Shown in pieces: positions 1 through 64,000 of a stretch of 64,000 bases of DNA. The notes under the pieces were generated by a model. The model saw only the letters and a program-made list of their open reading frames with translations. It searched no databases and was not told the origin of the DNA. A program made the position numbers and the translations under genes. The stretch is from Fibrobacter sp. UWB13 (lineage in GTDB: Bacteria > Fibrobacterota > Fibrobacteria > Fibrobacterales > Fibrobacteraceae), in assembly GCF_900177805.1 (NCBI RefSeq), contig NZ_FXAX01000002.1, positions 310,001 through 374,000 of the forward strand. The letters are read 5' to 3'. The number at the start of each line of letters is the position of its first letter. Position 1 is the stretch's first letter.

Positions 1-1331
1 TTCAAATGGCGTTCGCGAACGTAGTTTGCACGCTGACCGCGTTCTACGCGCTTGGACTGCACAAATTCCTTCATTTCATCGATGTCACCCATGATGCGCA
101 CATAGCCATACATGCCGCTTTCGTTGATGTTCTTGATGATATCGTCGTTCGCTTCACGCCAGTAGACGGCAATGTCTGCATTGTCGTAAACGGCTCGCGG
201 TAAATGCACGAGTGTCGAAATCGCCTTGGACGCATCTTCCTTACAAATGCACACAACGAGACGTTCCTTAGGGCTTGCTGCTACAGCGGCAATAAAGTTA
301 CGAGCCAAGTCCGCTTCGCAGTAGGCATCGACAAAGTTCCATTCGACATCGAGGTAGTCCCCTCGCGTTGTCTCCGGATCATGCGAGACCTTGTTTCCAT
401 TGGCATCGACGTAGGTGTACTTCGAAAGTCTAAAAAGTCCCATGCGGGAAACCACCAAGCGGTCTACCCATTTTTCGCAATCTTCATCGACAAACGTAAT
501 GCAAGTCTTTAAACCCGTGCGGCTGTAGTTCGGATAATGGCAGATGTTTGCAACCGCAAACGCAACCGCCTGGGCAATCGGTCCCGTGCCAATCAGCACG
601 ACATGCAAGCGTTCATTTTCCGATTCACGGATCGTCGGCAAAAAGTCCGTGCCCACGAGCAACTGTTCCGACATGAACTCATATTCATTAAACACATCGA
701 CAAGCAGATGCCCCTTATTCTGTTCGGGAGCTTTCAGATACCACAAGATTTCAGAAGACGAAGGATCGCTCAACAGCAAATGGCAATGGATATCTCGCGG
801 AGATTTGGCGCACACTTTGCGAAGCACCTCGATGCAATGCAAGTTACGGGAATCGCGCTCAGGGCCGTCTTCACCAATCACGAGAATCTGGTCTGCCAAA
901 AGAGCACCCGCAAAGATCAGGTCTTCTTCGTTTTCGTAATCCTTTTTATAATGGATAAAATGTCCATCAATATCGCAACGGCTCACGACAACAATCGGAC
1001 GCTTATCCCCTGCGAGCGCACGCAAGATACTTTTGAGTTGATGCCCCGCACCAAGCACAAGTACATGACCGCGCACATCGACGTGTTTCTTGCCTTCGCG
1101 CATGGACTCGGAAGTATTCTTGAAAACGTTTATCATGACGCTGATGAACAGCACGGCAAAGACGACGTAGCCCGACAAGAAACCTTTCCAGCCAAGCGTC
1201 TTTTCGCCAAGCACCCATGAGCCAAGCAAAACGCCTATGACAAAGATGACCAGGGAAAGGCCTAGCAAAATCAAGAGTTTCTTGGCGATGCCATTCGACC
1301 AGGCGCCTTTAATAAGTCCATTATAATTCAT
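1..1331 (-). CDS. Putative RCK/TrkA-type ion-channel or NAD-binding membrane protein (3' end beyond window)
   Basis: Open frame of 443 codons read from ATG at 1331 off the left edge; the C-terminus is missing. The start follows a GGGAG Shine-Dalgarno sequence. The N-terminus has two hydrophobic segments (about residues 17-42 and 50-68). Two Rossmann-like nucleotide-binding segments follow: HVLVLGAG near residue 85 and HVVLIGTGPIAQAV near residue 240. Two membrane spans followed by paired TrkA-N/RCK-like domains resemble the bacterial relatives of CASTOR/POLLUX channels and K+-channel gating proteins, but I see no selectivity-filter motif between the two spans. It lies 41 nt downstream of sbcC in the same direction. 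It may be cotranscribed or use its own -10 (TATATT, about 1352-1357 on the minus strand). Ion transport is an inference; an NAD-binding membrane regulator is equally possible. Confidence 0.75.
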   Translation of the reverse strand, partial: MNYNGLIKGAWSNGIAKKLLILLGLSLVIFVIGVLLGSWVLGEKTLGWKGFLSGYVVFAVLFISVMINVFKNTSESMREGKKHVDVRGHVLVLGAGHQLKSILRALAGDKRPIVVVSRCDIDGHFIHYKKDYENEEDLIFAGALLADQILVIGEDGPERDSRNLHCIEVLRKVCAKSPRDIHCHLLLSDPSSSEILWYLKAPEQNKGHLLVDVFNEYEFMSEQLLVGTDFLPTIRESENERLHVVLIGTGPIAQAVAFAVANICHYPNYSRTGLKTCITFVDEDCEKWVDRLVVSRMGLFRLSKYTYVDANGNKVSHDPETTRGDYLDVEWNFVDAYCEADLARNFIAAVAASPKERLVVCICKEDASKAISTLVHLPRAVYDNADIAVYWREANDDIIKNINESGMYGYVRIMGDIDEMKEFVQSKRVERGQRANYVRERHL

Positions 1332-1372
1332 GAAACGCTCCCGATAAAATCTGGTAATATAATAGCTAATTT

Positions 1373-4300
1373 CTAGCCATTACTGACGCCAGCGCCACTC
1401 AAGAAGCTACGGCCACCGCGTGGAGTCACTTCAATGTGCGTCTGAAGCTCGTTCTTTACCAGATCCAAATGCGTGATGACGCCCAAGAGCTTACCTCTTT
1501 CCTGTTGCATTTTCTGGAGCACAACCACAGTTTCCTGCAACATCTTGGTGTCAAGCGTTCCAAAGCCTTCATCAAGGAACAGAGAATCGATGCTCACATT
1601 CTGGCTTGCAATCGTAGAGATTCCAAGAGCAAGCGAAAGGCTCACAATAAAACCTTCACCACCGGAAATGTTCTTTATCGGACGGATAGCATCGCTATTG
1701 TCATGGTCGATAAGCATAATATCGAGCGTTTCCTTCGCCGCAACCATTTCATAGCGTGGGAACATATCGTGCAAATAACCGTTTGCAATTTTCAGCAAAT
1801 TGCGCAGCGTGATCGACTGGATGAACTTGACAAACACATCACCATTTCCAGTCCTAGCATTATTTCCGTTAAACCAGCACTGCATTTGCAGCCAGTCACC
1901 GCGTTTTTCCTGGAGCGTTGTCAGCTGTGTTTGCAAATCCGCAAACTGTTGACGCTTCAAGTCATCATTACGCTTCTGCTCTGTCCACGTACCAAAATTC
2001 AGGTTACATTCAGCAAGCTTGGTTTTCGCAGCCTCGCGATTCTGCGTTGCAGATTCTTCGGAATCCTCGAAGTTACGCTTTTGCAGATGGGCGGCCAGCT
2101 GGTCATTGAAATTCTTGACAGAAGTCTGCGCAGCCGTCAAATTATCGTCCACGCGTTTTTGCGTTTGCTGGAGCGACTTGCGTTCCATTTCCGGAAGCTT
2201 TGCCGCCTTAAATTCCTCCTCATTCGCAAAATTCTTCGCAGCGAGATTTTCAAGAAACTGCTTTTGGTTTTCCGACAGTTTCGGTTCCGTTTCAGCAATT
2301 CGACGGTTCAAATCAGCAATGGAATTATCAAGCGCCATCTTAGCATCACGCTTTTGCTGTTCTACGCCACGAGCTTCATTTGCCAAACGTTCCGCCGTAT
2401 CACGCAAGCTTCTAGCCTTGTTGCGTTCATCGTCAACAGACTTTTCACCAAAGAGATCCTTGCGGAGTTCTTCGTTTTTTTCAAGTCCCTGCTTGGAGGT
2501 TTCGAACTGGGCCGACATGCCATCACGCCTAGACTGAACCTGCTTGAGATTTTCTTCGAACTGAGCAACGCTTGCCAAGTCCTTTTCCAAATCACGTTCA
2601 GCCTTAAGCATGTCGTCTTGATTCTTTTTCCAAGACGTATTTTTCTTTTCCAATCCAGCAATCAGCGCATCCACTTCTTCCATGCGGACGTTCGAGAACC
2701 ACGTTGCAAGTGCGGATTCGATTTTTTGAGAAAGCTCCTGAACCTTACCCTGCGACTTCTTAAGCGTATCGTCGGTAACATTCAAATCGCTCACGAGATT
2801 GGCTCGGTCAACAGCGGCATTATTGACCTTGTTCTGCAAACTATCAGCATTCTCTTTTTTCTGCAAATACGTCGTCTTAAGCGTTTGCAAGTTCTGCAAA
2901 ACAGAACGTGCAGTTTCAAGAGTAGCCGTCATTTGCCACGGTTCAATCTTTTCGTTCAAAAGCTTGAGAGCAGCCGACTCAGCATCCACCTCTCCCTTTT
3001 GCTTTTGAGCCGTTTCGTCAAGCAGGTTTTCAATATTCTGCTGACGCGTTGCCAAACCATCCAACTTGCGCTGGGTCTGATCCATTTCGCCACTGATTTT
3101 GCGCAGCTTAGTGGCAAAATCATTCAAGCTTTCTGCACCATTTTCAACTGTTGCGTGTTCTTCGCACGAGAGATGGTCGCGCGATCCACAAACAGGGCAC
3201 GGTTCGCCAGACTTCAATGTACGGCGAAGTTCGGCTACAACAACAGGAATATCCTGTTGAATAATGGATTCCTTTTCATCCAGCAACTTTTTCAAGCCAG
3301 CCTGAACCTGTTCACGTTCGGAAGTCAGTTCCGCAACCTGATTCTGCTTAGACTGCATTTCGCCCTGTAAACGGAGAGATTCCTTATGATGGCGTTCAGC
3401 GTCACTGACGTCGCCATTCATTTCGGGCAAGACATTGACGAGATCAGCATCCGCCTGATGTGCCGTCAAGTATTCTTGCAATACACGCAAATCCTGCTTT
3501 TGCTGTTCGCAGGCAGCATCAAATTCCTGCAAGGAGCTCTGCTTTGCGGCAAGCTTTTTAGACTCCGCAATGACAGCCGCATTTTCAGTTTTCCATTCCG
3601 TAACATTAGACTTCAAGAGCGAAAGCATTCCATCAATCGTTCCGTCTTTTTCGTTTGCGGCAACGTAATTTTGGGCGCTGTTTAACTTCTGTTCATTCTC
3701 AGAAATTCGGCCTTGCGTGGCTTTGATTTTACCCTGAGTCGAGTCAATTTCTGCGACAAACTTCGCAATTTCAGTTTGCAAATTGTTCAACTGCGTACGC
3801 GTATTGCGAATATCGCCATCCAGCGAAGACACGCGTTCCCACAGCTTTTCATTTTCAGAATAATCCGCCTTGCACTTTTCAAGCGCTTCATGCTTTTCAC
3901 GATTATCCGTTGACGCCTTTTCAAGATTTGCGACTGCATCCGGCAACTTGCTTTGACATTCAGCAAGCTGGTTTTTCATTTGCGAAAGACTATCACGTAC
4001 CGAATGGTATTCCGCATACGAAGTTTCCACTTCCTGAGCACGGAGCGCACGTTCCAGCTTTTCGCGGTTCGGCTCAAATCCAGCCTTTTCGCGATTGGCA
4101 GTTTCCAGCTGTTCCTTTGCAGTTTTCAAATGGGACTCAATGCCATGGAAATTTTCGTACCATGTACAAATATTGCGGAAGCGTTCCTCATCTTGAGCGA
4201 GCTTTTCCTTTAGCGATGACGCCTCGGCAATTTTTGCATTCAGCTCTACGAGTTCTTCTTCGCTCAGCAATGAAACATCACCCAATTTCGCTTCAAGAGC

Positions 4301-4903
4301 CTTGACCGCTTTATCAGCCTCTTCATACAAATCATGAACCGCCATTGCGATTTTTCTGTAAATGCCATCGCCCGTCAACTTTTCGAGAATCGCAGCGCGT
4401 TCATTTTCGTTGCACTTCAGGAACTTGTTGAACTCGCCCTGAGCAAGCATCATCGACTTGGTAAATTGATCAAAATCAAGACCAATGATAGGCGCAATCG
4501 CGGCTTCAATCGCATTCTGCCTTGCACAAGTTGTTACAACGCTCTGAGTCGTTTCATTTGTCAATTTCCATTCAGCCTGTTGAAGCGCATCCGACTTCGG
4601 TTTACGATTCTGTTCCCAATGAGCTGAATACACAATACCATTACACTCGAAAGTCACCTTTGCGGAGCACTTTTTGGTGCCATAAGTCATCACCTCGTTT
4701 GAGCCACTATTAATCGTAGAGATTCGAGGAGTCCTTCCATAAAGACCAAGGCAGATGGCGTCAAGAATGGACGTCTTGCCGGAACCCGTCGGTCCGACAA
4801 TGCAATACATGCTGCTTTTGGCGAAATCCGGGCTTTCAAAATCAACAACCCATTCTCCCGCAAGGGAATTCACATTGCAAAATTCAAGCTTTTTGATTTT
4901 CAT
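1373..4903 (-). CDS. sbcC: SbcC, ATPase subunit of the SbcCD nuclease
   Basis: 1176-residue SMC/Rad50-family ATPase that partners SbcD in opening DNA hairpins and processing DNA ends. Walker A GPTGSGKTSILDAI lies near residue 40. Long heptad-rich coiled coils flank a zinc hook, CPVCG near residue 568. The C-terminal lobe has the ABC signature NISGGEGF followed by Walker B SLFLDEGFGTLD. The length is somewhat above the roughly 1050 residues of E. coli SbcC, mostly through extra coiled coil. The start is ATGAAAATCAAAAAG, 12 nt after the sbcD stop, so the two subunits are cotranscribed and probably made together. Assignment is firm. Confidence 0.97.
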   Translation of the reverse strand: MKIKKLEFCNVNSLAGEWVVDFESPDFAKSSMYCIVGPTGSGKTSILDAICLGLYGRTPRISTINSGSNEVMTYGTKKCSAKVTFECNGIVYSAHWEQNRKPKSDALQQAEWKLTNETTQSVVTTCARQNAIEAAIAPIIGLDFDQFTKSMMLAQGEFNKFLKCNENERAAILEKLTGDGIYRKIAMAVHDLYEEADKAVKALEAKLGDVSLLSEEELVELNAKIAEASSLKEKLAQDEERFRNICTWYENFHGIESHLKTAKEQLETANREKAGFEPNREKLERALRAQEVETSYAEYHSVRDSLSQMKNQLAECQSKLPDAVANLEKASTDNREKHEALEKCKADYSENEKLWERVSSLDGDIRNTRTQLNNLQTEIAKFVAEIDSTQGKIKATQGRISENEQKLNSAQNYVAANEKDGTIDGMLSLLKSNVTEWKTENAAVIAESKKLAAKQSSLQEFDAACEQQKQDLRVLQEYLTAHQADADLVNVLPEMNGDVSDAERHHKESLRLQGEMQSKQNQVAELTSEREQVQAGLKKLLDEKESIIQQDIPVVVAELRRTLKSGEPCPVCGSRDHLSCEEHATVENGAESLNDFATKLRKISGEMDQTQRKLDGLATRQQNIENLLDETAQKQKGEVDAESAALKLLNEKIEPWQMTATLETARSVLQNLQTLKTTYLQKKENADSLQNKVNNAAVDRANLVSDLNVTDDTLKKSQGKVQELSQKIESALATWFSNVRMEEVDALIAGLEKKNTSWKKNQDDMLKAERDLEKDLASVAQFEENLKQVQSRRDGMSAQFETSKQGLEKNEELRKDLFGEKSVDDERNKARSLRDTAERLANEARGVEQQKRDAKMALDNSIADLNRRIAETEPKLSENQKQFLENLAAKNFANEEEFKAAKLPEMERKSLQQTQKRVDDNLTAAQTSVKNFNDQLAAHLQKRNFEDSEESATQNREAAKTKLAECNLNFGTWTEQKRNDDLKRQQFADLQTQLTTLQEKRGDWLQMQCWFNGNNARTGNGDVFVKFIQSITLRNLLKIANGYLHDMFPRYEMVAAKETLDIMLIDHDNSDAIRPIKNISGGEGFIVSLSLALGISTIASQNVSIDSLFLDEGFGTLDTKMLQETVVVLQKMQQERGKLLGVITHLDLVKNELQTHIEVTPRGGRSFLSGAGVSNG

Positions 4904-4915
4904 TTTTTACACCCC

Positions 4916-6226
4916 TTATGCGTTTTCGTGAGCCTTGACTACAGCTTCGTTAAACAAGTCAATAAACTTGTTATATACCGTTTCGACTTCTTTCGCCTCA
5001 GATTCCGATTCGAGCTTTTTGCCCATATTCTTTGCAATCAGCATCCTAAAATAATCCTTATCTGTATATTGTTTTGTCGACACAACCGCATCATCAATTC
5101 CAGACACTCCCTTCTTCAGAATGTCTCGCGAGAGGCGGTGACGCTTGACTACAAAACGCTTGCTCAACTCTTCCGCTGCAAGCGCCGCACTCAAATCAAC
5201 AAATTCGCCCGTAGTCAAAAGCAAATCGACATACGTTTCCATCGGATTTGCCATTAACTCTTTATCCAAATCCCGCAATTTCTTTCGAAGTGTTGCAAGA
5301 TCCCCCTTGAACTGTTCGTAACGCACCGACTTTTCGACTTCAATCTGCTCCAAAACAGGTTCAGCACCAGATTCCACATCAACAGCAAATACACGGCGCT
5401 TATAGTTGGCTTCGTCAAAGCCCATCACAAAGGGAGAGCCCGAATACCACACTTTCGAACTGCCCGCCACGTTTGTCGCATAATGGATATGTCCCAGCGC
5501 CACATAATCAAATCCGGTCGGGAAAACGGAAATATCCACATTGCCAAGCGTCCCGACAACTTCACGAACACCATTGTCCATGGCGCTATCAGCCTCAGCC
5601 AACGTCGAATCTCTACCCGAAAGACCATTGGCGTACAGATGCCCGGTCGCAATAATCGGAATTTTACGGTCGCCACGCAATTCAACAGCATAGCGATACA
5701 CATCCGCATAAAGGCGCTTCAGCAAATCATCATCCGAAGCAGATTCGCTTTCAGAACTGTCGCCAGAGTCCTTTTTATCATTCTTGTAGAAGTGTTCCAG
5801 TTCCAAATCTCGCATGAAAGGCACGGCACAGCAAATGCCGATGACATTGCCATCGCCATCCTTGAGTTCCACCACCAAATCTTCAACTTTGCGACCGTTA
5901 ATCGATCCCACAACCTTAATATTCAATGCATCCAAAAGGTCTGCAGGCGCATCGAGCAGAACACCCGAATCATGGTTTCCGCCCACAATAACGATATTTG
6001 AACATTTCGTTGCCAAAAGCGAGGCAAGGAACCTGAAATACATCTTCCTTGCAATAACAGTAGGGCTAACCACATCAAAAACATCGCCTGCAATGACGAG
6101 AGTCTGCGCTCCAACACGTTCAATTTCGGATTTCAGCCAAGCAAGAAAGGATTCCGTTTCCTTCGTGCGGTCAATGTCATGCATCATATTGCCAAGATGC
6201 CAGTCTGCGGTATGGATCAATTTCAT
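4916..6226 (-). CDS. sbcD: SbcD, Mre11-type nuclease subunit of SbcCD
   Basis: 436-residue calcineurin-like metallophosphoesterase. The metal-binding motifs appear in order: HTADWHLG (residues 4-11), VIAGDVFD (about 45), GGNHDSG (about 82), ATGHLY (about 195) and LGHIHY (about 247). With SbcC it forms an ATP-dependent double-strand exonuclease and hairpin endonuclease. An acidic Ser/Asp/Glu-rich insertion near residues 150-170 is unusual for the family and probably a surface loop. AGAGG precedes the ATG by about 7 nt. It is the first gene of an sbcD-sbcC(-channel) transcription unit, with an AT-rich promoter region upstream containing a TATATT-like -10 around 6250 on the minus strand. Confidence 0.96.
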   Translation of the reverse strand: MKLIHTADWHLGNMMHDIDRTKETESFLAWLKSEIERVGAQTLVIAGDVFDVVSPTVIARKMYFRFLASLLATKCSNIVIVGGNHDSGVLLDAPADLLDALNIKVVGSINGRKVEDLVVELKDGDGNVIGICCAVPFMRDLELEHFYKNDKKDSGDSSESESASDDDLLKRLYADVYRYAVELRGDRKIPIIATGHLYANGLSGRDSTLAEADSAMDNGVREVVGTLGNVDISVFPTGFDYVALGHIHYATNVAGSSKVWYSGSPFVMGFDEANYKRRVFAVDVESGAEPVLEQIEVEKSVRYEQFKGDLATLRKKLRDLDKELMANPMETYVDLLLTTGEFVDLSAALAAEELSKRFVVKRHRLSRDILKKGVSGIDDAVVSTKQYTDKDYFRMLIAKNMGKKLESESEAKEVETVYNKFIDLFNEAVVKAHENA

Positions 6227-6597
6227 TTTTAAACCTCTACTATCTTTATCGTTTTAAATATAAAAAATGTAAATGTCTATTTATGACAAATCTAGAGCTT
6301 TCAGCTTGAAAGCATTTTATAATGCTGAAATGAAAGTTATGCGGGCGGGGCCCCAGCTCGGAGTTGACGCCTCCGGCGTCAGCGGCTTCACTCGGTTATG
6401 CCGGTCTGCTAGCAGTCCGTCGCAACACTCGTTTTGCACGCTACTGCGAAGATAATACCTTGGCCGACGCTTTATTCTCACAACACTATATTATAATCCT
6501 TAATAAGAAACACTTTACTCGCTATATTTATGACTACGTTTATAAATTATTCTATAAACAAGCCATATTCAGATACAATTCTTACTATAATTCGGTT
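6227..6597. other. Divergent intergenic region with a GC-rich palindromic island
   Basis: 370 nt between sbcD and the small gene at 6598. The flanks are AT-rich and hold both promoters. The middle (about 6340-6475) is strongly GC-rich, with the palindromes GGGGCCCC and GACGCCtccGGCGTC (about 6366-6380). An open frame runs through it into the gene at 6598, but the composition and absence of a start signal argue against translation. It looks like an inserted repeat-like element. Confidence 0.5.
6586..6591 (+). promoter_or_regulatory. -10 hexamer TATAAT, 6 nt before the ATG at 6598
   Basis: Perfect sigma-70 -10 hexamer followed by exactly six bases and then ATG. The predicted +1 falls on or next to the start codon, and no Shine-Dalgarno sequence is present, so a leaderless transcript is inferred. 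No convincing -35 is visible. Confidence 0.5.
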
Positions 6598-6993
6598 ATG
6601 GATTACGAATATAGTGTTATCGGTTCGATTTTTTGTAACGCGGAGGCGCTCGCATCGGCGCCGGACACCCCTGTTGAATACACGTACAAGGGCTACAAGT
6701 TTTTGCTCCGCAAGTTTAGCGAACAGATAAGCATCAACTTGCGCGGCACCACCGACAGCAATTCAAAAGGTAATTCCACCAACATTCAGGAAATCTGCAA
6801 AAACGTCCCGGAAACCATTGTCACCGAAGTATGCAAGAACCTTTCCGAAAAGTTCGCCGGCACTGTTTCCATGCGCAAGGGATACGAAGTCTACGGCAAC
6901 GCAAACGTCTTTAACGGAGGTTCCGACTACGAAGTTATCGAAGAAAAGTGGTTTACCGTCGAATTTGACAACGGCGTGCAAAAAACTATTTAA
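6598..6993 (+). CDS. Small hypothetical protein, 131 residues
   Basis: I do not recognise this protein. From ATG at 6598 it begins MDYEYSVIGSIF and ends GVQKTI. It has no signal peptide or membrane segment, and looks like a soluble alpha/beta protein with two cysteines in the middle. A longer in-frame start at 6364 exists, but its extra 78 residues are translated from a GC-rich palindromic repeat-like stretch, so I reject it. The chosen start has no Shine-Dalgarno sequence but sits 6 nt after a TATAAT hexamer. Its last 8 nt overlap the 3' end of the convergent hybrid kinase gene (stop codons at 6991-6993 plus and 6986-6988 minus), leaving no room for a terminator between them. Confidence 0.6.
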   Translation: MDYEYSVIGSIFCNAEALASAPDTPVEYTYKGYKFLLRKFSEQISINLRGTTDSNSKGNSTNIQEICKNVPETIVTEVCKNLSEKFAGTVSMRKGYEVYGNANVFNGGSDYEVIEEKWFTVEFDNGVQKTI

Positions 6994-9900
6994 AGAACCT
7001 GGCGAGGGTAGCGCAGAGGACGTTCACATCCACAGGTTTTGCCACATGGTCGTTCATGCCCGATTCTAAGGCAGCGCGCTTGTCTTCTTCAAATGCGTTT
7101 GCGGTCATCGCAATAATCGGCACATTCGCGACTTCCCTGTTTTCTAGGTTACGAATCCGGCGAGCCGCCTCATAACCGTCAATACCCGGCATCTGGATAT
7201 CCATCAAAATCGCATCGTACTTGACAGACGAATACTTGAGCTTTTCAACAGCCAAGTCGCCACGTTCCATCGCAGTCACTTCTATACCGCGGTCTTCCAG
7301 AATTTCCATTGCAATTTCACGGTTCAGTTCGTTATCTTCAACAAGCATGACCTTACGACCCGTAAAGTCATACGTTTGGGGCTGATTCGAAAGCATCTTC
7401 AACGCAGAATCAGATTCCAGCGAAATTTCCGAAGAATTCCCACAGAACTTTTCGAGCATTCGCCTTAAATCCGAGGGGAACAAGGGCTTTGCAAAGAACG
7501 AGGTCACGCCCGCTTCAAGCGCTTCTTTTTCAATGTCAAGCCAGTCATAAGAGGTAAGCACCACAATCGGCGTTTTCGGCCCAAGCACCTTGCGGATCTT
7601 GCGCGAAATCTGAATGCCCCTCATCTCCTGCACATTCCAGTCAATCAAAATCAGCTGGTAATCATCCTTTGCAGTGCGGGATTTTTCGACACATTCGAGA
7701 GCGCCTGCATCCGATGTGCAAAAATCATAGCGCAAGCCTTCGCCTTTCAAAGACGCGTCAACGGTTCTGCAAATATTCGGGCGGTCATTAACGACGAGGC
7801 AATGCAAGCCCTTGAACTTTCCGGTTTCAAGAGTCGATTCAGAATCTCCGCAAAGTTTAAACTTAAACGTCATCAAGACTTCGGTGCCAAAATTTTCTTC
7901 ACTCGACACTTCAATCGTCCCGCCCATCATGTCAATGATATTCTTCGTGATGGACATGCCAAGACCTGTGCCCTGAATGCCGCTCACCGTCGAAGAATTC
8001 ACGCGGGTAAACGGATCGAAAATCTGCTTCAGGAATGCTTCGCTCATGCCAATGCCGTTATCTTTCACTAGGAACTCATAAACGCCATAGCCCGATTCAG
8101 CAGGCAATTCCTTGACATTCATCGTAATGAGTCCATTTTTCGGCGTGTACTTGATGGCGTTCGAAACAACGTTTAAAAGCACCTGGTTCAAGCGCAACTT
8201 GTCGCAGAAAATCATTTCATTGTGAACGTTTTCAAGTTCCACAAAGAACTGCTGTTTGCGATTGCGGACATCCGAAAGCACAATTCCCTTAAGCGTGTGG
8301 ATAATATCCGAAAGGCGTTCCGGACGGGCGGTAATGTTCATCTTGCCCGATTCGATGCGGCTCATGTCGAGCACGTCATTGATAAGCGCAAGTAAGTGTT
8401 CCGAAGACTGCCCAATTTTCGAGAGGTAATCAGCAACCTGTTCCTTGTTGTCGATATGCTCTGCCGCAAGGCCCGTAAACCCGATAATAGCGTTCATCGG
8501 TGTACGGATATCGTGACTCATGTTGTTGAGGAACGTCGTCTTTGCACGGCTTGCAGAATTTGCCATCTGTAGCGCCCGTTCCAAAGCTTCCTGGTCTTTC
8601 TTCTGCTTGCGAGTTTCTTCGTCAACGCTATGGAAACCCGCCACAATCTGCACCGGGTTCGTTGCAGTCAGCACAAACTTGATTTGCCAATATTCAACGT
8701 GTCCAAAGACATTCGCCTTGAAGTTCACGTAATAGGCGTTCTTGTTTTTGAGGTTTTCAAGAACAATTTCCCGACGTGTCGCCTTACAGAAGCCTTCGCG
8801 GTCCTCTTCGCAGACAAACTTTTCGACAATGGCATCAATTCGATTTGCAAAGCCTTGAATTTCGTTCCAGTTCGGGAACAAACGCAAGAAGACGTCCGTA
8901 CAGCGGTACACGTTTTCATGCATGGAAACAGTATCAATATAGCACACCAAGTCAAAGTCTTCGGCAAGGCCTTGAATCACCGCCTGCTGCTGGATTTCCT
9001 TGCGAAGCACATCATCCTTGTCGGCAAAACCAAGCGCAGCAAATGTCGGATGGTCCGAATCACCCACCTTCACGAGCTTCATCTCGCAATAGCGATTGAG
9101 GAAGTTCACGTACATCGTATTAAAGCTTTTCTGGGTGGCAAGCTGCTCGCGGATATTCTTGATAGACCCCGCCTGGAGCATCCGATTCTTGTAAATGCCA
9201 CTCACAAACTTGTCGACGTAAACAGAGTACGCTGCCGAATACTTGACGTTACGCTTGAACGTTTCGCCAAACGAGTTCGCCGTCGCCTTGTTCATGGAAT
9301 AAGGCGTAATCTCTTCGGTTTCGAGATTGATGTAGTACACCGACGTGTATTCAGACGATAGCGCTTCGATAATGGAAATATTGCGTTCGAGTTCTACTTT
9401 CTGTTCTGCAATTTTTTTGTTCAGCTGAATCCTTTCGGCACGTTTCTTGTCCACTGCGGCAAACGTCATAATCACAAGAGTCGCAACGCCATTGCGGCGT
9501 TCCACGACCTGCATCACAAAGCTTATCCACGGGTTCTTGAAAATCGAAGCCTTAAAGAGCAATTCGCGACGGTCATCGTAAGCAAGGAGACGCTGGATAT
9601 ACTGCGGGCTTGCAAGGCGCATCCATTCTTCCTTGTATTCGCTATCAACAATCTGCACCATTCGGCTAGCGCGATAAGAACATGTATTGCGCTCTTGCTC
9701 GTTGCCAAAATCAACATTTTTCGAGGGCAAAATTTCACGGGCCGTATCGTTCGACAAATCGCAAAGAAGTATCGCCTCGTACTCCGCCATAATCTTTTCG
9801 TGAACAAAGCGTGCGCTAACCTCGTCATCACGGTTTGCAAAGGCGACCACCATTGCCGTCGGCTCTTCATTTTCATCATCGACCTTCACGAACTTCATTT

Positions 9901-11497
9901 CGCTGTAGCGGATTTGTCCCGCAACATTTGAACGGAACAACGTCACATAGGTCTTATTGTTCTTAAGGTAAGCCTTGATGTTGTTGAGTTCACCAGCCTC
10001 AAACATTTTTGGCTTATCGGCGTCACAAACAAAGTCTTTTACAAAGCTCAGGTACACTTCATTGTAGAGCGCACCCTTTTTTATCATCGTCTCATAATAA
10101 CGCTGCGACAACTCGTTCATGGAATATGGAATCACCTCATTGGTCACGAGGTTCACATACATCACCGAGGAATATTCCGACGCAAGCACGTCGATAATCG
10201 AAAGGTTGATTTCCAGTTCTTTTTTCTGCTGCACGAGCTTTTCGTTTAGGCTGAGCCTTTCGGACTGGTCCCTATCCACAACCGAGGCCGTCATGACAAG
10301 CGTTACCGGGACACCGTCAATCCTATCCAGGACACGGAATACGTTGCGACACCAAAAATACGAGCCGTCACCCGTCAAATGCTTGAAAACAATTTCCCGG
10401 CTATCTGTAGTCGCAAAAATACGTTTCAAGTTTTCAATACTTCCAAACTCATTCCACTGTTCCCGAAATTCTTCATGAACAAAAGCAGACGCGTTCTTGA
10501 AGCCGACTTCAAAAGGAATAATATCCTTTTCTTTTACGCCATTGTAATACTTTGACCTGCGAATAACCTGTATGATATTCTCTTCCAAGTTGATAAGGTC
10601 AATGTTTGCAAATTCTTCACTGACTTTTTCGTTGATTTTTTTATTGATGACTTCATCGTTCTTGTTGACAAAGCCCACCAAAAATTCATTATCGTCACCG
10701 ATATCAAAGCGCATCACGCGCGCTTCGTACCAGCGGGCATAACCAAGAGCAATATCACGGAACAGGTAGCGGAAACTACGCTCACGAGAAAGGCGGTCAA
10801 GGACATTATTTATGTCAAGGCCTTTCATCATCATCTCCCGATCAGCGGGATGAATGACGTCCATGACAACAAGCCCACCTATTCCATTGAGCTTGCCCTC
10901 GGCCGGAAAAAGACCTTTGAGTTCGTCCTTGCAATACAAAGTCCTGAATGTCTTTTTTGTCGGATTGAAGACAAAAACGGATTCCACCTTTTCGCCAAAC
11001 TTCATGACGATATTTTCGTTGAGGTGGCGTTCAAGTTCGTAACGCTGCTTGGAACGGATGTCGCGGTCCACATTGCGCAGTCTTAAAGTAAAGCCCTTAA
11101 GCATGCCGGACTTGTCGCGGTCGGCAAAGAAGTTCATCTGGAAATAGACTTCGGCACCATCCAGTTCACATCTAAACGGGACTATATATTGAGTGGCTTT
11201 TTCAAGATTTTGCGCAATCACTTCGCGACGGGTTCGTTCACGAAAATCATCACGATCTTCGGAGCAAACGAAATTATCGCAAATGAGCTTAAACCGCTTA
11301 CGGAGATTGCGCTCTCCACGGAGAGCGGGTACACGGGCAACCAAGAACTGGCTCGCATGGAAAATATCGACATCATCTTCATCTAGATTTTTTGCCAAAT
11401 CGACATAGCAAACACAGTCAAATTCATCAGCGATGGAATCGATGATGGCATTGCTCTTTTCAATCCAGGATTGTTGATTTACGTCTTTATTTATCAT
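6986..11497 (-). CDS. Very large cytoplasmic hybrid histidine kinase with repeated PAS-like sensors and two receiver domains
   Basis: 1503 residues with no signal peptide or membrane span. The first ~970 residues are successive PAS-like sensor modules, some clearly duplicated: SEYSSVMYVNLVTNEV and SEYTSVYYINLETEEI are equivalent segments. A FVC-EDR-F--(T)RRE block occurs near the N-terminus and again just before the kinase. HisKA has the H-box MSHDIRTPMNAIIGF (His near residue 993). HATPase_c has NAIKYTPK (about 1112), DNGIGMS and GTGLGMS (about 1174). Two receivers follow, with phospho-Asp candidates in ILIDWN (about 1285) and ILMDIQMPG (about 1432). No Hpt or output domain is fused, so signalling must leave through a separate partner. 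The start follows GGGACGGAGC. The signal is unknown. Confidence 0.92.
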   Translation of the reverse strand: MINKDVNQQSWIEKSNAIIDSIADEFDCVCYVDLAKNLDEDDVDIFHASQFLVARVPALRGERNLRKRFKLICDNFVCSEDRDDFRERTRREVIAQNLEKATQYIVPFRCELDGAEVYFQMNFFADRDKSGMLKGFTLRLRNVDRDIRSKQRYELERHLNENIVMKFGEKVESVFVFNPTKKTFRTLYCKDELKGLFPAEGKLNGIGGLVVMDVIHPADREMMMKGLDINNVLDRLSRERSFRYLFRDIALGYARWYEARVMRFDIGDDNEFLVGFVNKNDEVINKKINEKVSEEFANIDLINLEENIIQVIRRSKYYNGVKEKDIIPFEVGFKNASAFVHEEFREQWNEFGSIENLKRIFATTDSREIVFKHLTGDGSYFWCRNVFRVLDRIDGVPVTLVMTASVVDRDQSERLSLNEKLVQQKKELEINLSIIDVLASEYSSVMYVNLVTNEVIPYSMNELSQRYYETMIKKGALYNEVYLSFVKDFVCDADKPKMFEAGELNNIKAYLKNNKTYVTLFRSNVAGQIRYSEMKFVKVDDENEEPTAMVVAFANRDDEVSARFVHEKIMAEYEAILLCDLSNDTAREILPSKNVDFGNEQERNTCSYRASRMVQIVDSEYKEEWMRLASPQYIQRLLAYDDRRELLFKASIFKNPWISFVMQVVERRNGVATLVIMTFAAVDKKRAERIQLNKKIAEQKVELERNISIIEALSSEYTSVYYINLETEEITPYSMNKATANSFGETFKRNVKYSAAYSVYVDKFVSGIYKNRMLQAGSIKNIREQLATQKSFNTMYVNFLNRYCEMKLVKVGDSDHPTFAALGFADKDDVLRKEIQQQAVIQGLAEDFDLVCYIDTVSMHENVYRCTDVFLRLFPNWNEIQGFANRIDAIVEKFVCEEDREGFCKATRREIVLENLKNKNAYYVNFKANVFGHVEYWQIKFVLTATNPVQIVAGFHSVDEETRKQKKDQEALERALQMANSASRAKTTFLNNMSHDIRTPMNAIIGFTGLAAEHIDNKEQVADYLSKIGQSSEHLLALINDVLDMSRIESGKMNITARPERLSDIIHTLKGIVLSDVRNRKQQFFVELENVHNEMIFCDKLRLNQVLLNVVSNAIKYTPKNGLITMNVKELPAESGYGVYEFLVKDNGIGMSEAFLKQIFDPFTRVNSSTVSGIQGTGLGMSITKNIIDMMGGTIEVSSEENFGTEVLMTFKFKLCGDSESTLETGKFKGLHCLVVNDRPNICRTVDASLKGEGLRYDFCTSDAGALECVEKSRTAKDDYQLILIDWNVQEMRGIQISRKIRKVLGPKTPIVVLTSYDWLDIEKEALEAGVTSFFAKPLFPSDLRRMLEKFCGNSSEISLESDSALKMLSNQPQTYDFTGRKVMLVEDNELNREIAMEILEDRGIEVTAMERGDLAVEKLKYSSVKYDAILMDIQMPGIDGYEAARRIRNLENREVANVPIIAMTANAFEEDKRAALESGMNDHVAKPVDVNVLCATLARFFK

Positions 11498-11644
11498 TCA
11501 TGCTCCGTCCCTATTAAATATATGAAAAATCCCCAAAAAGCAAATGTTTTCCCCAAAAACATGAGATTAAGGTCACAGGCAAAAAAGTCTTAAAAAAACT
11601 CAATTTTTCCGGTGTCAACGCCTAAAAATGACAGAAATAAAAAA

Positions 11645-11650
11645 TATATT
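11645..11650 (+). promoter_or_regulatory. -10 hexamer TATATT, 6 nt before the recC ATG
   Basis: TATATT followed by six bases and ATG at 11657, with no Shine-Dalgarno sequence. The spacing is the same as at 6598 and 47650. It supports the ATG at 11657 as recC start and a leaderless recCBD message. Confidence 0.5.
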
Positions 11651-11656
11651 GTTGCT

Positions 11657-14600
11657 ATGCAACACTTACACTTAAAATTTGCGCTTAATCTTGAAAATCT
11701 CGCCGACGAAATGATCGACGCTGTGTCCAAAGCCTGGACAACCCCCTTTGAAGCCCCAGTGGTTATCTTCCCCGACCCGAAACTGGAACAGTGGTTCCGT
11801 CTGAAATGGGTACAGAAAAAGAAATCGCTCATCGGGTTCAAATCGATGATGATCGACCGATTCCTCATGGAAATCCTCATCGGCGACGATAAGCAAAAGC
11901 AGAAACTCCATGCCGACATGTTGCGGAATGTAATCCTCGCGTACCTCGTCAAGGAAACAGACGGGACTCCGAACTACATGCGCATGGACGACGAAGTCAA
12001 GCGCTATTTAGTGGTAGACGGAAAGCTCGACGAAACGCACCTTTTCGACTTCGCAAGCAAGATGGCATCGCTATTCCTAGAATACGAAACAAGCCGTCCA
12101 AGCGAATTCATTAGTGGCACTGAAGGCTTTCTCGACAAGTGGAAGCAAGATCATTTGAATGACTTTTTTGGAATTGCAAATCCAGACATAGCAAAGCGCG
12201 AAGCCTGGCAACGCGAACTGTATTCCGCCATTTTCCACAAGCATGGCGATAACCCTTCGTTACTGACGGAAGTCTTCGAAAACGAAGCGAAGCGCAAGGG
12301 AATTGAACGCACAGACTATTTGACTATTCCCTATCTCTACGAAGCATGCAAAGAGAAAGGCACTAAAAATGTCAAGTTCCACACGGAACACATCGGCAAC
12401 ACGCCCCTCTTTATTTTCGGCCTTGGCGGCATGGGGCAATTCTACCGCGTGATTTTGCAGAAGTACGCCGAAACGCACGACGTTTACGTCTACATCCAAA
12501 ACCCCTGCATGGAGTTCTGGGAAGACGCGTCCACAGTCCAAAACCAGCCTGCCACCGTCCACAGAAAATGGCAGTCCAGCAATGGTCAATGGAGCGACAA
12601 CGGAGAAAACCTCGACAGCGTTTGCAAAAAGATGTCCCTGGACTATTCCAACGCCGGTGACAACACAGACATTGACGACATTTCCGAATACAAAAACGAA
12701 GAAGCGGAATCCGAAAACACGTTGCTCTGCAACTGGGGTCGTTCCGGTCGTGACAACATCAAGCTCTGGTGCCAAGCCACAGATTACGATTTCGGTTTCA
12801 GCATAAGCGGTCGTGATGGCAAGTCCAGCGACGAAATAAGCGACGCCAGCGAACTCCCGCAAGACACGCTTCTGCACAAGGTGCAGTACGCGATAGCAAA
12901 CCGTCAAAACACGCTGCCGAACTTTACCGCAAGCGATTGCAAGGCGCACGACTTTAGCCTTGACATTACCGCCGCCCCGACCAAGATTCGCGAAATCGAA
13001 GCGTTGCACACGAACATCAGTAAGCTCATGCAAAACGGTGCACGAGTGAACGATATTCTCGTGGTATCGCCCGCATTGGACGATTACCGCACCGCCATCA
13101 AGACGATTTTCGACCAGACTCCCGAAAAGAAAAAATATGCCGGAGAAAACGAAAAAGAAGGTTTCCTGCACATCCCATTCGCCATCGTAGATTCTCCTGC
13201 CAGAAGCTCTCTGACCGAAAACGTTTTGGAAAACCTGTTTGCGATTCTCGAGCAGGGTACCATCACACGACCGGCATTCTTTGAATTGTTGCGCAACCCC
13301 GTTGTACAGCTGACGCGCCACATTACCGATGACGACGTCAGCAATTGGGAAAGCTGGATTGAAGCGACAAACGTCTACCGCGACCGCGAGCAGAAAAAAG
13401 AAGACTGGCTGAGCGGCGTACGCCGACTGCTCCTCGCCAAGATGACAAAGAATCGTGTCGAATTTTCCGACAGCGAATTTCTGCCATACGCCGACATGGC
13501 GACAAGCGACAGCAACTCCCTCTGCAAGTTTGTAGAATGCATCGACTCGCTCAAGAAGTGGATGGAATTTGCAGGCTGCAAGCAGAACGAAAAACACGAA
13601 ACCGTTTGCGAAAACCGCATTGAAAACCTCGACAAGCTTTGCGATTTCATCAACGAATGGCTCTCGATGGCAAGCTCTCCTGACGGATTTGCAAGCGAAA
13701 GAATCATCGTCAATAATGTAACGCAGGGCATCGAAGGTCTCCGCAACCAAATGGACGCCGGGTTACAAAGCATCTCATGGAAAGTGGTCAAGCAGACGCT
13801 CCTCAACGCAGCGCAATCATCCGCTTACAGCTGCGGCTCGCTGTTCGTCAATGGCATCACGTTCATGAACTTCATCCCGAACCGAATCATCCCTGTAAAA
13901 CACCTGTTCTTTATCGGTGGCGATTCCATGAATTTCCCAGGCGCAAAGCAGCAGAACACGCTCGATCTCCGCAAGTCTTGCCGCCCATGGCCGGGTGACG
14001 ACTCGCCTATCGCCAAGCGCCGTTACGCCTTCCTCTGCCAGCTCATGAGCACAAGCGAAAGCTTCCACATCAGCTACGTGAATCAGGACATCCGCAAGGA
14101 CGCAGAACTTTACCCGACCTCAATCGTGAACGACATCCGAAAGTTCTTGATCAACGCCGTCAACAGCCAAACCGATGCTTCCGGCGAAAAAGTCAGCCAG
14201 TCCGAAGCCTGGCCCGAGAACAAAATCTCGCTCGATGAAACTCGCGATTTTGGCGACTTGTTCACGCAAAAGAGCCTCCGCAACAAGCGAGCATTCCTCA
14301 ACATGATGCAAGACGGATACGCCCACGCGAATCCGGAAGCAGACGCCATCAAATTCGCAAGTAGCAACATTAAGGCAAAGCTCCCTGAACGAGTTTCAAT
14401 TTACAAGCTGAGCGATTTCCTAAAGGATCCGTTCCAGTTCCGCATCAGCCAAATGCTCGCCGACTCCGATTCAGAAGACCCCGAAAAGGAAATGTTCGAG
14501 CCCATCCAGCTGGATGCATTGAAAAAGAGTACACTACTCAAAATGACGCTCGCCGCAGAACTTTCAAACAAGTCTAATGAACTCAAAAAGTTCCAAAAGG

Positions 14601-15376
14601 AATCCAAGTTGAAAGGCGGAACGCCCGATGGAATCTTTGGAGACAAGCTCACAGCCGAAATCAAGGCGAACAAGGAAATCATTAAGGATAACATGGGTAA
14701 AGATCTTGTCCAAAAAATCAAGGATTCCTGGAGCTACCAAGCCAAAATTGAGGACATCCAATTTGAACGTAGTGATTCGGAAAAATGGACTCTTTCGGGA
14801 TCGCTGGACTGGAGCGATAGCAGTGACCTTGACAAGATTACCGAGATGATTTCGATTACGTCGTCGGGATCAGACACCACACAAGAAAAATTCATTCCTT
14901 CGTACGTCAAGGCGCTCGCTATTATTGCCCAACGAGCAAAAAATTCCGAACAATTAGACAAAGATCAAAGCATCAAAATTTCCATTTTCAACAGTAAAAA
15001 AGGAAACCCAGCAACAACGGCAACCGTCAAGATGACTCCGAAAAAAGCAACCGAGACTTTGCAAGAAATCTACACCGCCGCATTCGGCAATAAAGAACAA
15101 AGTCCTTATTTCAAGGCGGTTCCGATTGCTATTTGGCAAGAAGAAAAAAATCCCGAAAACATTCGCACATATAAAAACAAGCTCCTTGAAAAGCATGGTC
15201 CTTGGGAATATTTCGACAAAAAATCCCTATTCGACCCCATGACCGATGTGGGCTTTGATGCGGACCAAGATTTCTCAGGACAATGGACTGAGGCTGTAAA
15301 TAAAATGAAAGATCTTATCAAAATAAAGATCGATTCAAAGACACCAGATAACAGTGCAACAGAACAAGACAACTAA
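11657..15376 (+). CDS. recC: RecC-like subunit of exodeoxyribonuclease V (RecBCD)
   Basis: About 1239 residues, somewhat longer than E. coli RecC. The N-terminal block fits the RecC pattern of a short beta strand, a helix, and a helicase-like segment (VVIFPDPKLEQWFRLKW) followed by SMMIDRFLMEIL. A large central region contains NPVVQLTR. The later segment FNGITFMN...IPVKHLFFIGGDSMNFP-type corresponds to the RecC region following the inactive helicase motifs. RecC is the Chi-recognising scaffold between RecB and RecD. Position in front of recB and recD in a tight operon makes the assignment firm. An in-frame GTG at 11612 would add 15 residues; I prefer ATG 11657, where homology starts and a -10 sits 6 nt upstream. 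recB begins 15 nt after the stop. Confidence 0.9.
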   Translation: MQHLHLKFALNLENLADEMIDAVSKAWTTPFEAPVVIFPDPKLEQWFRLKWVQKKKSLIGFKSMMIDRFLMEILIGDDKQKQKLHADMLRNVILAYLVKETDGTPNYMRMDDEVKRYLVVDGKLDETHLFDFASKMASLFLEYETSRPSEFISGTEGFLDKWKQDHLNDFFGIANPDIAKREAWQRELYSAIFHKHGDNPSLLTEVFENEAKRKGIERTDYLTIPYLYEACKEKGTKNVKFHTEHIGNTPLFIFGLGGMGQFYRVILQKYAETHDVYVYIQNPCMEFWEDASTVQNQPATVHRKWQSSNGQWSDNGENLDSVCKKMSLDYSNAGDNTDIDDISEYKNEEAESENTLLCNWGRSGRDNIKLWCQATDYDFGFSISGRDGKSSDEISDASELPQDTLLHKVQYAIANRQNTLPNFTASDCKAHDFSLDITAAPTKIREIEALHTNISKLMQNGARVNDILVVSPALDDYRTAIKTIFDQTPEKKKYAGENEKEGFLHIPFAIVDSPARSSLTENVLENLFAILEQGTITRPAFFELLRNPVVQLTRHITDDDVSNWESWIEATNVYRDREQKKEDWLSGVRRLLLAKMTKNRVEFSDSEFLPYADMATSDSNSLCKFVECIDSLKKWMEFAGCKQNEKHETVCENRIENLDKLCDFINEWLSMASSPDGFASERIIVNNVTQGIEGLRNQMDAGLQSISWKVVKQTLLNAAQSSAYSCGSLFVNGITFMNFIPNRIIPVKHLFFIGGDSMNFPGAKQQNTLDLRKSCRPWPGDDSPIAKRRYAFLCQLMSTSESFHISYVNQDIRKDAELYPTSIVNDIRKFLINAVNSQTDASGEKVSQSEAWPENKISLDETRDFGDLFTQKSLRNKRAFLNMMQDGYAHANPEADAIKFASSNIKAKLPERVSIYKLSDFLKDPFQFRISQMLADSDSEDPEKEMFEPIQLDALKKSTLLKMTLAAELSNKSNELKKFQKESKLKGGTPDGIFGDKLTAEIKANKEIIKDNMGKDLVQKIKDSWSYQAKIEDIQFERSDSEKWTLSGSLDWSDSSDLDKITEMISITSSGSDTTQEKFIPSYVKALAIIAQRAKNSEQLDKDQSIKISIFNSKKGNPATTATVKMTPKKATETLQEIYTAAFGNKEQSPYFKAVPIAIWQEEKNPENIRTYKNKLLEKHGPWEYFDKKSLFDPMTDVGFDADQDFSGQWTEAVNKMKDLIKIKIDSKTPDNSATEQDN

Positions 15377-15391
15377 GAAGAAGGCTTAACT

Positions 15392-18300
15392 ATGGAAAAT
15401 TTTACTCTTAAACAATTTGCCCCTTCCAACAAGCTTCCATCCCAAAGCCTCTTCATCGAAGCCTCGGCAGGCACAGGCAAAACATACACCATCCAGTTGA
15501 TGGTCGCAAAACTTATTAGCCTTGGCACACCGCTCAAAAAAATTCTGATCGTCACGTACACCGAAAAAGCGGCTGGCGAGTTGAAAGACCGTATTCGCAA
15601 AAAAATCGACGAAGTCCTCGTAAACCGAAAAATCGACAAAAGCGACGAAACCGAACAACCGCTTAGCGATGCAGAACTCACCCTGTTCACGAAAGCCTAT
15701 CAAGATGTCGATAACGCAGCCATTTTCACCATCCATTCCTTCTGTCAAAAAGCACTCAAGGAATTTGCCTACGATGCAGGGCGTCCATTCGACATGTCCA
15801 TGATCGACGACAAGGAAGTTAACGACCTCATCGAAAAGTTCATTCGCGACAATTGGAGCAACGATAAAGATTTTAATTTATTGTTAGATTTCGAAGAAAA
15901 GACATCTTCTTTCATCCGCGATTTGAAAGAAAAATTCATCAAAGCTATTAACGCCTATAAAGGTTCGGATTCCAACAGTAAAGAAGTTATCCCACTGGAT
16001 AAAATTGAAGAAATCTCAGTTCTGGGCTATACCTTAAGCACCGAAGACAAGCGAAAAATCGCCGAAGCAGAAAAATTTGATGACATAAAAAAATTTCCGG
16101 CATACAGCAAAGCTTTTGAAATTCTTAAAGGCAGCCCTGATCACAGATTCGGCAGTACAGCAAAGAAGTCCATAAAGAATTTTACAGACACTCTCGGAAA
16201 ATGGGAAAAAGGAGCTTCCCTTTATTCTGGTTCAGAGTTCAAAGATGGCAAGTATCTTCAAACAAACTGGCAACCAGACGTTTACGAGTCCTTCGTTGCA
16301 TTCAAAGTACTCAACAATTTCCTCAAAAATTTCAATGATATTTTGTTGAACAATTTTTTGATTGCTCAAACGCCTATCGTTTTTGATGAATGGCAAAAAC
16401 ACAAGACCGATATGAAAGTCCAGTCGTTCAACGACATGATTCTCTCGGTCCACCAAGCCGTACTCGACAACAGTAAGGGAGATTCCCCACTCAAGACAAG
16501 GCTTCGTGCGCAATACACCTACGCCATCATCGACGAATTCCAGGACACAAACCAGCTGCAATGGGATATTTTCAGCGCCGTTTTCGACAAAATTTTTGTC
16601 GTGGGCGACCCGAAACAGTCAATCTACAGCTTCCAAGGCGCCGATGTAAACGTCTACCAGAAAGCGATTCAAGAAATCAAAAATGGCATGTCGTTAAAGA
16701 CAAACTTTAGATCGACAAAAGGCATCATCGATGGTTGCAATGAACTTTTCAAAGGCAGTTTTTTCACGCCCTACGAAGGTTCTACCAAGCTCATCAATTT
16801 CGAGGGTTCGCTTTCACCAGATAAAGAAGGTCAAATCAAAGCTTTGCCCCAAATCAACGGCAAAGAAGTCGCTCCTATTTGGATTAGCCAACAAGATATT
16901 GAAGAAACCGATTTTGCCCAAGCCACTGTCCAAAAAATTGTAGAATGGTGTTCCTTTGTTGGCAATAAGACCGTTTTGCAGGTTTTCGACAAAAAAGACT
17001 GCACCAAACTCAGAAACGTCACCTTCAAAGATTTCGCCATCCTCGCCCGCAGCCGAAGCGAAATGGAAGAAATCGAAGACGCCATGCGTGCAGCCGGCGT
17101 ACCGTTCAGCCGCTACAAAGACAGCAACCTTTTCAGCAGCCGCGAATGCGCTGAATGGATTGCACTATTCAAAGCCATTGATGCGCCCGATTTTTCCGCT
17201 TGGAACAGACGTCTCCTGAGCGAAGCTCTCATCACAGACTTCTTCAGAATTTCTTGTCAAGAAATCGAATATGTCGAAAGCGAAGCGTTTGACGACCCCG
17301 AAAATCCAGTCCGTAAAAAAATAAATGCTTGGCAAGAACTCGCCCAAAAGCGCCGCTATGCAGAAATGCTCGAGCGCATTTACAGCGATACGCAAATCGA
17401 AGAACGACTGACTGAAATTTCCAAATTACAGAACTTGGCAAAACTCCGCCAAATCGGCAACTACGCCGTTGAATACCTCTACAATCACAATTGCTCCCTC
17501 GAAGATACCGTACGCCACCTAGAAGCTCTTGCCAGCTACAGTACAGGTGCCGATGACGAAGATGGAAACCTCATCGAAAAGAGTACCGACTACGACGCCG
17601 TGCAAATCATGACCATTCACGCCTCGAAGGGGCTTGAATTCCCGATCGTCATTTCCGTTGCAGGCTTTAAGCAAAGATACACGCAAGACTCTGGACCGTT
17701 CCTTTATCACGACCAAAACGAAATTAAGCTCGGTTTCGGAGACACTGCTAGACAAAAACGCGCGCAGGAAGAACTCGAAGAATGGAAGCGACTTTTCTAC
17801 GTCGACTTCACACGAGCATCATCTATATTGATTTTGCCACGCTACAAAAAATGGTACGGATCAAATAAAGTCAAGGATGAATTCAAGTTCCTTGAAAGTT
17901 CCATAAAAGAACTCATCCAAGCCGACGAACAACGCGATTCCGATAAAAAGCTGACAACAACATTGCCAACTCTTGAAAACTGGGATCCTAACACATTAAA
18001 GCAAAGCGTCAGAAACAACATTCTCAAGCCGCTCAATGAAAAATCCGGAGCAGGCGCAGTTTTGACGAACGAAGAAATCGCTCAAAATATCGCCCAGCAA
18101 AAGATCAACATGGCAAGCTTGCAGGGAAAAATCGCTACCGCAAGCATTATGCAATTTTCATACAGCACGCTTTCAGGAAAGGCTGATTCGCAAATCGAAT
18201 CCGATGACGGTAGCAACATCAACCCCAATGGCGATGACACAACGGCAACACAAACAACCGCCGTCAAGATTAGCGATATCGACAAAGAGGTGAAAAACTG

Positions 18301-19123
18301 CACTATTGCTTTCAACGAAGAACTTGATTACCAGACGAACCTGAACGAAACTGCGAAAAAATTCCCGCGTGGTTCGCATGCCGGTAATGCCCTCCACCGC
18401 ATTTTCGAAAACACCAAGTTCATGGAATTCGGTGAAAAAAACAAGACTCTCGAACAGGCTCTCGCCAATCCAAAGACGCAGAACCTCATCGAAGAAGAAT
18501 TCAAGCGCGAATCGCTCCCCATCTGGAATCATCACGAAGCTTGGCACGACATCGCCACACGTTACACGTGGAATACGCTAAACGCTAGGTTGCCAGAAAT
18601 CGCAGGTAGCACGACGACATCGGAGACGTTCGCACTTGTTGACATTCCCGAAAGCGATCACAAGCCCGAAGTTCAATTCAACCAAAACGCATCCGAGAAA
18701 GATATTCTCTGGCGTTTCTGCAAGGGATTTATCGACTTGCTTTTCGTCCGCCCCATAAATGGTCAAAAGTACTATTCCATTCTCGACTGGAAATCGGACA
18801 TGCTCGAAAACAACGTCTACACGCCCGATGCGCTCAAGGAAAAAGTCGACAACGACTACTCCATCCAGCGCGTGCTTTACAGCTATTGCCTGATTCAATG
18901 GCTTAAGCAGTTCTACGGCGAAGGCACCGACGAGAACTTGAGCGAATCTAAAATTTTCGAGAAACACTTTGGCGGCATCTATTACGCGTTCATCCGTGGC
19001 ACCGAAGGCGGCACCTCCAAGGGCATTTACGCACAAACTTGGGAAAGCTACGATAAACTCGAAAAAGCCTATCAAAAAGTAAAAAAACTCATGAGCAAGA
19101 CCTCCAATAAGGAGGGAAAATAA
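15392..19123 (+). CDS. recB: RecB, helicase-nuclease subunit of RecBCD
   Basis: 1243 residues. UvrD-type SF1 helicase motifs are all visible: Walker A EASAGTGKTYTI (about 26-37), motif Ia VTYTEKAAGEL, motif II IIDEFQDTNQLQWD (about 377), motif III VGDPKQSIYSFQGAD, motif V MTIHASKGLEFPIV and motif VI YVDFTRAS. The C-terminal nuclease domain keeps its key residues: His in GSHAGNALHRIFE, Asp in GFIDLLF (about 1112) and the Asp/Lys pair in LDWKSD (about 1132). It is therefore predicted to be an active 3'-5' helicase and nuclease. AAGAAGG precedes the ATG. recD begins 1 nt after its stop, indicating translational coupling. Confidence 0.96.
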   Translation: MENFTLKQFAPSNKLPSQSLFIEASAGTGKTYTIQLMVAKLISLGTPLKKILIVTYTEKAAGELKDRIRKKIDEVLVNRKIDKSDETEQPLSDAELTLFTKAYQDVDNAAIFTIHSFCQKALKEFAYDAGRPFDMSMIDDKEVNDLIEKFIRDNWSNDKDFNLLLDFEEKTSSFIRDLKEKFIKAINAYKGSDSNSKEVIPLDKIEEISVLGYTLSTEDKRKIAEAEKFDDIKKFPAYSKAFEILKGSPDHRFGSTAKKSIKNFTDTLGKWEKGASLYSGSEFKDGKYLQTNWQPDVYESFVAFKVLNNFLKNFNDILLNNFLIAQTPIVFDEWQKHKTDMKVQSFNDMILSVHQAVLDNSKGDSPLKTRLRAQYTYAIIDEFQDTNQLQWDIFSAVFDKIFVVGDPKQSIYSFQGADVNVYQKAIQEIKNGMSLKTNFRSTKGIIDGCNELFKGSFFTPYEGSTKLINFEGSLSPDKEGQIKALPQINGKEVAPIWISQQDIEETDFAQATVQKIVEWCSFVGNKTVLQVFDKKDCTKLRNVTFKDFAILARSRSEMEEIEDAMRAAGVPFSRYKDSNLFSSRECAEWIALFKAIDAPDFSAWNRRLLSEALITDFFRISCQEIEYVESEAFDDPENPVRKKINAWQELAQKRRYAEMLERIYSDTQIEERLTEISKLQNLAKLRQIGNYAVEYLYNHNCSLEDTVRHLEALASYSTGADDEDGNLIEKSTDYDAVQIMTIHASKGLEFPIVISVAGFKQRYTQDSGPFLYHDQNEIKLGFGDTARQKRAQEELEEWKRLFYVDFTRASSILILPRYKKWYGSNKVKDEFKFLESSIKELIQADEQRDSDKKLTTTLPTLENWDPNTLKQSVRNNILKPLNEKSGAGAVLTNEEIAQNIAQQKINMASLQGKIATASIMQFSYSTLSGKADSQIESDDGSNINPNGDDTTATQTTAVKISDIDKEVKNCTIAFNEELDYQTNLNETAKKFPRGSHAGNALHRIFENTKFMEFGEKNKTLEQALANPKTQNLIEEEFKRESLPIWNHHEAWHDIATRYTWNTLNARLPEIAGSTTTSETFALVDIPESDHKPEVQFNQNASEKDILWRFCKGFIDLLFVRPINGQKYYSILDWKSDMLENNVYTPDALKEKVDNDYSIQRVLYSYCLIQWLKQFYGEGTDENLSESKIFEKHFGGIYYAFIRGTEGGTSKGIYAQTWESYDKLEKAYQKVKKLMSKTSNKEGK

Positions 19124-19124
19124 T

Positions 19125-21239
19125 ATGAATAACAAAACACTCGCTACACAATCGATTGACGAATTCATTGACGCCCTCATTGAAATACGCGGGCTCGTTC
19201 CGCTTGACAAGCACTTGCTCCATCTGCTTTTTGAAATCAAAAGCGACATTTCTCTCCAAACGCAAAAATTCTTGACGCTCAGTATGTCGCTTCTCGACGA
19301 CGGCAACACGCGCGTTCCGCTAGACGCAGAACAGTTCACGGAAAAGTGGACCCGCAAATGGAACGGTCTTGTCGCTCTCAGTATCAGCACATCCGAAGAA
19401 GATATCGACGAAAGCGCCTTTGCAACTGCAAACGATTTTGCAAGCATCATCAGCGATGGTATTCAAGACATTTTGACAAAAGACTTTTCCGCCATCATGG
19501 AAAGCCGCGAGACCGACACAGAGTCCGTCGAAGACGCCATGAGCAAGCCTTTTGTCCTCGCCAAGCGCAATAACGGAACGCACCTTTACTTTACCAAGCA
19601 TTTCGATGCCAAATGCGTGATTGAAAAAGCAGCGAAGATTTTGTTCAAGGACGGCAGCAAGCCGAGCCAAAAAGAAATCGATGATTGCACACAAAAAATC
19701 GCTGACATGTGCGAGCCTAAAGACGGCAAAAAGTTCATCATCAAGGAACGCCAAGCCGAAGCCATCATCCGTGGGCAAACAGAAAACCTGGTCATCACTG
19801 GCGGCCCGGGCACCGGCAAGACAACCGTCGTTCTCTACATTCTGTGGAACCTGCTCGCAAACCACAGCGAAATGCTCGACTGGAACATCTATCTCGCCGC
19901 TCCGAGCGGCAAGGCAGCCGACCGCATGCGCGAAAGCCTTATCGGCGGTCTCTCAAATATTCTTGACGAACAAAAGACCGGCGATAACGAGCGTATTTTC
20001 CGCAAACTGAACGAACTCGAAAGCAGCACCATCCACCGTCTGCTCCGATTCTCCAGAAGCAAGGGATGTTTCACATTCAACCGCAAAGAACAATTCCCCA
20101 AGAATTCCATCTTCGTCATCGACGAAGCTAGCATGATCGACATCGAAATGTTCGCAGCCCTCCTCGAAGCCATCCCCGAAGGCGCACGCATATTCATCCT
20201 CGGTGACTCATTCCAGCTCCCGTCTGTTGATTCCGGAGCCGTCCTCGGTGAAATCCTGAAAGTGCAATCCGGCAAGGATTTCTCCGTCATGCTCAACGAA
20301 TCCAACCGATTTGACGACAGTTCAAACATCGGTAAGCTCGCTGCAGAAATCAAGAAAGTTGCCGAAAGCAAGGACAACAACCAGTTCGTCCCGCACAAAT
20401 TCACCATTACCGGTGAAGAGTCTGCTCCTGAAAATGACGAGTCCCCAAAATTCAAGGACAAAGTTCTTTACAAGAGCCTCGAAACTGGCGACAAACCGCT
20501 TACGAAAAAAGAAGAGGAAAAGCTCATCGAATCGTTCATTAGCGAATGGTCTCAAGATTTCGCCAAGCTTCCCGAGTTCGCCGTGCAAATCAACCCACAA
20601 CGCACCGGCATTGAAGCAGATGACCCCGATAAAATTGAAACAAAACGTCGCAATGACATTTGGAAGCTTTCGTTGACAAAGCGAATCCTCTGCGCTGAAC
20701 GTCGTGGCCTCCGAGGCGTAGAAAACATAAACAAAAAAGTTTGTTCTAAAATCAAGAGTCTATGGAGCGCTAAAAAGAAAAAAGAAGGCGAAACCGTCCA
20801 ATGGGACGACTCCGGCTATTTCCCTGGACAGCTCCTGATTATTACCAAAAACCAGGAAATGTTCAAGCTTTACAACGGCGACACAGGCATCGTCGTCTTT
20901 GACGGCAACACTCCCTGCCTCATGCTCAAAAAAGCGCCTCCACAAAGAAAGGACCTCCAAAAGACTCGCGATGACTATGTATTCTACCCGCTTTCGATCC
21001 TCCCCAAGGATGCAATCGCGACAGCATTTGCCATCACCATCCACAAGTCGCAAGGCTCCGAGTACAATCACGTGACCATGTTCCTGCCGACCAAAATCGG
21101 GCACCCCCTGCTCACGAACCAAATCATCTACACAGGCATTACCCGCGCTATGGATAGCGTCACCATCATCGCAAACAACGACACATTCGAAGCCGCCGTG
21201 ACCACGGTCAGCGAGCGTGACACGGGAATTTCGCTATAG
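19125..21239 (+). CDS. recD: RecD, 5'-3' helicase subunit of RecBCD
   Basis: 704 residues, longer than E. coli RecD (608). SF1B helicase motifs: Walker A TGGPGTGKTTVVLYIL (about 225), motif II FVIDEASMIDIEM (about 331), motif III ILGDSFQLPSVDSGAVLG, and the C-terminal FAITIHKSQGSEYNHV and IYTGITRAMDSV. The extra length lies in the N-terminal domain and in a charged insertion after the third motif (about 415-460). AAGGAGGG lies 5-10 nt before the ATG, inside the end of recB. It is the last gene of recC-recB-recD. The next gene has its own promoter and Shine-Dalgarno sequence. Confidence 0.95.
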   Translation: MNNKTLATQSIDEFIDALIEIRGLVPLDKHLLHLLFEIKSDISLQTQKFLTLSMSLLDDGNTRVPLDAEQFTEKWTRKWNGLVALSISTSEEDIDESAFATANDFASIISDGIQDILTKDFSAIMESRETDTESVEDAMSKPFVLAKRNNGTHLYFTKHFDAKCVIEKAAKILFKDGSKPSQKEIDDCTQKIADMCEPKDGKKFIIKERQAEAIIRGQTENLVITGGPGTGKTTVVLYILWNLLANHSEMLDWNIYLAAPSGKAADRMRESLIGGLSNILDEQKTGDNERIFRKLNELESSTIHRLLRFSRSKGCFTFNRKEQFPKNSIFVIDEASMIDIEMFAALLEAIPEGARIFILGDSFQLPSVDSGAVLGEILKVQSGKDFSVMLNESNRFDDSSNIGKLAAEIKKVAESKDNNQFVPHKFTITGEESAPENDESPKFKDKVLYKSLETGDKPLTKKEEEKLIESFISEWSQDFAKLPEFAVQINPQRTGIEADDPDKIETKRRNDIWKLSLTKRILCAERRGLRGVENINKKVCSKIKSLWSAKKKKEGETVQWDDSGYFPGQLLIITKNQEMFKLYNGDTGIVVFDGNTPCLMLKKAPPQRKDLQKTRDDYVFYPLSILPKDAIATAFAITIHKSQGSEYNHVTMFLPTKIGHPLLTNQIIYTGITRAMDSVTIIANNDTFEAAVTTVSERDTGISL

Positions 21240-21276
21240 TTTTGCAAATCCCCGTTTTTCCACCCGCGTTTCTGTG

Positions 21277-21282
21277 TATATT
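21277..21282 (+). promoter_or_regulatory. Candidate -10 (TATATT) for the gene at 21312
   Basis: TGTATATTTAAG lies about 30 nt before the ATG, with a T-rich stretch about 17 nt further upstream. The same (T)TGTATATT string recurs upstream of several other genes here. Confidence 0.4.
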
Positions 21283-21311
21283 TAAGTAAGAAAAAAAATA
21301 AAGGAAGAAAA

Positions 21312-22016
21312 ATGGCAACAATCAAAGAACTCAAAGCAAATGGCGCCCCGCGTTTCAAAGTCCCGGGCAAAGAAGAAATCTACGACGCATTCGACCAGTT
21401 CCTCGCTGAGAACTTCCTCGGTGAATCCGTCGAAGCCATCCCCGCAGCACCGGCCAACGGCGAATTCGCTCCGCAGGCAGTCGCCCTTTACGCCATCGCC
21501 AACACCGGCAAAGGCAACGCAGGCCTCTGGAAAGCAGGCACCGGTACGTCCTCCAAGAATTGGGACCTCAGCTTTTTGCAGGGCATCCTGAACCAGTTTT
21601 CCACCCTCCCGGCAGCCACCCGCGGCAAGACTGTTTCCGAAATCAAGGAACAGCTCGAAGACTTCGCCTCCAAGAAGTTCGCAAAGAATCCCGCAAACGC
21701 CCGTAACGGACTTTTGCACCTCTGCAACCCGAACATCTACGCCCCGATCTATTCCTTTGCAGATAAACTCGCCATCTGCAAGGAACAGTCCCGTTTGCTC
21801 GAAGACTTCAAACTTTCTAAGCGCTGGGACAGCGGTCTCTTGAAGCTCAAAGTGTTCCGCAAAGACGGCTACGTCGCCATCCAAACCGACGAACAGCTCT
21901 GCTGGATTTTTGACAAACTCTCGACCATGCACAAAATCGAAGACGAAGAATTCGAAGTCTTCATAAAGAACTACTTCACCGCTCCGAAAAAGAGCACCGC
22001 AAAGAAGAAGCTGTAA
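21312..22016 (+). CDS. Hypothetical soluble protein, 234 residues
   Basis: I do not recognise this family. The start is well supported by AAAGGAAG 5 nt before the ATG. The protein begins MATIKELKANGAPRFKV and is rich in Ala and Lys, with no signal peptide or membrane span. The middle carries the phrase NPANARNGLLHLCNPN, and the tail is a basic low-complexity segment (PKKSTAKKKL) of the kind that often contacts nucleic acid. The strongly biased codons (CTC, AAG, GAA, CGC) resemble those of pgi and suggest good expression. It follows recD by 72 nt with a separate promoter, so a role in recombination is possible but unsupported. Confidence 0.8.
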   Translation: MATIKELKANGAPRFKVPGKEEIYDAFDQFLAENFLGESVEAIPAAPANGEFAPQAVALYAIANTGKGNAGLWKAGTGTSSKNWDLSFLQGILNQFSTLPAATRGKTVSEIKEQLEDFASKKFAKNPANARNGLLHLCNPNIYAPIYSFADKLAICKEQSRLLEDFKLSKRWDSGLLKLKVFRKDGYVAIQTDEQLCWIFDKLSTMHKIEDEEFEVFIKNYFTAPKKSTAKKKL

Positions 22017-22020
22017 TAGA

Positions 22021-22052
22021 ATGTCACCCCGGATTTATTCCGGGGCCGCCAT
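22021..22052. repeat. Short hairpin repeat, family A copy 1
   Basis: CCCCGG-atttatt-CCGGGG hairpin flanked by TGTC on the left and CGCCAT on the right. The copy at 30110-30141 shares both flanks and the stem but has a different loop. It begins 5 nt after the stop of the gene at 21312. Confidence 0.6.
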
Positions 22053-22073
22053 ACACAAATATTTACAGCACAT

Positions 22074-22104
22074 CGCCCGCAATTACGCGGGCGAATTTTT
22101 TATT
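22074..22104 (+). terminator. Rho-independent terminator
   Basis: Stem CGCCCGC/GCGGGCG (22074-22080 and 22087-22093) with a 6-nt loop, followed by AATTTTTTATTATT. It terminates the gene at 21312. Confidence 0.85.
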
Positions 22105-22424
22105 ATTGTAGAAAGTAGAAAGACACTACCCAATCGCTATCCAAACCCTACCCAATATAGAGAAAAAGAGTTTTTAATCCGACCCCCATCCCTATCGCAC
22201 TCAACGCACAAAATGAATTTGTGCAGACAGCATCTGCACAATAAAAAAATTTGAGGAAGATGAACCTGTAAAATTTTCTTAAGCCCCTTGCCAGTTTTTT
22301 GGATATTAGGTACATTACATCTCAGCGCGTCATTCCGTAGAAAGGAATGATGCGCTTTTGCTTTATTTGGCTTTGCCATATTGCAAGGGCGCTCCCAGCA
22401 AAAATAATAAACACAGGAGACCCA
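22105..22424. other. dinD upstream region with overlapping palindromes and a long hairpin
   Basis: 320 nt before dinD. Two perfect inverted repeats share the half-site GTGC: GCACAAA/TTTGTGC (22206-22224, 5-nt spacer) and TGTGCAGA/TCTGCACA (22220-22240, 5-nt spacer). Further down, 22325-22355 forms a 12-bp stem (GCGCGTCATTCC with GGAATGATGCGC, one G-T pair, 7-nt loop) followed by TTTTGC, so it resembles a terminator or attenuator. No gene is evident. Confidence 0.5.
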
Positions 22425-23264
22425 ATGACTAAAAAAGAAGTTACCACTTATTCTCAGCAGACATTTGAAAACCTCAAGCACATTGATGAAAACGGGAATG
22501 AATTTTGGTACGCAAGAGAACTGCAAATTGCTTTGGAATATACAGAATGGAGAAATTTTGAAAAGAGCATAAAACGAGCAAAGGAAGCTTGCGCATCAAG
22601 CGGTTTTGTTGAGACAGATCATTTTGTTGGCGTCAACAAAATGATAAATCTTGCCAAAGGAGCCCAGCGAGAAGTCGCCGATATAAAGCTTTCCCGTTAT
22701 GCTTGTTACCTGATTGTAATGAATGGGGATCCCCGTAAAGAAGTAATAGCCCTTGGGCAAACATATTTCGCTGTTAAAACTCGTCAAAAGGAAATTTATG
22801 ATGAAGTTGCACAGCTTTCGGAAGACGAAAAACGTTTGGCCATCCGTGACGAAGTAACGATTCGCAATAAATTCCTAGCCAGCTCCGCAAAAGCTGCCGG
22901 AGTCGAAACGCCCATGGATTATGCAGTGTTCCAAAATCGCGGATATCAAGGTCTTTATAACGGCCTGGGAATGAAAGATATTCATAAGCGCAAAGGTCTC
23001 AAGAAAAGCGAACAAATATTGGATCACATGGGCGCTACGGAGCTTGCAGCAAACCTGTTCCGCATTACGCAAACAGATGACAAACTCCGTCGTGAAAATA
23101 TCAAGGGGAAAGAATTAGCGAACGAGACACATTTTGCCGTAGGCAAGAAAGTTCGCCAGACAATTGCTGAACTTGGCGGAACCATGCCAGAAAATCTCCC
23201 CACTCCCAAGATCAGTGCCAAAAAGTTGAAACAGGAACGCAAGAAAGCCATTGCGAAGAAATAA
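22425..23264 (+). CDS. dinD: DinD-like DNA damage-inducible protein
   Basis: 279 residues from ATG 22425, which has AGGAGA 5 nt upstream; an upstream in-frame ATG at 22347 lies in a leader hairpin and is rejected. The protein matches the DinD pattern: an N-terminal BRO-like domain (FENLKHIDENGNEFWYAREL then LQIALEYTEWRNFE), HFVGVNKMI and the conserved segment DIKLSRYACYLIVMNGDP. A C-terminal helical domain has FQNRGYQGLYNGLG and a basic tail. In E. coli DinD is an SOS gene reported to inhibit RecA filaments. Proximity to recBCD and sbcCD is suggestive. The palindromes upstream are candidate operators, but I did not find the LexA motif I remember for Fibrobacter. Confidence 0.9.
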   Translation: MTKKEVTTYSQQTFENLKHIDENGNEFWYARELQIALEYTEWRNFEKSIKRAKEACASSGFVETDHFVGVNKMINLAKGAQREVADIKLSRYACYLIVMNGDPRKEVIALGQTYFAVKTRQKEIYDEVAQLSEDEKRLAIRDEVTIRNKFLASSAKAAGVETPMDYAVFQNRGYQGLYNGLGMKDIHKRKGLKKSEQILDHMGATELAANLFRITQTDDKLRRENIKGKELANETHFAVGKKVRQTIAELGGTMPENLPTPKISAKKLKQERKKAIAKK

Positions 23265-23527
23265 CAAATCTCGCCAAAAGAGTTCCCATTTCATTTTGAC
23301 GCACCGATTGTTTCACTGGCGAAACACCGGCCGTTACTTTCTGAAATACCCGCCTCGCACACGACATTACAATCGCATTTTTCGGCCACCCACGCACACA
23401 TTTTTGCACATTTTTCACCGCATTTCCCATCAAAAACCGCGTTTTTTCATCAAATTTCGCCATTTTTGCAATATTCACCATCACCTCACAAAAAATTTTT
23501 TCTGCATAAGCCTCAAAAACGAAAAAG
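23265..23527. other. AT-rich upstream region of hsp20
   Basis: About 260 nt without a gene. Between about 23370 and 23475 the motif ATTTTT recurs several times between short C/G-containing stretches (for example ACATTTTTGCACATTTTTC), giving a loosely periodic T-tract array. This could be intrinsically curved DNA upstream of the sigma-54-type promoter, or an activator-binding region. No long inverted repeat was found. Confidence 0.35.
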
Positions 23528-23544
23528 TTGGCACGGCTTTAGCT
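23528..23544 (+). promoter_or_regulatory. Sigma-54-type -24/-12 promoter of hsp20
   Basis: TTGGCACG-GCTT-TAGCT matches the sigma-54 consensus TGGCACG-N4-TTGCW with one mismatch in the -12 element and exact spacing. Predicted +1 is near 23556, giving a leader of about 55 nt before the hsp20 ATG. Confidence 0.7.
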
Positions 23545-23611
23545 TAAGGTAGGGTGTAAACAAAAGGGCCAACGGTAAACGCCGAGCCCGCAACAAAAAG
23601 AGGTTAAAATT

Positions 23612-23989
23612 ATGATGAACACACAGATCCTTCCGAACGCTTTCTATGGTATCCAGAACTTCATTGACAGCTTGAACGCCGCAAAGGCACAGGGCGAATG
23701 CACTTACACGCCGAAGGCAGACTACTACGAAACCGAAGGCGGCTTTGCTCTCGAAGTCGAGCTTCCGGGTGTCAAGAAAGAAGACATGGACATCCAGGTC
23801 GAAAAGAATATCTTGACGGTCAAGGCTACCCGCGCACGCAAGGACGAAAAGTTCACTTACGAACGTAGCTTCCGCTTGGCAGACGATATCGATACCGAAA
23901 ACATTAAAGTCTCCTTGGAAAACGGTATCCTGAAATTCGACCTTACCAAGAAAGCTCAGGCTGCAGCCCGCAAAATTGCCATTGCCTAA
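23612..23989 (+). CDS. Small heat-shock protein, Hsp20/alpha-crystallin family
   Basis: 125 residues. ATP-independent holdase that keeps unfolding proteins soluble. The alpha-crystallin domain covers about residues 35-125: YYETEGGFALEVELPGVKKED, then DIQVEKNILTVKA, then the family signature LENGILKF before the C-terminal strand. The usual C-terminal I-x-I/V anchor is represented by KIAIA. AGAGG precedes the first of two adjacent ATGs. It is a single gene between a sigma-54-type promoter and a strong terminator, which suggests activation by a dedicated enhancer-binding protein rather than a sigma-32-like factor. Confidence 0.95.
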   Translation: MMNTQILPNAFYGIQNFIDSLNAAKAQGECTYTPKADYYETEGGFALEVELPGVKKEDMDIQVEKNILTVKATRARKDEKFTYERSFRLADDIDTENIKVSLENGILKFDLTKKAQAAARKIAIA

Positions 23990-24065
23990 CGGCAATCGGG
24001 CTAGCGCCTCGTGCTGAAAAGCACATCAACCAAGCAATTTTTCATACAACTCCTCCTTAGAACAA

Positions 24066-24099
24066 AAAATTCCCGGCAGCGATGTCGGGAATTTTTTAT
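24066..24099 (+). terminator. Rho-independent terminator of hsp20
   Basis: AAAATTCCCG / CGGGAATTTTT stem with a 9-10 nt loop and a run of six Ts. Its tail abuts the -35 element of the zinc operon promoter at 24099. Confidence 0.85.
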
Positions 24100-24127
24100 T
24101 GCCAAAATTTCTTTTTTGTACTATATT
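24099..24127 (+). promoter_or_regulatory. Zinc operon promoter
   Basis: -35 TTGCCA (24099-24104), 17-nt spacer, -10 TATATT (24122-24127): each hexamer is one mismatch from the sigma-70 consensus. Predicted +1 is near 24134, inside the Fur/Zur-like palindrome. Confidence 0.65.
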
Positions 24128-24131
24128 TGAA

Positions 24132-24150
24132 TTTGCGAATGATTCTCAAA
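24132..24150. promoter_or_regulatory. Fur/Zur-type operator over the transcription start
   Basis: TTTGCGAATGATTCTCAAA is a 19-bp interrupted palindrome. Both halves share TTTG--AAT around a central base, so 14 of 18 flanking positions are paired, and the core has the 7-1-7 layout of Fur-family boxes. Heading a zinc-uptake operon, it is most likely bound by the zinc repressor Zur. Confidence 0.7.
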
Positions 24151-24420
24151 TTGAATTTACACGTACTTGACAGGTTGATGGTTGCGCTGGCGCTCTTTTA
24201 CACGGAGCGTCACGTTGAACATCACTGTCATGGCGAGCATTGTCACGTCTGCCATCACCTCCACCACTGTCTGGACTTGATTTCGGAATTTTGCTTTGAG
24301 CTCGTTGAAGCGCCGATTGAAATCATTTGCCGCTGTTTTCTTTTTAAGTTAGTGAAATTTGCAGTCCTTGTACTGCGCCCGACAACGCTAGTTTCACAAA
24401 AGATTTTACTGCTAAATTAA
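24139..24420 (+). CDS. Small His/Cys-rich predicted metal-binding protein, first gene of the zinc operon
   Basis: 93 residues from ATG 24139, or 80 from ATG 24178. A dense metal-ligand cluster, HHCHGEHCHVCHHLHHC, is followed by a hydrophobic segment near residues 60-78 (CFLFKLVKFAVLVL) and a C-terminus TTLVSQKILLLN. From memory, small proteins in Firmicutes zinc operons share the H-x-C-x-G-x-x-C-x-x-C motif, one membrane span and a similar '-(L/P)VSLKVRLN' tail; I could not check this. The location between the Zur-type operator and znuA supports a role in zinc handling, either as a membrane-anchored chaperone or a sensor. The 24139 start lies within the operator and would have a leader of about 5 nt. 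The 24178 start is the alternative. Confidence 0.7.
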   Translation: MILKLNLHVLDRLMVALALFYTERHVEHHCHGEHCHVCHHLHHCLDLISEFCFELVEAPIEIICRCFLFKLVKFAVLVLRPTTLVSQKILLLN

Positions 24421-24554
24421 CTTTCCAGCAGTACTACAAAATCCTTTTTCAATAGAATTTTGTCATGAACGTCCCAAGACTCGTCTGGGATAACATCAGG
24501 CATATTCTTTCTATTGCCCTAAAAAATTATTCAACATTCATAAAAGGTTTAAAA

Positions 24555-25553
24555 ATGAAAAAGCTTTCATTTTGTTTTTTGGCGTGCGCCATTTTTGTCG
24601 CAGCGCTCTTCTCCCTCGTAGCCTGCAACAGCGTTTCCGAAAACAAAAAGCAGGAATCACACGAATTCTCCATCATCACCACCATTTATCCAGAATACGC
24701 GTGGACAAAAGAAATCCTCGGAACACGCACCGATTCCGTCAATCTCACGTTGCTCATCAAGAACGGCATCGATTTGCACAGTTACAAGCCCACAGCTCAC
24801 GATGTCGCAAAAATTGCAAGTGCCGACATGGTAATTTACGTCGGTGGCGAATCTGACGAATGGATTAAAGACGCGCTCACAGCATCCCCGAAAAAGGGCC
24901 GCGTTGAAATCAATTTGATGGAAGCTCTTGGCGACCGCGTAAAGGCAGAAGAAATCGTCGAAGGCATGCAGGCCGAAGAAAAACACGAGCACCATCACCA
25001 CGATGAAGAAGTTGAAAATGATGAACACGTTTGGCTCTCGCTGAAGAACGCCGAAATTCTCGTGAAGAAAATCGCCGAAGAACTTTCCAAAATCGACGCA
25101 GCCCACGCATCCGCCTACAAGCAAAACTCTGTAGCCTATATCGCCCAAATCCAGTCACTTGACGCAGAATACCGCACCGCAGTAGAAAGCGCCGCCCGCA
25201 AGACAGTTCTTTTCGGCGATCGATTTCCTTTTCGCTATCTGGTGGACGATTATGGCATTAAGTATTATGCCGCGTTTGTTGGCTGTTCCGCCGAAAGCGA
25301 GGCTAGCTTTGAAACTATCGCATTCCTCGCAGGAAAAATGGACAGCGAATCCCTCCCGTCAATTTTCATTATCGAAAACGGCAATGAAAAAATCGCAAAG
25401 GCAGTGCTTGCCGCAAGTAAAAAATCCCAGAACGCACAAATTCTCACCATCAATTCAATGCAGTCTATCACAGAAGAGCAAATAAACAACGGCATCAATT
25501 ACTTATCGCTAATGAGAGCCAACTTGGAAAACTTGAAAAAGGCTTTGAACTGA
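24555..25553 (+). CDS. znuA: ZnuA-like zinc-binding lipoprotein of the ABC importer
   Basis: 332 residues from ATG 24555 (AAAGGT upstream); the longer frame from 24465 lacks a signal peptide at its start and is rejected. Lipoprotein signal peptide with lipobox LVAC at about 21-24. Cluster A-I/TroA-type solute-binding fold: TIYPEYAWTKEILG, a ligand His in DLHSYKPTAHD, the His-rich charged loop KHEHHHHDEEVENDEHVW typical of zinc-specific family members, and FGDRFPFRYLVDDYGI in the second lobe. It captures periplasmic zinc and hands it to ZnuB. znuC follows after 1 nt. Confidence 0.93.
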   Translation: MKKLSFCFLACAIFVAALFSLVACNSVSENKKQESHEFSIITTIYPEYAWTKEILGTRTDSVNLTLLIKNGIDLHSYKPTAHDVAKIASADMVIYVGGESDEWIKDALTASPKKGRVEINLMEALGDRVKAEEIVEGMQAEEKHEHHHHDEEVENDEHVWLSLKNAEILVKKIAEELSKIDAAHASAYKQNSVAYIAQIQSLDAEYRTAVESAARKTVLFGDRFPFRYLVDDYGIKYYAAFVGCSAESEASFETIAFLAGKMDSESLPSIFIIENGNEKIAKAVLAASKKSQNAQILTINSMQSITEEQINNGINYLSLMRANLENLKKALN

Positions 25554-25554
25554 T

Positions 25555-26265
25555 ATGTTTCTGCTCAAGTGCAACAAAATAACACTGGGATACAACAACA
25601 AAGACATCCTTCACAGTTTTGATTACGGGATTCATTCCGGCGAATACCTCTGCATCATAGGCAGAAACGGCTGCGGAAAGACAACATTTTTGCGCGGCCT
25701 CGCCGGGGTTTTACGCCCGAAATCCGGGAAGATCGAACTTTGCGACAATCTCAGGCGAAACCAAATCGGCTACTTGCCTCAAATCACGATAGCGCAAAAA
25801 GATTTCCCGGCATCCGTCGAAGAGATTGTCCTTTCGGCATTTCAAGGGAAAAGTCTGTTGTTGCCATTTTATGGGAAAGCCCTCCGCAAACGCGCAAACG
25901 AATGTTTGGAACTCACGCGGACAGAGAATCTGCGGAAAGAAAGTTTCCGCGAACTTTCTGGCGGTCAAAAGCAGCGCGTTCTTTTGGCGAGGGCTTTGTG
26001 CGCTGCCGAGCGCTTGTTGCTTTTGGACGAGCCCGTCACAGGACTTGATCCCGAATCATCGCAGAACATGTACAACATTATCAAGGACCTTCACGAAAAT
26101 AAGAACATGACTATCGTGATGGTCACGCACGACGTTGAGGCCGCACGCAACAATGCCACCAGAATACTGAACTTTAACGAATTAGTGCATCAACGGAGAT
26201 GCCCGCTTACTTCGACTGCGCTCAGCACAGGCTCCGGCGGGCATGACAATTTATCCCATGCTTGA
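25555..26265 (+). CDS. znuC: ZnuC-like ATPase of the zinc ABC importer, with a repeat-derived C-terminal tail
   Basis: 236 residues. Walker A IGRNGCGKTTFLRG (about 37-50), Q-loop GYLPQ, signature ELSGGQKQRVLLARAL, Walker B LLLLDEPVTGLDP and H-loop MVTHD are all present, so it should be an active ATPase. The recognisable domain ends at about NFNELVHQ. The last ~24 residues are translated from an interspersed hairpin repeat (26195-26248) and have no counterpart in the family, suggesting that insertion of the repeat displaced the original stop. The gene overlaps the start of znuB. Confidence 0.93.
   Translation: MFLLKCNKITLGYNNKDILHSFDYGIHSGEYLCIIGRNGCGKTTFLRGLAGVLRPKSGKIELCDNLRRNQIGYLPQITIAQKDFPASVEEIVLSAFQGKSLLLPFYGKALRKRANECLELTRTENLRKESFRELSGGQKQRVLLARALCAAERLLLLDEPVTGLDPESSQNMYNIIKDLHENKNMTIVMVTHDVEAARNNATRILNFNELVHQRRCPLTSTALSTGSGGHDNLSHA
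26195..26248. repeat. Interspersed hairpin repeat, family B copy 1, inside the znuC 3' end
   Basis: GGAG followed by arms ATGCCCGC (26199-26206) and GCGGGCAT (26237-26244), a 30-nt middle and a CATGACA end. It aligns without gaps to 63425-63478. One arm position differs between the copies with a compensating change in the other arm, so the stem is preserved. Confidence 0.8.
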
Positions 26266-27112
26266 CAAACTATTTTTCTACCTAGACTTTCCTTTTGTAC
26301 GCTACGCGATTATTGTCGGAACGCTCATCTCGCTATGTTCCTCGCTTTTGGGCGTCACGCTCGTTCTCAAGCGGTACTCCTACATAGGCGATGGACTTTC
26401 GCACGTCGCATTCGGAGCGCTCGCGATTGCTGCCGTTCTTAAAGTCACGAACAACATGCTCATCATTTTGCCCGTGACCGTAGCTGTTGCAATTTTACTC
26501 CTTTGCGGTAGCAGAGACTCGCGTTCGGGCATACAAATCAAGGGTGATGCCGCCATCGCCATGGTTTCGGCAGGGGCCCTTGCCATCGGCTATTTGCTGA
26601 TGAACATATTCTCGTCATCGGCAAATGTCGCGGGCGATGTCTGCACAACGCTATTCGGCTCCATGTCCATTCTTACGCTCAAGCCGACAGACGTTTACCT
26701 TTGCGTAATCCTCTCTGCAATCGTCCTCGTAACATTCGTCCTCTTTTACAACAAGATTTCCGCCATCACCTTTGACGAAAATTTTGCACGAGCGACAGGC
26801 GTCAACGTCAATTTTTTCAACCTCCTTATCGCCACCATCATCGCAGCGATTATAGTCCTTGCCATGAATCTCGTTGGCGCGTTACTCGTTTCGGCACTCG
26901 TCGTATTCCCTGCACTTTCAGCCATGCGAGTTTTCAAAAGCTTTTTCACAGTGACCGTTGCCGCAGCCGTAATTTCCGTCGTCTGTTCCCTCACCGGTAT
27001 CATCATTGCCATCCTCGCTGGAACTCCTGTAGGTTCAACGATTGTCGCCGCCAACATTGTCGCATTCCTCATCTGTTACACAACAAGTTTCATCCGCTGT
27101 AGGAGAGCTTAA
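26258..27112 (+). CDS. znuB: ZnuB-like permease of the zinc ABC importer
   Basis: 284 residues from ATG 26258. An ABC-3 family membrane protein with about eight hydrophobic segments and the family landmarks VLKRYSYIGDGLSHVAFGA near the N-terminus, NLVGALLVSALVVFPALSA and TPVGSTIVAANIVAFL. It forms the channel through which zinc crosses the inner membrane. An upstream in-frame ATG at 26243 lies within the hairpin repeat shared with 63425-63478, so I take the ATG at 26258 as the ancestral start; it overlaps znuC by 8 nt. No Shine-Dalgarno sequence is evident, which fits coupled translation. Confidence 0.92.
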   Translation: MLDKLFFYLDFPFVRYAIIVGTLISLCSSLLGVTLVLKRYSYIGDGLSHVAFGALAIAAVLKVTNNMLIILPVTVAVAILLLCGSRDSRSGIQIKGDAAIAMVSAGALAIGYLLMNIFSSSANVAGDVCTTLFGSMSILTLKPTDVYLCVILSAIVLVTFVLFYNKISAITFDENFARATGVNVNFFNLLIATIIAAIIVLAMNLVGALLVSALVVFPALSAMRVFKSFFTVTVAAAVISVVCSLTGIIIAILAGTPVGSTIVAANIVAFLICYTTSFIRCRRA

Positions 27113-27166
27113 CGTCATCCTGAGTCCCGGAACGGAGTCCGGGATAAACTCCGCGAAGGATCCATA
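27113..27166. repeat. Interspersed repeat, family C copy 1, with hairpin
   Basis: Begins GTCATCCTGAG and ends GAAGGATCC, as does 41088-41127. Inside, TCCCGGA/TCCGGGA forms a perfect 7-bp stem around a 6-nt loop. It lies between znuB and the next gene of the same operon. Confidence 0.6.
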
Positions 27167-27184
27167 TTTTTTGGAGATCAAATT

Positions 27185-27604
27185 TTGCATAAGTTATTTA
27201 CAATTTTTCTTCTACTCCTTTTCACGACCTCGACATTCGCCAAGGAAAATTCCAGCAATGCCGACATTGACCTCACACGTATGAGCAGTACCATGGTCTA
27301 TTCGATGGTCTACCAAATGGTCACCGACCCTCAAAAATACGTCGGCAAGCGCATCAAAATGAAGGGAGCCTTTTCGAGCTATTTCGATGAAGAAGCAAAC
27401 CAACGTTTTTTCGGTTGCGTTATCAAGGACGCCCTCGCCTGTTGTTCTCAAGGTCTCGCATTTGAGCTAGCCAAGCCACGCAAGTTTCCAAGCGAATACC
27501 CATCCGAAGGCACATCCATCACCATCATCGGCACATTTGAATTTGAAAAAGTAGAAGACGGCATCGGTTTCCCAATAATCAAAGATGCCAAAATGTTCAG
27601 ATAA
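27185..27604 (+). CDS. Small exported Cys-containing protein associated with zinc uptake
   Basis: 139 residues starting at TTG 27185, with GGAG 8 nt upstream; no ATG or GTG start would keep the clear signal peptide (MHKLFTIFLLLLFTTSTFA). The mature part has a conserved-looking core: DPQKYVGKRIKMKGAF, then FFGCVIKDALACCSQG with three cysteines, then GTSITIIGTFE. The strand pattern resembles a small OB-type beta-barrel. From memory, similar proteins accompany zinc/manganese ABC importers in clostridia and spirochaetes. Position within the zinc operon supports a periplasmic metal-related role. The exact function is unknown. Confidence 0.8.
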   Translation: MHKLFTIFLLLLFTTSTFAKENSSNADIDLTRMSSTMVYSMVYQMVTDPQKYVGKRIKMKGAFSSYFDEEANQRFFGCVIKDALACCSQGLAFELAKPRKFPSEYPSEGTSITIIGTFEFEKVEDGIGFPIIKDAKMFR

Positions 27605-27629
27605 GATTTCACCCATACAAAGGATAAAA

Positions 27630-28130
27630 ATGAAAATCAAACATCTCTCTCTTGCCGCGTTCTGCGCGTTCTTTGCCGCATGTAGCGACAGCAATTCCAC
27701 CTCCACCGATCAGCACGAACACTTCGAAGCCGAAGGTTGGAACCTCTACTGGCCCGACTGGAAACTTGCCTACAGCGTTTACCAGGGCAAAGAAGACAAG
27801 AGCCTCGAAACGCTCCGTGTCAATGCAAATTGCCTTAGCGAGCATTTGACGGTCAAGTTCCTCGATGATGAAAAGAAAGAAGTTTCCGCACCCAAGGACG
27901 ACGAGCACACACTCGGCTGGAGCATTGGCGATGAATCCATCCTCGACATCGAAGCATGTGGCAGTTGGGGCTTCCACCTGAAAGGCGTCAAGGAAGGCGA
28001 AACAACGTTGACGCTCAAGGTCAAGCACCACGATCACGCCGACGCACGTACGCCGGAAATCCGCATCATTGTTGACAAAGCCTTGAAGGCAGAAGATTGC
28101 CCGTTCCAGGACGATGACGACGATGAATAA
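27630..28130 (+). CDS. His/Asp-rich lipoprotein of the zinc operon
   Basis: 166 residues from ATG 27630, with AAAGGA upstream. Lipoprotein signal peptide with lipobox FFAAC. Metal-type clusters are HEHFEAEG just after the lipidated Cys, HHDHADA near residue 143 and a C-terminal poly-Asp tail. I do not recognise the central domain, which has alternating strands and could be an Ig-like beta-sandwich. It sits between the small exported protein and the TonB-dependent receptor, so a periplasmic or outer-membrane zinc-binding partner is a reasonable inference. The stop overlaps the receptor start. Confidence 0.8.
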   Translation: MKIKHLSLAAFCAFFAACSDSNSTSTDQHEHFEAEGWNLYWPDWKLAYSVYQGKEDKSLETLRVNANCLSEHLTVKFLDDEKKEVSAPKDDEHTLGWSIGDESILDIEACGSWGFHLKGVKEGETTLTLKVKHHDHADARTPEIRIIVDKALKAEDCPFQDDDDDE

Positions 28131-30093
28131 CACCCTTTTTAGGGCTGTCATGGGGAGCCTCCTTTGCGGAGGCTTCCTTCATTTTTCTTTTGCCCAAGAA
28201 TTTATCCAAGATTTAGGCAATTCAACAGTTGTCGCTGAACAATCTAGCGAAACAATTTTAAACGGCCTCCGCGAAGACGAAGTTTTAAAAGACGAAAAGC
28301 TCGACCGCAAAATTTCTACAACTATCGCAGAGACTATAAAAAACGAGCCTGATATCGCCATCCGCTCCATGGGTCCTGCCGCCGCACGCCCCGTCATCAA
28401 AGGGCTTTCAGGCAGTCACGTCACGCTTACCGAAGACGGTTCCTTTTGCGGAGACATGAGCGCTACCTCGCCCGATCACGCCGTTGCATCCGAAGTCCTG
28501 ACCGCACACAAATTGCGCATCACGCGCGGGCCGCAAATTCTCGCACAATCTTTCGCCACCGCAGGCGGAGTCATTCAAGTCAATCATCAAGACATTCCCT
28601 ACGATGATTCGCTTTTCCACGGCCACATCGCGAACTACGCCGAAACAGGCCAACCGGGATTCGCAACCGTTATCAGCGCAAACGCAAGCGTTCACGGCGT
28701 TTCGCTCAAAGGTGAAGTTTCCGCACGTAACATGGGCGATATGGAAACATCCAAAGGCACGCTCAAAAATACGGATATCGAAAACAGGAGTATTGCCATC
28801 GGCGCCGCCTACAGCCTTGACCGTTTCAAGTTTGGAGCCTCATTCCGTTCCTTCAATTCCGATTACGGCATTCCCGGCGGATTCATCGGTGGTCACCCCA
28901 ACGGTGTAGACATTGAACTATCCAAACGCGATTTTACTTTGCAAGGACTGCACATTCCCGCAGCCCGCCCCGACACACTCAACGTTATCTTCCGTTACAA
29001 TCAATACCACCACAAGGAATTTGAGACAAAGAAATACGTCGGTGCAGAATTTGCGGTCAATCAAGCAAACTTGCGCATTGAAAAATTCATCGCCAATAGC
29101 AATCCATTTTTCGGCATTCGCCTCGGCACAGAACTCGACAGCCGCTCTGTCGAAATGGGTGGTTACGTCTTTACGCCTCCCACCAATTCTTACGCTGCAT
29201 CGCTATTTTCCATCGCTAGCTTAAGCGGATGGGATGGTTTAGAAATCACCTTATCCGCACGACTGGGCGGAGCATTTTTTAGGCCACGCGAAAGTGTCGT
29301 TGCAGACAAAGACGCCATCGAAGACCGCAATTTTGTACTATGGGCATTCGCTGCCGAATTTTCACAAATCGTCGCCCCCGGGAAATTTCTGACACTTGAT
29401 GTATTCCGCACCACGCGCGCCCCGACCATCGAAGAACTCTACAACCAAGGCCCGCATCTCGCCGCCTACACCTACGAACGCGGCTACCACAAGCTCGACG
29501 CCGAAAGCGGTTACGGAGCAGAACTCGAATTTCGAGATTACGGCGAGCACTTCAACTGGCGAGCATCAACGCACATCACGTGGTTCCTGAATCACCTTGC
29601 GCCACGCGCCACTGGAGACACCAACTGGTCCCAACTTTTGCCGATTTATCAAGTCAGCGGCGACGACGCGCTCCTCATGGGTGCAAACGCATCCATCGAG
29701 ACTTCTGCAGAGCAGGGATTCTATGCCCAAACAGGCGCAGGTTATGTTTGTGGATTCTACCAGAACGAAAACTGGAGCGACATGCCACAAATTCCGCCGT
29801 TCCATTTTCACGCCGAAATGGCTTACATCTGGCAACACGTCCGCGCAGGAATCAACACGGAATTTGCGCTCGCGCAAAACCGCCTAGACCGCTACGAACA
29901 ACGCACACCCGGCTACGTCACGTTCGGTGCGCTACTGGAATTCCATTGGGCACTCACGCTCGCCGACTACAGCATCATCCTCCGTGGCGATAACTTGTTC
30001 AATGCCGATGTCCGCAACCATCTTTCGCGCCTCAAATCCGTCATGCCCGATAAAGGACGCAATATAAGCATCCTCGCCAAGGTCGAGTTCTAA
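28123..30093 (+). CDS. TonB-dependent outer-membrane receptor, ZnuD-like (zinc)
   Basis: 656 residues from ATG 28123; ATG 28114 would add three residues. Sec signal peptide ending near FSFAQ. The plug domain shows the pattern I associate with ZnuD-type receptors: ETIKNEPDIAIRSMG, RPVIKGLSG, then SPDHAVASEVL and a RGPQILAQS-F-ATAGGVIQVN core. The remainder alternates amphipathic strands and ends ISILAKVEF with a terminal Phe, as outer-membrane barrels do. It imports zinc, or a zinc carrier, across the outer membrane using TonB energy. It overlaps the upstream lipoprotein gene and is the last gene of the operon. Confidence 0.9.
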   Translation: MNNTLFRAVMGSLLCGGFLHFSFAQEFIQDLGNSTVVAEQSSETILNGLREDEVLKDEKLDRKISTTIAETIKNEPDIAIRSMGPAAARPVIKGLSGSHVTLTEDGSFCGDMSATSPDHAVASEVLTAHKLRITRGPQILAQSFATAGGVIQVNHQDIPYDDSLFHGHIANYAETGQPGFATVISANASVHGVSLKGEVSARNMGDMETSKGTLKNTDIENRSIAIGAAYSLDRFKFGASFRSFNSDYGIPGGFIGGHPNGVDIELSKRDFTLQGLHIPAARPDTLNVIFRYNQYHHKEFETKKYVGAEFAVNQANLRIEKFIANSNPFFGIRLGTELDSRSVEMGGYVFTPPTNSYAASLFSIASLSGWDGLEITLSARLGGAFFRPRESVVADKDAIEDRNFVLWAFAAEFSQIVAPGKFLTLDVFRTTRAPTIEELYNQGPHLAAYTYERGYHKLDAESGYGAELEFRDYGEHFNWRASTHITWFLNHLAPRATGDTNWSQLLPIYQVSGDDALLMGANASIETSAEQGFYAQTGAGYVCGFYQNENWSDMPQIPPFHFHAEMAYIWQHVRAGINTEFALAQNRLDRYEQRTPGYVTFGALLEFHWALTLADYSIILRGDNLFNADVRNHLSRLKSVMPDKGRNISILAKVEF

Positions 30094-30109
30094 AAACGAT
30101 TATTCGCAT

Positions 30110-30141
30110 TGTCCCCCCGGTCACTATGCCGGGGTCGCCAT
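30110..30141. repeat. Short hairpin repeat, family A copy 2
   Basis: CCCCCGG-tcactatg-CCGGGG stem flanked by TTGTC and CGCCAT, the counterpart of 22021-22052. It lies just after the zinc operon and could act as its terminator, although no T-tract follows. Confidence 0.55.
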
Positions 30142-30190
30142 TCCCTATTACATAAAGTGCCACCATATGGTCTTTCTCGCGCGATATTTG

Positions 30191-30196
30191 TATATT
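30191..30196 (+). promoter_or_regulatory. Candidate -10 (TATATT) of the DUF58 gene
   Basis: TTTGTATATTCTTT lies 26 nt before the ATG at 30223. It is the same extended string seen upstream of 21312, 39166, 47650, 55993 and 57945. Confidence 0.4.
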
Positions 30197-30222
30197 CTTT
30201 AGCGTAAAAAAGAAGAATTACG

Positions 30223-31128
30223 ATGGCCGATAAAGAATTGCTTGATAAAGAAGTTTTAAAGACCGTTAGCCGCATTGAACTTTCTGTGCGCGGCACGCTC
30301 GACACCGTGATGACCGGAGCTTACCACAGTTCCTTCAAAGGGAACGGTATGGAATTCAGCGAAGTTCGCGAATACATGCCCGGCGATGACGTTCGCACAA
30401 TTGACTGGAACGTGACCGCCCGAACCGGCACGCCTTACGTCAAAAAGTTCATCGAAGAACGCGAAATGACCATGCTCCTCATGGTCGATGCTTCAAGCAG
30501 CTCCGAATTCGGTTCTGGCAAGCAAATGAAAGGTGAAGTCATGGCAACGCTCACGGCTCTCCTCGCCTTTGCGGCCATCAAGAATAACGACAAGGTCGGC
30601 CTCCTCATTTATACCGATCAGGTCGAACTTTTCATCCCGCCTGAGAAAGGCCGCAAGCACGTGTTGCGCCTCATCCGCGAAATTCTTTACTTCAAGCCGC
30701 AACACCATGGCACCAATACGCAAGTAGCATTGGAATATGCCGGCAAGATTTTGAACCGCAAAGCTGTCGTTGTCGTAATGAGTGACTTTTTGGATGAAGG
30801 TTTCGAAAACGCATTCAAGATTTTGCGCAAGCGCCATGACGTTCTCGCCGTGTCCGTCGTTGACCCGCGCGAAATGGAACTTCCGCCCGCAGGCCTCGTA
30901 GAACTCGAAGACCCCGAAACCGGTGAAACGCTTTTAATCGACACCGGCGATGCCGCCTTCCGCGAAGCATTCGCTCGCGAAGCCAAACGTCAAGGCAAAG
31001 CGACCAAGGAACTATTCCAGCGCATGTCGATTGACTTTGTTCGCATCGAGACGCACGACGACTTCAAGGAAACCGTCGCCCCGCTCATCGAGCACTTCCG
31101 CCGCCGCGCTCGCGCTGCCAGCAGATAA
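30223..31128 (+). CDS. DUF58 protein (vWA-like partner of MoxR ATPases)
   Basis: 301 residues, no membrane span. The DUF58 core is clear: GAYHSSFKGNGMEFSEVREY, PGDDVRTIDWNVTARTG and YVKKFIEEREMTMLLMVDAS. The last leads into a von Willebrand factor A-like half with a degenerate MIDAS (DASSSS) and VVVMSDFLDEG. Such proteins normally sit beside MoxR AAA+ ATPases and BatA-type vWA proteins and are thought to form MoxR substrate or metal-insertion complexes. Here it stands alone, 21 kb from the moxR gene at 52581 and 27 kb from the BatD-like gene at 57945. The start has a weak AAGAAG upstream. Confidence 0.92.
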   Translation: MADKELLDKEVLKTVSRIELSVRGTLDTVMTGAYHSSFKGNGMEFSEVREYMPGDDVRTIDWNVTARTGTPYVKKFIEEREMTMLLMVDASSSSEFGSGKQMKGEVMATLTALLAFAAIKNNDKVGLLIYTDQVELFIPPEKGRKHVLRLIREILYFKPQHHGTNTQVALEYAGKILNRKAVVVVMSDFLDEGFENAFKILRKRHDVLAVSVVDPREMELPPAGLVELEDPETGETLLIDTGDAAFREAFAREAKRQGKATKELFQRMSIDFVRIETHDDFKETVAPLIEHFRRRARAASR

Positions 31129-31177
31129 CGCGAAAGCCGCAAGAATGTAGTTCCTTTTTATCCTTTGCACTTTTCAC

Positions 31178-31197
31178 CACGCCAATCCATTGGCGTG
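31178..31197. repeat. Inverted repeat between convergent genes
   Basis: CACGCCAA-tcca-TTGGCGTG, an 8-bp perfect stem between the DUF58 gene and the convergent lipoprotein gene. Neither side has a T-tract directly after the stem, so terminator function is uncertain. Confidence 0.5.
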
Positions 31198-31245
31198 TCA
31201 CTGCTATTGGCAAGAAAAAGTAACCCATATCGAGCACAACAACAT

Positions 31246-33816
31246 TTACAAATCCTTAACACACCGAAGCGACGCTCCAGCACGCTTATTCATTTTAAAA
31301 CTATAATAGTTTTCTCCAATCACAGCCTTATAGCATTCATTACTACTTCCGCGATTAGGCACAATCTGATCCACTGTAGTCAATATAATTTGCTTATTCA
31401 AATCACGGAATTCACAATTCCTTCCAGCAGACCAATACCCAGCTGGGAGAGCATTAAAACCATACAAATCTTCATTCACACCATCGTCCCAAAAATCCAC
31501 GGACTTCAACCCGACACCCTTCGCCAAATCTCCATTATTGGCATCATCAAATTCCATCAAGATTTCCAATTCATTCATTGTTGGAACATGCCACCCATCA
31601 GGGCAAATACCCTGAACAGGCAAACATATATCAAGATATGCATTTTTGTCATTATAGGACGAATCCAAATTCAACGCAGCACTCCATGAATAAAGACGGC
31701 CGTACTTTGTACAAGATTCAGCTTCATTATCATAGCACCACGAATTTCCAGCAAGATTCAACGTCGATAAACTATCAGAATAATTTAAATTTTCCGCCAT
31801 CCATACCTGATTGCCTATGGTTACAACTTTATATTTCCGCCCATCACGTGGGTCTGTAATTGAGCCATCTATTATTTCGACAGGAGACGGTCGAGATGCT
31901 AAAACAGAATCTGTGCATCGATACAACTTTTTAGTTTCTTCAATTATATGAATTAACATCGATTCACGAGAAACTTCCCTCACAACATAATTAGAATCTG
32001 CATCAAAATCACATATATAAAAATAGCTCACATCAAAAGCATTAAACCCATCATTTCTAAACCGATCTCGCGGAAATTCACAAGGTCCTTGTTTTGCCAT
32101 ATACGCTTTTCTAAACGCATTTATGGCCGTCTTCTTATCAGTCTTTACAAAACTATAAGAGTCCCCTTTTTTCTGGCATCGATAAAGATTATTTTTATAA
32201 GAAACAAATCGCAACTCATCATTGTCTTTACAAGGTTCCTGTTTTCCCCAAAACTCATATTCTTGAGCACGAGTCGAATCAGTCTCTTTAAAAGTGTAAG
32301 CCCAAACACCTCTTCTAAGCTCTACACTATCACAAATATAATAGCTAGAATCCGTTTTCACTACACGATAACGGTCACTCTCACGATCACAGGATTTTTC
32401 AGAAGCTAAAAATTTATACTCATCATTTATCGGTTGCCAGGATTTTGTCGTACAAACGTACTCTTTACCATGCAATGTATCAATAGTCCATAATTCTCCG
32501 ACAGAACACACATTTAAGTAATAACTTAATGTATCTTGATTGAATGCGTTCCAAGTCGATCTATACGCATCACATTGATAAACGGTTCCCCTAAACACAC
32601 CCTTTGTGTGACCACACCCCGAACAACACTTGCCCAAATAATGATTCAGCACAACTTGCTCACTAGATACAGACCAATGGTCTTCATATTGTTCAAGACT
32701 CTTATAATATTCTTCGTATCCTATATTTTTTGACTTGAGCATTATACGGTGATCGCAAGTATAATGGACGCTATCAACATCTTCATATACGTAGGCTTCA
32801 GCTCCTGAATAACTGCAACTACCAAGTTTCTTTTCGCGTTCCGTCAACAAACGTTTAAATGGCCACAAATTATTATCACAAATAACAGAATCTCCAAAGA
32901 ACACCGATTTTTCATTTAAAATCGCATAAGCTGACCAATTTGGATCGCATTTTTCTAGACCATATAAATAATCTATCAAACCACTATAAATCTGCCAAGC
33001 CATCATTGTACTATTTGGATCACCCCACTTTCGATCCCACAAAAATTTTTTATAAAATCCAAGCCAATTATCTAACAAATTATCGGCAATAGCCACTTTC
33101 GTTTCTGCATCATCCCAACTGCCATCAGCAAAATCTTTTCTAAAACTAGAAATCCACTTATCCTGCAATTGCAAAGAATCACCTTCCATAAAAATAACAG
33201 GCACCATTATATCATCATTTTTATTTTGAATTTTTTCCAATGGTATATTCACAAATGATCCCGATTCAAGCAGAGACAGTTCCTTTTGTATTTCATTCGA
33301 AGCAATCGATTTTGCCGCTGCAAAAGGGAAACCTTCTTTTACAAGATTTTTCACCCTGAGCACTTCAAGATGATTAACCAATCGTACAAGAACACTATCC
33401 ACATTCGAGATATCCGTCAATGTTTCAAAAGAAAAAGACGTTTCCAATTTACCAACAGAAGTCCATATTCCATCTACAGAAATCTTGACATACGGAGACT
33501 TATAAGATCTTTTCGGGAAAAAGAATTTACCCCCTTCGATATCCCCCTCTATTTTCGTTCCTTCATTCAAAGAACTATCAAGTTCAGTAACATAAACATT
33601 TTTTGCTTTAAAATAATATTCAGAAATACTAATTTTTCCCGATAAAATACGGTTCTGCAGTGGGAAATCTCCATACAAATTATGATTTTTTACCACTTCA
33701 TAATCCGTGTCCGCATTTTCATAATACATATCTTCATAATAGCACCCAACAAGTCCAAAAAGGATTATGGCAAGGAACGCAAACACGCTTTTTTTTCGAT
33801 TCAACAAAAAATACAT
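31246..33816 (-). CDS. Large FISUMP-domain lipoprotein
   Basis: 856 residues from ATG 33816, preceded by GAGGG at 7 nt; an ATG at 33837 is less well placed. Signal peptide with lipobox LVGC. The middle (about 340-640) contains repeated modules of roughly 50 residues, each with a Cys pair and an aromatic motif such as YxC (YQCD, YVCT, YICD, YRCQ). The C-terminal ~190 residues are a FISUMP domain: DPRDGRKYKVVTIGNQVWM, AENLNY, WCYDNE, YGRLYSW, CPDGWHVPT, LPAGYW and a final LRCVK. FISUMP lipoproteins are abundant in Fibrobacter, and their function is unknown. It overlaps the upstream lipoprotein gene by 16 nt. Confidence 0.9.
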   Translation of the reverse strand: MYFLLNRKKSVFAFLAIILFGLVGCYYEDMYYENADTDYEVVKNHNLYGDFPLQNRILSGKISISEYYFKAKNVYVTELDSSLNEGTKIEGDIEGGKFFFPKRSYKSPYVKISVDGIWTSVGKLETSFSFETLTDISNVDSVLVRLVNHLEVLRVKNLVKEGFPFAAAKSIASNEIQKELSLLESGSFVNIPLEKIQNKNDDIMVPVIFMEGDSLQLQDKWISSFRKDFADGSWDDAETKVAIADNLLDNWLGFYKKFLWDRKWGDPNSTMMAWQIYSGLIDYLYGLEKCDPNWSAYAILNEKSVFFGDSVICDNNLWPFKRLLTEREKKLGSCSYSGAEAYVYEDVDSVHYTCDHRIMLKSKNIGYEEYYKSLEQYEDHWSVSSEQVVLNHYLGKCCSGCGHTKGVFRGTVYQCDAYRSTWNAFNQDTLSYYLNVCSVGELWTIDTLHGKEYVCTTKSWQPINDEYKFLASEKSCDRESDRYRVVKTDSSYYICDSVELRRGVWAYTFKETDSTRAQEYEFWGKQEPCKDNDELRFVSYKNNLYRCQKKGDSYSFVKTDKKTAINAFRKAYMAKQGPCEFPRDRFRNDGFNAFDVSYFYICDFDADSNYVVREVSRESMLIHIIEETKKLYRCTDSVLASRPSPVEIIDGSITDPRDGRKYKVVTIGNQVWMAENLNYSDSLSTLNLAGNSWCYDNEAESCTKYGRLYSWSAALNLDSSYNDKNAYLDICLPVQGICPDGWHVPTMNELEILMEFDDANNGDLAKGVGLKSVDFWDDGVNEDLYGFNALPAGYWSAGRNCEFRDLNKQIILTTVDQIVPNRGSSNECYKAVIGENYYSFKMNKRAGASLRCVKDL

Positions 33817-34457
33817 TTTATATCCCTCTGTTGGCATTCTTCATCACCCTTTTGAACATCCATATCAAACAAAAAATCTTTTTTATCAATTTTCAAACGA
33901 AAATGATACTGTTTTGTAACATCACAATCATAGCCATCTTCTCTAGAATAAAAACTTGTTGATGGGTCCAAAATTTCAAATTTACCCTTGTTCAAAAGCT
34001 TTACATCACTATAATCGTCATTACGAACAATCACTTTTTGGGCATTTTTGCAATTAAAATCACTACAACCATAGATTTCAACTAGGATAGAATTTAGGGT
34101 TCTACCATTATAATAATCATTAGGATTACCATCAAATACAATACTTAAACTTATCGAAAAGGGTTCATTAGATTTATTCAGCGTTCCCGAAACAAGGACT
34201 ACATTAGAGAGAGAATCTTCTGACTTCGTTTTTAATTCACTACTAAGAGGTGTATAATTTCTAAAATAATAAGCATCGTATAAATTTTCTTTTTTTATAA
34301 ACTCAAGTAATGCGGAGTCTGCAGATTTCCATGATGCAGATTTCACCACAACACGATCAATATTATTTTTTACCGTATAATAATCGTACTGAGAACCGCA
34401 ACCTTCAAGAGAATAGGCTGCCCAAAAACACAATAGCACGCAACAAAAAAGTTTCAT
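33801..34457 (-). CDS. Hypothetical lipoprotein, 218 residues
   Basis: From ATG 34457 the protein begins with a lipoprotein signal peptide (MKLFCCVLLCFWAAYS, lipobox LEGC). Upstream in-frame ATGs would bury this signal behind another hydrophobic stretch and are rejected. The mature domain is Ser/Asn/Asp-rich with scattered cysteines (CSDFNCKNAQ, CDVTKQ, ECQQRDIKCIFC). I do not recognise a family. Its 3' end overlaps the FISUMP lipoprotein start, so the two are cotranscribed and probably work together at the outer membrane. Confidence 0.75.
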   Translation of the reverse strand: MKLFCCVLLCFWAAYSLEGCGSQYDYYTVKNNIDRVVVKSASWKSADSALLEFIKKENLYDAYYFRNYTPLSSELKTKSEDSLSNVVLVSGTLNKSNEPFSISLSIVFDGNPNDYYNGRTLNSILVEIYGCSDFNCKNAQKVIVRNDDYSDVKLLNKGKFEILDPSTSFYSREDGYDCDVTKQYHFRLKIDKKDFLFDMDVQKGDEECQQRDIKCIFC

Positions 34458-34767
34458 ATTTAACAAATCCATAGCAATAATGGCTATATAAAAAATATAT
34501 CTTTTTGAAAAAATATATACGTTTTTCATCGCCGTTATTAAACCGTTCATCCGTCAAATTTGTTCGGGTTCTTGATTTAAACAAATTCTAGTTTCAAAGA
34601 TTTAAATTCAGAAATACTTTCAAATTCCATTTCAAATAAAAACAAATATTGCTATTAGACTCACACTCTGCGAGCCTAAACTACAACTTTTTTCTTCAGT
34701 AACCCTTCTTGGATTCTACATGAAGCAAATATTTTGAACTTTATTACAAGGAATGGAGTAACACTAA

Positions 34768-36768
34768 TTAAACCGTCGCCGGTCTATACCCGAGCAACTT
34801 CATGCTATAAAGCGCAGTACCCTTGCTGATGCTGCGAACACCCGTAGCATATCCGAAAATTTTTCGAAGCGGCACGTCGGCTTTTAAAAAGTGCGTTTTG
34901 CCATCGCCTTCGATTTCTTTCACTTTGCCGTCACGCGCCTGGATATCGCCCGTCACAAGCCCTGCAAAATTCACCGGGCATTCGAGCGAAAGTTCCATCA
35001 CAGGTTCATACAACTGCACATCTACAGGCTTCACGAGTTTTGCCACCGCATCGGCACAGCACTTCTTGATCATCGGCGGGAGCGCCCCCTCCGTCCATTC
35101 AAAGCGATGGACTTCAAAACGCACACCCACAAGCGGGCCCTTGCCGAGCACACCAACTTCAGTCGATTCCAAAAGCGCCGAGCGCACGCCTGCCAAAATT
35201 TCAAGCGGAGCCTTTTCCATAAATTCCGCAGACAGGCGGATGTCATGAGCATCGCCTTCTAGCGGAGAAGCCGAGATGCTAATAGACATTTTATGCGGAC
35301 CAATCTGGAACGTATTTTCAGCAGGTCCCACTTCTCGACACAAGCGTTCTTGCCAGCGCACCTCGGGGCTCCCGGCACGCACTTCGCAGCCAAATTCACG
35401 CTTAAGACGAGCAAGCAAAACATCGAGCTGCACCTCGCCCACGGTATGCAAATACCAAAATCCGCCATCGTCCTTTTGCACGCGGAAACTCGGGTCCATT
35501 CGCGCAAGCACCGAAAGGCTGCGCTCCACGTGGGCGTAATCTTCCGTGCGCACACATTCCACACGCGTCTGCAACAACGGCAAATAATTTTCGCTGATGG
35601 ATGGCGCGGTATTCCCATTCAGCGCGACATTTTCAACAACATTCCCCGCCGCATCTCGCTCCGCGCTCTCGCTGCACATTCCACAACCATCTAACCGAAT
35701 CACCTGCCCGAGTTCCGTTTCAAACGGCGAGACCATCGCATAAATATCGCCCGAACGGATTTCATCCACTGGCAAAAGCATATTCGCCTTAAGCCTTGAA
35801 AATTCAAAACCCGCCGGCCAATCGCGATGCAACAAATCCACGTGACTGCGGAACAGCGAAATCTCGCCCACGCCACGGAAATGCCTCAAGCGCACAACTT
35901 GCCCAAGCTCATTTTCACCAAACGTCGGGACTTCCGGCAAAAAGAACGAAAGCGCCGTCACAAGGCTGCGAATGCCAAATCCTTCCAGCGCAGAACCCGC
36001 ATAACAAATCACATATTCATCACTTGCGGCAAGAGCCTTGAGCCCGCGCAAAAGCATCTTCGGCGGCACCGGCTTATTTTCTAGTGCAAGCGACAAAATT
36101 TCATCGTCAAAGTTGCTTGCAAATTCCACAGCCTCGTCGTAATACTTTTTTAAAAGCGCACGCTCTTCCGCCGCACCCGCATCCGATTCCCAACCGTCAT
36201 CGAGAACTTCCGCACCCGATTCCGAATGCACCAAACGGCTCTGGCTCAGCACATCGAGCATCGCACACATCTTGCCATTTTTAAACTGCGGCACAGACAT
36301 GAGCACCGGGCGCACGCCAAGCGTTTCTTCAATGTTGATGAGCGTTTCATCCAGCGAGTAATCGGGATTATCGAGCTTATTTACGAACAAAATTGTACGC
36401 ACGCGAGATTCGCGCAACTTGCGGAACGACGCAAGCGTCTGCGTTTCAACGCCACTTGCGGCACTTACCACAAGCACTGCGCCTTCCACAGCCGTAAGCG
36501 CCATATCAACTTCGGCACCAAAGTCGACATGCCCCGGCGTATCAATAAAATTGAACCATGTATTTTTCCATTCGAAATGCGCCACGCCACTTTCAATCGT
36601 GATGCCGCGTTCCTTTTCTTCGGGCATGTAGTCCATCGTGGCTAAGCCATCTTCCACGCGCCCCGGGCGGTGAATTTCGCCCGCTGCGAAAAGGATTCTC
36701 TCAGAAAGTGTCGTCTTGCCCGCATCAACGTGGGCGAGAATGGCAATATTTCGAATCGGCTGTTTCAT
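34768..36768 (-). CDS. EF-G paralogue (translational GTPase, EF-G/TetM-like)
   Basis: 666 residues. G-domain motifs: G1 AHVDAGKTTLSERIL (about 12-26), switch I ERGITIESG, G3 DTPGHVDF, G4 NKLD. Later domains II-V follow the EF-G order, with a domain IV-like FEWTEGALPPMIKKCCADAV and a C-terminal FGYATGVRSISKG. The N-terminus has features of both EF-G and tetracycline-protection proteins, and is shorter than canonical EF-G. Resistance cannot be claimed from sequence alone; an auxiliary or stress-specific EF-G is more likely. It lies 18 nt downstream of a (p)ppGpp synthetase gene in the same operon. Confidence 0.9.
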   Translation of the reverse strand: MKQPIRNIAILAHVDAGKTTLSERILFAAGEIHRPGRVEDGLATMDYMPEEKERGITIESGVAHFEWKNTWFNFIDTPGHVDFGAEVDMALTAVEGAVLVVSAASGVETQTLASFRKLRESRVRTILFVNKLDNPDYSLDETLINIEETLGVRPVLMSVPQFKNGKMCAMLDVLSQSRLVHSESGAEVLDDGWESDAGAAEERALLKKYYDEAVEFASNFDDEILSLALENKPVPPKMLLRGLKALAASDEYVICYAGSALEGFGIRSLVTALSFFLPEVPTFGENELGQVVRLRHFRGVGEISLFRSHVDLLHRDWPAGFEFSRLKANMLLPVDEIRSGDIYAMVSPFETELGQVIRLDGCGMCSESAERDAAGNVVENVALNGNTAPSISENYLPLLQTRVECVRTEDYAHVERSLSVLARMDPSFRVQKDDGGFWYLHTVGEVQLDVLLARLKREFGCEVRAGSPEVRWQERLCREVGPAENTFQIGPHKMSISISASPLEGDAHDIRLSAEFMEKAPLEILAGVRSALLESTEVGVLGKGPLVGVRFEVHRFEWTEGALPPMIKKCCADAVAKLVKPVDVQLYEPVMELSLECPVNFAGLVTGDIQARDGKVKEIEGDGKTHFLKADVPLRKIFGYATGVRSISKGTALYSMKLLGYRPATV

Positions 36769-36786
36769 AAGCCCAAAGATACATTT

Positions 36787-37896
36787 TTACCGGTTCATGA
36801 ACGAGAGTTTCAGCGCATTCTTGTAGAGTCGATTTGCCCAAGCTTCGTGGCTTGCAGATTCGCCATAAAGGTCATCCAGAATCGTCCGGATTCCCGCCAC
36901 ACCGCCACCTTTTTTCAAGATGTACACCACAAGCAGGCTAATCACACCCAGCGACGAATTGATAATGTCCAAGTCCGTATTCGCAAGCTGGAATGCGGCC
37001 AAGTGGTACGCATCATCGGAATCCTCCTTGATGAGTTTATCTACATCTGCAAGCGTTTCAAAGCGTAAGAACTTCAGCGCCTTCAAAAAAGGCATCATCG
37101 ACGACTCGTGAATTTCAGCCTGGTTGATTGCGGCAATGCGCTGGTTCAGCTTGTCAAATGGTCGCAATTTCAGGTAATTCGTAAACGAGTCGCCATTCAA
37201 CGCCACTTCATCAAAGCGTCCCGAATGCACAAGCGACTGCACATGATATCTGTAATTGTTAATTTCCGTTCGAATCTTGCAGAACTGTTCATCGACAAGT
37301 TCAAGCATGCCCGCAAGGCGATTCAAATTGCGCAAGTATTCATGCGGAATTTCAAAGCCCGACTTGTAACCCGTATCGTGGTCCAGCGTTGCCCACACAT
37401 GTTGCAAAGCCGTACGCATCTGGATTTCAAATCGAATTTCATTGAGCTCAGGGCACTCCGGATCTTCGAACAATGCTTTCGGAATGGTACATATAAAGTG
37501 TAACGAGTTATAGCCAAAACTGTCGAGCTCGTGCATTTTGCGTTTGTCAACGCTATTTTTCCAGTCAATTTCAAACAAGCTCTCGACAAGCGCTGCGATT
37601 TTATCCACATCGTCGTTATAGAACGCAATCACGCGGGCACCCAAAATATCGGTCAAATCAGTCAAAGACTTGTACTTGCCATTTTTACGTTCAAGTTTTT
37701 CGGCAAGGCTTGCTTCGGCCTTGATTCGCGCTTCAACAGCAGTCACATAGATGTTATTCTCTGCCACTTTTTTCTTGAGCAAGTCGCAAACAAAATCTCT
37801 CAACCGTTCATAAATCGGCATCTTTTCGCGATAATCCTCAAGGATCATCGTTTCAGCAGGATTCAACCCATATTTTTCAACAGAGTCTTCGCTCAT
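36787..37896 (-). CDS. Stand-alone (p)ppGpp synthetase (RelA/SpoT synthetase domain)
   Basis: 369 residues. The RelA/SpoT nucleotidyltransferase domain spans about 50-200: YKSLTDLTDILGARVIAFYN, then FGYNSLHFICTIP (substrate-binding Tyr/Ser-x-H) and EIQMRTALQHVWATLDHD. These match the catalytic layout of small alarmone synthetases. No HD hydrolase, TGS or ACT domain is present, but there is an extra C-terminal helical region of ~150 residues that I do not recognise. The start codon overlaps the stop of the upstream hydrolase gene (TAATG), indicating coupled translation. It is either a regulated housekeeping pair or a synthetase toxin with its hydrolase antidote. Confidence 0.92.
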   Translation of the reverse strand: MSEDSVEKYGLNPAETMILEDYREKMPIYERLRDFVCDLLKKKVAENNIYVTAVEARIKAEASLAEKLERKNGKYKSLTDLTDILGARVIAFYNDDVDKIAALVESLFEIDWKNSVDKRKMHELDSFGYNSLHFICTIPKALFEDPECPELNEIRFEIQMRTALQHVWATLDHDTGYKSGFEIPHEYLRNLNRLAGMLELVDEQFCKIRTEINNYRYHVQSLVHSGRFDEVALNGDSFTNYLKLRPFDKLNQRIAAINQAEIHESSMMPFLKALKFLRFETLADVDKLIKEDSDDAYHLAAFQLANTDLDIINSSLGVISLLVVYILKKGGGVAGIRTILDDLYGESASHEAWANRLYKNALKLSFMNR

Positions 37897-38465
37897 TATT
37901 TTCTACCGCCAAATATCTTTTCAATCAAGTCCGTAAATTCCGCATACGCAAAAGTTCCTTCAAGTTCTTTCAACGATGCCGCCAAACCGCGATAATGCCA
38001 TTCGTGTTCCTTAATATCGGTCACGTGGAAAATTTTCCAGAGTTCATCGCCTTTTTGGACAAAATCACGGTAAATAATTCTTGCATTGCTGAGCTTATCG
38101 CCAAGCGCCACAATCTTTGCATCGCGACTGGCTCGTGCCAAGCGGTCAATCGCCGCCTGCTTGCGGGAATGCCAAGAATCCGATTCGCTCACGCCTTCCA
38201 TGAATACGTCCGATTCTTCTTCCACAAGTTTTGCCACGCGCGGCCCAAACTCACGACTGATATCATCCAACGTAACAGACGTATCTTCAACGGTATCGTG
38301 CAAAGCCGCAGCCGCCATCAATTCCTGGTCATCCGTCATGGTCGCTACAATTTCCACAGCTTCCATCGGGTGGACAATGTACGGGAACCCTTTCCCGCGG
38401 CGACCCGTACCGGCATGCGCCTTGACCGCAAAAACAATAGCCTTGTCGAGAACTGATGTATCCAT
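37896..38465 (-). CDS. Stand-alone HD-domain (p)ppGpp hydrolase (small alarmone hydrolase type)
   Basis: 189 residues. The SpoT/Mesh1-type HD fold is recognisable: FPYIVHPMEAVEIVA (first ligand His), AALHDTVEDTSVT (HD and ED), FGPRVAKLVEEESD and KIVALGDKLSNARII (last Asp/Asn). It is expected to remove pyrophosphate from (p)ppGpp. GGAGG lies 7-11 nt before the ATG. It is 2 nt downstream of the SIMPL gene and overlaps the synthetase start by 1 nt, so synthesis and hydrolysis activities that are fused in RelA/SpoT are here on two coupled genes. Confidence 0.9.
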   Translation of the reverse strand: MDTSVLDKAIVFAVKAHAGTGRRGKGFPYIVHPMEAVEIVATMTDDQELMAAAALHDTVEDTSVTLDDISREFGPRVAKLVEEESDVFMEGVSESDSWHSRKQAAIDRLARASRDAKIVALGDKLSNARIIYRDFVQKGDELWKIFHVTDIKEHEWHYRGLAASLKELEGTFAYAEFTDLIEKIFGGRK

Positions 38466-38467
38466 CC

Positions 38468-39166
38468 TTAGTCCTCCAAGAAATACTGGACATTGGTCAC
38501 GACGCGTACGTTCTTAATAAACGGCGTATTTTCATCGCGGTCGCTAATGGAGAACTGGCCCTGCGTTGCCGTCTTGATTTTACCGAGTTTGCTTTCGGAA
38601 TCCGTCGCAAACTTTTCAGCAGCGGCACGGGCATTCTTGTTCGCTTCGTCAATCATCGTGGGCTTGATCTCGTTCAAGCCATTGAAACTGTAAATTTTAC
38701 GGTAGCGGTAATCATCACCAGCAAAAGCAATACCTTGTTTTAAAAGGTCGCCTTGCTTGCCCATGATTTCACGAACGCGGTCCACATTCTTCGATGCAAC
38801 GGTCGTTACCACGGTTGCAATGTAGCGGAACGGGCGGCGGTTATCGCCATAACGTTCACCTTGGGCATCTTCAATTTCTGGAGCAGACCAACTAATTTCA
38901 GCAGTATCCACACCATTGTCGCGCAAGAACTTTGCAAGCGTCGCATTCTTCGTCTGCACAGCATCATGAATCAACGAAAGGTCATTACCGACTTCTTTGT
39001 ACACAATCGGCCAAATCACAAAATCCGCCTTGACCTCGCGCTCCGAGAGCCCACGGACTGACACAACACGGTCGCGATCTTTCGTATGGATCATTGCGCA
39101 ATAGAGGAACGCGCCAAGCCCGAGAATACCAATAGCCAACAATAAAGCTTCTTTAACTCTAGACAT
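38468..39166 (-). CDS. SIMPL-domain (DUF541) membrane-anchored periplasmic protein
   Basis: 232 residues with an N-terminal signal anchor (ALLLAIGILGLGAFLYCAMI). The SIMPL/DUF541 pattern follows: VSVRGLSEREVKADFVIWPI, a central NRRPFRYIATVVTTV strand pair and a C-terminal NVRVVTNVQYFLED. These proteins form ring-like periplasmic assemblies in other bacteria, with poorly defined roles in envelope stress. AAGGAGA precedes the ATG. It is the first gene of the operon SIMPL - hydrolase - synthetase - EF-G paralogue. A TTGTATATT -10 lies about 42 nt upstream. Confidence 0.9.
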   Translation of the reverse strand: MSRVKEALLLAIGILGLGAFLYCAMIHTKDRDRVVSVRGLSEREVKADFVIWPIVYKEVGNDLSLIHDAVQTKNATLAKFLRDNGVDTAEISWSAPEIEDAQGERYGDNRRPFRYIATVVTTVASKNVDRVREIMGKQGDLLKQGIAFAGDDYRYRKIYSFNGLNEIKPTMIDEANKNARAAAEKFATDSESKLGKIKTATQGQFSISDRDENTPFIKNVRVVTNVQYFLED

Positions 39167-39207
39167 ATATTTCTCCTTCGCCGCAAAACACCCACGGCTA
39201 TAAGTTT

Positions 39208-39213
39208 AATATA
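39208..39213 (-). promoter_or_regulatory. Candidate -10 (TATATT) of the SIMPL/alarmone operon
   Basis: On the minus strand, TTGTATATT ends about 42 nt before the ATG at 39166, leaving a leader of about 35 nt containing the AAGGAGA ribosome-binding site. Confidence 0.4.
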
Positions 39214-39384
39214 CAATCTTGAGTAGTTAGTAGTCACTGGTCAATGGTCATTAATCGTTGGTTTTTACCCAAGACAACAGCATGATTATACATCTAATGA
39301 CCAAGAACTAATGACTAAAGACCACATTCTAATTTCTATATTTTCCCCCGTAACAAAAACCCGCGAGTGCGGAAAGGATAATCT

Positions 39385-41049
39385 ATGTCTAAACTGACTG
39401 ATTCTAAGGAATGGAAGGCCCTCGAGGCCCATGCCGAAGTCGCCAAGACTTGGCAGATGAAGGAACTCTTCGCGAAGGACCCGACTCGCGCCGACAAGTT
39501 CAGCGCTGAAGCCTGCGGACTCTTCCTCGACTACTCCAAGAACATCATCACCGACGAAACCATGGCAAAGCTCCAGGACCTCCTGAAGTCTGCCAACTTC
39601 GAAGACATGCGCGCCAAGTACTTTGCTGGCGAAAAGATTAACACCACCGAAAAGCGCGCCGTGCTCCACACAGCACTTCGCTACAAGGGCAACGATCCGA
39701 TTTGCGTCGATGGCAAGGATGTCATGCCTGAAGTTCGCGCCGTGCTCAAGCACATGGAAGACTTCACTCACCTCGTCCGTAGCGGCAAGTGGAAAGGCCA
39801 GAGCGGCAAGTCCATCAAGTACGTTGTCAACATCGGTATCGGCGGTTCCGACCTCGGTCCGGTGATGGTCACCGAAGCCCTCAAGCCGTATGCAGAAAAG
39901 CCGATCGCTGGCGAATACTCTCCGGAAGTCTACTTTGTTTCTAACATCGACGGCACCCACATGGCCGAAACCCTCAAGAAGGTGAACATCGAAGAAACGC
40001 TCTTCATCGTTGCTTCCAAGACGTTCACGACTCTTGAAACCATGACGAACGCCGAAACCGCAAAGGCAGCCGTCCTCAAGGCATTCAACGGTGACAAGTC
40101 CGCTATCGCAAAGCACTTCGTCGCACTCTCCACCAACACCGAAGCTGTTTCTGAATTCGGCATCGACACTGCAAACATGTTCGAATTCTGGAACTGGGTT
40201 GGCGGCCGCTATTCTCTGTGGTCTGCAATCGGTCTCTCCATCGCTCTCCGCATCGGCTTCGAAAACTACATGAAGCTCCACCAGGGCGCATACGAAATGG
40301 ATCAGCATTTCAAGACCGCTCCGGCCGACAAGAACCTCCCGGTCATCCTCGCCCTCATCGGCGTCTGGTACAACAACTTTTTCGGCGCATCCAGCTACGC
40401 CATGCTCCCGTACGACCAGTACCTCCACCGCCTCGCTGCCTACTTCCAGCAGGCAGACATGGAATCCAACGGTAAGACTGTTGATCGCGATTCCAAGCGC
40501 GTGAACTACCAGACGGGTCCGATCCTTTGGGGCGAACCGGGTACGAACGGCCAGCACGCCTTCTACCAGCTCATCCACCAGGGCACCAAGATGATTCCGT
40601 GCGACTTCATCGCCCCGGCAAACAGCCACAACAAGATTGGCGATCACCACCAGAAGTTGCTCTCCAACTTCTTCGCTCAGCCGGAAGCTTTGATGAACGG
40701 CAAGACTCTCGCCCAGGCTCAGGAAGAACTCCGCGCCGCCGGCAAGTCCGAAGAAGAAATCGCATTCCTCGCTCCACACAAGGTATTCGAAGGCAACAAG
40801 CCGACGAACTCCATCATGATGGACTACGTGAGCCCGGAACGCCTTGGCGCACTCATCGCCATGTACGAACACAAGATCTTCACGCAGGGCGTTATCTGGA
40901 ACATCAACAGCTACGACCAGTGGGGTGTTGAACTTGGTAAGCAGCTCGCCAAGAAGATCCTCCCGGAACTTGCAAAGGCTGACGCCGAACTCCACCACGA
41001 CAGCTCCACCAACGGACTGATCAAGTGGTATAAGGCTCACCAGGCTTAA
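39385..41049 (+). CDS. pgi: Glucose-6-phosphate isomerase
   Basis: 554 residues. Interconverts glucose-6-phosphate and fructose-6-phosphate in glycolysis, central for an organism living on cellulose-derived sugars. Family motifs: [11 protein letters not shown] (phosphate binding), [14 protein letters not shown] (signature 1), [18 protein letters not shown] (active-site Glu and His) and [11 protein letters not shown] (signature 2). Full length for the family. AAAGGA precedes the ATG, with a TATATT-type -10 around 39338. Codon usage is strongly biased, as expected for a highly expressed enzyme; this also creates a long spurious antisense frame. Confidence 0.98.
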
Positions 41050-41062
41050 TTAGACGAAAGAA

Positions 41063-41088
41063 GCGGGGCAAAGCCCCGCGCAATTTTG
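41063..41088 (+). terminator. Rho-independent terminator of pgi
   Basis: GCGGGGC-aaa-GCCCCGC (41063-41079) followed by GCAATTTTG, 13 nt after the pgi stop. Confidence 0.75.
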
Positions 41089-41127
41089 TCATCCTGAGCG
41101 AAGCGTAAGCGAAGTCGAAGGATCCAG
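41088..41127. repeat. Interspersed repeat, family C copy 2
   Basis: GTCATCCTGAG ... GAAGGATCC with an AAGCGTAAGCGAAG middle. Its ends are shared with 27113-27166. It lies between two terminators. Confidence 0.55.
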
Positions 41128-41134
41128 GCATTAG

Positions 41135-41168
41135 AAAAAGTCGCAGCACTCCGCTGCGGCTTTTTTTG
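41135..41168 (+). terminator. Terminator hairpin, twin of 45277-45311
   Basis: CGCAGC-actcc-GCTGCG stem preceded by AAAAAGT and followed by GCTTTTTTT. The same sequence over about 31 nt occurs at 45277. Confidence 0.8.
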
Positions 41169-41435
41169 CATTTTCGCATATATCACACATTGCAAACTTC
41201 CATAAACAAGTTGCAAAAATCTGTCATTCTTGTAACTTTTTCTACATTTTCCTTCATGGAAAGCACGGGTAATAGTACACAAACCTCCAGCAGACCTCAA
41301 TTGTTGGTCATAAACCAATTACCCCCCCGTTCGTAAAGTTTAATTTACAACAAATTATTTCCCCATTAATTTATAAAAACCTGAAATCAAAATCAGGTCG
41401 TTGTAGCGTATTCTCTCTAGTACAAAAGGAGCAAA
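41169..41435. other. Leader and promoter region of the FISUMP cluster, with two inverted repeats
   Basis: No gene seen. GGGTAAT (41267-41273) pairs with ATTACCC (41318-41324), enclosing TTGGT/ACCAA (41304-41308 with 41314-41318, sharing one base). Nearer the gene, ACCTGA/TCAGGT (41379-41398, 8-nt loop) forms a hairpin just before the AAAGGAG ribosome-binding site. These could be operators or a folded 5' leader. Confidence 0.4.
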
Positions 41436-42266
41436 ATGACTAGTCCAAATTTTAAAAGACTCTTTCTACTGGGATCTATAATCATTATGATTACGGCGTC
41501 TCAAGGATTCTCTCAAGTAGTAAAATGCGTATTTAGCAGATGCGCTATAAATCCCATACTAGAAACCCCATATTGCGATTACGAATGCGAAGACGGAGTC
41601 AACAGATCTGTTCACGGAGTAACAAATCAGCCGAATCAATATGCCTGCAAGGGATCAAAAAAACTTTTCGTATTAAAACCCAATTGCAAAGACGTTCTAG
41701 CAAAGGAAAAGGCTGAAAAAGAACGTACACAAAGAGAAATTGACGCCTGGAAAAAACAGCAGCAACAAGAGAACGAAAAACGAGAAAAGGAACTTCAAAA
41801 AGACTCCGACAAATATTCTGCAAAAAATCTTGCAGAACGTCTATTCACAGCGGCAAACCGCTATATCGACATATTGAACGATTACCTTGTAAACGGAGAC
41901 AAACCAACTATTGAAAATCTAGGCATAACAGCAGACATTCTAAAATCAGCTAACGGCAAAGAAGACGCAGGAATACTCGCTTTAAGGAACCCCAAAAAAG
42001 GATATGGAATAGAAATTTACCTTACTGCGCCATTAACTAAAGGTAGTTGTACTCAAAAGATGACAGCAACTCTTGAAGTCACGCTGAAAAAAGGATTCCA
42101 AGACATTGTAGAAGATGAATGTGATTTTTGGAACACCTGCAAAAAGAAAGACGGTTTTGAAATAGACAATGTTTCTTGGAATGTTCCTGCAGTTTCAAAC
42201 TGCGCAACCGACCTAAAAACATTTTTGAATGAAAAAACTCTTGATACAAGGAAAAAACTGAAATGA
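41436..42266 (+). CDS. Secreted hypothetical protein with a charged coiled-coil segment
   Basis: 276 residues; AAAGGAG 5 nt before the ATG. Signal peptide ending near GFSQ. The N-terminal domain is Cys-rich (CVFSRCAINP, YCDYECEDG). Next comes a Glu/Lys/Gln-rich helix of about 45 residues (EKERTQREIDAWKKQQQQ), then a globular domain with GYGIEIYLTAPLTKGSC and a further Cys set (CDFWNTCKKK). I do not recognise a family. It overlaps the next gene by 4 nt (ATGA), so it is the first member of a three-gene envelope operon with FISUMP-type proteins. Confidence 0.8.
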   Translation: MTSPNFKRLFLLGSIIIMITASQGFSQVVKCVFSRCAINPILETPYCDYECEDGVNRSVHGVTNQPNQYACKGSKKLFVLKPNCKDVLAKEKAEKERTQREIDAWKKQQQQENEKREKELQKDSDKYSAKNLAERLFTAANRYIDILNDYLVNGDKPTIENLGITADILKSANGKEDAGILALRNPKKGYGIEIYLTAPLTKGSCTQKMTATLEVTLKKGFQDIVEDECDFWNTCKKKDGFEIDNVSWNVPAVSNCATDLKTFLNEKTLDTRKKLK

Positions 42267-44425
42267 GAAAATTAGCTTTGTATTTAATTCTTGTAACGGT
42301 CATCAGCGAGTTTGCGATGGCTCAAGAGCATGCTGGTTTTAGAAAAGCAATCAACAACGGCGACATCAAAACAGCCATAAGCCTCAAAAAAGCTGGAATC
42401 AAAGACATTTACTGTCCAGAGACAATGTCGCCTGCCTCAGCAGTCAAATTATACAGAGAGGAACTGAGAAATAAACCTTACGAAATCATAAGCAATTGTT
42501 CAGAAGGATTTCTTGATAAAATCCGTCCTCTATCTTGTGCAAATTACAATAATATTGAATTATGCAAGTATATGCTAATGACAAGTCCTATTGAAAAATG
42601 GGAGCCTATGCTTGACCAAATAATTGAAAAAGATGTACACAAACACCCCTCTGTCCACCTCGGAATAGAAATTCACGAAGGTTATTCTAGGCTATACGAT
42701 AAAATTGATCAAGACCCTTTATATCCACAAAAAACAGCTCTAAGTCAAAAACTAAAGGTAATATCTTTAGGTAACTCGCCAAAATCTCCTGAATGCTACG
42801 CTGATGAAAGTTGCTCCGCCAAAAAACTAACAAAAGCTTTTGTCAACAATTCTGAAATTTCCAATATAACAGCATTATTTTTCTGTTCAGCCCACCCCGA
42901 CATTGATAAAAAAATAGAAGCTGAAAATGGTTTTAACATTCTCAATTGTTCAGAAATTTTGGACACATATTCAAAAAAATGCTCTTCCGCTAACGCCAAT
43001 GAAACATACACATTAAACGAAGATCCAAGAATTTTTAAATGTGAAAACAAGGACAACATTTGGTCTTGGCAACCCAACGGCATCAAAATCGGGAATACAA
43101 TCTGGGCAACACAAGATGTAAAAATAAAAGGATCAGGAGCATTAATTGATCCCATTGCCAACTGGTACCGAAATCTAACAGAAACCGCTAAAACCGAAGG
43201 AAGAAACAGCGCATTACGAAAGTATCCTATTCCTTGCAGCAAGATAGACAGAGACCCTCTCAGAAAGTCTCTTTGTACCAATAATGCAAATCCATTTTCA
43301 AAAGAAATATTTGATTTCTTTCATTATCTCGGATTTGCACACTCTTTTGAACAAGCACAAAACATTTGCCCAGATGGTTGGACGCTCCCCACAGAAGAAC
43401 AATTTAATGAATTGGCACAAACAACACAATCCGCTTCAACGTTAAATTCAAAATGGAAATTCAATTTACGAAAGTTCAGCTTTAATCAAAAGCACAAATC
43501 CTTCCAAAATATGGTTTATTATTGGTTAGCCAATGGAAATATCGGTCGTATAGACGACTACGACAAATATCATCTTGAAAAAGGAATAGATTTTGAAACA
43601 TACAAGCGTTATGACAACGCCCTAAACAATGCCGCGGCAAACATATCCAATGAAGAAAACGAAATCAAAAAGCTCGAAAAAATCATTGAAGACGAAAAAG
43701 AGAAACTTAAAGAGACTAGATTCACAACAAACAACACAATTTTAAAAGCAGAAAACGACATAAGAGAAAGAAAACGCAATATCGAATACACAAACAAAGT
43801 AATTAAAGATATTCAAAGAAAAATAAAAGACAACAACGATGAAATAAAATACATGTATTACAACGTTCGTTGCGTACAAGGAGCAAAACCTGCACCAGCC
43901 CCCGCTCCCGTCCAAACCCAGTCTGCACCCACACCCGCTCAAGAAGCCCGCACCGCAACAACAAACAATGCTGCAGTCACCACAGCAAGCGCACCCACAA
44001 CAGCAACGCCAGTATCCACAGCTCCGACAAAAGTTGTTGCTACAGAGCCCGCAGCTTCCACATCTGCCACAGCACAAGCTACAGTAGCAACTGAAGTAAC
44101 TGTTCCAGCATCCACGGCAACTGTCGAGCCAGAACAAAAGCAGGAGCAAGCAACCGAAGCAGCGGAATCCGCATACAACATTGGAGACCTGTTCAAAAAA
44201 GTCAAATGGCAACAAGTCGTCAGTGTAAGCGCAGCTCTCGCCGGAGGCGGACTCGCCTACTACTTCAACAAAAAGGCAAAAGACGCAACAGCCAACCCGC
44301 CAGCCAACGCTGCCGAATACCAAAAAGGATACGACGATGCGGGCAAAAACCAAACATACAGAAACATTTCCATCGGGCTAGCCGCCGCAGGTCTAGTCGC
44401 ATTCGGAATCACATTCATTTTCTAG
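42263..44425 (+). CDS. FISUMP-related envelope protein with coiled coil, Pro/Ala/Thr linker and C-terminal membrane spans
   Basis: 720 residues. Signal peptide ending AMAQ. Residues 22-290 are Cys-containing and unrecognised. About 275-400 is a partial or diverged FISUMP region (GIKIGNTIWATQDV and NICPDGWTLPTEEQF, without the full set of motifs). About 455-535 is a strongly predicted coiled coil (EIKKLEKIIEDEKEKLKE). About 545-635 is a Pro/Ala/Thr/Val low-complexity linker. The end has two hydrophobic segments (VVSVSAALAGGGLAYYF and ISIGLAAAGLVAFGITFIF). The architecture suggests a periplasm-spanning protein anchored at its C-terminus. It is translationally coupled to the upstream gene. Confidence 0.85.
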   Translation: MRKLALYLILVTVISEFAMAQEHAGFRKAINNGDIKTAISLKKAGIKDIYCPETMSPASAVKLYREELRNKPYEIISNCSEGFLDKIRPLSCANYNNIELCKYMLMTSPIEKWEPMLDQIIEKDVHKHPSVHLGIEIHEGYSRLYDKIDQDPLYPQKTALSQKLKVISLGNSPKSPECYADESCSAKKLTKAFVNNSEISNITALFFCSAHPDIDKKIEAENGFNILNCSEILDTYSKKCSSANANETYTLNEDPRIFKCENKDNIWSWQPNGIKIGNTIWATQDVKIKGSGALIDPIANWYRNLTETAKTEGRNSALRKYPIPCSKIDRDPLRKSLCTNNANPFSKEIFDFFHYLGFAHSFEQAQNICPDGWTLPTEEQFNELAQTTQSASTLNSKWKFNLRKFSFNQKHKSFQNMVYYWLANGNIGRIDDYDKYHLEKGIDFETYKRYDNALNNAAANISNEENEIKKLEKIIEDEKEKLKETRFTTNNTILKAENDIRERKRNIEYTNKVIKDIQRKIKDNNDEIKYMYYNVRCVQGAKPAPAPAPVQTQSAPTPAQEARTATTNNAAVTTASAPTTATPVSTAPTKVVATEPAASTSATAQATVATEVTVPASTATVEPEQKQEQATEAAESAYNIGDLFKKVKWQQVVSVSAALAGGGLAYYFNKKAKDATANPPANAAEYQKGYDDAGKNQTYRNISIGLAAAGLVAFGITFIF

Positions 44426-44434
44426 GAGGTTGAC

Positions 44435-45271
44435 ATGAAATACTTATTTGCAATCTCAGCAATTTTACTTTGCGCCTGCACTGACTATCAATCCGACTGG
44501 GAAAATAAATGGGGTAGCGCTTTTACTGCCCCAACCGCCGACGTTCCTAACACCCCGACCCCTATATTAATTTGCTATGAAGGCTCCACAACGGCTCTCA
44601 CAAACAACAACTGCACAACAAACTTCGTTTGTTCCGGCAACAACTGGGTACAAGTCGGCAATCCTGTATGCCAAAATGCAAACACGACTCCGACGCCCAT
44701 AGTCATCCCCGTTGTAACCTTGGGTACCATGACAGATTCCCGAGACAAGCAACAATACGTCACAACAACCATCGGCAAACAAATATGGATGGCTGAAAAC
44801 CTCAATTACACAGATCAAAGCACCCTAATGATGAAAAACAGCTGGTGTTACGACAACGCCGAAAAGAATTGTGCCCAATTCGGCAACCACAAGTATGGTC
44901 GCCTTTATGCGTGGGATGCAGCGAACAAGGCATGTCCTAAAGGCTGGCACCTTCCCACAAAACAGGAGTTCGACCTGTTGCTTAAATCTGTGGGCGGTGA
45001 AGCCATAGCCGGCAACATGCTCAAAACACAAAGTAACGGGTGGCCCGCAGGCGGCGAAGGCATAAACGCTTACGGTTTTTCCGTACTCCCTGCAGGCTAC
45101 CGATACAACCAAGGCGGTTTTTACTATGTCAACCAAATCGCCAATTTCTGGACCAGCACCGAAGACGCAAGCGGAGGAGCATACCGCGTTTCAATCGATA
45201 CGCAAACTAACGCCCGCCCCGGTACAGACTTGAAAGGTTACGGATTCTCCGTCCGCTGCCTGAAAAACTAA
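44435..45271 (+). CDS. FISUMP-domain lipoprotein
   Basis: 278 residues; AGGAGG 5 nt before the ATG. Short lipoprotein signal peptide with lipobox LCAC. After a Thr/Pro-rich stretch with Cys pairs (CYEGSTTALTNNNC), residues ~98-278 form a complete FISUMP domain: DSRDKQQYVTTTIGKQIWM, AENLNY, WCYDN, YGRLYAWDAA, CPKGWHLPT, AYGFSVLPAGY, FWTSTED and the terminal SVRCLKN. Third gene of the cluster beginning at 41436, ended by a strong terminator. Confidence 0.93.
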   Translation: MKYLFAISAILLCACTDYQSDWENKWGSAFTAPTADVPNTPTPILICYEGSTTALTNNNCTTNFVCSGNNWVQVGNPVCQNANTTPTPIVIPVVTLGTMTDSRDKQQYVTTTIGKQIWMAENLNYTDQSTLMMKNSWCYDNAEKNCAQFGNHKYGRLYAWDAANKACPKGWHLPTKQEFDLLLKSVGGEAIAGNMLKTQSNGWPAGGEGINAYGFSVLPAGYRYNQGGFYYVNQIANFWTSTEDASGGAYRVSIDTQTNARPGTDLKGYGFSVRCLKN

Positions 45272-45276
45272 AAAGC

Positions 45277-45311
45277 AAAAAGTCGCAGCACTCCGCTGCG
45301 GCTTTTTTTTG
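45277..45311 (+). terminator. Terminator of the FISUMP cluster, twin of 41135-41168
   Basis: AAAAAGTCGCAGC-actcc-GCTGCGGC followed by nine Ts, identical in stem and loop to 41135-41168. Reverse-strand reading gives a weaker T-tract for the convergent EAL gene. Confidence 0.85.
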
Positions 45312-45330
45312 TATTCAAATTTGCGGGTTC

Positions 45331-47271
45331 CTAAATCCCCACGCCTTTCTCTTTAAGCACCGCCATCACCTCATCATACGGGAGCGGCTTCGAGAAATAA
45401 TAACCCTGCACGCGGTCGCATCCAACCGACTTCAAGAAGTCCGAATGTTCCTTCGTTTCCACGCCTTCCGAAAGCGTTCCAATATGCAATAGCTTGGCCA
45501 TTTCCACAATGGCGCGGATAATCACCTTGGACTTTTCCGTGAAGTTTCGCAAGAACATCATGTCGATTTTCAAAAAGTCAAAGTCATAGTCTTTCAGCAC
45601 GTTCAACGACGAGAAGCCCGAGCCAAAGTCATCCATCCAGACCTCATAACCATCCTTCTGGAAACGCGCTACCTGTTCGTGGATATAGCCGTCCTCATCG
45701 CCATCAAGCACCGATTCCGTAATTTCAACGTGAATCATCTCATGCGGCACATTATATTCCTTGGTCAATCGCGTGAGTTCCTTGTAAATATCACTCAGCT
45801 TAAAGTCCAAGCGCGAGAGGTTAAACGAAATCGGGACGCACTTGTGTCCAAGATTCGTTTCCTCACGATACTTTTCGCAAATTTTCTTGAGCACGAACAA
45901 GTCCAGTTTCTGGATCAAATGCGCATCTTCGAGAATGCCGACAAAATCTAACGGCGGCAAAAATCCGTGTTCCGGGTCATCCCAACGGGCAAGCGCCTCA
46001 AAGCCACAAAGCTTATTCGTATTGATATCCACGACAGGCTGATAATACACCTTGATGTATTCGTTTTTCACAGCCTCGTCAATGTGCGCAATCAGGTACA
46101 TTTTCAGGCGTTCGCGAGCGCCCATCTCATCGGCATAAACTGCGAAATATTCATCGTAAACGCCCTTGGTTGTCGCCTCTGCAAGGCGCGCACGCATAAA
46201 ACAACGTTCAACATTTTCATTTTCAACGCGTTGCACATACACACCCGCCTTGATTTCGAGCACGCCCTGAGTCGAGGAGCTACGAATTTTATCATGAGCT
46301 TCTTTGATCTTGGATTCCACCTCGGCAGCATCACATATCACGCGGAACGTATCGCACGACACATGCGTCACATAGCGCTCCCCGAACAGCGACCTAAACG
46401 TATCCGCCATGAACTTCAACGCATTATCGCCCTCTTCAAAACCAAGCCTTTCGTTAAACGCCTTGAAGTTGTCCAAATCAAAAACGACAAACGCATAACG
46501 TTTCTTGCGATTTCTAAAGAGCAAATCCTGCACGTAGTTCGAAAACAAAAGTTCATTCGGGAGTCCAGTCAACTTGTCATGGTTACGCGCAATCTCCGCC
46601 TGCTGCGTCAAGCGCACCGTCCTGAAAATAAGCTTCACCGCAATCGTAAGCGTAAGCCAGAAGAACCACGATACAAAGACAAGGTAATTCAAAAATTCAG
46701 GAGTTACCTCGATCATGCGCACGCACACATACATGGCGAGGTTCACTAGCATACTAAATAACGTGACAAAACCCAAGAACCCAAAGCGCGCAAAGATTTG
46801 CGTGTTACGGACAAATAAAAGCTCGTTCCAAAGGAGTTTCCACCAAATGAAAATTGCAACCAAGTTTACCAGGGCTGCGCCAACCTGCGTCTTGCCAACC
46901 ACCATGCCGAGGTAACCCACACCGACAGACGCAGAAAGCATGAACAGCGATGGCGACCAGTGAATCGAAAGCACCTTCCCAAAAACAAAAATCGCCACAG
47001 GAATCAGAATGACGCGGCTCATGTAGTCCACTATCACGTCGAGCAATAACGGAACCTCGCCCATCATGCACGTAAGCAAATGCATCATCCCGTGATAAAT
47101 CCAGTCCGAATAAATCATGTAGGGGGTCAGCGAAAAAACAGCACCCCAAAAAAGCACTTTCTTCAGGTTCTGTTTTTCACCAAGCGCCACCAACGTAAAA
47201 AGCAAAAAACCGCTCGCCAACAGCGACGGAAAAAAGAAGACATGATTTGCGTAATCCAGAAAATTTATCAT
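45331..47271 (-). CDS. Membrane GGDEF-EAL protein, predicted c-di-GMP phosphodiesterase
   Basis: 646 residues. The first ~215 form about seven membrane spans, a probable sensor. The GGDEF domain (about 235-365) starts with LTGLPNELLF and has FDLDNFKAFN, but its active-site loop reads SCDTF instead of GGDEF, so cyclase activity is not expected. The EAL domain (about 400-640) is intact: FEALARW, SFNLSRLDF, EITES, MDDFGSGFSSL, LKIDMMF, SEGVETKEH and VQGYYFSKP, which keeps the metal ligands and catalytic residues. It therefore probably hydrolyses c-di-GMP, with the degenerate GGDEF as a possible GTP-sensing module. AGGG lies about 10 nt before the ATG. Confidence 0.93.
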   Translation of the reverse strand: MINFLDYANHVFFFPSLLASGFLLFTLVALGEKQNLKKVLFWGAVFSLTPYMIYSDWIYHGMMHLLTCMMGEVPLLLDVIVDYMSRVILIPVAIFVFGKVLSIHWSPSLFMLSASVGVGYLGMVVGKTQVGAALVNLVAIFIWWKLLWNELLFVRNTQIFARFGFLGFVTLFSMLVNLAMYVCVRMIEVTPEFLNYLVFVSWFFWLTLTIAVKLIFRTVRLTQQAEIARNHDKLTGLPNELLFSNYVQDLLFRNRKKRYAFVVFDLDNFKAFNERLGFEEGDNALKFMADTFRSLFGERYVTHVSCDTFRVICDAAEVESKIKEAHDKIRSSSTQGVLEIKAGVYVQRVENENVERCFMRARLAEATTKGVYDEYFAVYADEMGARERLKMYLIAHIDEAVKNEYIKVYYQPVVDINTNKLCGFEALARWDDPEHGFLPPLDFVGILEDAHLIQKLDLFVLKKICEKYREETNLGHKCVPISFNLSRLDFKLSDIYKELTRLTKEYNVPHEMIHVEITESVLDGDEDGYIHEQVARFQKDGYEVWMDDFGSGFSSLNVLKDYDFDFLKIDMMFLRNFTEKSKVIIRAIVEMAKLLHIGTLSEGVETKEHSDFLKSVGCDRVQGYYFSKPLPYDEVMAVLKEKGVGI

Positions 47272-47380
47272 TGCTAATACCCTAATATCATAAATATAAT
47301 GTATAACCCCATCTCGTGCACGCGAGTGGTGAAAAAACGCACATTTTAGGCGCTATACATTGGAATATAGATGCTAGGAT

Positions 47381-47650
47381 TTACTTCACTTTACTAAAAT
47401 CAAGCCTGTCATCAACCGGAATCGGCTCATCCAAATTCTGGACATTGACATCTACCGGTTCGGGCGTTCCAGAATTCGACGGCGGCGCAGGCATTTTCGT
47501 CATTTGGACAGTCTGATCATCGCGACCATCCTTTTTCAACTGCATTTCATCCGGGTTATTTCCAACACCTATTACAGCAGGGCAACCCCTCGGATTATCG
47601 CACGCACAACCTAAAACAAACAAAGAAAAGGCAATTAAAACAAATTTCAT
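47381..47650 (-). CDS. Small lipoprotein, 89 residues
   Basis: From ATG 47650: signal peptide MKFVLIAFSLFVLGC with lipobox VLGC, then CDNPRGCPAVIGVG and a Pro-rich, acidic, apparently disordered tail (MPAPPSNSGTPEPVDV). No family recognised. The -10 hexamer TATATT (47657-47662, minus) is six bases before the ATG and there is no Shine-Dalgarno sequence, so the transcript is probably leaderless; the in-frame ATG at 47665 lies upstream of that hexamer and is rejected. Confidence 0.7.
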   Translation of the reverse strand: MKFVLIAFSLFVLGCACDNPRGCPAVIGVGNNPDEMQLKKDGRDDQTVQMTKMPAPPSNSGTPEPVDVNVQNLDEPIPVDDRLDFSKVK

Positions 47651-47656
47651 GATTTT

Positions 47657-47662
47657 AATATA
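47657..47662 (-). promoter_or_regulatory. -10 hexamer TATATT, 6 nt before the ATG at 47650
   Basis: TTTTGTATATT-N6-ATG on the minus strand, with TTGTCC about 17 nt further upstream as a weak -35. Predicted +1 coincides with the start codon. Confidence 0.5.
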
Positions 47663-47772
47663 CAAAAGAAGTCATAAATGGACAATTAGTCACCGAAAAA
47701 CGCCCCCAATGCGCCCGGCAGCAATGTCAAAATTTTTAAATTTGGCGCGAAAATCTTATTTGGGAGCAATGT

Positions 47773-50157
47773 ATGAAATCCAAATTACTCTTAACAACGT
47801 CAATTTTCGCAATCTTCACACTCAACGGCTGTCTCGACGAAGTGACCGAAACGAGCGCTCCGGACTTGTCCGAACTCGCCTGCAAAACGGAACCCCTAGA
47901 CGATGACAGCGGACTCAAGATTATTTGCGGAGGCGATTCCGTGGGTGTCGTTTTGAACGGCAAAGACGGTAAAGATGGTACCGATGGTAAAGACGGTGAA
48001 AAAGGTAAGGATGGAAAATCTGGTACCGACGGTAAAAATGGCAAGGATGGAACAAACGGAAAAGATGGAACTTCCTGCTACGTCACTGAAAACGAAGAAA
48101 TAAATGGCTACGATGTGTTCTGTGGTGACGAAAAGATCGGCTCCATCGTAAACGGCAAGGACGGTGCCGATGGAAAAGACGGTAAAGACGGTAAGGATGG
48201 CGATAAAGGCGACAACGGTGATGACGGCAAAGATGGTAAGGATGGAACGTCCTGCATTGTTAAAGAAAACACAGAAATAAACGGCTACGACGTTATTTGC
48301 GCTGGCGAGAAAATCGGCGAATTGCGCAACGGCAAAGACGGTAAGGATGGTAACGACGGTAAAGACGGCGCGGCTGTAGGTTCTTGCACCGTCGTCGTGA
48401 ACGATGACATCGATGGCTACGATGTCGTATGCGGCGGCGAAAAGGTCGGCGAACTTCGCAATGGCGCCAAAGGTGCTGACGGTAAGAACGGTGAAAACGG
48501 TAAAGACGGTAACGATGGTTCCTCCTGCACCGTCGTCGTGAACGATGACATCGATGGCTACGATGTCATCTGCAGCAACGAAAAGGTCGGCGAACTCCGC
48601 AACGGCGCCAAAGGTGCTGACGGTAAGAACGGTGAAAATGGTAAAGACGGTAACGATGGTTCCTCCTGCACGGTCGTAGTAAATGACGACATCAACGGTT
48701 ACGATGTCATCTGCGGAGATGAAAAGGTCGGCGAACTCCGAAACGGCGCCAAAGGCGCTGACGGAAAGAACGGTGAAAATGGTAAAGACGGTAACGATGG
48801 TTCCTCCTGCACAGTCGTAGTAAACGACGATATCAATGGTTACGATGTTATCTGCGGAGATGAAAAGGTCGGCGAACTCCGAAACGGCGCCAAAGGCGCT
48901 GACGGAAAGAACGGTGAAAACGGTAAGGATGGTAACGACGGTTCCTCCTGCACGGTCGTAGTAAATGACGACATCAACGGTTACGATGTCATCTGCGGAG
49001 ATGAAAAGGTCGGCGAACTCCGAAACGGCGCCAAAGGCGCTGACGGAAAGAACGGTGAAAACGGTAAGGATGGTAACGACGGTTCTTCTTGCACGGTCGT
49101 AGTAAATGACGGCATCAACGGTTACGATGTCATCTGCGGAGATGAAAAGGTCGGCGAGCTCCGCAATGGCGCCAAAGGTGCTGATGGCAAGAACGGTGAA
49201 AACGGTAAAGATGGCAACGACGGTTCATCTTGCACAGTCGTAGTAAACGACGATATCAATGGTTACGATGTTATCTGCGGCAACGAAAAAGTTGGTGAAC
49301 TCCACAACGGCAAGGACGGCGAAGACGCAAAACCTATCGAAACTTTGAGCAACGCTTGCAATACTCTGCGCTCCACAACAGACAAGTTCTCTTCAATGTA
49401 CGACGTTTTCTATTGCCTCCGCTCCAACGAAAAAGTTGCATTCATTCTCCGCCACGCCGCCCGCGATAGAAATAACTATGGTACAAGCGGCAGCCTCAAT
49501 GACATCGGCAAAGAACAATCTGCACAAGTCGGCAAAAAGCTCAAAGAACTCAACATCGGCGATTTCTTCTACATGCACACAAACGTAGTTCGCACCGTAG
49601 AAACAGCAATGATCATTTCTAACAACAAAGGTCAAACAACCGGCAGCGAAAACGAATGGAAAGACAACATAGCCGATGACTACCACATAGAGAACATGGA
49701 CCTTCTTGAATCTTGGTACATAAAAGACGAAAGCAAAAAAAACGCCTGCCAAGGCAAAAATAGCTGGGGATGGAGCATCTATTCAAAAGCAGCCTATGAA
49801 GAATACGACAAAGAAAATAACGACGACAGCAAAAACAAAGACGCATGCGAAGCCGCCTTATACAACATCAAAAACAGAACTCAGGAATTCATCAACACAT
49901 ACTTCACATACGATAAAATGCACAAAATGACCATTGCCATCTCGCACGACCAATTCCTCGTGCCTTTCGTCATCGCCATCAGCAATAAACAAATTCACGA
50001 CGAAAACAACTACACGCTACAATTCCACAAGCACGAAAACGACTTCAACTATTGGATAAACTACCTAACGGGCATCGCCATCATCACTGGTCCTGATGAA
50101 GAAACCACAGTCATCCCAGTCATGGCATTAGACGACGGATTCCTGCGCACCTACTAA
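47773..50157 (+). CDS. Lipoprotein with ten cystine/collagen-like modules and a C-terminal histidine-phosphatase domain
   Basis: 794 residues; GGGAG 8 nt before the ATG. Lipobox LNGC. Ten modules follow, each a ~25-residue Cys-pair unit (S-C-x-V-x-N-x-x-I-x-G-Y-D-V-x-C-G-x-E-K-x-G) joined by Gly-x-x stretches such as GKDGKDGTDGKDG. From 48382 the modules are exactly 47 residues (141 bp) long. After residue ~520 a histidine-phosphatase fold appears: ILRHAARDR (catalytic His), NVVRTVETAMII (second Arg) and AISHDQFLVPF (second His). The canonical RHG reads RHA. This suggests an enzyme displayed on a long stalk from the outer membrane. The substrate is unknown. I know of no described protein with this architecture. 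Confidence 0.93.
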   Translation: MKSKLLLTTSIFAIFTLNGCLDEVTETSAPDLSELACKTEPLDDDSGLKIICGGDSVGVVLNGKDGKDGTDGKDGEKGKDGKSGTDGKNGKDGTNGKDGTSCYVTENEEINGYDVFCGDEKIGSIVNGKDGADGKDGKDGKDGDKGDNGDDGKDGKDGTSCIVKENTEINGYDVICAGEKIGELRNGKDGKDGNDGKDGAAVGSCTVVVNDDIDGYDVVCGGEKVGELRNGAKGADGKNGENGKDGNDGSSCTVVVNDDIDGYDVICSNEKVGELRNGAKGADGKNGENGKDGNDGSSCTVVVNDDINGYDVICGDEKVGELRNGAKGADGKNGENGKDGNDGSSCTVVVNDDINGYDVICGDEKVGELRNGAKGADGKNGENGKDGNDGSSCTVVVNDDINGYDVICGDEKVGELRNGAKGADGKNGENGKDGNDGSSCTVVVNDGINGYDVICGDEKVGELRNGAKGADGKNGENGKDGNDGSSCTVVVNDDINGYDVICGNEKVGELHNGKDGEDAKPIETLSNACNTLRSTTDKFSSMYDVFYCLRSNEKVAFILRHAARDRNNYGTSGSLNDIGKEQSAQVGKKLKELNIGDFFYMHTNVVRTVETAMIISNNKGQTTGSENEWKDNIADDYHIENMDLLESWYIKDESKKNACQGKNSWGWSIYSKAAYEEYDKENNDDSKNKDACEAALYNIKNRTQEFINTYFTYDKMHKMTIAISHDQFLVPFVIAISNKQIHDENNYTLQFHKHENDFNYWINYLTGIAIITGPDEETTVIPVMALDDGFLRTY
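48382..49310 (+). repeat. Tandem 141-bp coding repeat, six full units and one partial
   Basis: Units begin at 48382, 48523, 48664, 48805, 48946, 49087 and 49228 (partial). The period is exactly 141 bp. The third to fifth units (48664-49086) encode the same protein sequence and differ by few silent bases, which indicates recent expansion or gene conversion. Confidence 0.95.
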
Positions 50158-50180
50158 TCTATTCAAACAGCAAAAGCTTC

Positions 50181-50204
50181 AAAGCCCCCTCCCGGGGGCT
50201 TTTT
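50181..50204 (+). terminator. Rho-independent terminator
   Basis: AAGCCCCC-TCCC-GGGGGCTT stem followed by TTT, 24 nt after the stop of the collagen-like lipoprotein gene. Confidence 0.85.
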
Positions 50205-50302
50205 CATATATTCAGCATCAAAGCATTCCCCAGAAAGAAATTGAAGAATAGCAAGTCCTTTTTTATATTTGTAAAAATATTTTTTAATCAATGGAGAAAA
50301 AA

Positions 50303-50779
50303 ATGAAGCAAGCCTTTTTGGCAACATTAATCTTTGTCACCACGTTCCTCTTTTCAGGATGCACTCATCAATACGCATTAAAAGAAAACTGGGTAGATGA
50401 TGACGACTTAATATCCATCGTTAGCGCTCCCGATATCAACAAGTGGTCAAAGCAGTTCGGCACCCCCGTATTCACAGAAATTAGACAAGATACAGCAGAA
50501 TTCATCTACAACTACAAGCCACACCTATACAAAAGCGTCGAAGACAACAGAATGTTCAAGCCAAACAACAAAGACCGTGTAGACTTGTGGAACGACCGCA
50601 CAGAATATGTTGGCATTGTTGTTTATCAAGATAAGATTATTCAAGTTCACCCTCGCCCTGACTATGCAGCAACAAAAGAAAAAATAGAAGCCACCGAATC
50701 ATCTTCTTGGATTATTGGACTCATCGGCGGAATTATCGGAACTGCGGCGCTCGTTATTACAATAGTGGAGAACAATTAA
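50303..50779 (+). CDS. Hypothetical lipoprotein with C-terminal membrane segment, 158 residues
   Basis: Start at ATG 50303 with GGAG 6 nt upstream; the ATG at 50291 overlaps this ribosome-binding site and is rejected. Signal peptide with lipobox FSGC. The mature part is acidic then mixed, with KPHLYKSVEDNRMF and a final hydrophobic span (SWIIGLIGGIIGTAALVITI). Having both a lipid anchor and a C-terminal span is unusual. The next gene follows after 5 nt and has the same kind of C-terminal span, so the two are a likely operon and partner pair. No family recognised. Confidence 0.8.
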   Translation: MKQAFLATLIFVTTFLFSGCTHQYALKENWVDDDDLISIVSAPDINKWSKQFGTPVFTEIRQDTAEFIYNYKPHLYKSVEDNRMFKPNNKDRVDLWNDRTEYVGIVVYQDKIIQVHPRPDYAATKEKIEATESSSWIIGLIGGIIGTAALVITIVENN

Positions 50780-50784
50780 ATTCT

Positions 50785-51177
50785 ATGAAATTTTTTTTCA
50801 TCATCTTATTTTGCGCAATCGCTTTATTTGCTCAAGACGACACCTGCCAAAAACTCTGTTTAAAATGTCAAGAAGATTCTTCAGAAGTATGCCTTGAGAT
50901 AAAGCAAAGTTGTGAATGTACCTCTTCAAGCGAAGCATCAGCAACAACCAGCGCTCCTCTTTCCAAAGTGGATTTCGGACAGTTTGGATCCAGTAGCAAT
51001 CAAAAATTCGAACCTATTACAAAAGTAGACTTCGGAAGCAAAGGAGACGACACTCACACGGCAGTTTGGCAAGAAAATGGATCGTATGAAATTCAAAACA
51101 AAAACAAAACTTGGATTATCATCGGAAGTATAGTTCTAACAATACTCACTGCAACAATTTTAGGAAATGTGCTATAG
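50785..51177 (+). CDS. Small exported Cys-rich protein with C-terminal membrane segment, 130 residues
   Basis: From ATG 50785, MKFFFIILFCAIALFAQ is a signal peptide. The mature N-terminus is Cys-rich (CQKLCLKCQEDS, VCLEIKQSCEC). Two copies of a KVDFG motif follow (LSKVDFGQFG and ITKVDFGSKG), and the protein ends in TWIIIGSIVLTILTATIL, a single span. The longer frame from 50707 is read from inside the upstream gene and rejected. Five nt after the previous lipoprotein gene, with a strong terminator after it. Function unknown. Confidence 0.8.
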   Translation: MKFFFIILFCAIALFAQDDTCQKLCLKCQEDSSEVCLEIKQSCECTSSSEASATTSAPLSKVDFGQFGSSSNQKFEPITKVDFGSKGDDTHTAVWQENGSYEIQNKNKTWIIIGSIVLTILTATILGNVL

Positions 51178-51187
51178 TTCTTAATAG

Positions 51188-51218
51188 CAAAACAACGCCC
51201 CGCAAGGCGTTGTTTTTT
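51188..51218 (+). terminator. Rho-independent terminator
   Basis: AACAACGCC/GGCGTTGTT 9-bp stem (51191-51199, 51206-51214), 6-nt loop, followed by TTTTG. Confidence 0.88.
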
Positions 51219-51246
51219 GTTAATGTCAAAATTCCAAAACACAATT

Positions 51247-51272
51247 AAAGCCGAGCTTAAGCCCGGCTTTAA
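51247..51272 (-). terminator. Terminator for the moxR/lipoprotein unit
   Basis: AAAGCCGAGC-ttaa-GCCCGGCTTT, a 10-bp stem with one mismatch and A/T tails on both sides. It lies 27 nt beyond the minus-strand stop at 51299. Confidence 0.65.
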
Positions 51273-51298
51273 TAACGAATTCAATACCGCATTGTTTT

Positions 51299-51595
51299 TT
51301 ATTCTACGTATAACATCGTCTTGTTAGTTTGCTTAACATCGCAATACTGATGATCGTAATAGTAGTAGGTAAAATTACCTAGCAAACCATCCACAAACAA
51401 TGGGAAAAAGAACATCGCATCGCCTGCAATAGCCCACCCTCTAACGCCTCTTCTATAACAGCTTGCTTTGGGATCATTTGATTCCAGCATCTTATTGTAC
51501 TCAGCCTTCGATACATCAGGCTTAGTCACCGGAATGATCATTGCGCAAGACGTCAAGAAAAGCGCCAAAACAAGAAGAGGGCACATGCTCTTCAT
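51299..51595 (-). CDS. Small lipoprotein, possibly YceK-like, 98 residues
   Basis: Signal peptide with lipobox LTSC. The segment GWAIAGDAMFFFPLFVDGLLG loosely resembles the aspartate/leucine/proline core of YceK-type (DUF1375) small lipoproteins; the match is weak and the family label is tentative. Two further cysteines (SCYRRG, YCDVKQ) could pair. It starts 2 nt after the moxR stop in the same direction, so it is cotranscribed with moxR and the terminator at 51247 ends the unit. Confidence 0.75.
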   Translation of the reverse strand: MKSMCPLLVLALFLTSCAMIIPVTKPDVSKAEYNKMLESNDPKASCYRRGVRGWAIAGDAMFFFPLFVDGLLGNFTYYYYDHQYCDVKQTNKTMLYVE

Positions 51596-51597
51596 TT

Positions 51598-52581
51598 TTA
51601 CGGCACCTCAACAGAGTCCAAAATCTTCTGCACGACGGTTTCGGCAGTGACTTCTTCCGCTTCAGCTTCGTAGCTCAGAATCACACGGTGGCGAAGCACT
51701 TCCATCGCAACAGCCTTCACATCTTCCGGCGTCACGTAGGCACGGCCCTGGATAAACGCATGAGCCTTCGAAGCCTGTGCAAGACCGATAGAAGCACGCG
51801 GAGAAGCGCCAACTTCCACAAAGCCCACCAAGTCACTACGCTTGAAGCTACCTGGATCACGCGTAGCCAAGACCAAGTTCACGATGTATTCGCGCACACG
51901 TTCGTCCACATAAACCTGCTTCACAAGCTCACGAGCCTTCAAGATATCTTCCTTCGTCGCGACCGCATTCGGCTGACGCAGCCCCGCACCCGAAACCGCA
52001 TCGAGAATCTTCATTTCGTCAGCCTTATTCGGATAGCTAACCTTCACCTTCAAGAGGAAACGGTCCACCTGAGCTTCCGGCAGCGGATACGTACCTTCCT
52101 GTTCAATCGGGTTTTGCGTGGCAAGTACCAAGAACGGTTCGTCCAGTTTGAACGTTTCGTCGCCAATCGTGATGTGGCGTTCCTGCATGGCTTCGAGCAA
52201 GGCACTCTGCACCTTCGACGGAGCACGGTTAATTTCATCAGCAAGTACAAGGTTCGTAAAAAGCGGGCCCTTGCGCGTTTCGAACTTCGCTTCGCGGGCG
52301 TTATAAATCGTTGTACCGAGCAAATCTGCCGGCAGCAAATCAGGAGTAAACTGGATGCGCTTGAAGTCGAGCGAAACAGCATCGGCAAAAGCCTTCACCG
52401 CAGTCGTCTTGGCCAAGCCCGGGAGGCCTTCCAAAAGCACGTGGCCATCTGCCAAAATACCCGTCAGAATGCTTTCGACCATAGCCTTCTGACCAATCAC
52501 CGTATCTTCAACTTCACGCAGCAAGTTCATGCAAAAAGAACTCTGCTGTTTCACCTTTTCCGAAAGTTCCTGAATATCCAT
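51598..52581 (-). CDS. MoxR-family AAA+ ATPase
   Basis: 327 residues. Walker A EGLPGLAKTTAVKAFA (about 55-70), Walker B NLVLADEINRAPSKVQSALL, sensor 1 LVLATQNPIEQEGTYPLPEA, arginine finger region QVDRFLLKV and the C-terminal lid GASPRASIGL. MoxR ATPases work with DUF58 and vWA proteins in chaperone-like maturation of enzymes or envelope complexes. AGAGG precedes the ATG. The usual neighbours are absent here: the DUF58 gene is at 30223 and a BatD-like gene at 57945. Confidence 0.95.
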   Translation of the reverse strand: MDIQELSEKVKQQSSFCMNLLREVEDTVIGQKAMVESILTGILADGHVLLEGLPGLAKTTAVKAFADAVSLDFKRIQFTPDLLPADLLGTTIYNAREAKFETRKGPLFTNLVLADEINRAPSKVQSALLEAMQERHITIGDETFKLDEPFLVLATQNPIEQEGTYPLPEAQVDRFLLKVKVSYPNKADEMKILDAVSGAGLRQPNAVATKEDILKARELVKQVYVDERVREYIVNLVLATRDPGSFKRSDLVGFVEVGASPRASIGLAQASKAHAFIQGRAYVTPEDVKAVAMEVLRHRVILSYEAEAEEVTAETVVQKILDSVEVP

Positions 52582-52645
52582 TTATTTTACCTCTAAGTTT
52601 TTCATGCTTTAAGATACTAAAATCTTTCAAAAAAAACAAATGAGA

Positions 52646-53548
52646 TTAGTCTTCTTCATTGCTCCGTCTGCTCTCATATTCTTCCAAAGATTCCAAATCA
52701 CGAACTTTTTGCCGTTCTTCTGCAGCCTTTCTTTCCCTTTGCATTTTTTCATGTTTTTCACTTGAAGTAACAATAGATTCCGACGTACTTATAATACTTA
52801 CCGTTACAGCAAACCTGTCCATTTTTGAAATTTTTTCGTACTCTACCGGATAGGAACTATACTCCCTGCGTTTATATGTCAAGTCTCTTCCGTAACGGAA
52901 TTCTATACCAACCCTTAGCGATTCATTCGGTATAAAGGAAATATATCCACCGCAGCCAATTTCATCATAAAAGACCGGAGCCGACCGACCCATTCCAATA
53001 ACCATAGCCCCATGTTGCGCCGTATTGGCTTCGCGCCCATTTCTAGACAAATGCTGAGTCAAGCCTATGCGGAAATTATCCCCAATCGGCAACTGTTCAA
53101 TAATGGACACACCTCCACCCCACTGAAAATACTTGTGCTCCACTTTTTCCAATTGCCACAGCCATAAATTACTCCAACCCATTACGCCGAAATAATCAGA
53201 GGCAAAGCCCGCCTGCACATAGGGCGTCAAAAAGTCAAATCCAAAGCCGTACTTGAAATACCCTTTATTTTTCTGAATGGAGAAGTTTGCTCCTACAGGC
53301 CATTCCTTGTTTTTATAATACCAATCATCTGACAATTCCACTTCCTTAACGCCATCGGCAACATAATTAACATGCGGTTCATCATCAACAAGATCTCCGA
53401 AAAACGCCGAGACCGATGCATCTGTCACAAAATTGCCATCACTCTTTTCCATAAATGTAGCAGCGGATGGCGGATGAATAATGGCAACGCTGCACCCCGC
53501 AAGCATCGCCGACACAAACAAAATAAATAAACAAGCCAACCGATTCAT
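52646..53548 (-). CDS. Outer-membrane-type lipoprotein, paralogue of the adjacent gene
   Basis: 300 residues from ATG 53548. Signal peptide MNRLACLFILFVSAMLAGCS with lipobox LAGC. The mature part has strand-rich repeats (YFKYGFGFDFLTPYVQAGF, SDYFGVMGWSN, IIEQLPIGDNFRIGL, LRVGIEFRYGRDL) that suggest a small beta-barrel or beta-sandwich, then a charged helical tail (KMQRERKAAEERQKVRDLE). It shares signal peptide, the SDYFGV-GW and IIEQLPI motifs and upstream bases with the gene at 53582-54241, indicating tandem duplication. No Shine-Dalgarno sequence is seen. Function unknown. Confidence 0.82.
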   Translation of the reverse strand: MNRLACLFILFVSAMLAGCSVAIIHPPSAATFMEKSDGNFVTDASVSAFFGDLVDDEPHVNYVADGVKEVELSDDWYYKNKEWPVGANFSIQKNKGYFKYGFGFDFLTPYVQAGFASDYFGVMGWSNLWLWQLEKVEHKYFQWGGGVSIIEQLPIGDNFRIGLTQHLSRNGREANTAQHGAMVIGMGRSAPVFYDEIGCGGYISFIPNESLRVGIEFRYGRDLTYKRREYSSYPVEYEKISKMDRFAVTVSIISTSESIVTSSEKHEKMQRERKAAEERQKVRDLESLEEYESRRSNEED

Positions 53549-53581
53549 CGCGTATAAAACCACTTAAATTTCAAAAATTCA

Positions 53582-54241
53582 TCAGTGCGATTGAGTATCA
53601 AACACCACGCTAAAATCAAGATAAAAACGCTGGTTATCAGAACCAAGTTCATTCCCGTAACGGAATTCTAAAGAATAACCATCATAACTGACATACGCCC
53701 CAGCACCTAATTCCCCATAAAATTTCATATAATAATCAAGATTTATCGAGCAGCATTCATCCAAAACTCCTGAATAAGAATTGTAAGCAAAAAACTGATT
53801 CACGCCCACTTTTAATTTCGAGGTAATAGGGAGCTGTTCAATTATCATAATTCCAAAGGGTCGCTTCCAATTCGTCGAGCTATCATCATTAAGTACAATA
53901 ATATCGCCCCATCCCTGAACACCAAAATAATCACTAACAAAACCCAAATTCAAACGAACAAGAGAATGCTCTCCTAAACTTAAACCAAATAAAAAATGGT
54001 CATTTCTAAAAAAGAGCACCCCGTCTAGTAAAAAATGCGGTTCCTTATATCGGTATGCTTCTTGAGCACTTTTTTCTTCACGATGCGAATTATCATCGCC
54101 CCAAAAGCCTCCACCGCCAACGCCAATACTAATAGAATTCGGTTTGGCACTCATAAAACGCGCTGCCGACGGAGCATGCGAACTGCACCCCGCAAGCATC
54201 ATCGTCACAAACAAAACAAATAAACAAGCCAACCGATTCAT
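53582..54241 (-). CDS. Outer-membrane-type lipoprotein, paralogue of the adjacent gene
   Basis: 219 residues from ATG 54241. The signal peptide (MNRLACLFVLFVTMMLAGCS) differs from that of the downstream paralogue in three positions. Shared motifs are HAPSAARFM, GFVSDYFGVQGWGD, IIEQLPI and a C-terminal LEFRYGNEL; it lacks the charged C-terminal tail of its neighbour. The bases just before the ATG (TTTATACG-G) are also shared, so the duplication includes the translation start region. Function unknown; an outer-membrane beta protein is likely. Confidence 0.8.
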   Translation of the reverse strand: MNRLACLFVLFVTMMLAGCSSHAPSAARFMSAKPNSISIGVGGGGFWGDDNSHREEKSAQEAYRYKEPHFLLDGVLFFRNDHFLFGLSLGEHSLVRLNLGFVSDYFGVQGWGDIIVLNDDSSTNWKRPFGIMIIEQLPITSKLKVGVNQFFAYNSYSGVLDECCSINLDYYMKFYGELGAGAYVSYDGYSLEFRYGNELGSDNQRFYLDFSVVFDTQSH

Positions 54242-54322
54242 CACGTATAAAATAGCTTTAATTCAAAAAGTTTCAACGTAATCTATCGGCTAATTTCAAC
54301 CGCCCATCAGGCGATTTGCCGT

Positions 54323-54643
54323 TTACTTTTTCTTTTTCGCAGCGGGCAGTTCTGGAATCATGGCGTCGAGCAAACGCACAAGCAAGCCTTTATCTGCAAT
54401 TTGTTCGGCAGTGACACGCAACATCGGCTTTGCGCCATCGTAGGGCAACTGCAATTTTGCATCCGGGAGCACAGCCTTCGCTGCAGCCACAGGCTTCACG
54501 AGCAAGCGATCATCGTAAATCCCGCCAAAAATTTTTCCATCAGCATAAAGGATATACTCGCCCATCATCTTGCGGGTGGTCACGCGCAGCTCCCCCTTGA
54601 ACTGAGCCAAGACATAATCACGGAACTTTTCAGAACTCGGCAT
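54323..54643 (-). CDS. TfoX/Sxy N-terminal-domain protein
   Basis: 106 residues. Matches the TfoX_N fold: FRDYVLAQFKG, VTTRKMMGEYILYADGKIFGGIYDDRLLVK and AKLQLPYDGAKPMLRV, ending in a Lys-rich tail. In gamma-proteobacteria TfoX/Sxy co-activates competence genes; stand-alone N-terminal-domain proteins are widespread and mostly uncharacterised. Its start overlaps the 3' end of the upstream lipoprotein gene by 14 nt. Confidence 0.9.
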   Translation of the reverse strand: MPSSEKFRDYVLAQFKGELRVTTRKMMGEYILYADGKIFGGIYDDRLLVKPVAAAKAVLPDAKLQLPYDGAKPMLRVTAEQIADKGLLVRLLDAMIPELPAAKKKK

Positions 54644-55655
54644 TTTTATTCTTCACCAAATTAACGATACAGTCTCTAAATTCACCAGCATTACCAATAT
54701 AGTAGCTATCCGCACCATAATACAAAAGCGAATCCTTGCTATTGTAGGTGGAAGCAAGATCCATCAGACCCGCGTTTTCTGCCTTACAAATTTCTGGAGT
54801 CATTTTGGAATCAGACATATAATCCAAAACGCAAACCCCATTGTCAGATTTCAAAGTCGCACCAACTTCTACATAACTACCACGGTTATACTGCAAACGC
54901 TTCGCCTTGGTAAACTCGACTTCAAAATTCTGCCCACGAATCACAAAAGAAATATGCGTTTTATCTTTACTGTTAATAACAACATTCCTTTTTTGTGCAT
55001 GGGCTTCAAAATTTTCACTTTTCCAGAATGCCGTCCACGGGAAAACTTCATATTGCGATGTAATAATCACATCAAAGATATCTTCCATAAAAGAAGACCC
55101 CGTATAATCATCATATTCATCTTCTGTCGGGGCATATATATCAATCGCATTTCCGTTCAAATCAGTCACTGACGCAAAAAGAGTATCCTGCGTAAAATCA
55201 AAGTATGTGATTGTATTTTTTAGCCAGCCGTTCAGTTCGCTTGCATCACGGCAATCAAGAGAATTGCTTTCTTGAACATACTTACAGTTTATCATTTTCC
55301 ATTTGTTCTTAATCTGTCCATTTTTACCACCAACAAATATTTGACCATACGTTCTAACATCTTCATCGCTATAGAAAATAACAAGCGTATCGCCTCTAAA
55401 ATCATACACCCTTTCAATATGTTGTGTATCCACCATCGTCACAAATTCATATTTATCATCGTCAACTTTACAAACATCATAACTATGAACTTCATAAGTC
55501 GAAAACTTCCGATTCGCTTCGTCCAAAATCAGCGGGTACTTAATCCCCACAAAATTTTCCCTTGAATTATTGGAGACCGGGTTAGACTCGTTACTTTCAC
55601 TGCAAGCAAGCATCATAGCACAACAAAGCAGACCAGCAAGACCTAAAAATTTCAT
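54630..55655 (-). CDS. Hypothetical lipoprotein, 341 residues
   Basis: Signal peptide with lipobox MLAC followed by a Ser/Asn-rich spacer (SESNESNPVSNNS). The mature protein is rich in Tyr, Asp and aromatic beta strands (TLVIFYSDEDVRTYG, YVEVGATLKSDNGVCV), with several Cys (CKVDDDK, NCKYV, LDCRD, ICKAEN, DCIVNL). No family recognised; the style is that of the many Fibrobacter cell-surface lipoproteins. AAGGAG lies 7-12 nt before the ATG. It is transcribed away from the palindrome array at 55724-55925 and overlaps tfoX at its 3' end. Confidence 0.82.
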   Translation of the reverse strand: MKFLGLAGLLCCAMMLACSESNESNPVSNNSRENFVGIKYPLILDEANRKFSTYEVHSYDVCKVDDDKYEFVTMVDTQHIERVYDFRGDTLVIFYSDEDVRTYGQIFVGGKNGQIKNKWKMINCKYVQESNSLDCRDASELNGWLKNTITYFDFTQDTLFASVTDLNGNAIDIYAPTEDEYDDYTGSSFMEDIFDVIITSQYEVFPWTAFWKSENFEAHAQKRNVVINSKDKTHISFVIRGQNFEVEFTKAKRLQYNRGSYVEVGATLKSDNGVCVLDYMSDSKMTPEICKAENAGLMDLASTYNSKDSLLYYGADSYYIGNAGEFRDCIVNLVKNKNAEF

Positions 55656-55992
55656 AAAAAACTCCTTCCAAATCGTTTACTGCTAATAATACATTATTTC
55701 AGCATCCATTTTTAGCAGTCGTGCATATAAAAATTCATTTTCCATCTTTTTATATGTATTTTTCTACTTTATCCAAAACATTTTTATAATTCCAGCTAGT
55801 TTTCATACATATAAAACTTTCCATTTAGCCAATTTTATATGCATCGCACACAATTTTTTTCCGAAAAAGGTTAGCAGAGAAGCAAATTATACATATAAAA
55901 AATGTCCTTTGAGCTTTTTTATATGCACACACCCTCAAATTTCGGCACTTAAACAATCCTATTTGCATAATTTGTTGTATATTATATGCCGC
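55656..55992. promoter_or_regulatory. Divergent AT-rich region with three evenly spaced palindromes
   Basis: Three inverted repeats, each CATATAAAA - 15 or 16 nt - TTTTATATG, lie at 55724-55756, 55808-55841 and 55892-55925. Left arms start exactly 84 bp apart (55724, 55808, 55892), about eight helical turns. The loops and the ~50-bp intervals are not conserved. The array sits between divergent genes (minus 55655, plus 55993), so it is a candidate multi-site operator or a nucleoid-protein site. Confidence 0.6.
55978..55983 (+). promoter_or_regulatory. -10 hexamer TATATT, 9 nt before the ATG at 55993
   Basis: TTGTATATT followed by nine bases and ATG, with no Shine-Dalgarno sequence. Leader predicted to be 0-3 nt. 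Confidence 0.45.
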
Positions 55993-56853
55993 ATGACAAC
56001 AAAATTCACTGAAGAATATCTCAAGGACTATAAAGAACAAATTCGCAAGTTGCCGCTTGACGAACTCTATGAAGTTTTAGATATCATCAGCAAAGACGAT
56101 TCTCCAGAACGACAGAACATTGTCAAAGCGCGCATCGAAGAACTAGAAAATAAAGAAGAAATAGAATCATATTTCGCACCCAGCGCGACATTTTCCGAGC
56201 AATTCCAAGACGAAACCGAACGTTCCATCGAGCAAACTTTTGAACCATATCCTAGCTTAAACGACGACCAAATCTCAATTCCAGGCTCTGATCAAGCAGA
56301 CACCGAAAGCGACGACTCATCAAATCACAAAATAACGCAAGAAGAAATAGACAAATACAACAACACGCAACCGGTACCTGATACTAACGGACTCATCTCA
56401 TTCCTCTTCTTAATGGCAATCGGTTTAGGTATGGTCCTTTTGCCTCTAATCATCATCTCGATAAATGAAAACCAACACCCAAGTTATCACAATTTTAAAA
56501 TAACAACTTTTTTGCCGTTTCTCAAATATGTTCCTATAACCACTATCTTTATTGTCAACTGCATAACAGCAAAGGAAAGAATCCGAGACTACTGGCTAAA
56601 CCATCTTAAATTAGCACTCAGCATCGCATCATTTCTCGCCGTAAATGCAGTCATCACATTCATCACAGGAACATACAGCGGAATCTACCGCAGTTGCTCA
56701 GGAAGGCCCGCCTATATGATAGCCGCAGGGGTTCTCTTTTTCTCGATAACATTTATCGTGAACGCATTCTTGCCCATCAGCCAAAGATACCGTCCAAAAA
56801 ACGGGCTTACGCTAGCAGCGCTCGCCCTCGTCCTTGAAACAGCCCTCCGATAG
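55993..56853 (+). CDS. Four-span membrane protein with acidic cytoplasmic N-terminus, 286 residues
   Basis: From ATG 55993 (MTTKFTEEYLKDYKEQI). The longer frame from 55909 begins inside the palindrome array and is rejected. Residues 1-130 are hydrophilic and acidic, with a helical start (LPLDELYEVLDIISKDD) and a probably disordered Ser/Asp/Glu stretch. Hydrophobic segments lie at about 135-157, 175-195, 210-230 and 250-275, the last two separated by GTYSGIYRSCSGRP. No family recognised. It is convergent with the BatD-like gene, whose stop is 6 nt away. Confidence 0.75.
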   Translation: MTTKFTEEYLKDYKEQIRKLPLDELYEVLDIISKDDSPERQNIVKARIEELENKEEIESYFAPSATFSEQFQDETERSIEQTFEPYPSLNDDQISIPGSDQADTESDDSSNHKITQEEIDKYNNTQPVPDTNGLISFLFLMAIGLGMVLLPLIIISINENQHPSYHNFKITTFLPFLKYVPITTIFIVNCITAKERIRDYWLNHLKLALSIASFLAVNAVITFITGTYSGIYRSCSGRPAYMIAAGVLFFSITFIVNAFLPISQRYRPKNGLTLAALALVLETALR

Positions 56854-56859
56854 ACGTTT

Positions 56860-57945
56860 TTACTCGTCTTCTTTAATACCCATGAGTTGCATGGCGAGTT
56901 TCCAAGTTTCCTTGTTTTCGAAACTATCGCGTTTGCCACCGCCGTAGCGGGCATGCACAAATTCTTCAAGCAAGGGCTTCCAGCCGTCCAGTTTGCCATC
57001 AGCCACGAGAGCATCCAAGTTCACAGCAGAAGCGGAGGCGGCGGCAATTCCTTCGGCAGCTCCGAACTTTTTAAACGCATATTCCTTGCAAATGCCTTCG
57101 AGTTCCAAGAGCCATTCGCGGCTATCGGCAACCATCACGCGCTGCTTCAAGACCACCATCTTCTCGCGCATAGCATTTTCAAACGCATTCTTCGCTGCAG
57201 CCGCAGCTCGCGCATTAGCACGCTTACGCATGCGCCACAGCGCCGCAAGCAGCACACAAACGCCAACCGCTCCGCCTGCAATAAACGGCATCGCATTGAA
57301 CGGAGCATCGACACGTATAGGCTCACTATCACTACGCAAATCGAGCGACTGACCCATCGGCGTCGGGATTTCAAAACGCATCGCGGGGATGTTCAGGTTA
57401 CCCGTATCCTGCATAACGAGCTTGTAGTTGAACGTGATCTGCGCCATTTCCTTGCCGTCTTTTACCGAGCGGCTAGATTCCTGCGACACGCCCAACTGCA
57501 AAATGCCCTTTGCATTTGCTGAACTCGTCGGCACCACGAGAATCGCGCTCCCGTTCACACTCCACGAGACCGTCACCGGGAAGTTGATCGTATCGCCCAC
57601 AGTTGCCGAAAGCGGCACATTTCCGGCAGCATTTCCGGAGGCGCTCCCAGCATTCCCTGCGTTTCCTGCAGTAATCGTAATCCCGAGCTGTTCAGCCGTC
57701 GGGAGCGCAGGCATACCCGCATCATTTCCAACGGAATCTCCGTCAACAGAACTTGCATCCAAATCGCCCGGCGCATTCAAGCTATCGGCAGGCACCACAA
57801 GTGCCGTGTCCGCAGCACTCACCTTGGCCAACGCTGCACTTTCAGCTGGAGCATCATTCTTTACGGCAGCGCTTTCTGCCGCCTTCGTCTTCGACTTTTT
57901 AGACTTAACCTTTGCAGTCTTAGAATTCACAGTTTTTTCTTTCAT
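56860..57945 (-). CDS. BatD-like protein with one clear membrane span
   Basis: 361 residues from ATG 57945. The N-terminus is Lys/Ala-rich and low-complexity. A strand-rich domain follows (about 105-225: VGDTINFPVTVSWSVNG, ILQLGVSQESS, ITFNYKLVMQDTGNLNIP), then a membrane span (FIAGGAVGVCVLLAALW) and an Arg/Ala-rich cytoplasmic part ending in ICKEYAFKKFG and FVHARYGGG. The layout resembles BatD/DUF4381-type partners of MoxR, but similarity is weak. An in-frame ATG at 58050 would add a hydrophobic segment, but those codons overlap the GH8 stop and terminator hairpin. ATG 57945 has a -10 8 nt upstream. The difficulty is that the short form lacks an obvious export signal. Confidence 0.7.
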   Translation of the reverse strand: MKEKTVNSKTAKVKSKKSKTKAAESAAVKNDAPAESAALAKVSAADTALVVPADSLNAPGDLDASSVDGDSVGNDAGMPALPTAEQLGITITAGNAGNAGSASGNAAGNVPLSATVGDTINFPVTVSWSVNGSAILVVPTSSANAKGILQLGVSQESSRSVKDGKEMAQITFNYKLVMQDTGNLNIPAMRFEIPTPMGQSLDLRSDSEPIRVDAPFNAMPFIAGGAVGVCVLLAALWRMRKRANARAAAAAKNAFENAMREKMVVLKQRVMVADSREWLLELEGICKEYAFKKFGAAEGIAAASASAVNLDALVADGKLDGWKPLLEEFVHARYGGGKRDSFENKETWKLAMQLMGIKEDE

Positions 57946-57953
57946 ACGCCAAG

Positions 57954-57959
57954 AATATA
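57954..57959 (-). promoter_or_regulatory. -10 hexamer TATATT, 8 nt before the ATG at 57945
   Basis: TTTTGTATATTC on the minus strand, immediately downstream of the GH8 terminator T-tract. No Shine-Dalgarno sequence before the ATG. Confidence 0.45.
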
Positions 57960-57973
57960 CAAAAAAGACTCCC

Positions 57974-58008
57974 GTAAAAAAGAGAGTGCCCGCCATAGCG
58001 GCGGGCAC
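57974..58008 (-). terminator. Rho-independent terminator of the GH8 gene
   Basis: Perfect 9-bp stem GTGCCCGCC/GGCGGGCAC (57986-57994, 58000-58008) with a 5-nt loop. On the minus strand it is followed by CTCTCTTTTTTAC. It lies 26 nt after the GH8 stop. Confidence 0.88.
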
Positions 58009-58033
58009 GACAACTGAAATTATTTCGGCTAAA

Positions 58034-59485
58034 TTAGAACGGACGCACAAACAAGCCGTTCAGCAAGCCCGAATACATCGTGAGCAAGATATCCGAGAAG
58101 TAGCTGCTGTTCGTGTTCGACGGGTCCTTAGCATTCAAGCCCTTCGTGCACTTTTCAAGCCAAGTCGGATTGCCAGAGAGACCCGTTGCGCACCATGCAG
58201 CGTACCACTGGCTCGAAACGACGTTGTTTCTGGTGTTATCCGGACCTACAGACAAATTCCAGGAGTAATTGACTGCCAAAGCCTTATCATCCGGGTTGTT
58301 CGTAGATTTTACCGAGATAAAGGCGTTCAGCTGATTCAAGATAGCTGCTGCACGCGTTTCCTGGAACCAGTAGTAATCCCATGCAAGGCGCCACGGAATA
58401 CGCACAGATTCCTTGTTGAACGTGTACCAAGTCCAGCTACCTTCACCAGAACCTGCGGCTCCGTTAGGCGGATTGGCGGCATTACCCGTTGCATCGCTCC
58501 AGTCCGGGAACACGCCCGTACCCATCGACTGCACCAACTGCATGTAGGTGTACATTGCATCAAGCACGCCCTGCCAGTTGTGATTCTTGTCCACCATAGC
58601 AAAGAGCCTGATTGCCACCGGAGAGAAGTAGCTCAAGTTGTAAACCGGGTTGGAGCCCTTCCACAAGTCCGTATCGCCAGAGTAGATAAGCAACGTCGTC
58701 TTGTTGACTTCCAAGTCCCAAATGGCATTCACAAACGTCAAGGCATCCTGCAAGAATGCGGCATTACCCGTCTTGTAGTACATGAGGATCAAAGCCGTTG
58801 CGATATCTTCGTCAGCGTCAGTAGCGCTGGAATTATCCACTTCCGTCCAGTGGAACGACTGGGTGATCCACGGCATGAGCTTTGTATTGCTATAAGCTCT
58901 AAAGCCTCTAGTGTAGTTCCACAAGCGGATAAACGTGTCATCATCGCCATTGAAATAGGCAAGGAGCATACCATAGCCAACACCTTCAGACACGGTGCAA
59001 GCACGGGTCTTCATGGCAGGGACTGGCGTCGTATTATCAGAGCAGTAGCTCTTGTAATAGCCCGTCTGGCTAGACCAAACTACACGACCAGCAGGCAAAA
59101 GATCGGCAGTCGGGAACACAACGTTGAATTCCGCAGCAAGATTCGGATAAGTCGTGATTTCCTGTTCGTAAGTGGTAAAGTGGAAACTCTTCCACAGAGC
59201 ATAATCACCCGTACCGTAGGTCACGTTTGCCGAAGGTGCAAGAGCAGGATATGCGGTAGGACTCGGGGCAGGAGTGGAGCTTGTCGGAACAACAGCAGAA
59301 CTGCTGACAGGCACTGGAGTCGAAGACGTCGGACCCGGAATATACGCAGAAGAACTTGTCGGGAGAACAGTCGAGCTGTAAACCGGGTTATTAACAGGAG
59401 CGCTCGGCGAAGTATCGCCACCGCAAGCGCCAAGGAAAAAAGCCGAGCCTACCAAAGCAGGCAACAGGATTTTTTTGGAAATCAT
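58034..59485 (-). CDS. GH8 family cellulase (endoglucanase-type), lipoprotein
   Basis: 483 residues from ATG 59485 with GAGAGG 5 nt upstream; the ATG at 59503 is upstream of that site. Lipobox LGAC, then a Ser/Thr/Pro-rich linker (about 30-85). The GH8 (alpha/alpha)6 catalytic domain follows: TVSEGVGYGMLLAYF with the acid Glu near residue 167, ATDADEDIATALI with the Asp near 220, and RIPWRLAWDYYW. GH8 enzymes cleave internal beta-1,4-glucan bonds by inversion; the exact substrate (cellulose, mixed-linkage glucan or xylan) is not determined here. The lipid anchor suggests cell-surface attachment. Own terminator at 57974. Confidence 0.94.
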   Translation of the reverse strand: MISKKILLPALVGSAFFLGACGGDTSPSAPVNNPVYSSTVLPTSSSAYIPGPTSSTPVPVSSSAVVPTSSTPAPSPTAYPALAPSANVTYGTGDYALWKSFHFTTYEQEITTYPNLAAEFNVVFPTADLLPAGRVVWSSQTGYYKSYCSDNTTPVPAMKTRACTVSEGVGYGMLLAYFNGDDDTFIRLWNYTRGFRAYSNTKLMPWITQSFHWTEVDNSSATDADEDIATALILMYYKTGNAAFLQDALTFVNAIWDLEVNKTTLLIYSGDTDLWKGSNPVYNLSYFSPVAIRLFAMVDKNHNWQGVLDAMYTYMQLVQSMGTGVFPDWSDATGNAANPPNGAAGSGEGSWTWYTFNKESVRIPWRLAWDYYWFQETRAAAILNQLNAFISVKSTNNPDDKALAVNYSWNLSVGPDNTRNNVVSSQWYAAWCATGLSGNPTWLEKCTKGLNAKDPSNTNSSYFSDILLTMYSGLLNGLFVRPF

Positions 59486-59621
59486 AAGGCCTCTCAAAAT
59501 CAACCCTCAAACGGGTCTGGTAAATGCCAAAGTAATATATATAAATATAGCTATTAGCGAAAACTTGAAAGTAAAAATCAAGTTTACCTGTGAGCACACG
59601 CACTAAAAAAATTACATACAA

Positions 59622-59650
59622 GAAAAGGGCCGCATGCGCGACCCTTCTCT
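59622..59650 (-). terminator. Probable terminator of the gene at 59671
   Basis: AAGGG-c-CGC-atgc-GCG-a-CCCTT stem with one mismatch, just beyond the minus-strand stop at 59671, followed by TTCTTGTATG and a later T-run. Confidence 0.6.
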
Positions 59651-59670
59651 AAATTCTTGCGAATCCGAAA

Positions 59671-60603
59671 TTACTTCAACACGATCTTGTTGGAGAAGTT
59701 GACGGACTTGCCAGCAACGCGAACCATGTAGACACCAGCGTCGAGGTTTGCGAGGCTGAGAGCAGAAGCGGTGTTGCCCTTAGCAACAACCTGGCCCTGG
59801 AGGTTGAGAACTTCAACGTTAGCAGCGGTGTTCACGCCAGCAACGCTGAGGGTACGGCCAGAGAGGATTGCCTTAGCAGCGGAAGCGCCACGAGCAGCCT
59901 TGATTCCAATAGAACCGCAGGTACCAGCATACGGACCAACGGACTTGATGTTGAATTCATAGGAACCCGGAGCAGCCTGGAGCTTGAACTTGATAGCAAC
60001 GAGCTGAGAAGCAGCAGTTACACCGTCCATCTTCGTTGCACCCTTGTACCAAGACGGCTGAGCAAAGCCAGACCATGCGATGGTCTTGGTAACAGGAGCA
60101 GAAGTAGCCTTAGCGAGGGAAGCAGCCGGGTTTGCATAACCGATCGTTGCGTCAACAGCGTCACCGAGACCGAGTTCGAGAGACGGAGCAGCAGCGGAAG
60201 TGTAAGTGATGCAGATGCCACCCCAAGAAGAGGCGTCGCCAGCAGCCGGAGTGTTGTCGGTAGCAGAGGTTTCACCAACAACGTTGAAACCGATACCAAC
60301 GAACGGGTTATAGGTCAACTGGCCCTTATCGAGAACTGCAGTACCGCAAACGCCCTGGCAGTAGTCAATGATCGGGTCCATAGCGTCGGCAGAGTATTCG
60401 TTACCGCGTTCGACCGGCCAAGTAACAGAGGAAGCACCCTTGTCACCGCTGTCGTCGTAGCTGAACCAGTAACCGGCAGTTTCAGTGTCGTTGCCGATTT
60501 CAGTGTCAACCTTGTAAACGCCGTCAGCACCGTTCCAGGTTACGAATGCAAATGCACTAGAGGCTGCGAGAAGAGCCGATGCAATTGTAAGTTTCTTATT
60601 CAT
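59671..60603 (-). CDS. Abundant secreted protein with carbohydrate-binding-like domain and type IX-like sorting domain
   Basis: 310 residues from ATG 60603 with GAGAGAGA upstream. Signal peptide ending AFAF. The body (about 20-235) has features of a CBM11-like or Fibrobacter-type beta-sandwich: AGYWFSYDDSGDKG, NPFVGIGFNV, GGICITYTSAA, LELGLGDA and a closing SYEFNIKSVG. The C-terminal ~75 residues are a secretion domain (VEVLNLQGQVVAKGN, LDAGVYMVRVAGKSV, KIVLK) of the kind used for type IX export. Codon bias is extreme (GCA/GCT, CTC, AAG), suggesting very high expression. Between a GH8 and a GH5 enzyme, a role in substrate binding is likely. Confidence 0.85.
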   Translation of the reverse strand: MNKKLTIASALLAASSAFAFVTWNGADGVYKVDTEIGNDTETAGYWFSYDDSGDKGASSVTWPVERGNEYSADAMDPIIDYCQGVCGTAVLDKGQLTYNPFVGIGFNVVGETSATDNTPAAGDASSWGGICITYTSAAAPSLELGLGDAVDATIGYANPAASLAKATSAPVTKTIAWSGFAQPSWYKGATKMDGVTAASQLVAIKFKLQAAPGSYEFNIKSVGPYAGTCGSIGIKAARGASAAKAILSGRTLSVAGVNTAANVEVLNLQGQVVAKGNTASALSLANLDAGVYMVRVAGKSVNFSNKIVLK

Positions 60604-61085
60604 AATTCTCTCTCTTTTTTTAACTGTTTTACCCAAAATGGGCGATTTGGACAACAATATATTTTTTTTTCTTCAAAAATGCCATACCTACAGCCCTTTG
60701 AAAAAAAAATTTACAATACCGTCATCAAAAAGCCCTTTCTCTAGTAATATAGCACATTGGGAGGTGTCAGAGTACATACAAATTTTATTACAAATTACTT
60801 CTGTGTAATTCATCACATCCAAAGGAACGCAACTTTTTTATTACGATACAAGGTATTTCATTCTAGCACACAGAAAGCTACATTATATGGTAATACAATC
60901 GCCCGTTAATGTGAGCGGCAAGCATCGCAAAGCCAAATCACTCGGGGGTGAAAAACGGGACAAAGGTGTACAACAGACACAAAGCAAATAGCCTTGTGTT
61001 CAATAGTAAACAAAAAATTAGCCTAAATTGTTTACTATCTTGGTTTTAATTAGATAATTTTTGTCAAAACAAAAGGAAAACACTC
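60604..61085. other. Divergent promoter region between two secreted-protein genes
   Basis: 482 nt. The left end holds the minus-strand leader and a TATATT -10 (about 60656) of the gene at 60603. The right end holds the inverted repeat and GH5 promoter. A 34-codon basic frame from ATG 60887 to 60991 (starts MVIQSPVN) lacks a Shine-Dalgarno sequence and is not called. Nothing else recognised. Confidence 0.5.
61003..61038. promoter_or_regulatory. Perfect 11-bp inverted repeat upstream of the GH5 gene
   Basis: ATAGTAAACAA (61003-61013) and TTGTTTACTAT (61028-61038) with a 14-nt spacer. The right arm contains TTGTTT (61028-61033), which lies 17 nt before TAGATA (61051-61056), so the element could cover the -35 of the GH5 promoter. 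Its ATG is 48 nt downstream. A dimeric repressor or activator site is inferred. Confidence 0.6.
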
Positions 61086-63335
61086 ATGAAATTGACAAAG
61101 CTACTGACAGGCGTCTTGGCTGGAGCGGCAATATCCGCTTTTGCAGCCGATGCATCAACAGCAATCCCGAGAAAAGCAGGTCCGGTATCCTATTACGGCG
61201 CCCTCCACACTAGCGGCAGTAAGATTATTGGCGCAAAGAACAACCAGCAAGCAATGCTTCGCGGCGTGAGCCTTTTCTGGTCTGACGCAACGGGTGCTTC
61301 TTATTACAACCCGACGGTCATTTCATGGGCTGTAGACAACCTCAAGATCGACGTGTTCCGCTACGCCATGGCAATTCAATACTATGATAGCAATGGCGGC
61401 ACCAAGAACGAAGTAGACAAGGGCAACTCTTACGCAGGCGCTCCGGAAGGACAGCTTTCCATGATCGATAAGATGGTCAAAGCCGCTATCGAAAACGACG
61501 TCTACATCATCATCGACTGGCACAGCCACAGAGCCCACCTCGAAACATCTATCGCCAAGACGTTCTTCGAGACGGTTTCCAAGAAGTACAAGGACGTTCC
61601 GAACGTCATTTATGAAATTTACAACGAACCGGTCAGCGGTAGCGGTGGCGACTGGGGCGCAATCAAGAATTACGCCAACCAGATTGTTCCGGCAATCCGT
61701 AACAATACGCAAAACTTGGTTATCGTCGGTACGCCGAACTGGTCCCAGCATCCGGAACAGGGCGCAAGAGATCCTATTGCATCGACCAACATCGCTTACG
61801 TTTTGCACTTCTACGCCTCCACCCATTCCAAGGGTAGCTTCGGCGGAAACGTTTCCAGCGCGCTCAGCGCAGGCTATCCGGTGTTCATCTCTGAATGGGG
61901 TACCACAAACGCAGATGGTGACGGTGAACCGAATGCCAGCGCCACAAGCGAATGGACCTCTTTCATGGACCAGAACATGATTCCGAACTGCAACTGGAGT
62001 TTGCGTCAGCAGACGAGTGACGTCGACCAGAAGAGCGAAAAGTCCGCTATTTTCGCAGGCGACAAGTCCCTCATCACGGCAGCCGCCCTCGATGCAGCCA
62101 CCTACACTTCTTCCGGCAACATCATCAAGAGCTACCTCACCAAGAATGCACGCTCCTGGGCAGACTCCCTCGTAAAGGGCAAGAACACCGGCTCCTGCGC
62201 ATTCAAGGCAACAACGGCAAAGCAGACCGATGGCAAGATTTCTGGCGTTCTCAAGTCTGGTTGTACCTACACCTCTAGCAACGATAAGATTGCCTCTGTT
62301 TCTGGTAGCGACATCGTCATTAACGACTATGGCTTTGTTACCCTCAAGGGTAACGACGGATCCGAATCTGTTGTGACCATCACTCAGGTTGCAGGTCAGA
62401 CCATCGCAAACCTCGAAGATATCACTTGCAACTACACCAACACTTGCAAGTCCACCTCCAAGACCGGCCGCGCCATTGACTTTGACGGTGATGGTTCCCT
62501 CGACTATCTCCTCACCATGGACGACAAGACGAATGAAGGTTCCAAGTTCACGCTTACATCGCTTGATCCGAGCATCGTAACCGTAAGCAAGACCACTTGC
62601 ACAAACAACAGTTGCGCCAACTCTCAAAAGAATAAGCAAGTTTGGATGTTGCACTTCAAGAGCTACGGCACCGCAAAGGTCGTCGCAAGCGCAGCAGCAA
62701 TTACAGGCTTCCGCGCCATGCAGGACACCTTCGAAATCAAGTTCACCAAGGGCAATGACCGTATTACTGAAAAGTACAAGGACCAAAAGGTCGCTGTCAA
62801 CTTCGAATCAGCAACGGGTCTTCCGAGCGCAAGCCTTAGCGGCAAAACTCCGATTACCTACACGTTCAACGGAAAGGAATCCTCTGCCTACATGGTCAAG
62901 CTCGGCGAAGGCTTTGCAACAAGCTCCTACCCGGCAATCATCGCTGTCACGGCAAACATTCCTGAAAGCGACAACTATTTAGCCATGACCAAGACTGTCA
63001 CGTTCATTATCGGTGGCGACAGTACTTTGGCAATGAACAAGGACGAATACTACAGCTACATCAATGGTACAACCATTGCCATGAAGCCGATTCGCAATGT
63101 CCAGAACAGCCTCAAAGCTAGCATGAACGGCTCGATGCTCCAGTTCACGACCAAGAATACCGGTCTCGTGAAGGTGGACATCTATGATGCTCTCGGTGCA
63201 AGCGTAAAGCAGATGTCCGACATCTACGGCAAGGGCAGCCACGCTATCGACCTCAAGGGTCTCCCGAACGGCTCCTACACGCTGGTTATCCGTCAGGGCA
63301 GCCACAAGGCTTCGCTCCGCTGGACGAACAAGTAA
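61086..63335 (+). CDS. GH5 endoglucanase with type IX-like C-terminal sorting domain
   Basis: 749 residues; AAAGGAAAA just before the ATG. Signal peptide ending SAFA. The GH5 (beta/alpha)8 catalytic domain spans about 35-340: AMLRGVSLFWSD, VYIIIDWHSH, YEIYNEP with the acid/base Glu near 181, HFYAST and FISEWGTT with the nucleophile Glu near 270. Residues 380-660 hold Cys-containing beta domains (CTYTSSNDKIASVSG, ITCNYTNTCKSTS), probably Ig/BIG-like spacers. The final ~75 are a secretion domain (VKVDIYDALGASVKQ, GLPNGSYTLVIRQG). It cleaves internal beta-1,4-glucosidic bonds of cellulose with retention. Divergent from the abundant secreted protein, and ended by a strong terminator. Confidence 0.96.
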   Translation: MKLTKLLTGVLAGAAISAFAADASTAIPRKAGPVSYYGALHTSGSKIIGAKNNQQAMLRGVSLFWSDATGASYYNPTVISWAVDNLKIDVFRYAMAIQYYDSNGGTKNEVDKGNSYAGAPEGQLSMIDKMVKAAIENDVYIIIDWHSHRAHLETSIAKTFFETVSKKYKDVPNVIYEIYNEPVSGSGGDWGAIKNYANQIVPAIRNNTQNLVIVGTPNWSQHPEQGARDPIASTNIAYVLHFYASTHSKGSFGGNVSSALSAGYPVFISEWGTTNADGDGEPNASATSEWTSFMDQNMIPNCNWSLRQQTSDVDQKSEKSAIFAGDKSLITAAALDAATYTSSGNIIKSYLTKNARSWADSLVKGKNTGSCAFKATTAKQTDGKISGVLKSGCTYTSSNDKIASVSGSDIVINDYGFVTLKGNDGSESVVTITQVAGQTIANLEDITCNYTNTCKSTSKTGRAIDFDGDGSLDYLLTMDDKTNEGSKFTLTSLDPSIVTVSKTTCTNNSCANSQKNKQVWMLHFKSYGTAKVVASAAAITGFRAMQDTFEIKFTKGNDRITEKYKDQKVAVNFESATGLPSASLSGKTPITYTFNGKESSAYMVKLGEGFATSSYPAIIAVTANIPESDNYLAMTKTVTFIIGGDSTLAMNKDEYYSYINGTTIAMKPIRNVQNSLKASMNGSMLQFTTKNTGLVKVDIYDALGASVKQMSDIYGKGSHAIDLKGLPNGSYTLVIRQGSHKASLRWTNK

Positions 63336-63375
63336 GCAGTAGATAATGACGGGCACGCCCGCAAAACAGATATGA

Positions 63376-63407
63376 AAAACTCCTGCCAAATGGCTGGAGT
63401 TTTTTTA
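63376..63407 (+). terminator. Rho-independent terminator of the GH5 gene
   Basis: AAACTCC-T-GCCA-AA-TGGC-T-GGAGTTT stem followed by six Ts, about 40 nt after the stop. Confidence 0.85.
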
Positions 63408-63424
63408 TGCGAAGTTTTTGAAAA

Positions 63425-63478
63425 GGAGATGCTCGCTTACTTCGACTTCGCTCAATACAGGCTCCAGCGAGCATGACA
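63425..63478. repeat. Interspersed hairpin repeat, family B copy 2
   Basis: GGAG, arms ATGCTCGC (63429-63436) and GCGAGCAT (63467-63474), and CATGACA end; aligns without gaps to 26195-26248. The T/A change in the arms relative to C/G in copy 1 keeps the pair. A further repeat-like segment (63485-63512) follows and encodes the end of the next gene. Confidence 0.8.
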
Positions 63479-63497
63479 TATTACTGTTTCGAGCCAC

Positions 63498-64000
63498 TCA
63501 GAATGACGAATGACGAGAGCCGTTTGACTTGTAAGAACATTCGCCGTTACGAATAATCACGTTATTGCGTTTACGCAGGATGTATGGCGTCTGGGATTTT
63601 TGCACGAAGCTGCGGGAAGCGCGCGGCGCAATGGACACAGCATTTTCATCATAATAGAACTTGCCCATATAAGCGGCAGGCTGTTCCATGCCGCAAGTCC
63701 CCCTCCCTCCAATCGAGCTGTTAGCGAACTCAATTTCGCCCACCTTCAAATACACTTGGTAACGTTCCCTGGAGAGCTTATTCAACTTGACAGCAACCTC
63801 CATTTCGTTGTTTCCGTCAAACGTCATCACAGTATCGCCGCCTGCAACCGAAATAGTGCGGCTATGGATATCGCGGGAATCAATTTCTGGCAGATCATAA
63901 TAAGCCGTCGAAGGACACACACCCAAATCGCTACCTTCCAGGTCTTCCAAAACGACAAGCCTTACCGGAGCTTTCCAAGTGAGGTTACCAAAGCCCACAT
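63498..64000 (-). CDS. Hypothetical protein, 5' end beyond window
   Basis: The frame is open to the right edge, so the N-terminus is missing; a GTG at 63998 is in frame but unsupported as a start. The visible part has beta-rich segments (LTWKAPVRLVVLEDLEG, MEVAVKLNKLSRERYQVYLKVGEIEF), Cys in LGVCPST, GTCGMEQ and GECSY, and a basic end (YILRKRNNVIIRNG). No family recognised; it resembles the C-terminal part of an extracellular or lipoprotein-type protein. The last few codons lie in repeat sequence, so the natural C-terminus may have been replaced. Confidence 0.65.
   Translation of the reverse strand, partial: VGFGNLTWKAPVRLVVLEDLEGSDLGVCPSTAYYDLPEIDSRDIHSRTISVAGGDTVMTFDGNNEMEVAVKLNKLSRERYQVYLKVGEIEFANSSIGGRGTCGMEQPAAYMGKFYYDENAVSIAPRASRSFVQKSQTPYILRKRNNVIIRNGECSYKSNGSRHSSF

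Follow-up and report, generated by a model that had tools for sequence, protein, structure and literature searches.

A collagen-stalked lipoprotein of Fibrobacter with a histidine-phosphatase head: one branch of a family-wide set of putative surface phosphatases

The analyzed stretch of DNA, in the following referred to as the window, comprises 64,000 nucleotides of Fibrobacter sp. UWB13 and harbors on its forward strand an open reading frame of 794 codons, which spans exactly positions 47773 to 50157. The features of this gene and the two landmark genes that flank it are given below.

45331..47271, - strand: GGDEF-EAL gene, landmark, conserved left flank (Pfam EAL and GGDEF; synteny)
47773..50157, + strand: entire gene, encodes a 794-aa lipoprotein composed of a collagen/cystine stalk and a histidine-phosphatase head (ORF; Pfam Collagen and His_Phos_1)
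47773..47832, + strand: signal peptide and lipobox LNGC, residues 1-20 (sequence; orthologues)
47881..49311, + strand: stalk, residues 37-513, ten modules of C-x14-C-x(GxVGxxxNG) plus Gly-x-x runs, 71 triplets, 20 Cys (sequence; PF01391 in 8 stretches)
48385..49311, + strand: 141-bp tandem repeat array within the stalk, 6.6 copies (Tandem Repeats Finder, score 1357)
49357..50154, + strand: phosphatase head, residues 529-794 (PF00300; AF2 model; Foldseek, VIA-align)
49450..49464, + strand: RHAAR motif, residues 560-564, with R560, the presumed nucleophile H561, and R564 (R, H and R invariant in 52/52 heads)
49591..49593, + strand: R607, putative phosphate-binding Arg (invariant 52/52; N-terminus of model helix 85-98)
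49945..49950, + strand: H725-D726, the second catalytic His and the Asp presumed to donate the proton (invariant 50/50; after model strand 198-203)
51598..52581, - strand: MoxR ATPase gene, landmark, conserved right flank (Pfam AAA_3; synteny)

The N-terminus MKSKLLLTTSIFAIFTLNGC closes with a plausible lipobox (LNGC, residues 17-20, read by eye), for which orthologues carry LYGC, LTGC or LCGC. A lipidated N-terminus had already been proposed in a sequence-only reading of the window, and the lipobox Cys following the signal peptide is indeed present. The protein contains 25 Cys residues, one of which belongs to the lipobox, 20 to the stalk units and four to the head. An artefact or chance open reading frame is ruled out by the reading frame, the tandem-repeat score, the Pfam matches and the conserved synteny. 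A phage or plasmid origin was also rejected, since tblastn searches with the head against 50,697 phage and 72,556 plasmid records gave no match; matches to PHROGs tail fibers fall on the Gly-x-x stalk. Just upstream of the GGDEF-EAL gene, a FISUMP lipoprotein is encoded (44435-45271, + strand; PF09603, E 5e-33), and downstream of the phosphatase gene lie two small ORFs for secreted proteins or lipoproteins (50291-51177, + strand), the first of which had no Pfam match and the second none when scanned from position 50785.

The stalk is composed of exactly ten two-Cys units, in each of which C-x14-C is followed by a short GxVGxxxNG strand, and of Gly-x-x runs between them, which are 5-13 triplets long and add up to 71 triplets, with one two-Cys beta unit per 40-65 residues. 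The Pfam Collagen model PF01391 matches with an E-value of 9e-27 (93 bits, cutoff 27.2) in eight stretches, and the alternation of cystine and Gly-x-x units described earlier from the sequence is supported. A match to CBM53 across the stalk was taken as a repeat artefact, because no single stretch passes alone. There are two proline residues in the entire stalk, and K, A, D and N predominate at the x positions. The identical 21-residue string GAKGADGKNGENGKDGNDGSS, which belongs to the 141-bp tandem repeat, makes up six of the Gly-x-x runs. The score of this repeat is far beyond chance, and the 6-23 of 141 bases that differ among its first six copies indicate an array of recent, though not very recent, origin.

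Across 30 aligned stalk units, taken from the window and from related loci, both Cys are invariant. In the AlphaFold model of a stalk unit, which comprises three beta strands (10-15, 20-25 and 28-34; modest confidence with a mean pLDDT of 69, about 83 for the first two strands), C10 and C25 begin and finish an antiparallel hairpin and therefore face each other, and a disulfide inside each two-Cys unit is likely according to this model. The stalk as a whole may form a trimeric triple helix; since the Gly-x-x runs are short and nearly proline-free, it is uncertain whether such a helix would be stable at gut temperature.

A collagen-like stalk with a C-terminal head is also present in Lcl of Legionella, which forms a trimeric lollipop according to electron microscopy and homologues of which occur in the Fibrobacterota-Chlorobiota-Bacteroidota phyla (PMC11162425). 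In contrast to Lcl, the stalk of the window protein is nearly free of proline and interspersed with the two-Cys beta units, and its head is a phosphatase domain rather than an Lcl_C/FISUMP domain; Pfam detected no PF07603 (Lcl_C) in the window protein. With the streptococcal proteins Scl1 and Scl2 the stalk shares GKDGKDG-type triplets, and the NCBIfam Scl2 model matches across the stalk with an E-value of 8e-19. However, this match is far under the Scl cutoff (68 vs 325 bits), and the window protein differs from Scl in that it has no LPXTG anchor, carries cystine units and bears a different head.

The head alone is matched by His_Phos_1 (PF00300) with an E-value of 1.5e-5 (25.2 bits, cutoff 21.7), as are 31 of 33 family members at E ≤ 0.01. 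PF00328 was absent from the window protein at E ≤ 1 and from the 33 family members at 0.01. A profile of the family matches PhoE (1h2e) with an E-value of 1.8e-9, and this match covers both catalytic His. An AF2 model of the head (273 residues), for which an alignment of 15 sequences from the window and related loci served as input, reached a pLDDT of 92.3 and a pTM of 0.92. When this model was used in Foldseek, 263 matches were obtained at E ≤ 1e-3, the best 50 of which are histidine phosphatases of both branches of the superfamily, with PGAM5 (3mxo, E 2.5e-7) as the top match. From the sequence, a phosphatase fold had been proposed, and it was not rejected by the profile search but supported by the Pfam match above cutoff, the model and the Foldseek matches. 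Structural alignment with VIA-align placed the head close to SixA (1ujb; Z 12.1, rmsd 3.0, 149 aligned residues), the Vip1 phosphatase (9grn; Z 11.6, rmsd 4.2, 185 aligned), prostatic acid phosphatase (2hpa; Z 11.4, rmsd 3.8, 191 aligned), PhoE (1h2e; Z 11.2, rmsd 4.5, 184 aligned), MINPP (9qz0; Z 10.6, rmsd 4.3, 198 aligned) and Klebsiella phytase (2wnh; Z 10.5, rmsd 4.2, 199 aligned). Since these Z-scores are middling and mostly lie within about one unit, the fold leaves the choice between branch 1 and branch 2 undecided.

The active site was analyzed in an alignment of 52 heads from 37 Fibrobacter genomes, 50 of which cover H725, D726 and W761. R560, H561, R564 and R607 are invariant in all 52 heads and H725, D726 and W761 in all 50, although the identity to the window head is as low as 23%. 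In the model, R560 and H561 terminate strand 33-39, the predicted site required by the fold, and R607 and H725-D726 likewise occupy the predicted sites. The clustering of the catalytic residues, judged solely by their positions on predicted strands and helices, is therefore not contradicted. The sequence-only reading had listed both catalytic His, the second Arg and an RHA motif, all of which are present, and R564 and D726 can now be added. It had further regarded RHA instead of RHG as a departure from the consensus, which does not hold, since the third motif position varies between A, G and S across the 52 aligned heads and RHADR is found in yeast Asp1 (PMC4177672). For the same reasons, and because every catalytic residue is kept, we rejected a degenerate active site. 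Whether the head is an enzyme or a ligand-binding domain had been left open in that reading; the invariant catalytic residues favor the enzyme over the binding function, and the head is, judged by these residues, apparently a real and active phosphatase.

The assignment to one of the two branches of the superfamily is less straightforward. Branch 1 (PF00300; PhoE, SixA, PGAM5, PmrG/Ais) shares with the window head the Pfam model, the best profile matches, the domain size as well as both His and the core Arg. Unlike branch 1, however, where the second motif is HG or HN, the window head carries HD, has an additional invariant Arg in RHxxR and is part of a lipoprotein on a stalk. It also differs from the PGAM/PhoE type in the conserved acidic Glu: the E646 column contains E, D, G, Y or A across the heads, and no other conserved acidic column was found at the branch-1 Glu position in the head alignment. 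SixA-type members of branch 1 likewise do without this Glu. Branch 2 (AppA phytase, Agp, prostatic acid phosphatase, MINPP, Vip1/Asp1) resembles the window head in its fold (Z 10.5-11.6) and in RH(G/N/A)xR...HD, the signature of histidine acid phosphatases (PMC4177672); for phytases, proton donation has been ascribed to the Asp of HD (PMC3969271). In contrast to branch 2, the window head has no PF00328 match, and its RHAARDR does not contain the Pro of RHGxRxP. In an attempt to place the C-terminal half in branch 2 by profile, only 3ntl was matched, at chance level (E 0.97), its HD being aligned with that of the window head. Several helices are located between R607 and H725 in the head model; with about 270 aa compared with 350-480 aa in the listed solved branch-2 chains, there would probably be space for a small cap at most. 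We conclude that the gene represents the stalked part of a so far undescribed set of lipoprotein phosphatases that extends across the family and combines an active site of the branch-2 type with a domain of the branch-1 type.

The spread of this set was determined among genomes of the genus, the family and the phylum Fibrobacterota with a profile built from the closer alignment rather than from the full family alignment. Matches were obtained in all 80 Fibrobacter genomes, with 1-11 heads per genome, in 16 of 31 other genomes of the family and, weakly (best E 4.8e-9), in only 8 of 57 genomes from the rest of the phylum. The named matches are all Fibrobacter or Fibrobacteria MAGs, with sources including yak reticulum and horse feces. 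RHxxR and HD occurred together in none of the seven matches outside the Fibrobacteraceae, which are short RHG-type proteins, five of them with a clear HG. On the whole, these relatives resemble ordinary RHGE...HG enzymes.

The heads are carried by Ser-rich linkers, by collagen/cystine stalks, by a long region with a KGPF motif and no Pfam model, and once by an FGE-sulfatase-like domain; since ORFs were classed by simple rules, some of the labels "short" and "long" are due to contig truncation or to frames that are too long (L013, L066, L116). The 22 heads on collagen stalks all lie inside one well-supported group of 35 in a tree that comprises 77 heads. The fusion of stalk and enzyme, which had been considered unusual, is a design that recurs within one clade of this large family of the Fibrobacteraceae. 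In the genome of the window itself, FISUMP heads (PF09603, Lcl_C-like) are located on the same collagen/two-Cys stalk modules (L041:3040-5073, - strand; L043:2560-5754, - strand). As different heads occur on common stalk modules and the phosphatase heads on different stalks, stalk and head represent recombining modules. An FGE-sulfatase-like domain (PF03781, E 3e-35) precedes a paralogous head in a fusion protein of genome G132 (L114:4591-7329, + strand), and in the genome of the window a paralogous head and an FGE-sulfatase-like protein are encoded by adjacent, separate lipoprotein genes (L042:1693-4809, + strand), which together suggests a functional link. Phosphatase lipoproteins also occur as tandem pairs (L039:4385-8670, - strand; also L033, L035, L036 and L038), many of them with the long KGPF region outside all Pfam models.

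Orthologues in other Fibrobacter genomes are located between the same GGDEF-EAL and MoxR genes, and their stalks vary from 27 to 143 triplets. At least four classes can be distinguished among their heads, with about 77-97% identity within a class, a few intermediates aside, and about 44-65% between classes. Between the window and L108, the GGDEF-EAL protein is 94% identical and the head 58% (dS 1.14 for the head vs 0.42 for the flank), whereas between L064 and L065 the GGDEF-EAL protein is 75% and the head 94% identical. The discordance of head classes and flanking gene points to an exchange of whole alleles at this locus, which we consider likely on the basis of these comparisons. Positive selection on the head was rejected, as dN/dS was below 1 in every pair with usable dS, dS being near saturation. 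Together with the unchanging catalytic residues, this indicates that the diversification preserves the enzyme. In the gene neighborhood, no link to phosphate uptake was found.

From the invariance of the catalytic residues we derive a mechanism in which the head would act like histidine acid phosphatases: R560, R564 and R607 would bind the phosphate group, H561 would attack it to form a phospho-histidine with the assistance of H725, and D726 would donate a proton to the leaving group, after which water would liberate the phosphate. Such an activity, as suggested by the sequence, would be exerted at the cell surface, where the lipoprotein is presumably located. The protein is thus probably an outer-membrane-anchored phosphatase of the histidine superfamily, which is held off the cell by a collagen-like, cystine-reinforced stalk and releases phosphate. 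Its most likely task, to judge from the analysis, would be to liberate phosphate, outside the cell, from phosphomonoesters that are small or linked to polymers, for example phytate or sugar phosphates, the choice of substrate being a guess.

Alternatively, the head could modify phosphates on a surface polymer or on neighboring cells (LPS core, teichoic acid, phosphoproteins), with the stalk providing reach. Such a role would be in line with a weak match to PmrG, an LPS heptose phosphatase (E 6e-4), with the different stalks that carry the several paralogues of a genome and suggest different targets, and with the polymorphism of head classes at one locus, but the PmrG match reaches 19 bits compared with a model cutoff of 170, and polymer-synthesis genes are absent beside the window gene, so that we regard it as rather unlikely. 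It is improbable that the protein is chiefly an adhesin with the phosphatase fold as a ligand-binding head, as Lcl_C/FISUMP heads probably are: a pure binder would lose the six catalytic residues, all of which are invariant in the family, even though FISUMP heads share the stalk modules in the same genome, head classes are swapped between strains like surface antigens, and Lcl of Legionella, likewise on a collagen stalk, is a glycosaminoglycan binder (PMC11162425).

We give still less credence to a long lipoprotein that lies in or spans the periplasm and has its phosphatase head there. Periplasmic acid phosphatases are common, and a signal peptide with a lipobox alone does not prove surface display. 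However, with a length of about 0.29 nm per residue, the 71 triplets would, if extended, measure about 60 nm even without the ten beta units, which exceeds a typical periplasm, and the variable stalk length of the orthologues is unlike that of a ruler spanning the periplasm. A phosphatase displayed outside the cell remains the reading that we prefer.

Fibrobacter species are key degraders of plant fiber in the herbivore gut, and to our knowledge little is known about their surface lipoproteins. In the literature search, no paper was found that joins collagen-like proteins, or Fibrobacter, with histidine phosphatases, and the main text of the surface-proteome papers on F. succinogenes S85 names neither a phosphatase nor a collagen protein. 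Every species searched encodes several of the phosphatase lipoproteins per genome, which points to an extracellular activity that is important and so far undescribed, perhaps phytate or phosphate release. If the catalytic set of one branch is indeed carried on the domain of the other, this would bear on the kinship of two textbook branches of the superfamily, and a collagen/cystine stalk that bears quite different heads represents a natural display scaffold. As a tentative and rather speculative extension, the Fibrobacteraceae might possess lineage-specific phosphatases with a branch-1-sized core and a branch-2 catalytic set, which radiated as interchangeable stalk heads, the one in the window being a polymorphic surface enzyme exchanged between strains and diversified by substrate, phage or grazer pressure. 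Several paralogous heads contain one in-frame stop within the match (G135:C216, G110:C233, G145:C14, G148:C48 and others) and are possibly decaying copies.

Follow-up and report, generated by a model that had tools for sequence, protein, structure and literature searches.

A putative gene-less docking array of an unnamed two-domain, nuclease-like protein family in Fibrobacter sp. UWB13

In the specificity subunits of type I restriction systems, target-recognition domains are swapped. TIGR-Tas systems combine a Nop-domain protein with a guide-RNA array that has palindromic arms and a variable middle of similar size. In REPIN-RAYT (REPtron) systems, dispersed REP palindromes are accompanied by a cognate HUH transposase gene, and the specificities of the two co-evolve, as described in two reports (PMC3116915, PMC8266576). 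The array of three palindromes described here, from Fibrobacter sp. UWB13, is probably a solo (gene-less) docking array of an unnamed two-domain protein family, as judged from sequence comparison across genomes. No account of such a system of arrays and nuclease-like proteins was found in a full-text literature search, most subscription journals and preprints lying outside it. Genomes are referred to by G numbers, G000 being the UWB13 genome and the others comparison genomes, and loci by L numbers. Class A denotes the CATATAA half-site and class B the TGCTACTAA half-site.

The window array and related arrays in Fibrobacter

The window, the whole 64-kb stretch of DNA analysed, was scanned for the motif and contains three CATATAAAA-N15/16-TTTTATATG palindromes of 33–34 bp. 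The features discussed below are as follows.

50158–51597, no strand: slot beside moxR, holding an array and a nuclease-like gene in G071, G058, G010 and G069
51598–52581, minus strand: gene which we take to be moxR-like, the syntenic anchor of the slot (ORF list, synteny)
54630–55655, minus strand: left neighbour, a lipoprotein-like protein with no Pfam family
55700–55942, no strand: segment absent at the orthologous place in G005 (empty site, L019), placed by eye with approximate boundaries
55724–55756, no strand: site 1, CATATAAAA-N15-TTTTATATG, 33 bp
55766–55772, plus strand: ACTTTAT, a second motif lying 9 bp beyond site 1 and equally offset in other arrays of CATATAA and TGCTACTAA type
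55808–55841, no strand: site 2, CATATAAAA-N16-TTTTATATG, 34 bp
55892–55925, no strand: site 3, CATATAAAA-N16-TTTTATATG, 34 bp
about 55993–56853, plus strand: right neighbour, a membrane protein with no Pfam family

The arms are invariant 9-mers and the loops differ. The starts (55724, 55808 and 55892) are exactly 84 bp apart; the centre spacings are unequal (84.5 and 84.0 bp) because site 1 is 33 bp long and sites 2 and 3 are 34 bp. An earlier note on this DNA, made from the letters alone, had described three evenly spaced palindromes with identical arms and variable loops, and all three were recovered as exact matches. The genome-wide search it had proposed returned only these three exact copies in the 3.8-Mb UWB13 genome, so the scatter at random spacing that it had named as evidence against its reading is not seen. 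Zero matches occurred in 100 dinucleotide-preserving shuffles of the window. A detector for repeated-palindrome arrays found no further array in the window, whatever the arms, and nothing in three block-shuffled windows. A tandem repeat was rejected as the identity of the array. So was a CRISPR array, as the note had also concluded: only the arms are common to the sites, loops and spacers differ, and spacing varies, overall from about 52 to 180 bp.

The array lies between the divergent genes 54630–55655 (minus) and about 55993–56853 (plus). In G005, the stretch around 55700–55942 is gone between the same two genes, and ATTT stands at both edges of the missing segment (55696–55699 and 55939–55942). 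Two side observations concern the surrounding genes. In the membrane protein encoded at 55993–56853, the N-terminal ~55 residues form an unnamed domain that recurs in otherwise different Fibrobacter proteins. The lipoprotein encoded at window positions 47773–50157 carries GKDG repeats of collagen-like character, among them a 141-bp unit present 6.6 times.

The exact window motif was found in 10 of 80 Fibrobacter genomes, and a CATATAA site profile had at least one match in 42 of the 80 (72 strand matches in G071, 39 in G061, and 34 each in G008 and G058). Nearly every CATATAA locus carries three or four sites. The centre spacings of 62 neighbouring pairs fell at 63, 73–75, 82.5–85.5, 94–96, 126.5 and 137 bp, and the best-fitting period was 10.5 bp with a vector strength of 0.936 (62 spacings from 27 loci, orthologous arrays included). 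The placement of the sites on one helix face, which the note had read from the window alone, is upheld by this wider set, and the dimer-like symmetry of the sites is likewise supported. The middle of CATATAA-type sites is unconstrained except for an A/T-rich centre; sequence comparison shows that CATATAA arrays have fixed arms and drifting loops and spacers.

Other half-sites occur in similar arrangements. A sequence-blind detector also found TGCTAC[TA]AA arrays in G000 and G046, in threes, with spacings of 83–86 and 95 bp; G000 has 18 exact TGCTAC[TA]AA sites at 8 places. After rplT, a CATATAA array is present in G071 and G008, a remnant in G046, a three-site ACCCATAA array in G030, and nothing in several Fibrobacter species. 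Separately, downstream of rplT in G001, G005, G046, G072 and G023 (L134, L135, L136, L141 and L143), an insert is followed by a second rplT 3' end, as though an element inserted itself at the end of rplT and rebuilt it. In G043, a genome without the family gene described below, two class-B sites stand 176 bp apart (L233 6524–6735), off the 10.5-bp phase, possibly by decay.

A second motif, A[ACG]TTT[AG]T, occurs at fixed offsets from the sites in both main array types (class A and class B). At offsets picked after looking at the spacers, it was present in ~84-bp spacers at 6/20 (class A; shuffled mean 0.10) and 5/6 (the other main type), and in ~95-bp spacers of the two types at 6/12 and 7/8, with shuffled means of 0.06–0.13 throughout. 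It may be the site of a host factor.

The nuclease-like protein family beside the arrays

Among the matches listed by a pattern scan of public genomes, arrays of several sites were also found in Treponema and in Lachnospiraceae (Pseudobutyrivibrio, Agathobacter and Butyrivibrio), and the same family gene recurred beside arrays there and beside some Fibrobacter arrays. It encodes a protein of 270–290 aa with a C-terminal domain of apparent PD-(D/E)XK type. The family was found in 49 of 80 Fibrobacter genomes and, at any match length, in 54 of 167 genomes of the phylum. No meaningful Pfam or NCBIfam family was detected in the 29 members scanned, and a search of the PDB by sequence gave nothing convincing. 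Four plasmid records match in the nuclease domain only, 10 viral loci match the C-terminal half only, and three unannotated faecal phage records match, one with 75% coverage and 35% identity.

Arrays were scored at thresholds of at least 24 and at least 12. An array stood beside the family gene at 64 of 82 loci under the first threshold and at 80 of 82 under the second, compared with 0/150 and 1/150 random windows and with 0/82 shuffled flanks of the same loci at either one. Thirteen of the 82 loci had been reached via their arrays; the other 69, reached via protein search, gave 55/69 and 67/69. Eighteen loci scored below 24, and L436 and L449 showed no array. Family-gene arrays contain 2–6 palindromic sites of about 33–42 bp each, spaced by multiples of about 10.5 bp; periodicity in the gene-linked spacings is strongest at 10.5 bp (vector strength 0.934, n = 163). 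Fifty-seven of 64 arrays lay 5' of the family gene, with a median distance to the gene start of 168 bp (57 arrays). In Treponema and Bacillota, an array was present at 17 of 30 gene loci versus 0/30 after shuffling, on the 5' side in all 17, where these 30 loci partly overlap the 82-locus set and the 14 genomes behind them had been chosen for carrying arrays (12 with full-length members, G178 with a weak partial match and G180 with none). Spacings outside Fibrobacter had a strength of 0.936 at 10.5 bp (n = 60). In Pseudobutyrivibrio, near-identical 74-bp array units occur in 7 copies (L292 728–1205) and 5 copies (L256 6435–6765), a recent tandem expansion unlike the divergent spacers elsewhere.

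Several other candidates were set aside. Regulator paralogues near four arrays at three places, which we take to be TIGR02147/DUF4423 proteins, were dropped as binders, the nuclease-like family being the general neighbour. Pattern matches with a 40-bp period in Bacteroidota proved different, consisting of TTATATG-N6-CATATAA boxes that immediately precede a short HTH gene, presumably a HipB-like antitoxin (L283 about 5050–5190, L339 about 4550–4690, L239 about 1740–1890); they probably reflect antitoxin autoregulation. Viral contigs gave 0 matches to the class-B pattern, and the 38 viral loci matching the class-A array pattern, none with two full sites within 200 bp among those checked, were taken as chance.

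Half-sites vary between arrays, species and family members. Protein similarity and half-site similarity were correlated over 65 pairs (Mantel r 0.41, 0/999 permutations). In 29 proteins of three half-site classes, assigned from the fetched loci as a subset of listed family members, the 25 columns best tracking the half-site all fell within residues 1–62, and residues 44, 46 and 47, in or next to a predicted beta-hairpin, fully separated the three classes. This residue test ignores phylogeny, which is addressed by trees of the two domains: half-site class changes 10 times on the C-terminal tree and 3 times on the N-terminal tree, the minimum possible being 2. Identity between L397 and L400 is 97% over the C-terminal part and 50% over the N-terminal part; the former has a TACCTATAA array and the latter a TTACATACT-type array, a pattern that looks like a swapped recognition domain. 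By these comparisons, it is the N-terminal ~110 residues, and not the C-terminal domain of nuclease type, that the half-site is shown to follow. In a second fold model (pLDDT 72), no match reached a Z of 8. The best structural matches of the N-terminal part were coiled coils; the thought that the N-terminal part might be an AP2-like integrase-arm domain comes from the predicted strand and helix order only.

Residues E168, D199, E214 and H215 (L082 numbering) are conserved in 79 aligned proteins with the sole exception of L082 itself. This CATATAA-type protein of G071 (L082 6398–7213) has N at the PD-motif Asp (D199) kept in the other 78. Despite the Asp-to-Asn change, G071 has the most CATATAA sites, which suggests that cleavage may not be important in that genome.

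Solo arrays, the orphan in UWB13 and their possible roles

Solo arrays were counted with thresholds set as an excess beyond the gene's own array. At least 6 TACCTATAA sites were present in 7/9 genomes with the matching gene versus 1/71 others, at least 5 TTACATACT sites in 7/12 versus 2/68, and at least 10 CATATAA profile matches in 8/9 versus 7/71. The TACCTATAA and TTACATACT patterns read backwards had no match in Fibrobacter genomes. As far as genome sequences can tell, solo arrays are thus shown to be enriched in genomes holding a gene of the matching half-site. They also occur without a known matching gene, in G054 and G023 (TTACATACT) and in G011 (TACCTATAA), and G043 and G075 have TGCTACTAA arrays and no family member.

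The UWB13 genome contains one family member, of TGCTACTAA type (L220 5485–6318), adjoining a TGCTACTAA array. No CATATAA-type gene was found in G000 or G008, both rated 100% complete, although CATATAA arrays are present. The window array is thus an orphan; in relatives, the CATATAA-type gene sits by moxR, about 4 kb away. The moxR slot of G000 (50158–51597) holds neither a family gene nor an array, and the syntenic slot genes of four genomes go with four different half-sites: TGCATATAA in G071, GGGGCATAT in G058, TTTACATAC in G010 and TACCTATAA in G069. Between G000 and G071, each of the 42 arm letters is conserved, against 78% identity in loops and spacers. The CATATAA-type gene may therefore have disappeared only recently, or else some other factor preserves the arms and the array still matters.

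Gene linkage, the tracking of the half-site by the N-terminal domain and the enrichment of solo arrays together indicate that the nuclease-like protein very probably docks at the arrays. A dimer would bind each palindrome: the beta-hairpin of its N-terminal domain would read one half-site, and the minor groove would be contacted at the A/T-rich interior of the site. Dimers on the same face of the helix, three or more of them, would join into one complex. The array beside a family gene would autoregulate that gene, and solo arrays would be dispersed docking places, the window array having been left behind when the CATATAA-type gene was lost from the moxR slot. As likely binder, the dimeric regulator or looping protein suggested in the note gives way to a two-domain nuclease-like protein, not an ordinary regulator, whose matching gene is missing from G000.

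The broader proposal has, in our estimate, an even chance of being correct. It envisages a genome system of two parts, present in gut bacteria from no fewer than three phyla, in which a nuclease-fold protein would assemble on phased arrays via an exchangeable DNA-reading domain, with one array by its own gene, up to a dozen or more dispersed, and the whole set re-specified on a domain swap. It joins dispersed bacterial repeats of an unexplained class to an unnamed protein family, and the small swappable domain, in which three residues separate three half-site classes, offers a DNA-recognition code. If the binding is true, the system is a testable model of joint specificity change in a protein and many chromosomal sites.

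For the role of the solo arrays, non-autonomous dispersal of the REPIN-RAYT kind comes just short of an even chance, chromosomal stations or operators kept by selection are a real but less than even prospect, and a role other than these two is unlikely. Dispersal in its specific form, in which arrays are REPIN-like mobile units that the nuclease-like protein would copy into further intergenic positions, can be entertained tentatively. It would account for presence and absence at the window locus (empty in G005) and after rplT, for intergenic placement without an orientation rule, and for a copy number tied to the matching gene. Spacers of the G000 TGCTACTAA arrays also resemble one another (mean similarity 0.443 versus 0.333 shuffled; 7/16 pairs above the 99th percentile), but CATATAA spacers are near background (0.365 versus 0.336 in G071, 3/78 pairs above the 99th percentile; 3/14 in G061), and the ACTTTRT motif may account for part of the similarity. 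Spacings moreover differ between copies, and no target-site duplication was established.

Somewhat more doubtful, though possible, is that the arrays are chromosome-organising stations or a regulon, that is, fixed docking places under selection that are re-specified when the specificity of the protein changes. The arms are more constant than the spacers, and different half-sites do occupy shared places: class B in G072 and class T in G018 have both neighbours in common, class A in G071, G008 and G066 and class C in G018 share one adjacent gene, and the position after rplT carries ACCCATAA in G030 versus CATATAA in G071 and G008. Such places are few among 87 loci, however, near the expectation from shared permissive gaps; in many genomes there are none, and sites after rplT were lost in G046.

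A conventional operator, on which a dimeric or looping regulator bound to three sites controls the two divergent genes, is distinctly unlikely. The divergent neighbours, symmetric sites and helical phasing at the window agree with this reading, which was that of the note, but it fails as a general explanation. Array contexts were tandem in 20, convergent in 17 and divergent in 12 of 49 array calls (orthologous arrays counted; the divergent window case was scored tandem, the gene caller having missed its right-hand gene), so the arrays do not regularly precede a regulated start. From one locus to the next, the neighbouring genes mostly bear no relation to each other, and the protein family tracked by the half-sites is an unrelated one.

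That the sites are RNA hairpins or a guide array of the TIGR-Tas kind is highly improbable: the palindromic arms and variable middle of similar size recall the TIGR-Tas layout, and the N-terminal part has a weak helical match to TasH (Z 7.4, 65 residues), but unrelated coiled coils score level with TasH, which does not appear in the list of the second model, the 29 members scanned gave no meaningful Pfam match, there is no Rfam match, and neither arms nor loop show covariation. No Nop family was among the Pfam matches of these 29 members. From the missing covariation the palindromes are taken to be DNA sites rather than RNA hairpins, and the 10.5-bp phasing, a property of DNA, argues for their acting as duplex.

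Comparison with known systems

In the docking protein proposed here, the C-terminal ~110 residues match the PD-(D/E)XK domains of the large candidate defence proteins PDC-S68 and HEAT_CxxC_PDDEXK from PADLOC (E down to 1.9e-24 for PDC-S68), but PDC-S68 profiles are about 1200 aa long and only their last ~115 positions match the family. By predicted structure (pLDDT 78; best Foldseek E 0.028), the C-terminal domain weakly resembles the folds of I-Bth0305I (Z 8.4, 90 residues), Bax1 (8.2, 99), TnsA (7.9, 114) and Vsr (6.8, 100). The N-terminal domain of the family is different from theirs, and no intron, helicase or transposon partner was noticed at the inspected family loci.

As in type I restriction specificity subunits, a recognition domain is swapped on a constant partner domain. 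The present family differs in being a single small protein with chromosomal site arrays and half-sites about 20 bp apart, and no methylase was noticed next to family genes.

The nearest known analogue is REPIN-RAYT, whose palindromes are processed as single-stranded hairpins. The likeness to the features described in the two reports (PMC3116915, PMC8266576) lies in dispersed extragenic palindromes, a nuclease-type gene linked to its own palindromes, and co-evolving specificity. Here, by contrast, Pfam and NCBIfam scans of 29 members gave no HUH/Y1 protein, and PD-(D/E)XK models match instead; the sites form helically phased double-strand arrays of 2–6 with arms fixed and middle and spacers free; and the half-site appears to be set by a swappable N-terminal domain.
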